Shown: in pieces, positions 1 through 38,184 of the stretch
Numbering within the stretch: the first letter of the stretch is position 1
Layout of the letters: each line of letters starts with the position of its first letter
NCBI GenBank assembly: GCA_013297655.1
Contig: JAAFHV010000063.1
Span: forward strand, 1 to 38,184
Source: Myxococcales bacterium
GTDB taxonomy: Bacteria; Myxococcota_A; Polyangia; Polyangiales; Polyangiaceae
Reading direction: 5' to 3'
DNA length: 38,184 nucleotides
The notes under the pieces: generated by a model
The model's input: only the letters and a program-made list of their open reading frames with translations
Told to the model about the DNA's origin: nothing
Database searches by the model: none
Made by a program: the position numbers and the translations under genes

Positions 1-408
1 AGCAGAGACCTCGACGCGCGGCGCTCCAATGAGCTGCGCTTGGAGCTTCTTCGTCGCGACGTGAAGGAACGCGTCGCGCACGAGCTCGGCGACGAGCCCC
101 CAATCCGGCCGCGTATCGAGGACCACGCCGACCCAGCCGCTCGGTCCCACGTACGGAGGGCGAAAATAGCGATCCGGGTCGCTCGCGACGAGGTCTGCTT
201 GCGCTCCGGGGGCGAGCGGGAGCCATACCGAAAGATGAAGCGCGCCGTGGTGGTGATCGTCGAGCATCGCGAACACTTTCCCCTTGCCCGCGAACCATGT
301 CGGCTCTCCGTGCGACACGCGCTCGTTCGCCTCGGGGAGTGCCATACAGATCGCCCTGAGCCGCTCGACGATCACGTCCCGCGCGGCAGCCTTCTTGGTC
401 GACGTCAT
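1..408 (-). CDS. MmcQ/YjbR (DUF419)-like protein, 3' end cut by window edge
   Basis: Reading the minus strand from an ATG at 408 gives 136 open codons with no stop before the edge. The protein begins MTSTKKAAARDVIVERLRAI and continues with LPEANERVSHGEPTWFAGKG, FAMLDDHHHGALHLSVWLP and RPPYVGPSGWVGVVLD. These match the MmcQ/YjbR fold family: a conserved PEA...HG.PTF/W.. start, a K..F..l core and a GW..v.ld segment. Family members are usually 110-130 residues, so nearly all of the protein is present and only a few C-terminal residues may be missing. The fold is described as DNA-binding-like, but the molecular role is not established. The gene is divergent from the sigma factor at 580, with about 170 bp between them. 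The plus-strand frame over this stretch is Arg/His-rich and is not a gene. Confidence 0.85.
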   Translation of the reverse strand, partial: MTSTKKAAARDVIVERLRAICMALPEANERVSHGEPTWFAGKGKVFAMLDDHHHGALHLSVWLPLAPGAQADLVASDPDRYFRPPYVGPSGWVGVVLDTRPDWGLVAELVRDAFLHVATKKLQAQLIGAPRVEVSA

Positions 409-579
409 CGAGACGAGCGTGGGCCATAGACGTGGGCGGACGCCATGGAAATCGAACAGGGCGTCGAGGCGACCGCGGTGATCTCGTCACGGGGCGAGGC
501 ACCGACGCAACCCGGAGAAAAACGGCGACCGCGCACGGCGCGCCGTATCCTTTCGCGTCCCTACGGTGTCCTCCCTCCA

Positions 580-1554
580 ATGACCCACGATTCCACCCTT
601 CGAGACCTCCCCGATCCCGTTCGTCGCTCGTGGCGAACGTTCCTCGAGCGCTGCGAGGCCCTTCGGCCCGAGCTCTATCGTTATTGCCGCTACCTCGCGC
701 GGAGCCCCTGGGAAGCCGAGGACCTCGTCCAGGAGACGCTCGCGCGCGCGTTCGTCGCCCTCGCGCAGACCCACCAGGAGATCGATAACCCGCGCGCTTG
801 GCTCTTCCGCGTCGCGTCGAATCTGTGGCTGAATCAGGTTCGCGATCGGCGGGAGGTCCCAGCGTCGACGTCGAGCGCGACGGAGAGTGACGCTGCGACG
901 ACGGACGACCCTCGCGCGACGCGCGAAGCTGCCGGCACGCTGATCGGTGCCCTCGCGCCGAAAGAGCGCGCCGCGGTGGTGCTGAAAGACGTGTTCGACC
1001 TCGGGCTCGACGAAATCGCGGCCACCCTCTCCGTCTCGGTTGGCGCGGTGAAGGCCGCGCTCCACCGCGGACGTGGCAAGCTCGAGATTCACGAGACGGC
1101 GGCGACGGCAGTCGCGGTGCCGGCCGTGCTCGACGCGTTCGTCCGCGCGTTCAACGCGCGCGATCTCGACGCGATCACGGCTCTTCTCCTCGACACTGCG
1201 CTCGTCGAGCACCCTGGGCTCAGCGTCGAGTATGGCGCGGCGGTCGCGAAGAAGGGCTCCCTCGCGGGCGCGTTGTTCGGGAAACCCGACCAGGCGATCG
1301 CACCTGCGTATCGGGCCGGTCTCCTCTCCGACGCCCCGCGAATCGAGCTCCGCGTTCATCGCGGCGAGCCGCTCCTTCTAGGGTATTTCGCCCACGACGA
1401 CGGCGAGGCCGTGCGTGTCATTTCCCGCGCCGTCGTGGAGGACGGCCTCATCGTGCGGCTTCGCACGTCGATGCATGCGCCGGAGGTCATCGCGGAGATC
1501 TGCGCCGAGCTCGGAGTGCCATTCCGATCGAGCGGCTATCGGTATTGGTGGTGA
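580..1554 (+). CDS. ECF-type RNA polymerase sigma factor with C-terminal NTF2/SnoaL-like domain
   Basis: This 324-residue protein is predicted to redirect RNA polymerase to a specific regulon. Sigma region 2 spans about residues 25-95 (LRPELYRYCRYLARSPWEAE, DLVQETLARAF, PRAWLFRVASNLWLN). Region 4 spans about 125-180 (LAPKERAAVVLKDVFDLGL, DEIAATLSVSVGAVKAALHR). Between them is an Ala/Thr/Asp-rich linker. The last ~130 residues (AFNARDLDAITALL, VEDGLIVRLRTSM) look like the SnoaL/NTF2-fold extension of ECF41/ECF56-type sigma factors, in which the tail can regulate activity in place of a classical anti-sigma factor. No anti-sigma gene is adjacent. The frame is open 45 codons further upstream, but homology starts near the ATG at 580; no clear Shine-Dalgarno precedes it, so the start is moderately certain. 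Confidence 0.88.
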   Translation: MTHDSTLRDLPDPVRRSWRTFLERCEALRPELYRYCRYLARSPWEAEDLVQETLARAFVALAQTHQEIDNPRAWLFRVASNLWLNQVRDRREVPASTSSATESDAATTDDPRATREAAGTLIGALAPKERAAVVLKDVFDLGLDEIAATLSVSVGAVKAALHRGRGKLEIHETAATAVAVPAVLDAFVRAFNARDLDAITALLLDTALVEHPGLSVEYGAAVAKKGSLAGALFGKPDQAIAPAYRAGLLSDAPRIELRVHRGEPLLLGYFAHDDGEAVRVISRAVVEDGLIVRLRTSMHAPEVIAEICAELGVPFRSSGYRYWW

Positions 1555-1633
1555 ATCGTGCCAATCCGTACCGACCTGACGTGGCGCGCGCTCACGGCGA
1601 GCGGCGACGTTCGAACACTCGCGTATTCATGGG

Positions 1634-1945
1634 GTGTTCGAGAAGAGATCGCCGAGCCACCCGATCGTATCCAATCGATCCGTGATGCGGACGAGCATGT
1701 CCACCGCGCACGACGATCAGCGTTGGTACCTTCGGCTCCTCTCGCGCTTCTTGGGCGGAGGGCCGGGGTACCGTAGAAACGCGCGGCCCGAGCTCGTCTA
1801 CGTGCGCGATCGCGCGATCTGGCTCGGCTCCGTCCGTGACGCCCTCGCGACGCAGCCCCCGACGATCGTGGTCCCTGCCCACGGCAGCGCCGTGACGGCG
1901 GACACCGCACGCCTCACCGAGCCGCTCGTCTACGAAGGCCCGTGA
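1634..1945 (+). pseudogene. 3' remnant of a metallo-beta-lactamase/DUF4336-like gene
   Basis: The open frame shows host-like codon use only from about 1704 onward, encoding WYLRLLSRFLGGGPGYRRNA followed by RPELVYVRDRAIWLGSVRDA and PPTIVVPAHGSAV. This resembles the C-terminal end of DUF4336-type metallo-beta-lactamase-fold proteins, where a hydrophobic segment is followed by a final AHG motif. The N-terminal HxHxDH-bearing part is absent. The 1558-1640 stretch is open in a different frame (from a GTG at 1558) and also has fair codon use, so a frameshift or internal deletion is possible. A perfect 8-bp inverted repeat, TCGAACAC (1611-1618) and GTGTTCGA (1634-1641), lies at the junction. Family identity rests on a short segment; the alternative is a short unrelated ORF. 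Confidence 0.42.
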
Positions 1946-2128
1946 GGACGCAAACGAGGAGCGAGGTCGTGCGGGTACGCGCCAACGGTCGCGACTGCCA
2001 CGAAGGCTCGCTCGCTGTCGGATCACCCCGACAATTCGTCGCGCGGCGCTCTTCGTTTTTCTGCGTCCTCCCGCGATGTTAGCGTCGTCGCGTTGCGAGG
2101 CGCAGGCGCTCTCGCCGAGGAGCACTCC

Positions 2129-3916
2129 ATGGCCCGCAGAATCGAGGATCTCGCCATTATTGGGGACTGCCAAACCGTCGCGCTCGTCGGAATCGACGGG
2201 TCGATGGACTGGCTCTGCTTTCCGCGGTTCGATTCGCCGGCATGTTTCGCGGCCCTGCTCGGCGGCCCCGAGCATGGGCGTTGGAAGATCGCGCCGGTGG
2301 GCGCCGTTGCCCGAACCACCCGCGCGTACCGCGGGGAGACCCTCGTCCTCGAGACCACATTCGAGACCGAAACTGGCGCCGTCGTCGTCGTCGACTGTAT
2401 GCCGATTCGAACCGAACAACCCGACGTCGTGCGGATCATCAAGGGTCTTCGCGGCACGGTGCGTATGCGCATGGAGCTCGTGGTGCGGTTCGACTACGGC
2501 ACGATCACGCCGTGGGTGAAGAGCGTCCCCGGCGGCGTGCAGGCGGTCGGTGGACCGGAGACGCTCCAGCTTCGGACGTCGGCTCCTCTCCACGGCGAGG
2601 GCTGGAGCACGGTGGCAGAGCTCGACGTCGCGGCGGGTGAACAGGTCCCCTTCGTGCTCACGTGGCACCCGTCGCACGTGGCGCCTCCGGCCGAGATCGA
2701 CCCGTTCGCCGCCGTAGATACGACCGCGGCGTGGTGGACCGAGTGGGTATCGCGCGCCACCTATAGCGGCCCATTTCGCGACGCGGTGGTGCGCTCGCTC
2801 GTCACGCTGAAGGCCCTCACGTATGCGCCCACCGGAGGCATCGTCGCTGCCGCGACCACGTCGCTCCCCGAGCACATCGGCGGAGTACGTAATTGGGACT
2901 ACCGCTACTGCTGGCTAAGGGACGCCACATTCACGCTTAGCGCCCTCATTCAAAGCGGCTACATCGAGGAGGCGAGGGCATGGCGCGACTGGCTCATGCG
3001 CGCCGTAGCGGGACGCGGCGACGAGCTCCACATCATGTACGGCCTCGCGGGCGAGCGCCGCCTCCCGGAGATGACGCTCCCGTGGCTCCCCGGGTTCGAG
3101 GGCTCGCAGCCCGTACGAATCGGGAATGGCGCTCACGATCAGTTCCAGCTCGACGTCTTCGGGGAGGTTCTGGATTGCCTCCACGTCGCGCGGAGATCGG
3201 GGCTCACCCACACCGACGATTGGCGCATCGAGCGAGAGCTCATGAAGCAGCTCTCCCGCGTGTGGCGCGAGCCAGACGAGGGAATCTGGGAGGTCCGCGG
3301 CCCCAAGCGCCACTTCACCCACTCCAAGGTCATGGCGTGGGTCGCCTTCGATCGTGCAGTGAAGGACGCCGAGCAATATGGCCTCGCCGGCCCCATCGAC
3401 GAATGGCGAGGCGCGCGCGACGAGATCCACGCCGAGATCTGCGAGCGCGCGTTCGACAAGGGGAAGAACACGTTCGTGCAGTCCTACGGCTCGACGGATC
3501 TCGACGCGAGCGTGCTCGTCATGGCGGAGGTAGGCTTCCTCCCCGCGACCGATCCGCGCATCGTCGGCACCGTGGCGGCGATCGAGCGAGAGCTGCTCCG
3601 CGATGGGTTCGTCGATCGTTACCTCTCGCACACGGGAGTCGACGGGCTCCCGAGCGGCGAGGGAGCCTTCTTGCTTTGCACGTTTTGGCTCGCGGACAAT
3701 TACGCGCTCATGGGCCGCCGCGAGGAAGCGGAGAAGATCTTCACGGGCCTCTTGGCCATTCGCAACGACGTCGGGCTGCTCGCCGAAGAGTACGATCCGA
3801 AGCATCGGCAGCAGCTCGGCAACTTCCCCCAGGCGTTCTCCCACCTCGCCCTCATCAACACGGCGCGCATCCTCTTCGAGCGCGACAGCCCCACGACGTC
3901 TCGCCGAGCTCCGTGA
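2129..3916 (+). CDS. Glycoside hydrolase family 15 protein (glucoamylase/trehalase-like)
   Basis: The 595-residue enzyme is predicted to hydrolyse alpha-glucosidic bonds, with glucoamylase- or trehalase-type specificity that cannot be decided from sequence. It starts MARRIEDLAIIGDCQTVALV and GSMDWLCFPRFDSPACFAAL, the N-terminal beta-sandwich signature of bacterial GH15 proteins. The (alpha/alpha)6 catalytic domain carries GGVRNWDYRYCWLRDA at about residues 251-266, DEGIWEVRG around 383-390 (general-acid region, Glu384/388) and SGEGAFLLCTFWLADN around 509-524 (general-base Glu511). Length is normal for the family. The ATG at 2129 is preceded by GAGGAG (2117-2122) at good spacing, which favours it over the upstream ATG at 2093. 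No signal peptide is seen, so it is probably cytoplasmic and involved in trehalose or alpha-glucan turnover. It stands alone, without other glycan genes. Confidence 0.93.
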   Translation: MARRIEDLAIIGDCQTVALVGIDGSMDWLCFPRFDSPACFAALLGGPEHGRWKIAPVGAVARTTRAYRGETLVLETTFETETGAVVVVDCMPIRTEQPDVVRIIKGLRGTVRMRMELVVRFDYGTITPWVKSVPGGVQAVGGPETLQLRTSAPLHGEGWSTVAELDVAAGEQVPFVLTWHPSHVAPPAEIDPFAAVDTTAAWWTEWVSRATYSGPFRDAVVRSLVTLKALTYAPTGGIVAAATTSLPEHIGGVRNWDYRYCWLRDATFTLSALIQSGYIEEARAWRDWLMRAVAGRGDELHIMYGLAGERRLPEMTLPWLPGFEGSQPVRIGNGAHDQFQLDVFGEVLDCLHVARRSGLTHTDDWRIERELMKQLSRVWREPDEGIWEVRGPKRHFTHSKVMAWVAFDRAVKDAEQYGLAGPIDEWRGARDEIHAEICERAFDKGKNTFVQSYGSTDLDASVLVMAEVGFLPATDPRIVGTVAAIERELLRDGFVDRYLSHTGVDGLPSGEGAFLLCTFWLADNYALMGRREEAEKIFTGLLAIRNDVGLLAEEYDPKHRQQLGNFPQAFSHLALINTARILFERDSPTTSRRAP

Positions 3917-4139
3917 GGTAGCCCATTGTCCAGAGGCGCCCGCGCTCGGTCCGCCCGGTGCCATGCGATCGAGCCTCTTTCGCGCGCAGAGGAGGCGCCG
4001 CTGCGGCTCGCCGTGGCGTCGCTCGCGTTCACGACCAGGCTGCGGTGCGCACCCGTGCAAACGACTGCACATTCTCAGCGGAAATCGGCCCATTTATCGC
4101 GAAAGTGCGTTGGGCACCGCGCTTGCTCTGGCGCATACC

Positions 4140-4538
4140 GTGCACCTCACGCCCAGCTCGTTTCGCCACACCATCGCCCCCCTCTTCGGCGCGCTCACGC
4201 TCACCGCCTCGCCGCTGGCTTGGGCCGATCCGCCTATTGCTCGAGCGCCGACAGCCGCAGCAGCATCGCCAGAAATGGAGGGCCCTACGCCGCGCGGCGA
4301 AGCGCCAACCGCCGATTCGGCACGGCCCACGATCCCTGCTCCACCGCGCCCGCCGCCGGTCGAAGCGAACACGCGACCTCGGATCGAGCCTCCGTCGACC
4401 GTCGAGGGTTACGACGAGGCGATCGAGAGCACGGAGCGCGAAGAACGAAGCAGCGCGCGCACCACGACCATCCCGCCTCGCCCGGCCGTCGGCTTGTCTC
4501 TCACGCCGACGAGCGTCGGCCTCCAAGGCGCGTTTTAG
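4140..4538 (+). CDS. Short exported Pro-rich protein, possibly truncated by the adjacent element
   Basis: From a GTG at 4140 the frame encodes 132 residues. A signal-peptide-like segment (RHTIAPLFGALTLTASPLAW with ADPP after the likely cleavage site) is followed by an Ala/Pro/Glu-rich region (PAPPRPPPVEANTRPR) and ends VGLSLTPTSVGLQGAF. The codon use is host-like. The protein stops abruptly at TAG 4536-4538, exactly at the left end of the inverted-repeat element (4538-4787). It may therefore be the N-terminus of a longer exported protein cut by the insertion, although the stop could also be native. No convincing Shine-Dalgarno lies before the GTG. No family is recognised. Confidence 0.5.
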   Translation: MHLTPSSFRHTIAPLFGALTLTASPLAWADPPIARAPTAAAASPEMEGPTPRGEAPTADSARPTIPAPPRPPPVEANTRPRIEPPSTVEGYDEAIESTEREERSSARTTTIPPRPAVGLSLTPTSVGLQGAF

Positions 4539-4569
4539 CAGCCCGTTGATTTTCGGACCGAGGCCAGTC

Positions 4570-4597
4570 GTCCCTCGTCAGGGACTTCCAAGGGTCG
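4570..4597. repeat. 28-bp direct repeat, copy 1 (hairpin-forming)
   Basis: This copy starts GTCCCTCGTCAGGGAC, a perfect 6-bp stem with a CGTC loop, and continues TTCCAAGGGTCG. It is identical over 28 bases to the copy at 4649-4676. It overlaps the inner end of the left terminal repeat by one base. Confidence 0.85.
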
Positions 4598-4648
4598 TCG
4601 TCCGCGCCCGATCCGCCGAGGCGCGATCCGAGGAGCGCGCGGAGCCTA

Positions 4649-4676
4649 GTCCCTCGTCAGGGACTTCCAAGGGTCG
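4649..4676. repeat. 28-bp direct repeat, copy 2 (hairpin-forming)
   Basis: The second copy is identical to 4570-4597, with start-to-start spacing of 79 bp and 51 bp of unrelated sequence between copies. Each copy has the GTCCCT/AGGGAC stem. Two copies with a 51-bp gap do not make a CRISPR array. They more likely belong to the surrounding mobile element as protein-binding or RNA-folding sites. Confidence 0.85.
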
Positions 4677-4787
4677 CTTTCTAGGTGAGCACGCACCGCA
4701 GGATCGCGCGCGCTTACAGCGCCGAGACACACGAAGGCGGTCGGGATGCGGCGGCGACTGGCCGACGGGAGAAAATCAACGGGCCGC

Positions 4788-5061
4788 TAGCCGGCACTCC
4801 GAGCGCCAAACTTCAAGAATTCCGAGCGCGGCCAACACGGAGCATCTCGCCGTCACCGGACCGCCGCTTGCTGCTGGGCGCGGACCTCAACCGTCGCTTG
4901 CGCAAAGGGCAAGTCGGCATGGCCCCGCGGAAATAGCTTCAAAATGGATAGTGAACGTGACCGCCATGGATGGCACACTGCGTGAATAGGGTTTGGTAGC
5001 TCGCAAGGGCTTCTGTCACTGGGGGGGTGCCGTATCCAAGCAACCCAGGAAGCAGTCACCC
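4788..5061. other. Non-coding or decayed stretch between the element and the next gene
   Basis: The only open frame (to TAG at 4936) has weaker third-position GC than the neighbouring genes and no recognisable protein. If the element (including its TA ends) is removed, the frame of the truncated ORF at 4140 runs into this open frame for about 48 codons, so it could be the decayed 3' part of that gene. The last ~120 bp presumably hold the promoter of the gene at 5062. No other structure is seen. Confidence 0.4.
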
Positions 5062-6126
5062 ATGGCCTCCATCGCGCCCAATCGGTCACGTTTGCCGTCG
5101 CGCTCTAGCGTTCCGGCCTCGACTACTCGCGCCGCGTTCCGGGTTCCGCGTATCTCCACCCTCGCCCCGAGCCGGCGCTCCGAAGCGCCCTCGAAGGCGA
5201 GCGCGCTCCTCACGCTGTCGTCGCTCGCGACCGACGCCCGTCTGCTCGGCACACCAGCTCCCGAGCCGACCGGCGATCTCGACCGCGCCACGATCGAGGC
5301 GCGCACGATGCTCCACCGTGGCATCGACGTGCTGGCCGAGCTCCAAGATTTGGAACCCGAGATCGAGCCGTCCGACGAGGCCTTCGACGACATGTTCGGC
5401 GACGCTCCGCTCCAGGCCGAGCACGAGGCGAAGGTAAGCGATCTGTGTTTCGCGGGCCTCATCGAGCTCCGCACCGCGCTTCGTGGGCTAGCGGAAGCCA
5501 CGAAGCCCGCCGACCGCGTGATCGCGATCGAGATGGCGGGCAGGCGCCTTCGGAGCGCCCTCCGCGCCGTGCTCACCCTCGCCGCGGTGGGTGGGGCGAG
5601 GCCTTCGGAGCTCCCCACCAACGAAGATTTGGAGTCGGCCCTCGCGTCGCGTCGCGCCTATGCGACGTTCCGAAAGCGGCTTCGTAGAGCCGAGTACGAT
5701 ACCCAAGAATCCGTGCTCCGCGCGGTTCAGTACGCGGCCGGCGCACTCGCGTCGCTCGCCAGCTCGAGCGACTACGCGAAGCTGCTCGAGTCGGATCGCG
5801 CCGCCCTCCGCGGCCTCAAGGACCGCGCGTTCGAGTGGGCGCGTGGAGCGAGGGAGGTCGCCGCCGGCCTCGCGCTGCTCGAAGATATCCACACGAGCGC
5901 CGAGCTCCTCGGCCGTCTCGGCGAGCGCCCCGATCTACGCATCCACGACGCCGCAATTTTCACCAAGATCGAGACGGCCAAATCCGAGGGTGAGCGACTC
6001 GCGCTCATCGATACCCTCGAGGGCCGCGACGAAGAGCTCGACGCGCTCTTCATCAGGATTCGCTCCGGCGAAGCGACAGAGATCCTCTGGGCGCTCGTGA
6101 TCTTGCGGTTCGGGGCGCTGCGGTAG
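5062..6126 (+). CDS. Uncharacterised alpha-helical protein
   Basis: This is a 354-residue protein with strong host codon bias. The first ~70 residues are basic and Ser/Ala/Pro-rich (SRLPSRSSVPASTTRAAFRV). From about residue 80 the protein appears almost wholly alpha-helical, with charged, Ala/Leu-rich helices such as LDRATIEARTMLHRGIDVLA, LCFAGLIELRTALRGLAEAT and YAKLLESDRAALRGLKDRAF. No signal peptide, membrane span or catalytic motif is seen. I do not recognise the family; helical-bundle proteins of this kind occur as uncharacterised ORFs in myxobacteria. The ATG at 5062 has AGGA about 11 bases upstream and is preferred to the open extension back to 4993. Confidence 0.8.
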   Translation: MASIAPNRSRLPSRSSVPASTTRAAFRVPRISTLAPSRRSEAPSKASALLTLSSLATDARLLGTPAPEPTGDLDRATIEARTMLHRGIDVLAELQDLEPEIEPSDEAFDDMFGDAPLQAEHEAKVSDLCFAGLIELRTALRGLAEATKPADRVIAIEMAGRRLRSALRAVLTLAAVGGARPSELPTNEDLESALASRRAYATFRKRLRRAEYDTQESVLRAVQYAAGALASLASSSDYAKLLESDRAALRGLKDRAFEWARGAREVAAGLALLEDIHTSAELLGRLGERPDLRIHDAAIFTKIETAKSEGERLALIDTLEGRDEELDALFIRIRSGEATEILWALVILRFGALR

Positions 6127-6272
6127 CAGCTCCGTGCCCTCGCCGACGACCTCGGACGAATCGATCGCACCGGCGCGCCGCTCGTCGTCGACATGTAACG
6201 ACGAGCTGGCATCGTGTATCCATATTTGCCACTCTCGGGAACCGTGAATTCCCACAATCAGGGATTCCCCCC

Positions 6273-6695
6273 ATGAGAATCACCGCGGAGCATCGCCTCT
6301 CGATCGATCCCGGCGCCGAGTGGATCGCCGAGCCGATGGACCCCGCCGCCTCGCACCTCGGGCTCTACCTTCGCTCCGTCGAGCATGGGGTGTACATGAA
6401 TGTTCGCGCCCAGGAGACCGGCAGGCATTCACCAACCCGCGAGGGGCTCGTGGCTCTTCTTCGCGAGCAAGGCTGGGCCTCGCCCCCGTTCGACGAATGG
6501 GCCACCGCGTCGGGGGCCCTCACGGCCGTCGGAGGCACCTTCGAGACAACCGGAATGGGCGGCGAGGTGGTGCTCGAGGTCTTCGCGACGAACGGCCATG
6601 TCGTCGCCAATCTCGCAGGCCCCGGCGACCGCGCCGTCATCGCTGCGCTTACGCCGTCGGTGAAGCGGCTCGTGAGCACCCTCGAGCTCGAGTGA
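6273..6695 (+). CDS. Uncharacterised 140-residue protein
   Basis: The protein starts MRITAEHRLSIDPGAEWIAE and has an alternating strand pattern (SHLGLYLRSVEHGVYMNVRA, GEVVLEVFATNGHVVANLAG) with a C-terminal helix (KRLVSTLELE). The layout suggests a small alpha/beta cytoplasmic protein; no signal peptide or known motif is present. Short G/C-rich inverted motifs (GGGAA...TTCCC, then GGGATTCCC) lie directly upstream at about 6238-6267 and could be regulatory. The next gene begins about 55 bp downstream on the same strand, so the two may be cotranscribed. I do not recognise the family. Confidence 0.75.
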   Translation: MRITAEHRLSIDPGAEWIAEPMDPAASHLGLYLRSVEHGVYMNVRAQETGRHSPTREGLVALLREQGWASPPFDEWATASGALTAVGGTFETTGMGGEVVLEVFATNGHVVANLAGPGDRAVIAALTPSVKRLVSTLELE

Positions 6696-6732
6696 GCGGT
6701 TGCCCGAACGACCAAGGGCGGAGGCGCGAACC

Positions 6733-6753
6733 ATGAGACATAGCGTGAAATGA
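6733..6753 (+). CDS. Possible 6-codon leader ORF overlapping the next gene's start
   Basis: An ideal Shine-Dalgarno, GGAGG (6720-6724), stands 8 bases before ATG at 6733. This opens a tiny frame (MRHSVK) whose TGA (6751-6753) overlaps the ATG of the lipoprotein at 6750 in an ATGA arrangement. The lipoprotein frame has a stop at 6741 and no good ribosome site of its own, so translation by coupling through this leader is plausible. It is too short to judge by codon use. Confidence 0.35.
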   Translation: MRHSVK

Positions 6754-8213
6754 CAGCTCGTCGAATGCTCACGACGTTCGTGATGGGTGCCCTTTGCCTT
6801 GAACTGCTCGCGTGCGCATCACGTCACGAGCGCAACGCTGCCACGTTGCCGCACCCGACGCCCTCCCCCATCGCGCTCTCGCGTCCCCCGGCCCTCGACA
6901 TGAGCCACCGCGCTCTCGTCGCCACGGCGTCGCTCGAACCTTCTGCCGCGACGGGGGAGTTCGAAGCCATCGCGTTCGTCGACGACACGCACCTCGTCGT
7001 CCAAGCCGAGCACGGATTTCTCTCTTACGATCTCCGCGCTCCAAAGCTCGAAGAGCACCCTTTCCCGAGCGAGCTCGTCCCTTCGGACGACGGCCGGCCC
7101 AACGTGAGCATGAGCGAGCGCGGGGGTCGCGCGATTCTTGCCGTTCCACAGGGGGCGGAGCTTTGGGATCTCGTCACGATGCGCAAGCTCGCCACGCTAC
7201 CGTTCCCGAAGACCGAGTCACGGAGCCTGGACATGTCGCGTGACGGCGCCTTCGCGTCGACGCTCGGCTGCAGCGCGCCGGTTGCCCCCGCCGTACGTGG
7301 GAAGTGCCATGTGGATGTCTTCTCGGGGAAGACCGGACAGCGCATGGGGTCGTTTCCGGTTCGCGCGGAGATGGGTGTCGAAGGCGACGATGTCGGTGTC
7401 GGAGACACCCTTGTTTCACCTGACGGCCGTTATGTCGCGGTGGAAAAGAACTGGCACAGCTTCTCGCTCTTTCGTGCCGTCTACGAGACCGCGACAGGCA
7501 AAGAGCGGCTCTTCGATCCCGACATCGTGAACATGCAGAGCGGCGCGCGGGTCCTCGACTTCGTCGCCCCCGATACCCTCTTGTTGTCTCGCCACGATGG
7601 CGCAAAAAGGGTCGATCTCGTGACCGGACGGACCACGGCGAAGCTCGTTGTGCCCCTCCCCGGCCCGTCGAGCGCCCCCACCGCTCTCATGACCTCGCAC
7701 GTGCGCCTCCCGGGCTCCAGCCGCGTGGCGGCCGTCTTGGGCAATGGCCCGACTGTGTTCGTGTGGGACGGAACGGAGAACCGGATGGTCAACACATTTC
7801 GATTGGCCAACAAGGTCGCGCCATGCTTGGCCAATTGTCGACTCGTCCCGCTCGATGCGACCCACGTGAGCCTCGTGGGCACTTCGCGACCCGTTGCACT
7901 CGATTCGGCGACCGGCGCGATCGACATTGGCACCGGAGAGGCGGCCGAAGAGGCCGCGGCGGTTGTCGACGCCTCGACGGGCACGCTCTTGGGTACCGTC
8001 GAGCACCACGCGAGCTCGTGTCTCCTGCGAACGGCGGCTCGTGTCGTACCGCTATCGGCGACGTTTTGTGGGGACGGCTCGCCCTCTATCGCGGCGCGCG
8101 GCGCGTTCCTCGCGGGGCACACCGCGAAGGGACTGGCCGTCTTCGATCTCGTCCGAAGCACGAACGTCTTCGAGACGCGCCAAGCTCCCGCTCCCGCCGC
8201 TTCGGGTCACTGA
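6750..8213 (+). CDS. Lipoprotein with beta-propeller-like repeats
   Basis: The 487-residue protein has a lipoprotein signal (TFVMGALCLELLAC; lipobox LLAC, Cys22). After a Pro-rich linker it shows repeated blade-like strands typical of WD40/YVTN propellers: FVDDTHLVVQAEHGFLSYDL, GAELWDLVTMRKLATLPFP, VSPDGRYVAVEKNWHSFSLF, GNGPTVFVWDGTENRMV and ARGAFLAGHTAKGLAVFDL. Propellers of this type usually act as binding scaffolds; no catalytic site can be named. Several Cys pairs (CSAPVAPAVRGKC, CLANC) suggest disulfides and an exported location. The start is set by an in-frame stop at 6741; see the leader ORF at 6733. It is followed by a Coa1-like gene 131 bp downstream on the same strand. Confidence 0.8.
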   Translation: MTARRMLTTFVMGALCLELLACASRHERNAATLPHPTPSPIALSRPPALDMSHRALVATASLEPSAATGEFEAIAFVDDTHLVVQAEHGFLSYDLRAPKLEEHPFPSELVPSDDGRPNVSMSERGGRAILAVPQGAELWDLVTMRKLATLPFPKTESRSLDMSRDGAFASTLGCSAPVAPAVRGKCHVDVFSGKTGQRMGSFPVRAEMGVEGDDVGVGDTLVSPDGRYVAVEKNWHSFSLFRAVYETATGKERLFDPDIVNMQSGARVLDFVAPDTLLLSRHDGAKRVDLVTGRTTAKLVVPLPGPSSAPTALMTSHVRLPGSSRVAAVLGNGPTVFVWDGTENRMVNTFRLANKVAPCLANCRLVPLDATHVSLVGTSRPVALDSATGAIDIGTGEAAEEAAAVVDASTGTLLGTVEHHASSCLLRTAARVVPLSATFCGDGSPSIAARGAFLAGHTAKGLAVFDLVRSTNVFETRQAPAPAASGH

Positions 8214-8344
8214 GGCGAGGCCCACGCGCGACGACCGACCGATGTCCGGGGACACCGCGGGCGCGACGCCAAGAGCTCGGCCGTACGCCGAATCGGCTCG
8301 CTCGCCGCAGTCCTCACGACTCTGGCTATGCTAACTGAGGTTCG

Positions 8345-8809
8345 ATGAACGTGGCGAAGCAAGCAACCGGGCGTGGCGCGCGCGTGTTCGGTGTCGTCGT
8401 CCTCGTGTGCTTGGCAGGCGCGCTTGGTATGCACCTCTTCGCCACCTCCGCGCCGCCTCTCGCGCGCACGGTCGACCTCGTCGAGCGAGACCCCAACGTG
8501 ACCGCTGTCGTCGGCAGCCCCGCGTCGGTCTCGCTCGTCACGACACGCAGACTGCGCCGAGACGTGCTCCAAGCGGTCTCCGGCCATGATTCCGTAAGCG
8601 TCCTGTCGACGGTCAAGGGGCCGAAGGGCGAGGCGAGCTTCACCCTCGATGCACGCAACGTCGACCGGCAGGGTTGGGCCGGCACGTTCGCGATCGGCGC
8701 CCCCGCACGGAGCGTCCTGAAGGACGGCCAATACGTCACCGAGGGCGGAGCCACGATCCTCGAGGGCGACTTCGCCCCCGACGGAGCTCCCCGCATAAAG
8801 AAGCGATGA
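8345..8809 (+). CDS. Coa1-like membrane-anchored protein
   Basis: This 154-residue protein has an N-terminal membrane anchor (VFGVVVLVCLAGALGMHLFA) followed by a ~100-residue exported domain. The segment DPNVTAVVGSPASVSLVTTR, then GPKGEASFTLDARNVDRQGW, matches the pattern of the Coa1 (cytochrome oxidase complex assembly protein 1) family: a helix ending in 'lG.P', then a GP.G.a...vea.k..g.W strand block. In mitochondria Coa1 helps cytochrome c oxidase assembly; many bacterial members sit outside oxidase clusters and have no known role, and none of the neighbours here is an oxidase gene. GAGG lies about 5 bases before the ATG. Confidence 0.7.
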   Translation: MNVAKQATGRGARVFGVVVLVCLAGALGMHLFATSAPPLARTVDLVERDPNVTAVVGSPASVSLVTTRRLRRDVLQAVSGHDSVSVLSTVKGPKGEASFTLDARNVDRQGWAGTFAIGAPARSVLKDGQYVTEGGATILEGDFAPDGAPRIKKR

Positions 8810-8894
8810 ACGCATGAAGTGCGCGCGGACTCCCGATTAGCGCACCGCGCGATCTGCTCGTTCGACACTCGCGGGGAGGCCGGACTCCTCACGA

Positions 8895-11027
8895 TCAGGG
8901 AAGCGTAACGACTCCACCAAAGAGCCTTCCACGCTCGGTCACCGCGTAAAGCACTTTGTTGACCTTGTCGTACGCGAGGCCGAGGATCGACTCGGGGCTC
9001 TCGACGGTGTGGAGCGCGACGGGCGCGGCGGTCTTGTCGCTCCCGACCCGCTTGCCGTACACGGTGAGCCCGTTCGAGAAGAAAATCGCGTCGTCGTCGC
9101 CGACGAGAGGGGAAACGTCTTGCGCGACCCGCGGAGTGACGGCAAGTTCCGTAACCCACTCCTCACCAGAGGAGCCGCCGTCGGTCCGAGCGGCACGAAA
9201 GACGGCCATCCTCGGAGGGACCGCCGTGTCGTCGTAGGCCGACCAAAAGACGAATCCGCGCGTGCCTAGCGCGCTCAGCGAGGAATACGCGGCAAAGCGC
9301 GCCGGATGCGACGCGAGCCCGGCGGGGGTGGGAAACAAAGTCCCTACTTCGGTGTGCGCGGGCACCGTTACCCAATCCACGCCACTCCGCACTGCCAAGA
9401 GGAGTCGCCGCGGCCGGGCTTCTTCGTCCAGGCTTGCAGAGTGGTGGGGCCAAGCCGTCATGAAGTTGTGGATGGTCCCGTCCCCACCGTCGGGCGGATA
9501 CACCTTCATCGAGGTGATGGCCAACGGGGGGTCGTTGACGAATACGGGCTCCTTCTCCGCGGTGATGAACGCTCCCGTGCTTCGGCCCGAGATCGGCAGC
9601 GAAGGGCTTTGCGCGTGGCGGACGAATTGGAATGCCCCGTCGTGAAGCGGGAGCGTAGCCACCACCAACTGGCCCTGCGCGGCGACGAACGGAAACTGAG
9701 GGACACCGCCGTCCGGGACGGTACCGAACGTGGTCACAGGCAACGCCGGATTCGAGAGCGGGTATCCCGCCGCGCGCCCGGTACGCCCGACGACCCAAAT
9801 GGTGTCTGCGCCGAGCGCGAGCGCGACCGCGCCGGGGACGTCGTTCCCGACTTCGCGGAGGGTCCTCGTCGCCCACGGGCCAGGAGCGACCGCGTCCGGC
9901 CCGTCGGCGCCTGCGTCGAGCGCGGGCGAATTGGAAAAATAGGGAGGGATCGGCTCGGGAGCGGCGGCGGCGGTGTCGATCGCGGACCACGTACCGCAGG
10001 TGGGCATCGCCGCGACCTTGTTCCTGCACTTGGTGGTGACCAGCACCTCGACCACGCTCTCGCGGCGGCCGGCGGGATCACAAATGCCTTTGGGGAGCTG
10101 GTAGCGGCCGTCTTTTTCGTACCAGCCGGGGGCAGATACTTTGTTGGGTTCGGGCGTATAATCGAGGGCGATCGTGCATCGATCGTCGGTGCACGCCTTT
10201 CGGCGAATACCGAAGTTCACCCGCTCGACGGGGGCGCCCGTCTTCGCCACCGTGCAGTCGGCGCCGAGGTCCGCGAGCGTGATTTTCTCGGCCCCCTCGT
10301 AGCAGGTGAGCGCCGGGAAACACGCTCCGCCGAACGGCACGCCGCGATCGTCGATGCCGCTCGCGCCGCCGAACACCTGCGCCACGTGATCGCCCCCCTG
10401 CGTGGGCACGAGCACGTCGGTCACGTCGAGCCCTTTGCACTCGCCGTTCACCATCGTCTGATTCGCGGGGCAAGGGAGCTTGAGGTTCTCGAAGTACTTG
10501 GCGAACTCGGGGAAGTGGTCGCCCCCGGAGATCGGATCGGCCTGCGGCCGGACCTGCCCCGACGCGGGGGTGACCTCGGAGACGGCGCGCGCTTTGCCCC
10601 CCACCTTGTCGCCACCCGAGAGCCACTGAATGGGAAGTCGCAGCACACTGATGCGGTTCGGTGGAACCGTGCTGATGGCGTCGCGGACGGAGACGACCTG
10701 CTGCGCGCGATAACCGACGACCCGAATATGAACGGGGGTCGCCGGGTCCTCCGGGTCCAAAATGGATATCGTACCCGGCAGCGCGAGAATGCCGCCGGGG
10801 CGTACTCCGTCGACCCGCGCGTGCTTGATTTCACCCTTTACGCTCACGAAGAGCCCCACCGCGTCGAGGTCGTCCGCGACCACGAGGTCGGACGACACGC
10901 CGAGGAAGAGCGCGGTCGGCTCGCGCGAGCTGCCGCACGCCGTCTGGTACCCGAGCCCGCCCGCCGCCACCGCGACCAAGAGCCCCATCGACAACAACGA
11001 TGCGCGCAGCCGTAGTGCGATGTTCAT
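8895..11027 (-). CDS. Large exported lipoprotein, kinase-PEGA operon partner
   Basis: A 710-residue exported protein. The N-terminal hydrophobic segment (SLLSMGLLVAVAAGGLGY) ends in QTAC, a weak lipobox. The N-terminal third looks like a beta-sandwich (ISILDPEDPATPVHIRVVGY). A Cys-rich middle follows (CFPALTCYEG, RRKACTDDRCTIALD), then a probable seven-bladed propeller with ALALGADTIWVVGRTGRAAG, AAQGQLVVATLPLHDGAFQF and LGLAYDKVNKVLYAVTERGR. The ATG at 11027 is chosen because GAGGGA precedes it by 4-5 bases; an ATG five codons upstream lacks this. It lies 18 bp after the PEGA-protein stop, so it is the last gene of the kinase-PEGA-lipoprotein unit. Function is unknown; a surface ligand-binding or structural role is inferred. 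Confidence 0.8.
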   Translation of the reverse strand: MNIALRLRASLLSMGLLVAVAAGGLGYQTACGSSREPTALFLGVSSDLVVADDLDAVGLFVSVKGEIKHARVDGVRPGGILALPGTISILDPEDPATPVHIRVVGYRAQQVVSVRDAISTVPPNRISVLRLPIQWLSGGDKVGGKARAVSEVTPASGQVRPQADPISGGDHFPEFAKYFENLKLPCPANQTMVNGECKGLDVTDVLVPTQGGDHVAQVFGGASGIDDRGVPFGGACFPALTCYEGAEKITLADLGADCTVAKTGAPVERVNFGIRRKACTDDRCTIALDYTPEPNKVSAPGWYEKDGRYQLPKGICDPAGRRESVVEVLVTTKCRNKVAAMPTCGTWSAIDTAAAAPEPIPPYFSNSPALDAGADGPDAVAPGPWATRTLREVGNDVPGAVALALGADTIWVVGRTGRAAGYPLSNPALPVTTFGTVPDGGVPQFPFVAAQGQLVVATLPLHDGAFQFVRHAQSPSLPISGRSTGAFITAEKEPVFVNDPPLAITSMKVYPPDGGDGTIHNFMTAWPHHSASLDEEARPRRLLLAVRSGVDWVTVPAHTEVGTLFPTPAGLASHPARFAAYSSLSALGTRGFVFWSAYDDTAVPPRMAVFRAARTDGGSSGEEWVTELAVTPRVAQDVSPLVGDDDAIFFSNGLTVYGKRVGSDKTAAPVALHTVESPESILGLAYDKVNKVLYAVTERGRLFGGVVTLP

Positions 11028-11045
11028 GGTTCCCTCGGGCATGCC

Positions 11046-12017
11046 TCAAAAGCGTGAGAAGACGTAACCGGGCGAAATAGAGCCGACGGGGACCCCGTCG
11101 GTTTTGTCGACGCCGGGCGAAGCGGCGACGATGATGCCCACCGCGACGCCAGTGACGACCACGCCGCCGGCGACCCACACCCACCCCGGGATGCCTCCCG
11201 AAGCGGCGTCCGCGTCGAGCACCACTGGCACGGTGCGGGTCTCGTCGTCGCGGAGGGAAATCTCCTGTTGGAACGGACGGAAGCTCGGCGCCGTCACGCG
11301 GACGAGGTGCCCTCCGCTCGACACCTTTCCACGATAGCTGCCTACGCCGACCGATCGCCCGTCGATGTAAATCGAGTCTCCCTTGCGCGCAGAGATCACG
11401 AGGGTAGCCTCGTGCAGCTCGCGCACGAGCGTGATCGGGACCACCACCTCCCCGAGCGGGCGCCCCGAGACGGAGACAGTCATCTCCCGAAACCCTGGTT
11501 TTCTCGCGGTCACGCGGTGGGGGCCGAGGTCGGCGACGAACGGCGCGCCGGTCTGCTCCACCGGTTTGTCGTCGACCGTGATCTCGACCCCGGCGAGATC
11601 GCCGCGGAACACGAGGGAGGTCGTGAGCGACGCGAGCGCGCGCTCCACCTCGCCCGCTTCTTTGCGATCTTGCTCCGAGAGCAGCCCGCCGCCGAGCTTT
11701 TGATACTTACGAACCAGGCCTACCGCTTCTGCATATTGGTGCAGGTTCTTCGCGCAGGTCGCCATGTTCCAGAGGAGGCGCGGATCCGCGTAGAGCTCGT
11801 AGGCGGCTTGAAACTTGTAAAATGCACCCTTCGAGTCGCCCATCGCGTAGAGCGCTTTTGCTGCCTCGTACTCGCGGCGCGAGGCCTCGTCGAGTGTCTC
11901 GGCGAGCGGAGGCACGGCGGTAGCAGGCGCGGCGGCAGGGGCAGGCTGTGCTGTCGCCCTGCCCCCAGCGAAGAAGAGTGCCGCGCATACGAGCGCGCTG
12001 AGTCGTTTGGAACGCAT
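11046..12017 (-). CDS. Exported TPR/PEGA-domain protein
   Basis: The 323-residue protein starts MRSKRLSALVCAALFFAGGR and ATAQ, a cleavable signal peptide. Residues ~45-130 form TPR-like helices (EYEAAKALYAMGDSKGAFYK, FQAAYELYADPRLLWNMATC, YAEAVGLVRKYQKL). Residues ~135-270 contain PEGA-type beta repeats (VEITVDDKPVEQTGAPFVAD, LGPHRVTARKPGF, SIYIDGRSVGVGSYRG, GGHLVRVTAPSFRPFQQEI). A C-terminal membrane segment follows (GWVWVAGGVVVTGVAVGIIV). PEGA proteins are common surface or periplasmic proteins in myxobacteria and are often encoded beside Ser/Thr kinases. The ATG lies 2 bases after the kinase stop codon (12020-12022), which indicates translational coupling. The likely role is cell-envelope scaffolding or signal input to the kinase; this is inference from context. 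Confidence 0.88.
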   Translation of the reverse strand: MRSKRLSALVCAALFFAGGRATAQPAPAAAPATAVPPLAETLDEASRREYEAAKALYAMGDSKGAFYKFQAAYELYADPRLLWNMATCAKNLHQYAEAVGLVRKYQKLGGGLLSEQDRKEAGEVERALASLTTSLVFRGDLAGVEITVDDKPVEQTGAPFVADLGPHRVTARKPGFREMTVSVSGRPLGEVVVPITLVRELHEATLVISARKGDSIYIDGRSVGVGSYRGKVSSGGHLVRVTAPSFRPFQQEISLRDDETRTVPVVLDADAASGGIPGWVWVAGGVVVTGVAVGIIVAASPGVDKTDGVPVGSISPGYVFSRF

Positions 12018-12019
12018 GC

Positions 12020-13516
12020 TCACTTCAGCCCCATCGTAGATATCGGGACGATTCCGCCCGTGCTCGGTTTTGGTTGTGGCGGGGCGACGACGACGGTCGC
12101 GGAAGGAGGAGGCGCCGGGGTGGAGGCGACGGGCGGGGTCGCAGCGACGGGAGGTGCCCCGGAGGCGCTCGCATTCGCGACGGGTTTGTTCTTTGGCGGC
12201 CCCTTGTCCGAAACGCTCGGGGCGACGTGGGATGGAACGACAGCCGACCCGCTGGACGAAGGCGCGTTCTTGACCTCGACCGCGCTCGCGAGCGGCGCGG
12301 TGTGGGCTTGCGCGGCCGACATGGATGGCGTCGGCGGAGCGGCGAGCGCGGGATCGGCGCTCGGAGTCGACGAACCGCGTGAGACCGCGACCCCCGCCGC
12401 GACGAGGCATAGCGCGACGCCGAGCGCGACGAGCGCACCGATTGTCTTGCGTGTAGGAACGGGCGAATCGGGCACCGTCGCAGAGGGCGTCGGCTGCGTG
12501 ATCGCGTGCTCTTCGGTCTTCGCGCTCCCGAGCTCGAGGCGCTGGCTCGGCGTCGGCTCGGATTCCGCGGCGCGGGTGACGATCGCCGGCTTCGGGAGGG
12601 CGAGCGGCTCGTTCGACCCCAAGAAGCGCCGCACCCGATCGAGGGAATCTTTGCTCTCCGGCGGACCGAAAGGGGCAATGCGCTCTGCGATGTCGGCCAC
12701 GCTTCGCAATCGGTTCTTCGGGTCGAGGACGAGGCACTCCTCTACCAGCTTCTCGATCTCCGGCGGCACGGCGGGCACACGCTCCGAGAGCTTCTTTCGG
12801 TTCTGGTCGAGCACGTTCGCGACCACTTGATGCACCGACTGGCCGCCGAACGGGACCTCCCCCGAGAGGAGCTCGTACAAGATGACGCCGATCGCCCACA
12901 CGTCGGCGCGCTCGTCGCAATCCTTCGCGTTTCGCATTTGCTCGGGAGCCATGTAGAGGGCCGAGCCGAGGCCGGAGGCGGTCTTCGTGAGCGACACCGC
13001 TTCGTCGAGCACCTTGGAGATGCCGAAATCGAGCACCTTCACGATCGGCTTCTTTTCCCCTGGTCTGCGCGCCAAAAAGAGGTTCGCCGGCTTGAGGTCG
13101 CGGTGGATCACACGCACCGAGTGCGCCTCCGCGATCGCCTCGCATGCCTCCAGCACGTAGCCCACCGCCGTCTCGGTCGGGACGGCACCCTCACGCTCTA
13201 CGAGCACCGCGAGGTCCTCGCCGTCGAGGTACTCCATCACGATGTAGGGGGAGCCATCGTCGAGGCTCGCGACGTCGATCACGTGCGTGACATGCTCGCT
13301 CGTGAGCCGCGCGAGCGCCTTCGCCTCGCGCGCGAAGCGCTCCACCACCGCCGGCTTGTCGCGCATCTCTTCGCGAAGCAGCTTGATCGCGACCGACTGC
13401 TCGAGCGCGACGTGGGTGGCCTTCACCACGATGCCCATTCCGCCCTCGCCGAGCACGCGCTCCACGCGATACTTCCCGGCGACGAGCTGCCCCTCGTGCA
13501 CGCCCGAGCCGCTCAT
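12020..13516 (-). CDS. Membrane Ser/Thr protein kinase (PknB/Hanks type)
   Basis: The 498-residue kinase phosphorylates Ser/Thr residues of target proteins; its substrates are unknown. The cytoplasmic kinase domain (about 15-285) is complete: glycine-rich loop GEGGMGIV (23-30), VAIK with Lys45, HRDLKPAN (Asp140, Asn145), DFG (Asp163) and APE (190-192). After a juxtamembrane linker comes one transmembrane helix at ~358-379 (ALVALGVALCLVAAGVAVSR), then a ~120-residue Ala/Pro/Ser-rich exterior tail with no sensor fold I can name. The ATG at 13516 has GGAG about 9 bases upstream and is preferred to the open extension to 13630, which overlaps the preceding gene's stop. The PEGA protein follows by 2 bp, so sensor partner and kinase are probably co-expressed. 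Confidence 0.95.
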   Translation of the reverse strand: MSGSGVHEGQLVAGKYRVERVLGEGGMGIVVKATHVALEQSVAIKLLREEMRDKPAVVERFAREAKALARLTSEHVTHVIDVASLDDGSPYIVMEYLDGEDLAVLVEREGAVPTETAVGYVLEACEAIAEAHSVRVIHRDLKPANLFLARRPGEKKPIVKVLDFGISKVLDEAVSLTKTASGLGSALYMAPEQMRNAKDCDERADVWAIGVILYELLSGEVPFGGQSVHQVVANVLDQNRKKLSERVPAVPPEIEKLVEECLVLDPKNRLRSVADIAERIAPFGPPESKDSLDRVRRFLGSNEPLALPKPAIVTRAAESEPTPSQRLELGSAKTEEHAITQPTPSATVPDSPVPTRKTIGALVALGVALCLVAAGVAVSRGSSTPSADPALAAPPTPSMSAAQAHTAPLASAVEVKNAPSSSGSAVVPSHVAPSVSDKGPPKNKPVANASASGAPPVAATPPVASTPAPPPSATVVVAPPQPKPSTGGIVPISTMGLK

Positions 13517-13574
13517 CGTCCGTGCGCTCCGACGAGGGCGCCCGCGCGCGGGTCGTTCGCGTTCGTCGCGTTCG

Positions 13575-14591
13575 TCATTGGCAGTACATCGTCGTATCGG
13601 GAGAGAGCCGCACGAAGAACGGCGAGCCACCCGTGGGCGGTCCGACCATCGTCTCGAACAGGCCCTTGATTTGCGTCACGTAGTTGAACGCGCCGGAGTC
13701 GGTGTTCCTCAAGGCGTCGAGCGCGCCCTGATTGGCCACGAGCCCCTTGCCGCCTTCGGAGCCCTTGAGGTGCGAGAGCAAGCCCGTGATCAGGTTGCCA
13801 CTGGTGCCCTCGCCCTTGCAGTACGCGTCGGGGTAGGTGACCGCGCTCGCCTTCCCGTTTCCTGTAGCATGCACGTAATAAAACCACGCCCCCATCCCCA
13901 CGTTGCAGGCCACGTTCTGAAGTAGGCTCATGTTCTCGGTAGGCCCGGTGACGGCCCAGTAGGGCGTGCTCCCGCCCTCGGCCGCATGCGCCTTCACCGC
14001 GTCGGGGATAGGGCACCCCACGCAGGCGAGGCGATCGGTGTTCCCGAGCGCCACCATCTCGTGAACGGTCGAGCTGAACCGTACCTGCAGGAGACCGACG
14101 ACCGGATCGTTCGCGCGCTGATTGCCAATGGCACGCGAGCCGTACGTATCCTTGACGGACACCTTCGGATCGTAACCCGACTCCTTCGACATGGACGCGA
14201 CGAGGTGCGCCCAGCAGTGCTCGCGCTTCCACCCCTTGTTCGCCGCCGGGCTCGGTCCGAAGGCCTCGCACGTGCGGAGCACGGCCTCCACGATCTCGTC
14301 GCGGAGGGGGCCTGCCGGTGCATTCTGCATCTTTCCGAGGTACCCCTCTACGATCGCGGCGGCCGCAGGATCGTCCGCGCGACCGCCGCACCCCGAGCCG
14401 CCCGGGCCCCCCTCGAACGGCACCGCGCCGTCTGCCTCGCGGATCACGACGGCGCCGTCGGGGAGCACCACTGGCGCCGCGCCATCGGGGCTCGTCGGTG
14501 CCGTCCCGTTCTCGTCTCCACCGCACGCCGAGGCGAACACCACCGCCGCGCCGAGCACGCCGACGAGCGCGAGACCACGAAGTAAGCGCAT
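13575..14591 (-). CDS. Lipoprotein with SLT/lysozyme-like domain
   Basis: The 338-residue lipoprotein has signal LVGVLGAAVVFASAC (lipobox ASAC) and a Gly/Asp/Ala linker. The core contains HCWAHLVASMSKESGYDPKV, a 'SKESGYDP' helix end, followed by DPVVGLLQVRFSSTVHEM. This ES...GLLQ pairing is the layout of the catalytic Glu-Ser and G-L-M-Q motifs of lytic transglycosylase SLT domains, so a peptidoglycan-cleaving or peptidoglycan-binding role is inferred. Cys pairs (CVGC, ACNV) and WYYV-type aromatic motifs are present. The overall sequence is diverged, and a non-enzymatic relative is possible. It ends 58 bp upstream of the kinase on the same strand and may be cotranscribed. It is divergent from the lipoprotein at 14748, with a 156-bp shared upstream region. 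Confidence 0.72.
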   Translation of the reverse strand: MRLLRGLALVGVLGAAVVFASACGGDENGTAPTSPDGAAPVVLPDGAVVIREADGAVPFEGGPGGSGCGGRADDPAAAAIVEGYLGKMQNAPAGPLRDEIVEAVLRTCEAFGPSPAANKGWKREHCWAHLVASMSKESGYDPKVSVKDTYGSRAIGNQRANDPVVGLLQVRFSSTVHEMVALGNTDRLACVGCPIPDAVKAHAAEGGSTPYWAVTGPTENMSLLQNVACNVGMGAWFYYVHATGNGKASAVTYPDAYCKGEGTSGNLITGLLSHLKGSEGGKGLVANQGALDALRNTDSGAFNYVTQIKGLFETMVGPPTGGSPFFVRLSPDTTMYCQ

Positions 14592-14747
14592 GCTGTAAGT
14601 CCACCACACTTTCCGCCGTTCGTCCCGTCGCCCGCTGCGTTTTCCGCGCGAGACCTCCACGGCGCCCCACCGGTCGCTGCTTCTTCGGCGCGTAGAATCC
14701 GAACGGGCCGACCGAACGGTCGTCGCGCATAGTAGGATCCTTCTGCC

Positions 14748-16016
14748 ATGCGTCGCCCGTACCTCGTCGCTCTCGCCACACTCGCTTTTGCCTTCTCCGC
14801 GGCGATGGCATGCACCTCGCTCAAGGTCGACGAGCCCGGCCCCGCGGTCGACGGCAGCGCGCCCCCCTCCGACGGCGCGACGCCCCTCCCCGATGGCGCT
14901 CCGTCCGACGGCACCGATGCTGCACGGAACGACGCCGCCAAGTCGGACGCGGCGGCGTGCCCCACCGGGTGCAACGGAAAGGCCGTGTCCACCTGCAACG
15001 GCACTACGTCGGAGACCACCCTCGGCCTCGGTCAATGTGTCGCCGGTCAGTGTGTCTATCCAAAGGTGTCGCGCCCCTGCAGGAGCGCATGCAGCGGCGG
15101 CCTCTGCACGGAGCTCACGTGGTCGGCGAGCACCGCGCCCACCGCCGCGGGGCCCTATTACGCGGTGTGGGGGGCAGCACCGGACGATCTGTGGGCCGGC
15201 GGCGACACCCTCGCTCATTTCGACGGCCGCGCGTGGAGCGAGACCAACGTCGCGACCACGTTCGGCGCCGGAAAGCGCATCTTCGCGCTCTCGGGCTCGT
15301 CGCGGCGCGACGTCGCCCTCCTGGTCGGCAATCCGGGCGGCGGCGCCTACCAGCTCTACCGCTTGGAAAATGGCATATTCGCGTTCGTCGAGGCCATTCC
15401 CAACTGCGACCTGGCGGGCGGCTCGCTTTATGCCCGCTCGGCGACCGAGTACTTCGTGCACTGCGGCGAACGTGGCATTTACCGCGTCGCGACCGACGCG
15501 ACCCCGCGGCTCTCCACGATCGTAGCCAATCCAGGCAGCTTCGCCGCGGGGCAGACGTTGAGCAACGCGCTCTCCGGTGTCGTATTCAGCGACGGCGAGC
15601 TCTCCCTCATGGCCGCCGGCGCGAGCGTGAGCTACTTCTATTCGAGCGACGACGGCGGGAAGGTGCAGACCGGCGGCACACGCGCTGTCTCGGTGCTGAA
15701 CGCCCAAGACGTGTTCGGATTCCTCCAGATCGGGCTCGACGCGGTCCTCTACCCGACCGACGGCGGCGCCGCCGTCACCACCGCGCTGAACGCCGCGATC
15801 GGGGAGACCGGGGGCTACTGGCGCTCGATGGTAGGCACTCGAAAAGACCGCATTTTTGTCGGCGGAAGCCGCGGCGTGATTGCCCACTACGACGGCGTGA
15901 ACTGGCACCGCGACGCCGTGCCGGAGGCGAGCGTGGACGCCCCCTTCGTCTCCCTTTGGGCGAGCCCTTGGGGCGACGTGTACGGGACCGGGCAGCGCCT
16001 CTGGGAAGGCCGCTGA
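14748..16016 (+). CDS. Lipoprotein with BNR/propeller-like repeats
   Basis: This is a 422-residue lipoprotein: signal ATLAFAFSAAMAC (lipobox AMAC), then a typical myxobacterial linker rich in DGA/PDGA (PPSDGATPLPDGAPSDGTDA). A Cys-rich module (CPTGCNGKAVSTCNGTTSET, CVAGQCVYP) precedes a propeller-like domain with blade signatures YYAVWGAAPDDLWAGGDTLA, HFDGRAWSETN, GTRKDRIFVGGSRGVIAHYD and WASPWGDVYGTGQRLWEGR. Such 'WG..pdDvWAvG..G.i.h.dG..W' repeats recur in large paralogous lipoprotein families of myxobacteria. The role is unknown; surface recognition is inferred. The DUF2378 gene follows 27 bp downstream, possibly cotranscribed. Confidence 0.85.
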   Translation: MRRPYLVALATLAFAFSAAMACTSLKVDEPGPAVDGSAPPSDGATPLPDGAPSDGTDAARNDAAKSDAAACPTGCNGKAVSTCNGTTSETTLGLGQCVAGQCVYPKVSRPCRSACSGGLCTELTWSASTAPTAAGPYYAVWGAAPDDLWAGGDTLAHFDGRAWSETNVATTFGAGKRIFALSGSSRRDVALLVGNPGGGAYQLYRLENGIFAFVEAIPNCDLAGGSLYARSATEYFVHCGERGIYRVATDATPRLSTIVANPGSFAAGQTLSNALSGVVFSDGELSLMAAGASVSYFYSSDDGGKVQTGGTRAVSVLNAQDVFGFLQIGLDAVLYPTDGGAAVTTALNAAIGETGGYWRSMVGTRKDRIFVGGSRGVIAHYDGVNWHRDAVPEASVDAPFVSLWASPWGDVYGTGQRLWEGR

Positions 16017-16043
16017 GCCCGCAGTCGGCCTCCCACGACCCCG

Positions 16044-16643
16044 ATGACGATCGCCTTCACCACGAAGATGGGAGTGCCCTTCGACGGACCCGTCGATCTC
16101 GAGCGCGTGCTCCGCGAGCTCCCGCCCGAGTACCAGATGAAGGGCATGTTCTTCGAGCGCCAGCGCACGGTCCTCGGCCCCGCGTGGACCGGGTTCCGCG
16201 AGAGCCTCTCGCGCCCACCTGCCCGCGCGTATGCCAACTTCGAGCGATACCCCACGAGCGACTACTTGAAGCTCCTCACCCGCGTGGCGGAGGATCGTTT
16301 CGGCAAGGGGAAGTCGCGTGAAGGGGTGCGCCTCTTGGCGCGCGGCGACGTGGAGGTGTTCACGTCGACGACGCTCGGCCGCGTCACCTTCGCGATGCTG
16401 CGCGAGCCCGGTGCCGCCCTCCTACGCTACCCCGACGTCTCCGGTGTGCTCGTTCACGGGCCAAAAATAGGCGCAAAGCGATCCGGGGACCGCGCCGTCA
16501 CCGTGACCTACACGCGCTACCACGGGCTCGTGGAGTACGTCGTCGGCGCCCTCGAGGGGCTCGTCGCCGCGTTCGACGAAGAGCCGCGCCTCGACGTCAA
16601 GCGTACGACCACGGGCGTGCTCTCCCTCGACGTAACCTGGTAG
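16044..16643 (+). CDS. DUF2378 (TIGR02265) family protein
   Basis: The 199-residue protein matches the myxobacterial DUF2378/TIGR02265 pattern. It has GMFFERQRTVLGPAWTGFRE near the N-terminus, YANFERYPTSDYLKLLTRVA, a LARGDVEVFTSTTLGRVTFA stretch, and a C-terminal VEYVVGALEGLVAAF helix. The family is known essentially from myxobacteria, where it occurs in many paralogs; its function is unknown. No signal peptide is seen, so it is probably cytoplasmic. The gene lies 27 bp after the lipoprotein at 14748 and converges on the DUF4139-like gene, with a GC-rich hairpin in the 24 bp between the two stops. Confidence 0.82.
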   Translation: MTIAFTTKMGVPFDGPVDLERVLRELPPEYQMKGMFFERQRTVLGPAWTGFRESLSRPPARAYANFERYPTSDYLKLLTRVAEDRFGKGKSREGVRLLARGDVEVFTSTTLGRVTFAMLREPGAALLRYPDVSGVLVHGPKIGAKRSGDRAVTVTYTRYHGLVEYVVGALEGLVAAFDEEPRLDVKRTTTGVLSLDVTW

Positions 16644-16645
16644 CG

Positions 16646-16662
16646 CGCGGGCTCGTCCCGCG
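16646..16662. terminator. Hairpin between convergent stop codons
   Basis: CGCGGG (16646-16651) and CCCGCG (16657-16662) form a perfect 6-bp G/C stem with a 5-base loop, filling the gap between stops at 16643 (plus) and 16668 (minus). There is no T-tract, so function as a bidirectional terminator is inferred from position. Confidence 0.45.
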
Positions 16663-16667
16663 ACTAC

Positions 16668-17093
16668 CTACTTCGTACCCAGTTTCATGCTCACCAGGAG
16701 ATCTTTGAACGCGATCGGCTGGTCGCCGTCGGCGGGGAGGCCGGCGCGGGCGCGGGCAGTGGCGCGCGTCACGCTGCTCGCGAACGCGACGCCGGTGACC
16801 TGGCCGCCACCGCCGCCGCCGCGGAGCACGACGAGCGTCTTGAGCGCGTCGTCGAGGTGGCCGGCTGGCACTGGGAGCGACGTGACCGCTTTGCCGTCGA
16901 CCGTGCCGGAGCGCTCGAAATAGCCCACCCCCGTCTCGTAGAGGCGCAAGCTGCGGAGCGGCAACGGACGCGATTCTCCCGTCGTTCGGCTCGCGACCGC
17001 GGCGTGCTCCACCTCGCACCCCGTCACCCAGGGCGCGAGAGCACAAGTCGACAGACAGGCGAGGACCGAGAGGCGGGACGAGATACCACGCAT
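16668..17093 (-). CDS. Short lipoprotein resembling the N-terminus of DUF4139-type proteins
   Basis: The 141-residue lipoprotein has a signal (RLSVLACLSTCALAPWVTGC; lipobox VTGC, Cys26). The mature part contains SLRLYETGVGYFERSGTVDG, SLPVPAGHLDDALKTLVVLR and VTGVAFASSVTRATARARAG. The 'LYETGVGYFER' and 'DDALKTLVVL' motifs recall the N-terminal segment of DUF4139 (MuiA-like) proteins from myxobacteria, which normally run several hundred residues. Here the frame ends after KDLLVSMKLGTK, only 24 bp before the convergent DUF2378 gene, so the rest of such a protein is missing. It may be a 3'-truncated paralog or a free-standing version of the domain. An in-frame ATG at 17111 is an alternative start. 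Confidence 0.62.
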   Translation of the reverse strand: MRGISSRLSVLACLSTCALAPWVTGCEVEHAAVASRTTGESRPLPLRSLRLYETGVGYFERSGTVDGKAVTSLPVPAGHLDDALKTLVVLRGGGGGGQVTGVAFASSVTRATARARAGLPADGDQPIAFKDLLVSMKLGTK

Positions 17094-17212
17094 GGCCGAG
17101 GACGCTATCATTTGCACGCCCGAAGTGACCGCCAGGAGCGACGGCAGACCACCGCGCAGCGCCTGAACGAAACGACGAGCGCGACCCGCGGAGACCTTGG
17201 TAACGTGCCTTC

Positions 17213-18613
17213 GTGCTCTCCCTGGAGCCCCGCTCCACCCGCGATCTTGCTCGGAAATCCACCGCCCACCTCGCTGCGGTCGCGGTCGCATTTTCGATCG
17301 TCGCGATCACGGCGGAGGCCGCCGCGGGCGGACCCCTCGGCAAGCAGGGCGCGCCGATCACCACCAGCAGCTACACGATCGATCTGTTCCAAGGTCCGCT
17401 CATCGGCTCGTCGCGCGTGACGGCGATGGCGGGCGCGGTGGTCGCGATCGCCGCCGGCGCCGACATCATGACGGCGAACCCGGCCACCCCGGCGGTTCGT
17501 TACCCCTTTTCGCACTCGGTGACCGACTGGAACGCGGGCATCGAGTGGCGGTTCCCGAGCCAGCTCGGCACGACCGATTTCGACAACAACGGCACCAAGG
17601 GCTTCGCCTACAACGACTTCGTCTTCGTGTCGTCGAGCGGCTATGTGCAAGAAGGTCCCGTCGGTTTTGGCGTAGCGCTCGACCTCCAGCAGTACCAACT
17701 CGGCAAGATCCAGGGCGCGCCGGCGATCTCCAGCGCGTCGGTCCGCGTCGCGTCGCTCCACCTGATGGGCGCCTACAGCATCAAGGACGAGCTCCACATC
17801 GGCATCGGCCTCCGCGGCGCCCTCCTCACGCTCCGCGACGCGGGCCAGAACGAGCTCACTGCCGTCCCCGGCACCGAAGGGCTGCTCACGATGGCGGGCC
17901 TCGGCCCCGAAATCGGCGCGCTCTGGGCCCCGCGCGACTTGCCACTTCGCATCGGCGGAACCGTTCGCGCGCCGGTGATCGGAAAGGCCACGAGCAGCGA
18001 CATTCAGCCCGATTCGGCGGGCGATTTACGCCTCGGCGGCCTCTATTTGCCGCGCACCATTCAAAGGCCTTGGGAGCTCGAGTGGGGCTTCGCGGTGCAG
18101 CTCGGGCCGCGGCCGCTCAACATCCCGTGGCTCGATCCGCGAAGCATCGCGCGACGCGACCTCGAACGCTTCCGAAAGTCACCCGACGATACCCGGCAGG
18201 TGCTCATCAATCGCTACGACAAACAGCGGCGAAAGAAGATCCCGCGCCCCAAGCTGCTCGTCGCGACGTCGTTCATGATCACGGGCCCGAGCGACAACGC
18301 CGTCGGGATGGAGAGCTTCCTCGCCCAGCGCGTCGATCGCTCCGGCCGCACGGCCACCTTCATGCCCCGGATCGGAGTCGAGACGGAGCCCTTCCCCGAT
18401 TGGGTGTGGTTCCGCGCCGGCGCTTACCTCGAGCCTTCGCGCTTCGATCAGTCCAATTCGCGCATGCACGCCACCGTCGGCGTGGAGACCCGCGTCTTCC
18501 AGACCGACATCTTCGGCTCGTTCGACTCTCCGGTGCCCTTCCGCGTCGGAGTAAACCTCGACGTGGCGCGCGACTATTACGACTGGAACTGGACGTGGGG
18601 CCTTTGGTACTGA
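17213..18613 (+). CDS. Outer-membrane beta-barrel protein (FadL/PorV-like)
   Basis: The 466-residue protein starts at a GTG (17213). A signal peptide (HLAAVAVAFSIVAITAEAAA) is followed by the segment SSRVTAMAGAVVAIAAGADI and MTANPATPAV, the 'aMGGa.vAia.da.a.ywNPA' hallmark of FadL/PorV-type barrels. The remainder alternates aromatic and polar residues in amphipathic strands (VGFGVALDLQQYQLGKIQGA, LHIGIGLRGALLTLRDAGQN, WELEWGFAVQLGPRPLNIPW, VWFRAGAYLEPSRFDQSNSR). It ends in WNWTWGLWY; a terminal aromatic residue is typical of BAM-assembled barrels. A role in hydrophobic-substrate uptake or in protein export is possible but not shown. It is divergent from the lipoprotein at 17093. Confidence 0.78.
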   Translation: MLSLEPRSTRDLARKSTAHLAAVAVAFSIVAITAEAAAGGPLGKQGAPITTSSYTIDLFQGPLIGSSRVTAMAGAVVAIAAGADIMTANPATPAVRYPFSHSVTDWNAGIEWRFPSQLGTTDFDNNGTKGFAYNDFVFVSSSGYVQEGPVGFGVALDLQQYQLGKIQGAPAISSASVRVASLHLMGAYSIKDELHIGIGLRGALLTLRDAGQNELTAVPGTEGLLTMAGLGPEIGALWAPRDLPLRIGGTVRAPVIGKATSSDIQPDSAGDLRLGGLYLPRTIQRPWELEWGFAVQLGPRPLNIPWLDPRSIARRDLERFRKSPDDTRQVLINRYDKQRRKKIPRPKLLVATSFMITGPSDNAVGMESFLAQRVDRSGRTATFMPRIGVETEPFPDWVWFRAGAYLEPSRFDQSNSRMHATVGVETRVFQTDIFGSFDSPVPFRVGVNLDVARDYYDWNWTWGLWY

Positions 18614-18636
18614 AGGCCGAGGAATCCTGACCGCCA

Positions 18637-19521
18637 ATGACGACGATGAACGACAAGACCGTGCTCGTGACCGGCGCGAACCAAGGCATCGGCCGGGAGA
18701 CGGCGAAGGCCCTCGCCGCGATGGGCGCGCGCACCCTGCTCGTGTGTCGAAATAGGGAGAAGGGCATCGTCGCGCGCGACGAGATCGTGAAGAGCGGTGG
18801 CAAAGCAGAGCTCTTCGTCGCCGACTTGGGTCTGCACGGCGAGGTGCGCCGCGTCGCGAGGGAGGTGCGCGAGAAGCACCCCGTGCTCGACGTTCTGGTG
18901 AACAACGCCGGCGTCTTGGTCACCGAGCGAAGGGTCACCCGCGACGGCTACGAAGAGACGCTCGCGATCAATCACCTCGCCTACTTCCTACTCACCCACG
19001 AGCTCTTGGAGCCGCTCTCCAAGGCCCCCTCCGCCCGGATCGTGAACGTGTCCTCGCGCGCTCACCGCCGCGCGAAGCTTCGTTTCGACGATATCCAATT
19101 TTCTCGCGGATACCCGGCGCTGCAGGTCTATAGCCACTCCAAGCTCATGAACGTGCTCTTCACGTACGAGCTCGCGCGCCGCCTCGCCGGCACGAGCATC
19201 ACGGTGAATTGCCTCCACCCCGGCGTCATCGCGTCTGGCTTCGGGCAGACCTACGGCGGCATCGTGGCGCTTGCCTGGAAGCTCGCGCGGCCCTTCCTTC
19301 TCACCCCCGCCGAGGGCGCGAAGACTCAAATCTATCTCGCGTCGTCCCCCGCGGTCCAAGGCGTGACCGGCCGCTACTTCGACAAGTGCAGAGCGGTCCG
19401 TTCGAGCAGCAAGAGTTACGACGTAACCGCACAAAAGAAGCTCTGGGAGATCTCCGAGGCGATCGTCTTCGGGAACGACAAGGGCCACTGGGACAGCTAC
19501 GCCAAACCGAACGTCACGTAA
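18637..19521 (+). CDS. SDR-family NAD(P)-dependent oxidoreductase (retinol-dehydrogenase-like)
   Basis: This 294-residue classical/extended SDR has the nucleotide-binding motif TGANQGIG near residues 12-19, 'ADLGLHGEV' (Asp-Leu adenine pocket), NNAG at the end of beta4, 'VNVSSRAH' with the catalytic Ser, and YSHSK (Tyr and Lys of the catalytic triad). The 'HPGVIASGFG' segment and overall length resemble the retinol dehydrogenase/WW-domain oxidoreductase-like group, which reduce or oxidise hydrophobic carbonyls or alcohols; the true substrate is unknown. It is presumably cytoplasmic and uses NADP(H), given NR after the second strand. The gene follows the outer-membrane protein by 23 bp, possibly as one transcript, and converges with the Clp adaptor gene. 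GAGGAA precedes the ATG by about 12 bases. Confidence 0.93.
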   Translation: MTTMNDKTVLVTGANQGIGRETAKALAAMGARTLLVCRNREKGIVARDEIVKSGGKAELFVADLGLHGEVRRVAREVREKHPVLDVLVNNAGVLVTERRVTRDGYEETLAINHLAYFLLTHELLEPLSKAPSARIVNVSSRAHRRAKLRFDDIQFSRGYPALQVYSHSKLMNVLFTYELARRLAGTSITVNCLHPGVIASGFGQTYGGIVALAWKLARPFLLTPAEGAKTQIYLASSPAVQGVTGRYFDKCRAVRSSSKSYDVTAQKKLWEISEAIVFGNDKGHWDSYAKPNVT

Positions 19522-19560
19522 TATTTGGCAGTCCTCGCCTCGCCTCGATCGCTTGGTTCG

Positions 19561-20331
19561 TTAGGCTTTGCCGAGGTAGAACCGCAGCGGCGCCTTGCGT
19601 GTGTCGGCGTGTTTCTTCGCGAGGGCGAGGTGCGCTTCGGCCTCCGAACGGGCATACGTGCCGACCCGCGCGTGGCCCTCGTAGTGCGTCGTCATCATGA
19701 CGTACCACGCGCGGCGCACCGGGACCGCGAACCCTTGCTCGAGGATGCGCATGACGTCTTCCATCGTCGAGGTCGCGTCGTCGAGCGTCCACACCGAGAC
19801 GCGCGCGTCGTCGGCGCCCGCTTTCTCGGCGAGCGGCTCTGTCAGCTTCGCGTCGAAGGCCGAAAAATCGAGGCCGAGCGCGGCCAGCAGGCGCGACGTC
19901 TCGCCCTCCGTGGAGGCCAGGGCGGCGAGCACGTCGCCGAGCGAAATCGTGGGGCGGAGGTGGCGACGCGAGCGCTCCAGGGCGTGAGCGAGCACCTGCG
20001 CATGACGCGGGGAGAGCAGCCCCGCGCGCGCCTCCGCCACCACCTCGGGCCGCGCGAGCGAGAGCAACAGCGCTTCACGGAGCTTCTCGAGCGCGAAACC
20101 GGGCTGCGTCCCGAGCTTCTCCACGAGCAAATCGTTCTCGAGGGCGGCGAGCAGAACGCGCTCCGGGGTCGCGTGGAGCTGCCCATAAACGAGCGCGTCC
20201 TGCTCGGCGAGGGTCATCACCACCCGTGCGTCGTTCGCGAGCGGGTAACGATCGAGATCACGAGAGAGCACCCGGACGTGCTTGGGGAACACCCGAGAGA
20301 GAGCCGACGCGACGCGACCGAGGATGCTCAT
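19561..20331 (-). CDS. Clp_N-ClpS fusion: probable Clp protease adaptor
   Basis: The 256-residue protein joins two Clp modules. Residues ~15-150 form a Clp_N-type repeat pair (MTLAEQDALVYGQLHATPER, VLLAALEND; LSPRHAQVLAHALERSRRHL, TISLGDVLAALASTEGETSR). Residues ~172-254 match ClpS: VSVWTLDDATSTMEDVMRIL, YVMMTTHYEGHARVGTYARS, EAEAHLALAKKHA. Compared with E. coli ClpS (VNDDYTPME, VHYQGKAICG), the two Asp, Thr, Met-Glu and HYxG residues are kept. The N-degron-contacting Asn is replaced by Leu, and one residue is inserted before Met-Glu. ClpS delivers N-degron substrates to ClpAP by docking on the ClpA N-domain; here the protein carries an N-domain of its own. The ATG at 20331 lacks a clear Shine-Dalgarno, and the frame is open 47 codons further. 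No Clp ATPase is nearby. Confidence 0.82.
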   Translation of the reverse strand: MSILGRVASALSRVFPKHVRVLSRDLDRYPLANDARVVMTLAEQDALVYGQLHATPERVLLAALENDLLVEKLGTQPGFALEKLREALLLSLARPEVVAEARAGLLSPRHAQVLAHALERSRRHLRPTISLGDVLAALASTEGETSRLLAALGLDFSAFDAKLTEPLAEKAGADDARVSVWTLDDATSTMEDVMRILEQGFAVPVRRAWYVMMTTHYEGHARVGTYARSEAEAHLALAKKHADTRKAPLRFYLGKA

Positions 20332-20501
20332 CCGTCGTTTTACGCTCGGTTCGGGCCGAGCCTTCCCGCGATCAGCCTGGAGGGGAGCCCCGAGCGTCCG
20401 ACCAAACCTCACCTGACCGAAAGATCGTCTTAAATCCTCGAAGAACGCGACGACCGGCGCTCGGGATGTCACACCTGCGGGCGTCCGCGCGACGAGCGGA
20501 C

Positions 20502-21938
20502 ATGAACGTCACGCTCTTGCGTCCGGCGATGTGGCTCCTCGCGTTAGCGACCGCGACCGCGGCCTGCACGAGCCCGCGCGGCGAAGCCCCGAAGACCGTG
20601 CCCGCCGAGGCAAAACCCACGAGCGCGAGCGGGCAGGCGTCGGACACCGCTGACGCAGGTCTCGCGGCGAGCGCGAAGGCCGGCGCCTTTGCGGCTCCGC
20701 TCGTGGCTCAGAAGGACGCCGACGGCAACGACGACCTCGGCCGCGAGCCACCGTCGAGCGCGCCGCTCTTCGAGCAGGCCACGTTCACCAAGGTCGGTCG
20801 CGCCCCTCTCGGGCTCCTTCGCATCTGCGACCTGAAGGCCTTCGCGGGAAAGCTGTACTCTGCACACGCAAACATGCCCCTCGGCAGCGACGGCGCGACG
20901 ATCACGACCTATCGCCCCGACGAGGCGAAGGCGCCGTTCGCCGTCGCGTTCGATTGGAATCGCGCGGGTGAGCCCACCAAGGGCGGCGGCGGCGGGCAAG
21001 GTTTTTTGCGGGTGCACGCGATCGACGGCAGGCTCTACGTCCCCGACGCCGATCCGCCGTACGGGGGGCTCGGGGCGGTCGATCACGGCACCGAGGGGTA
21101 CGTCTTCGTGTCCGACAAGAGTGGCACGTTCGCGCGCGCGCGTTATCCCCACGCGATGCTGCCTGGCCTCCCGAACGCCGAAGATCGCGCTGGCGCTTCG
21201 GTGCTCCCGCGGGCGTATCACGTGCTCGACGTGGTGAAGTTTCGCGGCCACGTCTACGCCTCGACGGGCTCGGTCCCTCCCGAGGCGCGCGCGTGGCAGG
21301 GGCCCTCGCCTGGCGCGCTCCACGTGGCGAACGCCGATTTATCGCGCTTCACGTACGCGCTCGGATTCCCCACGCCCTACCCCGGCGGCGTGTGGCGGCT
21401 CACCTACATGACCCGCTTCAAAGACATGCTCTTCGCGGGGATACAGGATTACGACGGAAAGAGCCCGTGGGACTACGCTCGTTTCACCCTCCCCGCGGAG
21501 GCGGGCGGCCGCGACGTGCTCCGCGAGAGCGACGCGACGGGCAAGCGTGTCACCGATCTCGGCGCGGCGTTCACCCTTCGTTGGTATACCGACCGCGGCG
21601 CCCTCTATTGGATCGCCGGCACGCACGACGGCACGATCGCGCTCCGAAGGACCACCGACGGCGACACCTGGGACACGATCGACTTGCCGCCAACCCTCGG
21701 GAGGCCGACCGACATCGTGCGCTTCCGTGGCTCCCTCGTGGTCATGATGGAGCGAGGCCTCGCCGCGATCGACGAAGGTGGCAAGACACGCGCGCTCGCC
21801 ACGATCACCGAGAAAAAGACGCCCTTTGCGATCGACGACATCCTCTGCGCCGCCCCTCTCGGCGTTCTCGACGACAAGCTCTACGTGGGAGGCCAGAACG
21901 GGAGTGGGCTTTACCGGATCGATCCGAAGACGGACTAA
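20502..21938 (+). CDS. Lipoprotein, propeller-like
   Basis: The 478-residue lipoprotein has signal LLRPAMWLLALATATAAC (lipobox-like TAAC) and an Ala/Ser/Thr linker to about residue 80. The body shows propeller-type strands: LLRICDLKAFAGKLYSAHAN, FLRVHAIDGRLYVPDADPPY, VLDVVKFRGHVYASTGSVPP, LTYMTRFKDMLFAGIQDYDG, RTTDGDTWDTIDLPPTLGRP and FRGSLVVMMERGLAAIDE. The 'G.lY.a..dg.ti.....dg..W' pattern resembles Kelch/BNR-type exported propellers. Function is not known. The ATG at 20502 is chosen for the signal peptide; an in-frame ATG at 20466 is an alternative. It is divergent from the Clp adaptor gene (170 bp between them) and convergent with the vWA lipoprotein, with only 17 bp between the stops. 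Confidence 0.82.
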   Translation: MNVTLLRPAMWLLALATATAACTSPRGEAPKTVPAEAKPTSASGQASDTADAGLAASAKAGAFAAPLVAQKDADGNDDLGREPPSSAPLFEQATFTKVGRAPLGLLRICDLKAFAGKLYSAHANMPLGSDGATITTYRPDEAKAPFAVAFDWNRAGEPTKGGGGGQGFLRVHAIDGRLYVPDADPPYGGLGAVDHGTEGYVFVSDKSGTFARARYPHAMLPGLPNAEDRAGASVLPRAYHVLDVVKFRGHVYASTGSVPPEARAWQGPSPGALHVANADLSRFTYALGFPTPYPGGVWRLTYMTRFKDMLFAGIQDYDGKSPWDYARFTLPAEAGGRDVLRESDATGKRVTDLGAAFTLRWYTDRGALYWIAGTHDGTIALRRTTDGDTWDTIDLPPTLGRPTDIVRFRGSLVVMMERGLAAIDEGGKTRALATITEKKTPFAIDDILCAAPLGVLDDKLYVGGQNGSGLYRIDPKTD

Positions 21939-21955
21939 TTTCGCGAGTCTCGCGG

Positions 21956-23941
21956 TCAGCGGCGTACATGCCGCCCGATGGTGTCCACGATCGAGCGCAC
22001 CATCGGGCGGTATCCATAGTCCGGATCGGTCGCCCTCGCCGACGGATCGGTGACGGGAGCGCAGATCGAGGAGACGCTCGCCTGACCCTTCAACGAAAGC
22101 GCGAGCTCGATCGGACGAGTCGACGGAGTGGCCTTTCCGTGCGTTCGTATTTTGCCGTCGCAAATGGGGATATCGGAGGCGCCATCGCACGGACATGACT
22201 CGTCTTTGCCGTCGCACGGGCGCGGCGTAGGGAGCGGAAAGGTGCACGCGTATTGGAGCTCGTGCTTCTTCGTGTCGAAGTCGCGATCGGCCGATCGCGA
22301 CGGCGCGACAGGCCGTCCCACGCGCAGCAGCGTCGATGGCCACATGCGAGGATCGATCCCGAGAGATTGGTATCGATAGGGGTCCTCGCCCACGAGCGGG
22401 CGCAGCTCCTCTTCGTTCGGCGCGCGGTCGTGGACGAGATCGTACGGCACGCCGCCGAGCACGGCGACCAGAATGTCAGTCGGCTGGCGCGGCCCCTTCG
22501 CCAGGGTGCACAGCTTCTCGTCGCGGATACCGTTCGCGGTGGAGGGCAGGTCCTTGGCGAACAGCGGATTTCGGCACTTCGCCTGCCCCGTATACTCACC
22601 CGTCGGGGCGTGCTCGGTGTCCAGGTCTGGAACTTGGGACTTCGTAAAGCCGTCGACGTACCGTTTCAGGGGATAGCGGGGGTCGAGTCCGAAGCGAAGC
22701 TTCATGTTGTGGAAGCGGACCGCGAGGTCGTCGTCGTCCTTCTCGTGAAAGCCCTCGTTCTCTCTGCACGCAGGGTCGGCCTGCACGGCCGGATTGGCGC
22801 GGAATCCGCACGAGGTGCACGCGGAGCTCGTCGGATCCTGAAAGCACGAGCGGGTCGCCTTGGGCGCGGTAGACCCGCCGCGTGACGGATCTCGCTGCGC
22901 GCCAGGTACGTCGGCGGAGGTGGGAAATGTGCTCCTCAGAAACATGCTTCCCTGGCCCCCGACGGACCACGGATCGAGCGACGCGTCGTCGCGATCGGTG
23001 ACGAAGACGACCATGACGGTGGAGTCGGGGCGAAGGAACGCCGCGCGCTGCGCGATGATGGTCTCGTCGAGCGCTGGTGTCTCCGGTGCCCGCGGCGCGT
23101 TCGTCCAGCGCGTGACGTCGTGCGGCGCTGGCGCGACGAGGAATCGATAGGCGGCTTCGAGCGGCGAAGCGAACGGACAACCGGAGGTGCCCAATCCCTC
23201 GATAAGCCCGATGGTGTCGCTCACGAACGCGCCCAGATCGTCGTAGTGGGCCCCGCCCTCCGACATCTTGGCCATCGTGTTGACGGGGCTGGGTGGGAAC
23301 CAAGCGAGGTAGTTCGCGACCGCCCCCACCACGGGAGTCTGTTTGGGCCCACGCCGATTGAGGAGCCGACCCGCGTCGTTCTTGTGCGCATTCAGGTGCG
23401 GATTGTGCGAATCCGCCACGTCGTCCCGGCACTGCTCGGTGCCATACCCCCCGAGGGAGCTCGAGAGCAGGCCGACGTGCATATCGACGACCGGGTCCCG
23501 GAGCGGCGTGCCAACCGCGCACTCGCGCCCCCTCGGCGCCGTCGGATCCACGCGATCTCCCGTGGCATTTCCCTCGTCGTCCATACACGGCGGGCGCGTG
23601 AGCTCGTTCAAGAGCTCCGGCACCGCCTCCGCGAACAGCGCTTGTTTTTCCGCCATATGCGGCGCGTTATCGACGACGAAGAGAAGGTCCAGCTTGTCCA
23701 TTTTGGCGGCGGGTACGGTCGCGCAGTGCGGCACCTTGCACGCGAGCCCGCGCGGGGTGCACCTGCACATATTGCAGTAGTCCGCGCCGAATCCGGTCTC
23801 GCCCGGAGCGTAGGACTTGCCGTCGAGATGGCAGAGGGTCGTTCCGCGGACGGACTGACACGCCGAGGCGAGGGTGAGCATCGTCGCCAGTCCAATCGCG
23901 ACCACGAAGCGACGGAGCGCGGGTTGGAGCGCGGAGGACAT
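21956..23941 (-). CDS. Lipoprotein with VWC-like module and vWA-like domain
   Basis: The 661-residue lipoprotein starts MSSALQPALRRFVVAIGLAT; its lipobox is ASAC (Cys28). A Cys-rich module follows (CHLDGKSYAPGETGFGADYC, then CRCTPRGLACKVPHC), spaced like a von Willebrand factor C or pacifastin-type domain. Next comes a vWA-type fold: KLDLLFVVDNAPHMAEKQAL, PVVDMHVGLLSSSLGGYGTE and STVMVVFVTDRDDASLDPWS. In the first metal-site motif (usually DxSxS) both serines are replaced (DNAPH), so metal binding may be lost or altered. This layout recurs in myxobacterial surface lipoproteins; a ligand-binding or adhesion role is inferred. A perfect 13-bp inverted repeat lies inside the last codons (21971-22010). 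Confidence 0.85.
   Translation of the reverse strand: MSSALQPALRRFVVAIGLATMLTLASACQSVRGTTLCHLDGKSYAPGETGFGADYCNMCRCTPRGLACKVPHCATVPAAKMDKLDLLFVVDNAPHMAEKQALFAEAVPELLNELTRPPCMDDEGNATGDRVDPTAPRGRECAVGTPLRDPVVDMHVGLLSSSLGGYGTEQCRDDVADSHNPHLNAHKNDAGRLLNRRGPKQTPVVGAVANYLAWFPPSPVNTMAKMSEGGAHYDDLGAFVSDTIGLIEGLGTSGCPFASPLEAAYRFLVAPAPHDVTRWTNAPRAPETPALDETIIAQRAAFLRPDSTVMVVFVTDRDDASLDPWSVGGQGSMFLRSTFPTSADVPGAQRDPSRGGSTAPKATRSCFQDPTSSACTSCGFRANPAVQADPACRENEGFHEKDDDDLAVRFHNMKLRFGLDPRYPLKRYVDGFTKSQVPDLDTEHAPTGEYTGQAKCRNPLFAKDLPSTANGIRDEKLCTLAKGPRQPTDILVAVLGGVPYDLVHDRAPNEEELRPLVGEDPYRYQSLGIDPRMWPSTLLRVGRPVAPSRSADRDFDTKKHELQYACTFPLPTPRPCDGKDESCPCDGASDIPICDGKIRTHGKATPSTRPIELALSLKGQASVSSICAPVTDPSARATDPDYGYRPMVRSIVDTIGRHVRR
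21971..22010. terminator. 13-bp perfect inverted repeat at a convergent gene end, inside coding sequence
   Basis: CCGCCCGATGGTG (21971-21983) and CACCATCGGGCGG (21998-22010) are exact complements with a 14-base loop. They lie in the last ~20 codons of the minus-strand vWA gene and 33 bp past the stop of the plus-strand lipoprotein (21938). The position suggests a transcription terminator for the plus-strand gene and possibly for both; no T-tract follows. Confidence 0.42.
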
Positions 23942-24076
23942 CCCTTCCGCTCAGCAGCTTTCATGCCCGCGTCGAGGGCCGGAAACCCGCAAAACAACGC
24001 GACCCGCCAGCTCCAGGGTGCCATCTCCGTTGGCGCAGGAGCACGCCCCGGTTGGCGCATCGCCCACGCTCCCCAC

Positions 24077-24742
24077 TCAAAACGTGAGCTGATACCCCAC
24101 GAAGGCACCGTTGGCGCTCACCCCGCCGCGAATGCGCTCGATCTCGCGCGCCGCGCGCCACGTCTTGGGGGGAAACAAATAGGGCAAGAGCGCGCCGGCG
24201 AACCCTGTGAACGCGGGCACGACGAAGTGAATCACGCGCTCCGAGACCTCCCACTGCGTCACGTAGCCGTAGGGCGCGGCGCTCTCGATCGCGACGACCA
24301 AAGGCGCTATCGCAGCCGACGCGAGCGCGAGCGTCAGCGCGGTGGGCCACACCGATCGCGACGAGCCCTCCGGCGGCGCGCCATACGCAAACGACGGATC
24401 GCACTTCGGCAGCGTGAGATAAAACCCGCCGATGAGCGCGCCGACGCTGAGCCCCACGAGCCCGGAGCCGAACGTGCGGCCGGCCGGGAGCGACAGATCG
24501 CCGTCGATCCGAGCCTTGTAGTCTTCGGCCTTCTCTTTTTCGCGCTGGACACCGATCGGTCGGAACACCGCCGTGTCGAGCGCGATGCTGCCCACCACAC
24601 CCGCGCCGAGACCCGCCAGGTAGACCCAATCGGTGCTGCTCGCGCGTGAGCACAGCTCGATCTCACGTGCCTGCCGCGGCCGGGAATCCGATGCAGCATA
24701 CACGTAAGGCGGGGGAGGCGGGGGAGGCGGGAGGGAGTCCAC
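24077..24742 (-). CDS. Membrane protein with Pro-rich N-terminus
   Basis: The 221-residue protein begins at a GTG (24742), just after an in-frame TAG. The N-terminus is poly-proline (DSLPPPPPPPPYVYAASDS), encoded by a 9-bp tandem repeat (GGCGGGGGA type, 24708-24734). Several membrane segments follow: WVYLAGLGAGVVGSIALDTA, GSGLVGLSVGALIGGFYLTL, ALTLALASAAIAPLVVAIES and FVVPAFTGFAGALLPYLFPP, with a C-terminal strand-like end. A Cys residue in each of two loops could pair. No family is recognised. The lack of a leader before the Pro-run and of a good ribosome site raises the possibility that the true 5' end is upstream in another frame, with the Pro repeat a site of slippage. Confidence 0.68.
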   Translation of the reverse strand: MDSLPPPPPPPPYVYAASDSRPRQAREIELCSRASSTDWVYLAGLGAGVVGSIALDTAVFRPIGVQREKEKAEDYKARIDGDLSLPAGRTFGSGLVGLSVGALIGGFYLTLPKCDPSFAYGAPPEGSSRSVWPTALTLALASAAIAPLVVAIESAAPYGYVTQWEVSERVIHFVVPAFTGFAGALLPYLFPPKTWRAAREIERIRGGVSANGAFVGYQLTF

Positions 24743-24890
24743 CGGGGCGAAACCCTAGTTCACCCCCTCGCAGATCGCACCAAGGTTTCGACGCCCCGCG
24801 CCACGAAGTGCGCCCTTCGAAACACGAACGCACCCGCGTGTCGGTCGACCCGCGGGGCGCAAAAGAACGTGCGGTCACGAAACGCGCGCG

Positions 24891-24938
24891 ACGACGCGAC
24901 GACGCGACGACGCGACGACGTGACGACGCGACGACGTC
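24891..24938. repeat. 8-bp tandem repeat, six units
   Basis: The sequence is six successive ACGACGCG-type units (24891, 24899, 24907, 24915, 24923, 24931), with the fourth ending TG and the sixth TC. The last unit runs into the stop codon (24937-24939) of the minus-strand membrane-protein gene, so copy-number changes could alter that gene's 3' end. Confidence 0.85.
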
Positions 24939-25236
24939 AGTGGGCGGCGAGGACGCCGAAGAACCCGAGGAGGCCGAGCAACGTCGCGCCGAACGAGCCG
25001 TAGAAGACCATCGCGAGCGTGGGCGGCTCGTTGCGCGCCTTCTTCGCCTGCATGAAATTGTTCGCGGTGCCGATGTCCATGAAGATTCCGAGGAAGTAGC
25101 GGAGAACACGCTGGCCCCCGCTGTCGACCCAACCCGCGTTCGCCGCGAGCCAGCTCCGCATCATCCAACCGGTGATGCGCGCGGTGATCGCGCCGATGCT
25201 CAAGAGGCCGAGAAAAACCATGAAGAGTGCATCCAT
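24937..25236 (-). CDS. Small membrane protein
   Basis: The 99-residue protein has two or three hydrophobic helices: ALFMVFLGLLSIGAITARIT at the N-terminus, YFLGIFMDIGTANNFMQ in the middle, and MVFYGSFGATLLGLLGFFGV near the C-terminus. The loop QAKKARNEPPT is positively charged and presumably cytoplasmic. Start and strand are supported by AAGGAG about 10 bases upstream of the ATG at 25236 and by host-like codon use. No family is recognised. It is divergent from the mutase gene at 25419, sharing a 182-bp upstream region. Its 3' end abuts the 8-bp tandem repeat. Confidence 0.72.
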   Translation of the reverse strand: MDALFMVFLGLLSIGAITARITGWMMRSWLAANAGWVDSGGQRVLRYFLGIFMDIGTANNFMQAKKARNEPPTLAMVFYGSFGATLLGLLGFFGVLAAH

Positions 25237-25418
25237 TTTGCCGAGGCTCCTTGAGGCATCATACGCACAGCCGGGCCCGACCTTCCCGAGCAGCTCGCCA
25301 AGGTGGAGCGCGCGGCTCGGCTCCGTTTGCGGCTACGTCGAACACATTCCGCCCGGCCTCGACGCGGTGCTCCACTTGCTCGCTTCCCGCCGGCGAAATC
25401 GCGTGCGATGCTGAAGAA

Positions 25419-26816
25419 ATGCGTGTTCCTTCGCACATCTTCCGCGAGTACGACATTCGCGGCAAAGCCGACCGTGACCTCTCCGACGACCTCGCGACCT
25501 CTCTCGGGCGCGCCCTAGCGACCGAGCTCGGACGGTACAAGGGCACCGACTCGCCTCGCCTCGCGGTCGCCCGCGACTGCCGGCTCTCGAGCCCGCGCCT
25601 CTACGAAGCGCTCGTGAAGGGCCTCACCGAGCGCGGCGTGCGCGTGGTCGACGTGGGGATCGGTCCGACCCCGATGCTCTACTTCGCGGTCCACCACCTC
25701 GAGGCCGACGGCGGCATCATGATCACCGGCAGCCACAACGCCGGCGACGAGAACGGCTTCAAGATCATGAAGGGCAAGGCGTCCTTCTTCGGCGACGACA
25801 TCCAGCGCACGCGCAAGCTCATCGAGGACGAAGCGTACGCCCCGGTGAAGGCCGGCAGCATCGAGACGATCGACGTGCAGGACGCCTACATCGCCGTCAT
25901 GAAGAAGAGCTTCGACTTCTCCAAGACGAAGAACCCGAAGTTCGTGCTCGACGCTGGAAACGGCGCCGGCGGCCCCCTCGCCCTCCGCGTGATGAGCGCG
26001 CTCGGGCTCGAGGTCGATCCGCTGTTTTGCGAAATGGACGGGAATTTCCCGAACCATCACCCCGATCCCACCGTCCCGAAGAACCTCGAGGCGCTCGTCG
26101 CGCGGGTGAAAGCGACCGGCGCGAGCGTGGGCCTCGCGTTCGACGGCGACGCGGATCGCCTCGGCGCGGTCGACGCGAACGGCGACGTGATCTGGGGCGA
26201 CAAGCTGCTCATCTTGTTCTCGCGCGCGCTGCTCGCGAAGAAGCCGGGCGCAGCGGTGCTCGGCGAGGTGAAGTGCTCACAGACCCTCTACGACGACATC
26301 GCCAAGCACGGCGGCCGCCCCATCATCTGGAAGACCGGGCACTCCCTCATCAAGACGAAGATGAAAGAGGAGCACGCCGATCTCGCGGGCGAAATGAGCG
26401 GACATCTGTTCTTCGCGGACCGTTATTTCGGCTATGACGACGCCACCTACGCGGCCCTTCGCCTCCTCGAGATCATGGCGAACGACCCGCGGCCCCTCGC
26501 CGAAATGCTCGCCGACGTCCCGAAGACCTTCAGCACCCCCGAGATTCGCGTCGACTGCCCCGACGCGATCAAGTTCGACATCGTGAAGACGGTGACGGCG
26601 AAGTACAAAGCGCGCGGGCTCGACGTGCTCGACATCGACGGCGCGCGAATCACCTTCGAAAAGGGCGGCGCGCCCACGTGGGGCCTCGTTCGTGCTTCGA
26701 ACACGGGTCCTGTCCTCGTCCTCCGCTTCGAGGCCGGCACCGAGGCGCGCCTCGCCGAGATCCGCCCCGAGGTCGAGGGCGCGGTGGCCGAGGAGCGAAA
26801 GCGACTTGCAGGCTGA
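25419..26816 (+). CDS. manB: Phosphomannomutase/phosphoglucomutase
   Basis: This 465-residue alpha-D-phosphohexomutase interconverts hexose 1- and 6-phosphates, feeding sugar-nucleotide synthesis for polysaccharide and envelope glycans. All four family loops are visible: the phosphoserine loop in GGIMITGSHNAGDENGFKIM (Ser of TGSHN), the Mg-binding loop FDGDADR, the sugar-recognition loop GEMSGH, and the phosphate-binding loop RASNTGP near the C-terminus. Length fits the AlgC/ManB group. The phosphoserine loop reads TGSHNAG where TGSHNPP is usual, a small deviation. The ATG at 25419 (MRVPSHIFREYDIRG) matches family N-termini. The stop overlaps the start of prmC, so the two are likely cotranscribed. 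Mannose versus glucose preference cannot be told from sequence. Confidence 0.93.
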   Translation: MRVPSHIFREYDIRGKADRDLSDDLATSLGRALATELGRYKGTDSPRLAVARDCRLSSPRLYEALVKGLTERGVRVVDVGIGPTPMLYFAVHHLEADGGIMITGSHNAGDENGFKIMKGKASFFGDDIQRTRKLIEDEAYAPVKAGSIETIDVQDAYIAVMKKSFDFSKTKNPKFVLDAGNGAGGPLALRVMSALGLEVDPLFCEMDGNFPNHHPDPTVPKNLEALVARVKATGASVGLAFDGDADRLGAVDANGDVIWGDKLLILFSRALLAKKPGAAVLGEVKCSQTLYDDIAKHGGRPIIWKTGHSLIKTKMKEEHADLAGEMSGHLFFADRYFGYDDATYAALRLLEIMANDPRPLAEMLADVPKTFSTPEIRVDCPDAIKFDIVKTVTAKYKARGLDVLDIDGARITFEKGGAPTWGLVRASNTGPVLVLRFEAGTEARLAEIRPEVEGAVAEERKRLAG

Positions 26817-27696
26817 AGCTCCCAAGGAGTGGACGGTGGGCGAAATTGCCCGCTGGGCGACGGACGACTTTCGCGGCCGCGGGATCGACAGCCCGCGGCT
26901 CGAGGCCGAGCTGTTGGTCGCCTTCGCCCTAGGCGTCACTCGCATGCAGGTCATCGTCGACGGCGCGCGGTTGCTGGAAAAGGAAGAGCTCACCAAGCTC
27001 CGCGCCCTCGTGAAACGGCGTCGCTCCCACGAGCCGATGGCCTACTTGCGCGGCGAGCGTGAGTTCTACGGCCTCACCTTCAAGGTCGACAAACGGGTGC
27101 TCGTTCCGCGACCGGACACCGAGGCGCTCGTCGACGTCGCGCTCGAGCGCACGCCCCATGTCGCGCTCGGCGGGCGCATCCTCGACCTCTGCACCGGCTC
27201 CGGCTGCGTCGCCATCACGCTCGCCAAACAGCGCCCCACCGCCGACGTCGTCGCGACCGATCTCTCGGCCGACGCGCTCGCCGTCGCGCGGGAGAACGCG
27301 AGGCTCTTGGGCGCGTACAACCTTTCGTTTCTACAAGGAAATCTCTTCGAGGCGGTCGACAACGCGAGGCTGCCTTGGTCGCCCGCGAAGTTCGAGATCG
27401 TGGTCTCGAACCCGCCGTACATCGCGACCGCGGAGTGCGAAACGTTGATGCCGACGGTGCGCGATTTCGAGCCGCGGATGGCGCTCGACGGCGGCGACGA
27501 CGGCCTCGATTTTTATCACCGCATCGTGTCCGAGTCGAAGGCGCGCCTCACGAACGGGGGGCTGCTGGCGGTGGAGGTCGGGGCGGGTCAAGCTCCTGCG
27601 GTGGCAGAGCTCTTCGCGTCGCACGGATACACCACGATCGAGATCCGGAGAGACCTCGCCCAGATCGAGCGCGTCGTGAGCGGCCTCAAGCCATGA
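26806..27696 (+). CDS. prmC: Peptide chain release factor N5-glutamine methyltransferase
   Basis: The 296-residue enzyme methylates the Gln of the GGQ motif in release factors RF1/RF2, tuning translation termination in the cytoplasm. The N-terminal helical domain (EIARWATDDFRGRG, SPRLEAELLVAFAL, RRRSHEPMAYLRGEREFYGL) is followed by the class I SAM-methyltransferase fold: VLVPRPDTEALV, ILDLCTGSGCVAITLA (motif I) and SNPPYI, the diagnostic NPPY motif. Length matches PrmC/HemK. The likely start is TTG 26806, which has GGAG about 10 bases upstream and overlaps the mutase stop (26814-26816); this is unusual but fits coupling, while a GTG at 26836 is the alternative. It sits between the mutase gene and a metallophosphoesterase gene, probably in one operon. 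Confidence 0.93.
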   Translation: MQAEAPKEWTVGEIARWATDDFRGRGIDSPRLEAELLVAFALGVTRMQVIVDGARLLEKEELTKLRALVKRRRSHEPMAYLRGEREFYGLTFKVDKRVLVPRPDTEALVDVALERTPHVALGGRILDLCTGSGCVAITLAKQRPTADVVATDLSADALAVARENARLLGAYNLSFLQGNLFEAVDNARLPWSPAKFEIVVSNPPYIATAECETLMPTVRDFEPRMALDGGDDGLDFYHRIVSESKARLTNGGLLAVEVGAGQAPAVAELFASHGYTTIEIRRDLAQIERVVSGLKP

Positions 27697-27751
27697 CCGA
27701 GCGAGCCTGTGGAAGGCGAACGCCATCCCTCCCGACCGAAGGGACGACGGC

Positions 27752-29146
27752 ATGATGCGCCTCGGGCCGGCGATCGGAGCCACCGTGCTCAGCCTCGTAG
27801 GCCACTTGAGCCTCGAGCGGGTGCTCGAGGATCATTGGCCGTGGCTCTACCGAAACCGGTGGCGTGCGCGCGGGATCACGTTCTTGGTCGCCTGCGTCGC
27901 GCCGACGATTCGTGCAGTGTCCATCTATTCCGGGCATGGCCAAGCGATCGCGCCTTATGCCCTGATCGAGCTCACCTTCTTCGCGTGCGCCGGCTCCGCG
28001 GTCGGCATCATGAAGACGTTCTTTTGGCTCTACGGGAAGCTCACTTACTTCCTGCGCCGCGCGTTCGCGAAGAGGGCGGCGCACGCCCGAGCGGCGCTCG
28101 CGAGCGACGCTCGCGAGGTGGCGGCTGAAACGAAGCCCGCCGTCGAGAGCGTAGAGGTCGAGCCTCCGCAAGCGACGGCGGCGGAAGCGCGCGGTGCGAG
28201 CGTCACGAGCGACGACGTCGAAGAAACACCTGAGATTGTCGAGGGAGTCAGCCCGCTCGAGGCGAAGGTGCGAGCGGCGATGGCTGCGTTCGAGAAAGAA
28301 GAGGGAGAGCGAGTCTCGCGCAGGCTCCTCTTCGAGCGTGCCCTCGGCGCCACGTTGCTCGTCGGCACCACGAGCACCGTGGGCTGGGGCATCGTCCGCG
28401 GCCGGCACGACTTTCGTATCGAGGAGGTGGTCGTCAAGATCCCCGGCCTCTCCCCCAAGCTCGACGGTTATACGATCGCGCAAATTTCGGATGTGCACGT
28501 CGGTACGTTCGTCGGCGATCGTGAGCTCGCGGAGGGCTTCGAGAAGCTCCGCGCGACGAAGCCCGATTTGGTCGTCGTCACCGGCGATCTCGTCGATCAC
28601 GACTCCGCCTATTGTGAGCTCTTCGCGCGCGAAATCGCCAAGATCGCCGCCCGCGACGGCACCTACTGCATTTACGGCAATCACGACTACACGACCGGCC
28701 ACATCGAGGTGGCAGAGGCCCTCGCGCGCGCGAAAGTGCCGCTCTTGGTCAATCAAGGGCTCGCCATTCGCGCCGCGGAGGGCGGCTTCTCGCTCCTCGG
28801 GCTCGACGAAATTTGGGGCCGCTACTGGTCGCGCGGGGGGCCCAATCTGGAGGCCGCGATCGCCACCGTTCGCGAGACCGACCTCCCCCGCATCGTGCTC
28901 TCCCATCAGCCAAAGACGTTCCGCGACATGGCCGGCAAGTGCGCCCTCCAGCTCTCCGGTCACACCCACGGTGGGCAGATCAACCCCGGGTTTCGCCCTG
29001 CGGATCTGATCTTCGAGTACGTCGCCGGCCGCTACGAACGAAACGGGTCCACGCTGTGGGTGAACCGCGGGTTCGGCACCGCGGGACCGCCGTCGCGCGT
29101 CGGCGCGCCGCCCGAGGTCACCCGCGTCGTCCTCGTCTCCGGCTGA
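27752..29146 (+). CDS. Membrane-anchored metallophosphoesterase
   Basis: The 464-residue protein has an N-terminal membrane region (GITFLVACVAPTIRAVSIYS, LIELTFFACAGSAVGIMKTF), a charged linker (~110-190), another hydrophobic segment (ALGATLLVGTTSTVGWGIV) and a calcineurin-like phosphoesterase domain. The metal-ligand motifs are complete: ISDVHVG (DxH), GDLVDHD, GNHD, SHQP and GHTHGGQ. This class (YkuE/YaeI-like) typically hydrolyses phosphoesters such as lipid-linked sugar nucleotides; the substrate here is unknown. The end RPADLIFEYVAGRYERNGST to ...EVTRVVLVSG is repeated at 31606-31758, where 44 of 50 residues are identical. It lies 55 bp after prmC, probably in the same transcript. Confidence 0.92.
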   Translation: MMRLGPAIGATVLSLVGHLSLERVLEDHWPWLYRNRWRARGITFLVACVAPTIRAVSIYSGHGQAIAPYALIELTFFACAGSAVGIMKTFFWLYGKLTYFLRRAFAKRAAHARAALASDAREVAAETKPAVESVEVEPPQATAAEARGASVTSDDVEETPEIVEGVSPLEAKVRAAMAAFEKEEGERVSRRLLFERALGATLLVGTTSTVGWGIVRGRHDFRIEEVVVKIPGLSPKLDGYTIAQISDVHVGTFVGDRELAEGFEKLRATKPDLVVVTGDLVDHDSAYCELFAREIAKIAARDGTYCIYGNHDYTTGHIEVAEALARAKVPLLVNQGLAIRAAEGGFSLLGLDEIWGRYWSRGGPNLEAAIATVRETDLPRIVLSHQPKTFRDMAGKCALQLSGHTHGGQINPGFRPADLIFEYVAGRYERNGSTLWVNRGFGTAGPPSRVGAPPEVTRVVLVSG

Positions 29147-29279
29147 TCGACGCCGTGACGACTTTTCCCCCTCTATCCCGCGAAAAATGCGGGCATACGC
29201 ACTTTTGGCTCGAGAGCCATTGCGGGTAGGCAAAAGCTGAAGGTAGGATTTGAGGCTTGTGCCCACCGGGAGCGCCCAA

Positions 29280-31505
29280 ATGAAGCGAACCGTCCTCGTC
29301 GTGTTGGTTGGTATCGCCTCCACCATTGGCCTAGCGGCTTGCGGCGGCGCGGACGACCCACCGGATCCGACATCGACGCCCGACTCTTCGGTCCTCCCGC
29401 TCCCGGACGGTGCGATGCCGCCGACTCCCGACGCCGGGAAGGACGCGACGACCTCGGCGGATGCTTCGAAACCGGACGCGGCGGACAGCGCACCACCGCC
29501 CGAGAAATGCGGCGCGACGGAGGTAAAGAAGTGCGCTGATGGCCTTTCGTGCGGCGGGGACGCGGACTGTGTCAATCGCAACTGCAAAGCCAACGTGTGC
29601 GCTGCCGCGACCTGCACCGACTTGAAGAACGATGGCGACGAAGAGGGCATCGATTGCGGTGGCACGAAGTGCAAAAAGTGCGACGGAGCAACGTGCGCCG
29701 TAGCTTCCGAGTGCACGAGCGACATCTGCTTCCTCTCGAAGTGCGCGCCGCCTGGAACGAAGACGTGTGGCGTCGGGCTTCCGACGCTGTGCATGGACGC
29801 CGAGGCGTGTCAGGCCGACCTCGATTGCACGAGCGACGTGTGTGAAGCGCGGAAGTGCATCGCCGTTACCGACGCCGCCCATGCGGACGGGCGCAGGAAC
29901 GCCGGCGAGACGGGCGTGGACTGCGGCGGCTCGTACAAAGCGACGAAGGTCTGCGCGGCGGGACAAGGCTGCGTGGACGCCACCGATTGCGAAGCTGCCA
30001 CGTGCACCACGGCGAAGTGCGACGCGCCGACGCGCGTGGATGGCAAGCTCTCTCCTTCGCTCGGTGAGACCGACGTCGACTGCGGCGGCACCATGGCCGA
30101 CGCGATGGGAAATCCGGCGGTGAAGTGCACCTCCACGAAGGCTTGCAAGGTCGCGGGAGACTGCGACAGCGGCTACTGCACGGGCAACGTCTGCGAGCCG
30201 CGCATGGCGGGGCGCAAAGACGGCGACGAAACCGACGTGGACTGTGGTGGCGGGATCGATCCCGACCTTGCCGCTCCCGCTGCGCGCTGCGAAGACGCCA
30301 AGGTTTGTGCGAGCGGCGCCGACTGCGCATCCACGGTTTGTTACGGCGGAGTGTGCATCGGCGGCGCTTCGTGTGCGAACGCTTCGACCTCCGGCATCAC
30401 GACCTGCGGAACGAAGGAGACGAACAACGCCGCGAGACGGCACGAGAGCTGTTGCCGTGCGCTGCCGGTTCCCGGGCTTGGCGTTCGTATGGGCAAGTAC
30501 GAGGTCACCTCGGGGCGCATGCGCAAGTTCATCGAGGCCGTGGGCCCGAATCTTCGCGGGTGGGCGGCGAACGAAATTGCGGCAGGATCGCCGATTGGCA
30601 CACGCCTCGAGCGTATGCTTCCTGCGGACGCTCAGGCCATGTTGCCGGCTTCGGCCACTCCGACACAGCCGCTCAACCTCATCATCCAGCTTGGCGCCGG
30701 TGTGATGGACAAGCGCAAGCCGAGCATGTCGCAGGGCTGTTACAACGGCACCGAATCGTACGGCCACGCGACGTATTGGCAGCCTGTCGCAACGCTTCGT
30801 TCTCTGTATGGCGCAAGCTTCCCTGCGCGGCGCTGGACTCAGGCGCAATACGACGAAAAGTCGATGAATTGCTCGCCGTATTGGATGTATGCCGCGTTCT
30901 GCGCTTGGGACGGAGGACGGCTTCCGACCCGCGCCGAATACGCTACGGTTTGGGGCGGCGACGCATACCCTTGGGGGGATACCCGCTATCCGACGTCGGG
31001 GGTGACGAATGCCCAATACGAGACGACGGTCAACTGGGGAAATGCCATACCCGCGAGCCCCGTTTGGTTTTACCGCTTCCCCGACTTCGGAAATGGATTC
31101 GACACGGCAGGCTATATCGCCGCTCCTGGCCGCTTCCCGCTCGACCTTACTGCGCTTCGTACGGCCAGCGACGAAGGTTGGATTGACGTTGGTGCGAACC
31201 TCATGGAGATGACCGAGGTCGAGGCGGGCACCGGGAACTTCTGCGACTACAGCGTGCGTGCGGCGGGAGAAGTCTTCGACCCCGTGTGCAACTTCACCGA
31301 CTCTGGAGGTACCGCACAGCAGGGCGTCCTCCGTGTCGCCAGCGGCATGGGCAGGAGCGTATGGGTCGGCGGTAGCTGGGAGGGCCACGGAACCTTCCAG
31401 ATTAATTCCGCGACGCCGTTCAGGCGCGAGTCCTATGCGGCGGCCAACCAGTTCACGTTGCCGACGCAATACGGCAAGACGGGCTTCCGCTGCGTCTACG
31501 AGTAG
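29280..31505 (+). CDS. Cys-rich lipoprotein with C-terminal SUMF1/FGE-like domain
   Basis: The 741-residue lipoprotein has signal LVVLVGIASTIGLAAC (lipobox LAAC) and an Asp/Ala/Pro linker. Next come four to five Cys-rich repeats around the recurring DVDCGG/GIDCGG motif (DGDEEGIDCGGTKC, AGETGVDCGG, LGETDVDCGG, DGDETDVDCGG) with paired Cys. The last ~340 residues form a formylglycine-generating-enzyme/SUMF1-like fold: MGKYEVTSGRMRKFIEA, CAWDGGRLPTRAEYATVWGG, YPWGD, MEMTEVEA, VGGSWEGH and GFRCVYE. The catalytic Cys region of true FGEs is absent, so it is probably a C-type-lectin-like binding module. Codon use in the SUMF1 part is less GC-biased than in the neighbours. GGGAG lies about 8 bases before the ATG at 29280. 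Confidence 0.87.
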   Translation: MKRTVLVVLVGIASTIGLAACGGADDPPDPTSTPDSSVLPLPDGAMPPTPDAGKDATTSADASKPDAADSAPPPEKCGATEVKKCADGLSCGGDADCVNRNCKANVCAAATCTDLKNDGDEEGIDCGGTKCKKCDGATCAVASECTSDICFLSKCAPPGTKTCGVGLPTLCMDAEACQADLDCTSDVCEARKCIAVTDAAHADGRRNAGETGVDCGGSYKATKVCAAGQGCVDATDCEAATCTTAKCDAPTRVDGKLSPSLGETDVDCGGTMADAMGNPAVKCTSTKACKVAGDCDSGYCTGNVCEPRMAGRKDGDETDVDCGGGIDPDLAAPAARCEDAKVCASGADCASTVCYGGVCIGGASCANASTSGITTCGTKETNNAARRHESCCRALPVPGLGVRMGKYEVTSGRMRKFIEAVGPNLRGWAANEIAAGSPIGTRLERMLPADAQAMLPASATPTQPLNLIIQLGAGVMDKRKPSMSQGCYNGTESYGHATYWQPVATLRSLYGASFPARRWTQAQYDEKSMNCSPYWMYAAFCAWDGGRLPTRAEYATVWGGDAYPWGDTRYPTSGVTNAQYETTVNWGNAIPASPVWFYRFPDFGNGFDTAGYIAAPGRFPLDLTALRTASDEGWIDVGANLMEMTEVEAGTGNFCDYSVRAAGEVFDPVCNFTDSGGTAQQGVLRVASGMGRSVWVGGSWEGHGTFQINSATPFRRESYAAANQFTLPTQYGKTGFRCVYE

Positions 31506-31521
31506 AAGTCTCCCAAAAGCA

Positions 31522-31548
31522 CCGGCTCTCCCGGCTCTCCCGGCTCTC
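31522..31548. repeat. 9-bp tandem repeat, three units
   Basis: Three exact copies of CCGGCTCTC (31522-31530, 31531-31539, 31540-31548) lie 17 bp after the stop of the SUMF1-like lipoprotein gene. The last copy overlaps the left arm of the hairpin at 31541-31568, and the other copies could compete for the same right arm. Confidence 0.85.
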
Positions 31549-31568
31549 CCGTTCGCGTGGGAGAGCCG
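31541..31568 (+). terminator. Hairpin downstream of the SUMF1-like lipoprotein gene
   Basis: CGGCTCTCCC (31541-31550) pairs perfectly with GGGAGAGCCG (31559-31568) across an 8-base loop, 36 bp after the stop codon. There is no T-tract after it, so terminator function is inferred from position and stability. Confidence 0.45.
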
Positions 31569-31599
31569 AACGAGATTCGCGTCGTCAGGGGAGGTAGTG

Positions 31600-31758
31600 T
31601 ACCGAAGGCCGGCAGATCTGACCTCCGAGTACGTGGCGGACCGCTCCGAGCGGGCCGGCTCCACGCTCTGGGTGAACCGCGGGTTCGGCACCGCCGGGCC
31701 GCCTTCCCGCGTCGGCGCGCCGCTTGAGGTCACGCGCGTCGTCCTCGTCTCCGGGTGA
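31600..31758 (+). pseudogene. 3' remnant of a second metallophosphoesterase gene
   Basis: The frame encodes RPADLTSEYVADRSERAGST, LWVNRGFGTAGPPSRVGAPL and EVTRVVLVSG, then a stop. This is the last 50 residues of the phosphoesterase at 27752-29146 with six substitutions. Everything upstream of this point, including all catalytic motifs, is missing; the preceding sequence belongs to the SUMF1 lipoprotein gene and its hairpin. It has no plausible start codon or ribosome site and is clearly a gene fragment. It implies an ancestral tandem copy or partial duplication, with the lipoprotein gene now lying between the intact gene and this tail. Confidence 0.82.
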
Positions 31759-31829
31759 CCACACGCCTCGCCGAGGCGAGAGGAGCAACGTGCCTTGGTT
31801 CGAGGGCGCTCCTGGTGTAACCGGGAGTC

Positions 31830-33209
31830 GTGAAGACATCGTGGTGGCAGGGCTTCGTGCTCGTAGCTCTGGGGCTCGCCGGGTGCAAAGACAGCGGCTC
31901 GTCGAACGCGGGTCCGGCGCCGTCCGCGTCGGCTCCGGCCCTCGCGCCCGCTGCGTCGACCCTCGTGTTCGACGCGGCAAAGCCTGCGAGCGCGCCGCGG
32001 CACACCGTCCCGTGGCCCTCGCTACCGCGCACCCCCGAGATGGCACGAACCCTCGTCGCGACGTCCGTCCTCCGTCCCGCGCGCTTCACCCGTCGCAAAG
32101 CCGAGCTCGAAGCCGACGCCATCTTCTCTCGCACCCCACCGCCGAAGCTCGCGCGCGCGATCGTAGGCGAAGAGCGGATCCGGGAGGCCCTCCGCGCGAA
32201 GGTCTCGCTCGGGCAGGGAGATGGGTATCTGCTCGTGGGCGCAAACCACGCCTCGCGCGAGCAGGTCGAGGCGTTTCGTAGGCTCGTCGAGGTACCTGCA
32301 TCCTACACACACGTGATGCTCGAGGCCTTCGCCGCCGACGGGCATTGGTCCGGCATGGCCGACGCGGAGCAGACGGGAGCCACCGCCGCGCTCGAGTCGT
32401 ATGTCACCAAGGGCGATTCCCCTTCGTTCGCGGCCGTCCGAGAAGCGCACGACACGAGCGACTACGTCGCGTGGAAGCTCGGGTATGCCCCCACCGTGAT
32501 GGACCTCGTCGTCGCCGCGCGCGCGGGAGCGTTCACCCTCGTGCCGGCGGACATGCCGCCTTCGCTCAAGACGAGCCTCGCGTCTCTCGGCGACGCGCTC
32601 CTCGACGTGCGCGAGGTGCACGCCGCGCTCACCTTGCGGACCGCTCTCGACGGCGAACGACCGAAGGCGCGGGTCGCGATGCTCTGGGGCGACGCGCACG
32701 TGGGCGAGGCAGGGATCGCACGGTTTTTGCCGAAGATCGCGACGATCGTGATGGTGCACTTGCTCGGCGCGCGGCCGGGGGACGTCGCTCCCGAGAAGAA
32801 GGTCACGAGTCGGTTCGTGCTCGACGATCCGGTGCTCCTCCCGATCGGCGAAGACAGCGAAGAGCTCGCCCTCGTGCTCCCCGACGCGCGCACCCGCGGC
32901 GACGTCGATCGCGTGCGTGCCCGCGACGCGACCCCGGCGGCGAGCGACACGGCGGTCGCGATCCTGAACGTGACGAGCGACGAGGGAGCCAAGCTCTACC
33001 TCGGCGAGACTGCCTACGATCTCTCCGCGAAACCCGTCACCGTGCGACTGCCCCCGGGAGCCGTCACCTACGTCGTGGAGTCGAAGGGCACCACGGTCGT
33101 CGGCGCCCTGACGCTCGTCGCGGGAGAAGCCACGAGCCTCGCCGTCGAGCCGTCGAAGCGCTCGACGCGGGTGGAGCACCACCTACCGAAGCCAGCGCCG
33201 CGTCCGTAA
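31830..33209 (+). CDS. Lipoprotein, possible TIKI/EreA-ChaN-like superfamily member
   Basis: The 459-residue lipoprotein starts at a GTG (31830). Its lipobox is LAGC (GFVLVALGLAGC), then comes an Ala/Pro/Ser linker. The central part has the spacing of the TIKI/EreA-ChaN-like group: LLVGANHASREQVEAF (GxxH), THVMLEAFAADGHW (conserved Glu) and VAMLWGDAHVGEAGIARFL (GxxH before a C-terminal helix). Members of that group include erythromycin esterase-like, haem-binding ChaN and TraB-type proteases; which function applies here is unknown. The C-terminal ~90 residues are beta-rich and PEGA-like (GAKLYLGETAYDLSAKPVTV, LPPGAVTYVVESKGTTVVGA). The superfamily link is inferred from motifs, not alignment. 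Confidence 0.72.
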   Translation: MKTSWWQGFVLVALGLAGCKDSGSSNAGPAPSASAPALAPAASTLVFDAAKPASAPRHTVPWPSLPRTPEMARTLVATSVLRPARFTRRKAELEADAIFSRTPPPKLARAIVGEERIREALRAKVSLGQGDGYLLVGANHASREQVEAFRRLVEVPASYTHVMLEAFAADGHWSGMADAEQTGATAALESYVTKGDSPSFAAVREAHDTSDYVAWKLGYAPTVMDLVVAARAGAFTLVPADMPPSLKTSLASLGDALLDVREVHAALTLRTALDGERPKARVAMLWGDAHVGEAGIARFLPKIATIVMVHLLGARPGDVAPEKKVTSRFVLDDPVLLPIGEDSEELALVLPDARTRGDVDRVRARDATPAASDTAVAILNVTSDEGAKLYLGETAYDLSAKPVTVRLPPGAVTYVVESKGTTVVGALTLVAGEATSLAVEPSKRSTRVEHHLPKPAPRP

Positions 33210-33277
33210 TTACGCCCGCGACATGTCTATTTCGATCGATTCGAATGGAAAGGCCGTCCATCGCCCAAGGCCGAACA

Positions 33278-33910
33278 ATGGCTACGGCACGCGCGACGTT
33301 CTCCCTCCTCGCGTGCATCGTGTGCCTTGTGCCATTGGCCAATAGCGCGTGCTCTGCCAACGGAGTTGGCGCCCCGTGCGTGCTCGAGCTCGAGGACGAC
33401 CCTCAATTTACGGGGAGCGCGCTCGAGCAAGTCTTTTACGAATCCAAGAGCTATCAGTGCCAAACGGGGCTCTGCCTCTCGAATCACTTTCGAGGGCGCG
33501 CGAGCTGCCCATACGGTCAAGATGAGTATGGCGGCGGCATCTCGTCGGGGCCGTGCAGGCTGCCGCTGGGCGGAAGCGTCGTTGGACTGCAAGGTACCGA
33601 GCGAGGGGCGCGCGTCGAGCCCCAGTGTGTCGACCGCCGCGCAGACGTGGCGGTGTACTGCTCGTGTCGCTGCAAGAACCTGTTCGGAAGAACCGACGAC
33701 GGCGGGCGGTACTGCACGTGCCCAGAAGGTTTCGAATGCTCGAAGCTCGACCCTCCCCTCGGCGCGGCCGACGAAGGGCTTACGGGCAGCTTCTGCATCA
33801 AGGCAGGCACCTCGCGGGTCGCGTGCTCCAGCGTGTGCGACAAGCGCGATCCCTCGGCGCAATGCGAAGACGACCGCGAAGCGGGCAACGAAGGCGCCCG
33901 GTCGAAATAA
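33278..33910 (+). CDS. Cys-rich lipoprotein
   Basis: From ATG 33278 the protein is 210 residues with a lipoprotein signal (TFSLLACIVCLVPLANSAC; lipobox NSAC). The mature part is rich in paired Cys (CQTGLCLSNHFRGRASC, YCSCRCKNLFGR, YCTCPEGFECSKL, CSSVCDKRDPSAQC). The CSCRC...CTCPEGFEC part resembles small EGF-like or other disulfide-rich extracellular modules but fits no family I recognise. An in-frame ATG at 33245 is an alternative start but would put extra residues before the signal peptide. It follows the TIKI-like lipoprotein by 68 bp on the same strand. An extracellular location is expected; no function is known. Confidence 0.75.
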   Translation: MATARATFSLLACIVCLVPLANSACSANGVGAPCVLELEDDPQFTGSALEQVFYESKSYQCQTGLCLSNHFRGRASCPYGQDEYGGGISSGPCRLPLGGSVVGLQGTERGARVEPQCVDRRADVAVYCSCRCKNLFGRTDDGGRYCTCPEGFECSKLDPPLGAADEGLTGSFCIKAGTSRVACSSVCDKRDPSAQCEDDREAGNEGARSK

Positions 33911-34096
33911 GTGTGCCAGATTCCGTCGAGACCGACGCGAGGTAGGTGCCCGAGGAGCGAGCACCGGAAGCCTACTCCCGTAGTTTGCGGAGCGACGAGG
34001 CCACCTGCAGCGAGAGGATCGGCGGGAGACGGCGCACTTTCTTCGACCGGGCGCCTAAGCGTCCCGCGCGAGCACCGACCACGACGGCGCGAAGGC

Positions 34097-35473
34097 CTAC
34101 ACGAGCGGCTTCAGATCCTGCAGCGTGGTCGGCACGAGCTCGCTCACGGTAGGGTGCGCGTGCACCGCGCGTGAAATGGTGGTGTACGGGGCGCGCGCGT
34201 ACATCACGTCGGCGATCGAATGGATCACCTCGTCCCCTTCGATCCCCAAAATCGCGGCGCCCAAGATCTCTTTCGTGTCCGCGTCGACCATCACCTTGAT
34301 GAACCCGTGCGTCTCGCCGCGCTCCCGCGCGCGCCCTACCCGGCTCATCGGACGCTTCCCCACGCGCACGCGACGCTTCGACGCGCGCGCCTCTGCCTCG
34401 TTCATCCCCACGCGCCCGAGCGGCGGGTCCGTGTAGAGCGCATAGATCGGGAAGCGGTCCGAAACCCGGCGCGTGTCGCCGTCGAGCAAGTTCGCGGCGA
34501 CGATCTCGTAGTCGTTGTACGAGGTGTGGGTAAAGGCTCCGCGCCCGTTCACGTCGCCGATCGCCCAGATGTGCGGCACGTTCGTCCTGAGCTCGTCGTC
34601 CACCACCACGTAGCCGCGCGCGTCGATCGTGACGCCGGCAGCTTCGAGGCCGAGCCCCGCCGTGCTCGGGGCGCGCCCGATCGCACAGAGCACGTGACTG
34701 CCCTCGAGCGGGCCGGCCGACGTCTCGAGGCGAACGCCGTTCTCCGCGCTTTTTTCGCCCGATCCCACCGCGGTGGCGGACGTGATCGTGACCCCGCGCA
34801 GGATCGTGATCCCCTCGAGCTCGAGCACACGCGCGATCTCGGCGGACACATCCTCGTCTTCCCGCGAGATGATTCGCTCGCCGCGCTCGACGATCGTGAC
34901 CTTGCTGCCGAAGCGGCGATACATCTGCGCGACCTCGAGCCCGATGTAGCTCCCCCCAACGACGAGCAAGTGCGAGGGCACGAAGTCGACGTCCATGAGC
35001 GTCTCGTTCGTGAGCACGGGCACGCCGGCGAACGTGGCGGGCACGATCGGTCGCGCGCCGACGTTGAGGAAGATCTTCTTCCCACGGAGCCGTCGCTCGC
35101 CCACGCGCACGGTGCCTTCGCTCTCCATCACGGCGGCGCCCATGACGAGCTCGAGGTTCTTCGTGCCCCCGATCCAGCCGTCGAGGCTCGCGCGCGACTC
35201 GGCGACGACAGCGTCCTTTCGCGCCTTGACCGCCTTCATGTCGACCTCGACCGGCCCCACGCGCACGCCGTAGCTCGCCGCGTTCCTCGCCACCCACGCG
35301 GCGCGCGCGCTCGCGACGAGGGTCTTCGTGGGGATGCAGCCGTCGTTCACGCACGTGCCACCGAGCGCTCGTTTCTCCACCAGCGCGACGGTCATTCCTG
35401 CGTCGGCGAGCCGCACGGCGAGGGACGGGCCCGATTGACCCGCTCCGATCACGATCGCGTCGAAGTCTTGCAT
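34097..35473 (-). CDS. FAD-dependent pyridine nucleotide-disulfide oxidoreductase (MerA/RclA-like)
   Basis: The 458-residue flavoenzyme has the FAD-binding motif GAGQSGPSLAVRLADAG at the N-terminus, the redox-active disulfide GGTCVNDGCIPTKT (CxxxxC), the NAD(P)-binding motif VVGGSYIGLEVAQMY, the second FAD contact IWAIGDVNGRG, and the dimerisation domain with HPTVSE near the C-terminus. The family includes mercuric reductase, RclA and dihydrolipoamide dehydrogenase. The sequence lacks MerA's N-terminal metal-binding domain and C-terminal Cys pair, so the RclA-like subgroup (reactive-chlorine or metal stress) or an unknown role is more likely than mercury reduction. It is cytoplasmic. It stands alone, divergent from the lipoprotein at 35716 with a 242-bp shared upstream region. 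Confidence 0.93.
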   Translation of the reverse strand: MQDFDAIVIGAGQSGPSLAVRLADAGMTVALVEKRALGGTCVNDGCIPTKTLVASARAAWVARNAASYGVRVGPVEVDMKAVKARKDAVVAESRASLDGWIGGTKNLELVMGAAVMESEGTVRVGERRLRGKKIFLNVGARPIVPATFAGVPVLTNETLMDVDFVPSHLLVVGGSYIGLEVAQMYRRFGSKVTIVERGERIISREDEDVSAEIARVLELEGITILRGVTITSATAVGSGEKSAENGVRLETSAGPLEGSHVLCAIGRAPSTAGLGLEAAGVTIDARGYVVVDDELRTNVPHIWAIGDVNGRGAFTHTSYNDYEIVAANLLDGDTRRVSDRFPIYALYTDPPLGRVGMNEAEARASKRRVRVGKRPMSRVGRARERGETHGFIKVMVDADTKEILGAAILGIEGDEVIHSIADVMYARAPYTTISRAVHAHPTVSELVPTTLQDLKPLV

Positions 35474-35715
35474 CGCCGCACGATACGCGAGTCCGGGCCC
35501 CGACGCCGCGCCCTCGACCTCACGGCGCCATCAACGACCCACCCTCACGAAGGAGCGCCACCGCAAAACGTGCGCACTACACGTATAACCGACGCGGACT
35601 CGCGCTCGTCCGAGCGCCGCTGCCATGTCCCGGGTGACCGTTCCTCCGAGACACGTCCCGGCCGTGCGCCACTTGGCGGAGGCCTCGTCGTGCGAGGCAC
35701 GCTACCTTCTTGCCC

Positions 35716-36390
35716 ATGCGCTCCAACCTCGGCCGCCGCTCCTTCGTCGTCGTCGTCTTCGCCGCGATCGCGCTCGCCGGCTGCAAGTCGCTCGCGGACT
35801 ACAAAAAAGAGGTCTCGGCGCAGATGACGGCGGTCGATCGCGCCCTCGCCTCGGCGAGCACGTTGCCCATCTGCAAACCCGGCGCGGAGGCTTCGTACCT
35901 CATCGTCTCGGACACCACCGTCATCGCGCTCTCCCACGGCGACGACGAATACGTGGCGACCGGCGCCTCGGGGGTCCCGAACCCGTGCCCGGGCGTCAGC
36001 GTCGACGGCCAAGTCGTCAACGGGTTCGCCAATCGGTTCAACCCCGAAGGCTTCCGCAAGGCCGGAGCGAAGGACGTCCTCGCGGCGAAGGGCTTCGCGG
36101 TCGTCGTCGTCGACGACGTCACCGCCCCCGGGCCACGCGGGGCCGGGGCCGCGAGCGGCAACGTCGTGCTCGTTTCCGGCTCCGGGAAGGCCGAGTGCAG
36201 AGCTCCGTGGCGCGCTGTCAACGGCGACAGAGTCTCGGTCTCGACCGACAAGATGAGCGTGAAGCTCGGCTTCAGTCCGACCGACGCGGCCGCCATCACC
36301 GCGTGGAAGAGCGATCTCTCGACCAACTCGTGCAACGCGATCACCAAGGCGGTACCGCTCGCGCCCCGCTACCCGGAAAAGAAGAAGTAA
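35716..36390 (+). CDS. Lipoprotein of unknown function
   Basis: The 224-residue lipoprotein has signal RRSFVVVVFAAIALAGC (lipobox LAGC). The mature part begins with a helical segment (ADYKKEVSAQMTAVDRALAS) and continues as a mixed alpha/beta domain with few Cys (CKPG, NPCPG, AECRAPW, NSCNAI), which could form two disulfides. VVVVDDVTAPGPRGAGAAS and GNVVLVSGSGKAE look like strands around a Gly-rich loop. No family is recognised. The ATG at 35716 is chosen over a TTG six bases upstream. Host-like codon use supports the gene. A small hairpin follows the stop. Confidence 0.75.
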   Translation: MRSNLGRRSFVVVVFAAIALAGCKSLADYKKEVSAQMTAVDRALASASTLPICKPGAEASYLIVSDTTVIALSHGDDEYVATGASGVPNPCPGVSVDGQVVNGFANRFNPEGFRKAGAKDVLAAKGFAVVVVDDVTAPGPRGAGAASGNVVLVSGSGKAECRAPWRAVNGDRVSVSTDKMSVKLGFSPTDAAAITAWKSDLSTNSCNAITKAVPLAPRYPEKKK

Positions 36391-36391
36391 A

Positions 36392-36406
36392 CGTGCATAC
36401 TGCACG
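36392..36406. terminator. Short hairpin after the lipoprotein stop
   Basis: CGTGCA (36392-36397) and TGCACG (36401-36406) form a 6-bp stem with a 3-base loop, directly after the stop at 36390. No T-tract follows; weak support. Confidence 0.25.
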
Positions 36407-36551
36407 GTAAGCCGGCCCGATCGACGACGCAGAGCCGCGCCGAACGTTTTGGCGTAGTGCGAGCTGCGAGGCACGAGGCGCGAGGCGCGCGTCGGGAGCG
36501 CATGCGCACGTGCGTTCCCTTCGCGAGGTGGCCTTGCTATAGGCGTGGCCT

Positions 36552-37754
36552 ATGCGAAGGCGCTTCGGGGCCATCGCGGCGATCGTGACAGGATCGTCGC
36601 TGCTTACCGCGGCTCCCGCAGAGGGGAGCCGTATCCTCGACGCGGGCGTCAAAATGCCCGAGCCGGCGGAAGATCCGCGGATCGGGGCGCCCCCGTCGTT
36701 CGGTGGGCGCGGCGTGCGCGGGGTCACGATCGGACCCATCGAGAACGCCTATCACCCCGGCAAAGGCTACGGTTCGGACGCGTTCACGCGCTCGCTCGAC
36801 GAGGTGGTCGCGAGCGGCGGCACGTGGGTCGCGCTCACGCCGTTCGGCCGCGTGAACGATCTCTCCGGCCGCGGCGTCGATCTCCGCTTCGAGTCGCCCT
36901 TCGCCGAGAACCGCGTCGCCGTCGCGGCTTCGGTCCGCGCCGCGCACGCGCGAGGCCTCCGCGTCATGCTCGTGCCGCACCTCTGGATCGAGTCCGGCGA
37001 GTGGCGCGCGCTGGTCGACCCGAAGACCGACGAGGGCTGGAAGAACTGGACCCGCAGCTACGGCGCGTTCGCTCTCGCGTGGGCCAAGCTCGCCGAAGAG
37101 ACACACGTGGACCTCTTCTCCTGCGGCGTGGAGATGCGCTCGTGGGTCACCGGCGGCCGCGCGCCCCTCTTCTCGCAGCTCGTCCGCGAGATTCGTGCAG
37201 TCTACAAGGGGCTCCTCACGTACTCCGCGAACTGGGACGACGTCGACGACACGGTCATCCTCGGCGACGTGGACGTGATCGGGATCAACGCGTTTTACCC
37301 GCTCGCCGAGAAGGAGAACGCGACCCTCGGCGAGCTCCGCGAGGGCGGGCGGCGCGTGCGCGACAAGGTTCGTGCGCTCTCGGCGACGTGGCACAAGCCG
37401 GTGCTCTTCACCGAGATCGGCTACACCACGCGCCCCGACCCGGCGCTCCGCCCTTGGGAGTGGCCCGACGCGATGAAGAACGTGAAGATCGATCAGGAGG
37501 CGCAGGCCTTCGCTTACCACGGCCTCCTCGCGTCACTGCTCGACGAGCCGAGCTTCCTCGGGTTCTTCGTTTGGCGCACCTACGCCGATCCGGACGACGT
37601 CTCGCAGGAGGCGGAGTGGGGATTTTCACCGCGCGGAAAGCTCGCCGAGCTCGTGATGCGGGATGCCTTCGCGACACGTTTTGCGTCCGACGCACGAGAC
37701 CCGCTCTCGGTCGCGTGGGGCCGGCGCGCGCGTGTGCCTGGCCTCTACCCCTGA
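36552..37754 (+). CDS. GH113-like glycoside hydrolase (beta-mannanase-type TIM barrel)
   Basis: The 400-residue protein has a signal-like N-terminus (GAIAAIVTGSSLLTAAPAEG). The TIM-barrel strands match GH113/GTA-TIM-type enzymes: VRGVTIGPIENAYHPGKGYG, GTWVALTPFGRVND, ARGLRVMLVPHLWIESGEW, VDLFSCGVEMRSW with the putative acid/base Glu, DVDVIGINAFYPL and VLFTEIGYTTRPDPA with the putative nucleophile Glu, then FLGFFVWRTYADPDDVSQE. GH113 contains beta-1,4-mannanases, but relatives occur in glycosyltransferase-associated proteins, so the substrate is uncertain. Probably exported or periplasmic. No neighbouring glycan operon is visible. Confidence 0.82.
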   Translation: MRRRFGAIAAIVTGSSLLTAAPAEGSRILDAGVKMPEPAEDPRIGAPPSFGGRGVRGVTIGPIENAYHPGKGYGSDAFTRSLDEVVASGGTWVALTPFGRVNDLSGRGVDLRFESPFAENRVAVAASVRAAHARGLRVMLVPHLWIESGEWRALVDPKTDEGWKNWTRSYGAFALAWAKLAEETHVDLFSCGVEMRSWVTGGRAPLFSQLVREIRAVYKGLLTYSANWDDVDDTVILGDVDVIGINAFYPLAEKENATLGELREGGRRVRDKVRALSATWHKPVLFTEIGYTTRPDPALRPWEWPDAMKNVKIDQEAQAFAYHGLLASLLDEPSFLGFFVWRTYADPDDVSQEAEWGFSPRGKLAELVMRDAFATRFASDARDPLSVAWGRRARVPGLYP

Positions 37755-37761
37755 GGGACGC

Positions 37762-37779
37762 GCGAACGCGAACGCGAAC
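37762..37779. repeat. Short 6-bp tandem repeat, three units
   Basis: Three exact copies of GCGAAC (37762, 37768, 37774), followed by diverged units (GTGACA, GCGACT, GCGAAA), in the gap after the hydrolase gene. It is simple-sequence DNA; no function is evident. Confidence 0.6.
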
Positions 37780-37908
37780 GTGACAGCGACTGCGAAAACC
37801 ACGACGCACGAGCCCCTCGAAAAAGTGCCCACGCGCTCTCGAATGACGCAGGCCAACTGAAATTCGCGGGCTATCCTGCGGTTTTCCGGGGCGGAGAAGG
37901 AACAGCCA

Positions 37909-38184
37909 GTGATCACCACGAACGAATCCAGGAACGACTCCAACATCTCGAGCTGGCGTGACTTTTGGAGCGCTCCCCTCGCCCACGAGTTCCAAACCGA
38001 AGCGAGCTGGAACAAGAACGCGAAGCTCTTCGCGGAGCGCTCGCACGCCATCCTCGGCTACCGCCCGGACGACATCGTGCTCGACGTGGGGAGCGGCCCC
38101 GGCGCGACGGCAGAGGCCCTTCGTTCGCGCGTGGCCGAGGTGCACTGCGCCGAGGTGTCGTCGACGTACATCGCCGCCGCCCGC
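37909..38184 (+). CDS. Class I SAM-dependent methyltransferase, 3' part outside the window
   Basis: A GTG at 37909 with GGAG and AGAAGGA upstream opens 92 codons to the window edge. The N-terminus has SSWRDFWSAPLAHEFQTEAS, then RSHAILGYRPDDIVLDVGSG and PGATAEALR. The VLDVGSGPG stretch is SAM-binding motif I of class I methyltransferases. The acceptor substrate cannot be told because the C-terminal part lies outside the window. The gene follows the hydrolase by 154 bp on the same strand. Confidence 0.85.
   Translation, partial: MITTNESRNDSNISSWRDFWSAPLAHEFQTEASWNKNAKLFAERSHAILGYRPDDIVLDVGSGPGATAEALRSRVAEVHCAEVSSTYIAAAR

Follow-up and report, generated by a model that had tools for sequence, protein, structure and literature searches.

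IS1272, which belongs to the IS1182 family, is reported to recognise stem-loops and to replace them, with no target-site duplication (PMC5678879), and for ISPse1 the listed features are repeats of 16/16 bp and a duplication of 4 bp (PMC3281130). REP elements of the GTAG- and CGTC-tagged kinds are palindromic repeats of 20-40 bp that occur in many copies, and the CGTC REPs have stems of 8-9 bp and no known transposase (PMC3733652).

The window, by which we mean the whole stretch of DNA that was analysed (38,184 nucleotides), is contig C507 of the genome of a Myxococcales bacterium (9.9 Mb in 546 contigs, 97.6% complete), and it contains an element that is a genuine MITE. It is quite likely that this MITE owes its movement to an IS1182-like DDE transposase acting in trans, which the assembly now lacks, and that it is built around a structured hairpin. 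It resembles the IS1182-family MITEs (IS1182, IS1272, ISPse1) in having tips common to DUF772-DDE_Tnp_1 transposases whose best NCBIfam match is IS1182, but differs from them in being a single long hairpin whose arms covary and whose apex is akin to a gene-3'-end family, in residing in a host with no match to the transposase, and in that the related transposases fall below the NF033551 cut-off. What is new is the covarying hairpin body, the nested 27-bp repeats and the kinship to a stop-codon-anchored hairpin family. Literature searches returned no match for the letters of the tip or of the repeat, and none linking the IS1182 family with CTAG and a target site.

An earlier note on this DNA had proposed a non-autonomous transposon at 4538-4787, with 33-bp ends inverted at 26 of 33 positions, TA on both sides and no transposase inside. 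The inverted ends are real: 26/33 is the best 33-bp inverted match in 4301-5000, and among 100 dinucleotide-preserving shuffles of that region the maximum was 24 and the mean 20.5, with 0 at 26 or more, so that the terminal inverted repeats exceed chance. The bounds of the earlier note were short, however, as the repeat reaches 2 nt further out on each side and forms an inverted pair of 35 nt that is 80% complementary (Table 1). TA stands at both ends, at 4536-4537 and 4788-4789, and the length of the element is too small for a transposase gene, which agrees with the claim that none lies inside, as do the listed open frames that cross it and extend out into the flanks. That description was nevertheless incomplete, since it missed the identical 28-nt direct repeats (4570-4597 and 4649-4676) and their nesting, the covariation of the arms and the kinship of the apex to the hairpin family that we call C. 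No family of Rfam 15 matches anywhere in the window at the gathering threshold, and the putative ORF that runs up to the element has no Pfam match. The element opens with TAG (4536-4538), which forms the stop codon of the upstream open frame; as a G likewise stands behind the right-hand TA, the site would read TAG without the element as well.

Table 1. Positions of the element, its parts and associated features in the window
Feature	Position	Strand	Remarks
Whole element	4536..4789	+	254 bp = ~176-bp core + two 27-bp inserts + small length differences
Left terminal inverted repeat	4536..4570	+	first 19 nt = IS1182-like tip TAGCAGCCCGTTGATTTTC
Right terminal inverted repeat	4755..4789	-	
27-bp mini-repeat no. 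1	4571..4597	+	left arm, insertion point GTCG^TCGTCC; missing there in C218, C224, C530, C267
27-bp mini-repeat no. 2	4650..4676	+	apical loop, insertion point CCTAG^TTTTCTAGG; C65, C224, C530 uninterrupted there
Apical module related to hairpin family C	4621..4709	-	CGTGCTCAC-stem-loop-TCCGCGCG; 15.8 bits, E 2e-4 in 331 nt
Putative short ORF, GTG start	4140..4538	+	in frame of ORF 3603-4538; coding status only possible
Diverged second relative of hairpin family C	33901..34047	-	between convergent genes; 29.9 bits, E 4e-5

The element is one of many in its host. A search of the host genome with 4500-4830 gave at least 53 matches, to the whole element or to portions of it, the best among the candidates scored being 98% identical over 253 bp on contig C313; copy counts for this genome are lower bounds, with 40 of 234 candidates scored. 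The 16-nt tip pattern has 26 host sites at up to 2 mismatches, against 0 for the reversed pattern as control. Twelve two-ended copies, the window copy C507 included, could be aligned, and they lie at dispersed sites with unrelated flanks. Their tip is CAGCCCGTTGATTTWC in C507, C313, C290, C262, C65, C218, C224, C530 and C267 and CAGGCTGCTGAAAA in C168, C532 and C334, the latter tip having 7 host sites at up to 1 mismatch; the shortest intact copies are C224 and C530 at ~179 bp. One-ended, contig-cut or decayed copies also exist in the host, and alignment A1 omits them (C8, C142, C152, C200, C206, C301, C446, C509 and C530:4599). A search of 58 relatives found no whole element and short partial matches in 10 of them, the best of which match the 27-mer, and a plasmid collection searched with the element itself gave no match. 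The second copy on which the earlier note had made its proposal depend is therefore present many times over, and the element is neither single nor a structured RNA fixed at one locus.

The parent can be approached through the element tips TARCAGCCCGTTGATTTWC, which match IS1182-like transposons (DUF772-DDE_Tnp_1). A scan of GTDB contigs with 18 nt of the tip gave 48 loci, at 5 of which (L132, L139, L156, L158, L168) convergent tips stand within 1.5 kb; most of the other loci are single and may have arisen by chance. At L132 the convergent tips, 1475 bp, enclose a 456-aa transposase and at L156 a 367-aa transposase, both with DUF772 and DDE_Tnp_1 domains. The best NCBIfam match of both is NF033551 IS1182 (194.7 and 163.5 bits, respectively), with scores below the curated cut-off of 270 for membership in IS1182, and for this reason we call the parent 'IS1182-like'. 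The further loci L158 and L168, both in Myxococcota MAG-130, each hold a MITE of 164 bp; the two MITEs are 77% identical to each other and share ~20-22 nt of tip with the host copies, with unrelated interiors. An IS with the same ends, which the earlier note had advised looking for, thus exists in other bacteria (L132, L156) and was not found in the host. That the same tips are carried by transposase-bearing elements and by MITEs of unrelated interior, together with the dispersed copies in unrelated flanks, upholds the view of a non-autonomous transposon. The host genome has no NF033551 match, nor any match to the L132 transposase in a search run without a positive control. Given tips on transposase-bearing elements elsewhere and none on such elements in the host, an IS1182-like parent would have been lost, left unassembled or never resident. 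An order-wide scan of 183 genomes with the exact tip gave one extra site, L123, in another family and with no partner, which is probably due to chance. In Myxococcales bacterium UBA1660, five contigs (L152-L154, L162, L164) end a few bases from the tip TAGCAGCCCGTTGATTTACT, which suggests that the assembly may have broken at a multicopy element having such ends.

Related ISs on plasmids allow a comparison of ends and target sites. From the best 30 of 1265 related records 6 were taken, and 5 of these 6 (L180, L181, L183, L184, L185) end in motifs like TARCAGSSCGNTGA, in L184 without TA; L182 has no such motif. A megablast of two of these plasmid loci found no record with both flanks minus the IS. 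Among the two-ended copies in the host, the flanks often read YTAR (CTAG, TTAA), and identical 4-nt flanks occur in 3 of 12, so that a 4-bp target duplication is not significant (shuffle p 0.17). Neither duplication nor replacement is legible in the present host copies, and for none of them was an empty site seen.

Between the tips the element folds back on itself. The C530 copy folds over its full length as one hairpin (-60.5 kcal/mol as DNA, z -7.2), and the window copy folded as RNA has a z of -6.5. Across the 12 copies 94.3% of cells are paired, against a shuffle mean of 87.8%, and both partners have changed in 16 of the 68 pairs, compared with 8.5 in shuffles; 0 of 500 shuffles, which ignore the kinship between copies, reach either observed value. 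Part of this covariation separates the two tip types, so that the events may be few. Within the first tip type the outer bases change in both arms (TAG/CTA, TAA/TTA, TGG/CCA), as does an inner exchange of T/A to A/T. Selection for folding and copying from arm to arm both fit this pattern: the pairing may have been kept as a stem-loop or cruciform is needed for mobility or function or, alternatively, template switching may have copied one arm onto the other.

The interior carries a second layer of repeats. The 27-bp unit TCCCTCGTCAGGGACTTCCAAGGGTCG is present in the window copy as two exact inserts, and copies without the unit at the same points show the window copy to be a core plus two inserts; C152 adds a third insertion point for the 27-mer, which lies in the right arm (CCCG^TCGGCC). 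The host genome has 94 sites at up to 3 mismatches (control 0), of which 51, among the matches listed, are exact. At up to 2 mismatches the 27-mer occurs in 7 of 108 genomes of the family including the host, with 80 in the host and 1 to 4 in each of the others, and it is rare in other genera. When neighbouring copies are merged, 63 places remain, 43 of them in three families of hairpins, namely A, to which the present element belongs (10), B (20) and C (13), 4 in two pairs and 16 alone. The base after the unit is T in 59 of the 63 places, and the base before it is G in 54. Family C likewise comprises 111-nt versions without the 27-mer alongside 138-nt versions with it. We infer that the 27-bp repeat is a very small mobile sequence in its own right and was a later arrival in the element.

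Family C, which was reached via the 27-mer, is a hairpin with a core of ~111 nt and an outer stem that varies between copies yet remains largely complementary; both partners have changed in 21 of 49 pairs among 8 copies and in 23 of 35 among 28 copies. Within the host's family, model R1 detects this hairpin in 19 of 108 genomes and 12 of 48 genera. Of 58 copies, the 5' flank was usable in 56, and 46 of these flanks contained a GC3-rich frame. In 41 of these 46 scorable copies the hairpin follows the stop codon by no more than 20 nt, always on the one strand; the corresponding figure for random points in a subset of the family C loci is 74 of 1720 (4%), and on the 3' side a stop is within range in 0 of 28. 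The 42 proteins encoded upstream include one related pair only, from two different genomes. For the loci of families B and C, Rfam 15 yielded nothing beyond a tRNA and matches under the threshold. Family C looks like a widespread gene-3'-end device in the host's bacterial family. Its loci are L222, L241, L252-L271 and L223-L251 and, in the host, C321, C187, C235 and others. Family B is another hairpin element, 160-235 bp long; its tips read CTAGAGCRCC, and their inner bases vary between copies but stay complementary. It is found at L073 481-667, L076 895-1081, L096 1448-1635, L203, L209, L210, L220 and L066 13743-13902.

The link between the families comes from model R2, which was built from family C alone. 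In 356 kb it matches uninterrupted A copies (L062, E 8e-6; L063, 9.5e-6; L066, 8.2e-6) and, more weakly, L065, L056, L060, L055, L058 and L059, all on the opposite strand relative to the window, and it matches B copies as well (L066, 3e-7; L076, 7.9e-6). The interrupted window copy is absent from the matches of this 356-kb search; within the window, R2 aligns to the apex with the 27-mer as a loop insertion. The A-to-C relation has covariance scores of ~32 bits over a shared apex of ~33 nt, and a plain profile HMM of A found no C copy at E up to 1, whereas the covariance models did connect them. Judged from these scores, the interior of the element is apparently related to the stop-codon-anchored family C, and 'just a MITE' is an incomplete description of it.

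How these observations are best combined has to be weighed against other explanations. In the case of a MITE moved in trans, an IS1182-like transposase would recognise the TARCAGCCCGTTGATTTWC tips, and what lies between them is a long structured hairpin related to the gene-3'-end family rather than an IS remnant. Most likely, a pre-existing structured hairpin would have acquired IS1182-type tips and then moved, presumably by IS1182-type transposition. The strong covariation in A and in C, the R2 matches to A and B, the position of family C behind stop codons and the 2 of 12 A copies that begin exactly at the stop of a long GC3-rich frame would all suit a structured RNA or terminator, that is, an mRNA 3'-end hairpin family spread by duplication, whose tips resemble IS ends secondarily. 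This is unlikely, however, as most A copies stand at no fixed distance from a stop codon on either side, as they are dispersed and up to 98% identical, and as such tips stand on either side of transposases and of unrelated MITEs in other bacteria.

The remaining two alternatives keep the transposon and change its parent or its state. A decayed remnant of a once larger IS, rather than a propagating MITE, might account for the copies that are one-ended or degraded, but we regard it as very improbable in view of the common defined interior of the twelve two-ended copies, which is kin to family C and not to a transposase gene, and no IS with this interior was found. Hardly any weight can be given to an IS630/Tc1-type MITE with a TA duplication and a DDE_3 transposase, at which the earlier note had guessed from the TA flanks. 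TA does stand on both sides in 7 of 12 two-ended copies, but the tips belong to DUF772-DDE_Tnp_1 elements, and the sole DDE_3 match in the host has no tip at up to 4 mismatches within 1.5-kb flanks.

Beyond the MITE itself we speculate, with considerable doubt, that A, B and C are branches of a single superfamily, so far undescribed, of long hairpins with covarying arms in the host's family: basal C would be fixed after stops, A and B would have gained IS-type tips and turned mobile, and the 27-bp repeat would land in these hairpins. Both arms would change together because the transposase would read the stem-loop structure and not the end sequence alone. To our knowledge, structure-dependent transposition has been proposed for IS1272 and little explored, and the natural series found here, in which copies either have or lack the 27-bp insert, one interior carries two types of tip and the arms covary, suits testing it. 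Through the element, a MITE is also connected with a hairpin family that recurs behind stop codons and is represented by no Rfam model.

The 27-bp repeat, in turn, would rank among the shortest apparently mobile DNA units. Very small mobile repeats, the SDR of cyanobacteria, have reportedly been described by Elhai et al. 2008; the 27-bp unit is like them an exact, very short insert in other repeats, with interrupted and uninterrupted versions, and unlike them in sequence and phylum. With REP elements it has in common that it is a short palindromic repeat in many copies and, with the CGTC REPs, that no transposase is known; with its preceding G it forms a 6-bp stem with an 11-12-nt tail, as opposed to their stems of 8-9 bp. 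In contrast to REP/RAYT systems, the 27-mer sits in larger hairpins and in head-to-tail arrays, and its host genome has no match to Y1_Tnp (RAYT-type), for which control genomes were positive in 5 of 14; a RAYT is therefore rejected as the mover of the 27-mer. The head-to-tail arrays (L205, L213, L218, L092, L112; for example in C503 and C274) share variant bases within an array. A longer relative of the 27-mer, at L054 9992-10091, L056 and L093, has the same first ~18 nt followed by GCGGGCCTGTAGCGTCGTC and is found as an insert within certain copies of families A and B.

Follow-up and report, generated by a model that had tools for sequence, protein, structure and literature searches.

Gene organization of the locus

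The analyzed window is a 38,184-nucleotide stretch of a myxobacterial genome (Myxococcales bacterium, contig JAAFHV010000063.1). On its minus strand, an open reading frame running from ATG to stop encodes a protein of 256 residues, which is composed of an N-terminal amphipathic segment, a Clp_N domain, a short linker, and a C-terminal ClpS domain (Table 1). With a codon-position GC content of 0.75/0.46/0.87, the frame looks like a genuine high-GC gene. There is no preferred start codon further upstream; a homolog from the same genome (L004) opens with the same MSI- stretch. The gene is flanked downstream by a convergent SDR gene (18637-19521, plus strand) and upstream by a divergent gene that begins at about position 20502 on the plus strand. 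We rejected the possibility that a canonical ClpS protein was misread as a fusion through the choice of frame or start: the homologs share a common order and length, and a separate canonical clpS adjoins clpA in the same genome.

Two other genes of the window have recognizable features. Positions 16044-16643 (plus strand) encode a DUF2378 protein (63 bits), from a family named as being of unknown function. Positions 21956-23941 (minus strand) encode a 661-residue protein whose N-terminus is signal-like and contains cysteine; close to its start, the protein weakly matches von Willebrand type C.

Table 1 Features of the fusion gene and of the protein that it encodes.
Feature	Position in window	Strand	Remark or evidence
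Clp_N-ClpS fusion gene, 256 aa	19561..20331	-	apparently single
N-terminal segment, residues 1-25, cationic amphipathic	20257..20331	-	hydrophobic moment ~0.7; AlphaFold low confidence at residues 1-14
ClpA-type N-domain, two Clp_N repeats, residues 30-166	19834..20244	-	profile search, hhalign, AlphaFold model
Linker, about residues 161-174	19810..19851	-	low model confidence
ClpS domain, residues 177-256	19564..19803	-	Pfam, alignments, AlphaFold model

Domain architecture and predicted fold

The sequence-only reading of this locus had proposed a fusion of a ClpA/ClpB-type N-domain with ClpS, in which each half should be recognized by its own profile. The ClpS half passes Pfam PF02617 at residues 178-251 with 49.3 bits (E 4.2e-13, cut-off 23), and its best score of 35.7 bits lies below the NCBIfam ClpS equivalog cut-off of 143. 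The Clp_N half of the window protein alone falls short of the Pfam PF02861 threshold (12.9 vs 20.7 bits). The same Pfam model matches 7 of 11 relatives at E-values up to 1, the best being 2e-8, and the NCBIfam ClpB model weakly touches residues 35-165 of the window protein (E 0.012). Despite its sub-threshold Pfam score, the Clp_N half is backed by more sensitive comparisons. A profile built from nine window-like relatives, three of them from the same genome and the rest from the same bacterial family, picks up the N-domain chains of E. coli ClpA across the entire domain with an E-value of ~1e-8, ahead of ClpB (4e-6) and ClpC (3e-3). With hhalign, the match to 69 canonical ClpA N-domains reaches a probability of 97.5% over 128 columns. 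No AAA domain was matched by Pfam in the 256-residue protein, which thus lacks the unfoldase domains of Hsp100/ClpA.

The AlphaFold2 model of the window protein, calculated from an eight-sequence alignment, has a mean pLDDT of 78 and a pTM of 0.76, and is uncertain at residues 1-14 and 161-173. Residues 30-166 of the model align with the ClpA N-domain (1r6o_B) with a Z-score of 15.3 over 132 residues. Residues 172-256 align with ClpS with Z-scores of 14.4-14.7, and superpose on a peptide-bound ClpS at about 1.3 Å over 81 residues. A second AlphaFold model, of a relative from Kofleriaceae, agrees with that of the window protein. The structural Z-scores do not separate ClpA-, ClpB-, and ClpC-type N-domains, and a ClpB- or ClpC-type N-domain was rejected because its sequence match is weaker than that of ClpA. 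The profiles and models together show that the Clp_N-ClpS fusion is real. Judged by sequence, its N-domain is of the ClpA type, so that both halves of the ClpA-N/ClpS complex are joined in one chain.

Distribution and evolution of the fusion family

At least 35 full-length fusions were identified when 317 genomes of the class and 282 of the phylum were searched. Of these, 34 belong to the class, and the remaining one comes from another part of the phylum Myxococcota; these counts are lower bounds, since the best candidates per genome were scored. The class is taken here to be Polyangia, on the strength of the Kofleriaceae titles of some loci and of where that family is known to belong. When one sub-group of the family was used to scan 84,980 species genomes, seven loci were retrieved, all in metagenome assemblies labeled as myxobacterial or 'Delta-/Proteobacteria', including two named Kofleriaceae.

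In the genome that contains the window, ClpS-type genes number four. One is canonical and immediately precedes clpA; the other three are fusions, 256, 233, and 342 residues long. The 342-residue fusion (L002:703-1731, contig C520) carries an extra Clp_N-like copy and follows closely on a groEL gene of the same strand. Extra Clp_N copies are present in three members of the family.

In a tree of ClpS domains (82 columns, long branches), the fusion domains are placed apart from canonical ClpS, and 34 of the 35 group together with an SH-aLRT support of 93. A single origin of the fusions is thus likely from the sequences, but not proved. The dN/dS ratios among near relatives range from 0.17 to 0.77. 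The fusions form a fast-evolving family in which an old ClpS paralog is placed behind a ClpA-type N-domain. Across 20 fusion loci, no conserved operon partner was found except between near relatives. A first pattern search from an early family alignment yielded no stretch that was conserved enough. A mobile or viral origin was rejected, as there was no plasmid match and a search for close relatives found none in viral contigs.

Substrate pocket of the ClpS domain

In ClpS, the α-amino group of the bound peptide is held by the equivalents of E. coli Asn34, Asp36, and His66 (PMC12493166). Ungapped alignments with E. coli ClpS and with relatives of the fusion place Asp184 of the window protein at position 34, Asp185 at 35, Ala186 at 36, Ser188 at 38 (threonine in E. 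coli), Met190 at 40, and His216 at 66. His66 is therefore the only α-amino contact that is kept, with Asn34 replaced by aspartate and Asp36 by alanine. The retained pocket residues are Asp35, Met40, Val43, Met62, His66, and Leu99. The hydrophobic side-chain pocket and the Met40 gatekeeper of canonical ClpS are both present, although Val65 is replaced by threonine.

It had been suggested that the pocket asparagine is replaced by leucine while the HYxG motif is preserved. The motif is indeed intact, as His66-Tyr-Glu-Gly in the window protein and HYQG in E. coli. The leucine is located one residue earlier, at the position of E. coli Val33, and its assignment to the pocket was a one-residue alignment slip. 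Aligning the pocket residues within the family, as the sequence-only reading had advised, shows asparagine at position 34 in 22 of the 35 fusions, aspartate in 13, and leucine in none. The notion of an altered pocket is nevertheless upheld by the change of two of the three α-amino contacts. Asp35, threonine or serine at position 38, and Val43 occur in all 35 fusions, Leu99 in 34, His66 in 27, and Met62 in 25. In eight fusions His66 is replaced by aspartate, glutamate, or threonine. A further genome (G226) carries two fusions close together on the same strand (L102:1518-3095), which differ in the pocket (NDD...H vs NDH...D).

Docking surface between ClpS and the ClpA N-domain

When the two E. 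coli proteins are docked, Glu82 of ClpS pairs with Arg86 of ClpA, Lys84 pairs with Glu23, and Glu79 contacts Glu28 and Thr81 (PMC12493166). These positions are nearly invariant in canonical proteins of the phylum: Glu82, Lys84, and an acidic residue at position 79 are each present in 70 of 72 ClpS sequences, and ClpA has an acidic residue at position 23 and Glu28 in 70/70 and Arg86 in 69/70. In the fusions, Glu82 is kept in 8 of 35 and reversed to arginine or lysine in 16; position 84 is basic in 23 (lysine in 8, arginine in 15), and position 79 is acidic in 10. The N-domains of the fusions have an acidic residue 23 in 5 of 32, Glu28 in 9, and Arg86 in 8. The window protein has Ser, Glu, and His at ClpS positions 79, 82, and 84, one docking residue kept out of three, and retains two of the seven contact residues overall, Glu82 of ClpS and Glu28 of the ClpA N-domain.

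Among the near-invariant positions of canonical ClpS, the mean retention in the fusions is 26% for docking residues, 74% for pocket residues, and 75% for the others. The contrast is weaker on the N-domain side, where the alignment is less sure (23% for docking vs 46% for other conserved positions), and some of the pattern is simply what relaxed constraint would produce in a family that is divergent overall. According to the alignments, the family has lost most of this docking surface, on the ClpS half as well as on the N-domain half.

During delivery, canonical ClpS inserts its free N-terminal tail into the ClpA channel, and blocking the tail from the channel inhibits delivery (PMC9663308). 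In the fusion, the free tail is replaced by the folded Clp_N domain. The functions initially proposed for the fusion, namely self-binding, competition with ClpA, or a substrate-loading bridge, all rely on the canonical interface, which is mostly gone in both halves.

Predicted N-terminal membrane helix and host N-degron genes

The N-terminus of 21-24 of the 35 fusions is an uncharged hydrophobic stretch followed by one rich in arginine and lysine, as predicted for a membrane helix with the rest of the protein in the cytosol. In the place taken by the helix in most relatives, the window protein carries a stretch that is cationic and amphipathic, through which it may attach to the membrane.

Besides the canonical clpS-clpA pair, the genome encodes one Aat-type (Leu/Phe-transferase) and two Bpt-type transferase matches. 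Since this is the canonical N-degron gene set, N-degron proteins should exist in the host for the fusion to bind. The second arginyl/leucyl-transferase-type match (ATE_C), at C33:14919-15272, lies in a 421-residue frame, and the other transferase-type frame, on contig C2, has 277 residues. The genome contains four Hsp100-type reading frames with N-domains. Beyond ClpA and ClpB, two further Hsp100-type frames (L006 and L009, contigs C128 and C20) have divergent Clp_N domains and are possible alternative partners of the fusion.

Possible function of the fusion protein

In bacteria, the ClpS fold is known for reading N-degrons and passing the proteins that bear them to a protease. We tentatively propose, with somewhat less than even confidence, that the fusion binds N-degrons as a receptor but is not coupled to the standard ClpAP delivery route, and that it resides at or near the inner membrane and collects or shields N-degron proteins or passes them on. 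The ClpS half seems to have kept the capacity to bind protein N-termini; the docking surface for ClpA is mostly lost, and so is the free delivery tail. The N-terminal helix, predicted in most relatives and amphipathic in the window protein, would hold the fusion at or near the inner membrane. There, N-degron proteins would be gathered or protected by the fusion, which would compete for them with canonical ClpS. It is also possible that N-degron proteins are handed to a partner met via the diverged Clp_N half. We infer the binding of N-degrons from the pocket sequence, and sequestration would be its presumed outcome. The retention of most of the pocket in 35 relatives that have lost most of the docking residues argues for an uncoupled receptor, and the change of two of the three α-amino contacts and the eight relatives without His66 argue against a receptor function. 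Furthermore, the basic residue at position 84 in 23 of the 35 fusions may leave room for weak docking, and the fused partners could pack together without conserved salt bridges.

The same basic residue, together with the four Hsp100-type frames with N-domains, would suit an alternative delivery adaptor, in which substrates are chosen by the ClpS half, and an altered surface on either half docks to ClpA or another Hsp100 of the genome, perhaps gathering N-degron proteins at the membrane to be degraded. An adaptor made of two parts is known from plants (ClpF-ClpS1). We consider such an adaptor fairly unlikely, because little is left of the known docking contacts or of the free N-terminal tail, and the 20 fusion loci show no conserved linkage to any other gene. 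N-degron binding may instead have been lost, with the ClpS fold reused for another ligand or the two halves folding together and closing the pocket. Such a loss would account for Asp34 and Ala36 in the window protein, for the replacement of His66 in eight relatives, and for the long branches and dN/dS of up to 0.77. It is unlikely, however, in view of the invariant Asp35 and Val43, the frequent retention of Leu99 (34/35) and His66 (27/35), and the fit of the AlphaFold ClpS domain to peptide-bound ClpS (1.3 Å over 81 residues).

Mycobacterial ClpC2, a partial homolog of ClpC1 that contains its N-domain, sequesters cyclomarin (PMC10030653). With this precedent, and since the models structurally match the N-domains of ClpC1 and ClpC2, the Clp_N half could be a decoy for natural products that target Clp ATPases at their N-domains, the ClpS half being secondary. 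This is very improbable: by sequence, ClpA and not ClpC is the nearest match of the N-domain, the gene context is not conserved across the 20 loci, and ClpS is the better-conserved half.

If the fusion is an uncoupled receptor, the reading of N-degrons would be separated from degradation in a lineage in which the reader is fused to a copy of its own receptor domain, is often membrane-anchored, and is stripped of the residues and tail needed for delivery. The broader claim, that a family of membrane-tethered receptors reads N-termini without ClpAP delivery and that some myxobacteria protect or localize N-degron proteins instead of degrading them, is one that we regard as rather doubtful. Because both halves of the interface are changed within one chain, the fusion provides a clean test of the mutual dependence of ClpS and ClpA.

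Comparison with known Clp adaptors and N-domain proteins

Both domains are already known. For their fusion, no published description was found in the open-access papers searched, and an earlier one may exist elsewhere. The window protein has in common with the ClpS adaptor of ClpAP from E. coli and Caulobacter the fold (Z 14.4-14.7), the HYxG motif, and residues Asp35, Met40, Val43, Met62, His66, and Leu99. It differs in that its ClpS domain is placed behind a folded domain, has no free tail, and is not encoded next to clpA, and in the substitutions of Asn34 by aspartate, of Asp36 by alanine, and of most docking residues. The N-terminal half resembles the ClpA N-terminal domain in its two-repeat helical Clp_N fold, with a profile match (E ~1e-8) over the full domain, and the HG motif at the domain end is kept in many relatives. 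However, the fusion lacks AAA+ domains and has lost the acidic residue 23 and Arg86 of the docking site.

ClpN repeats fused to vWA proteins and insertions of L12/ClpS domains have been described in conflict systems (PMC7159879), a context different from that of the window fusion. Mycobacterial ClpC2 and plant ClpT also contain a Clp_N domain without AAA+ domains, but they have no ClpS, and their N-domains are nearer to the ClpC or plastid type. ClpS1 of Leptospira is likewise a divergent second ClpS beside a canonical one, with changes in the pocket and at Lys84; unlike the fusion, it is a stand-alone protein and keeps its N-terminal extension (PMC12493166).
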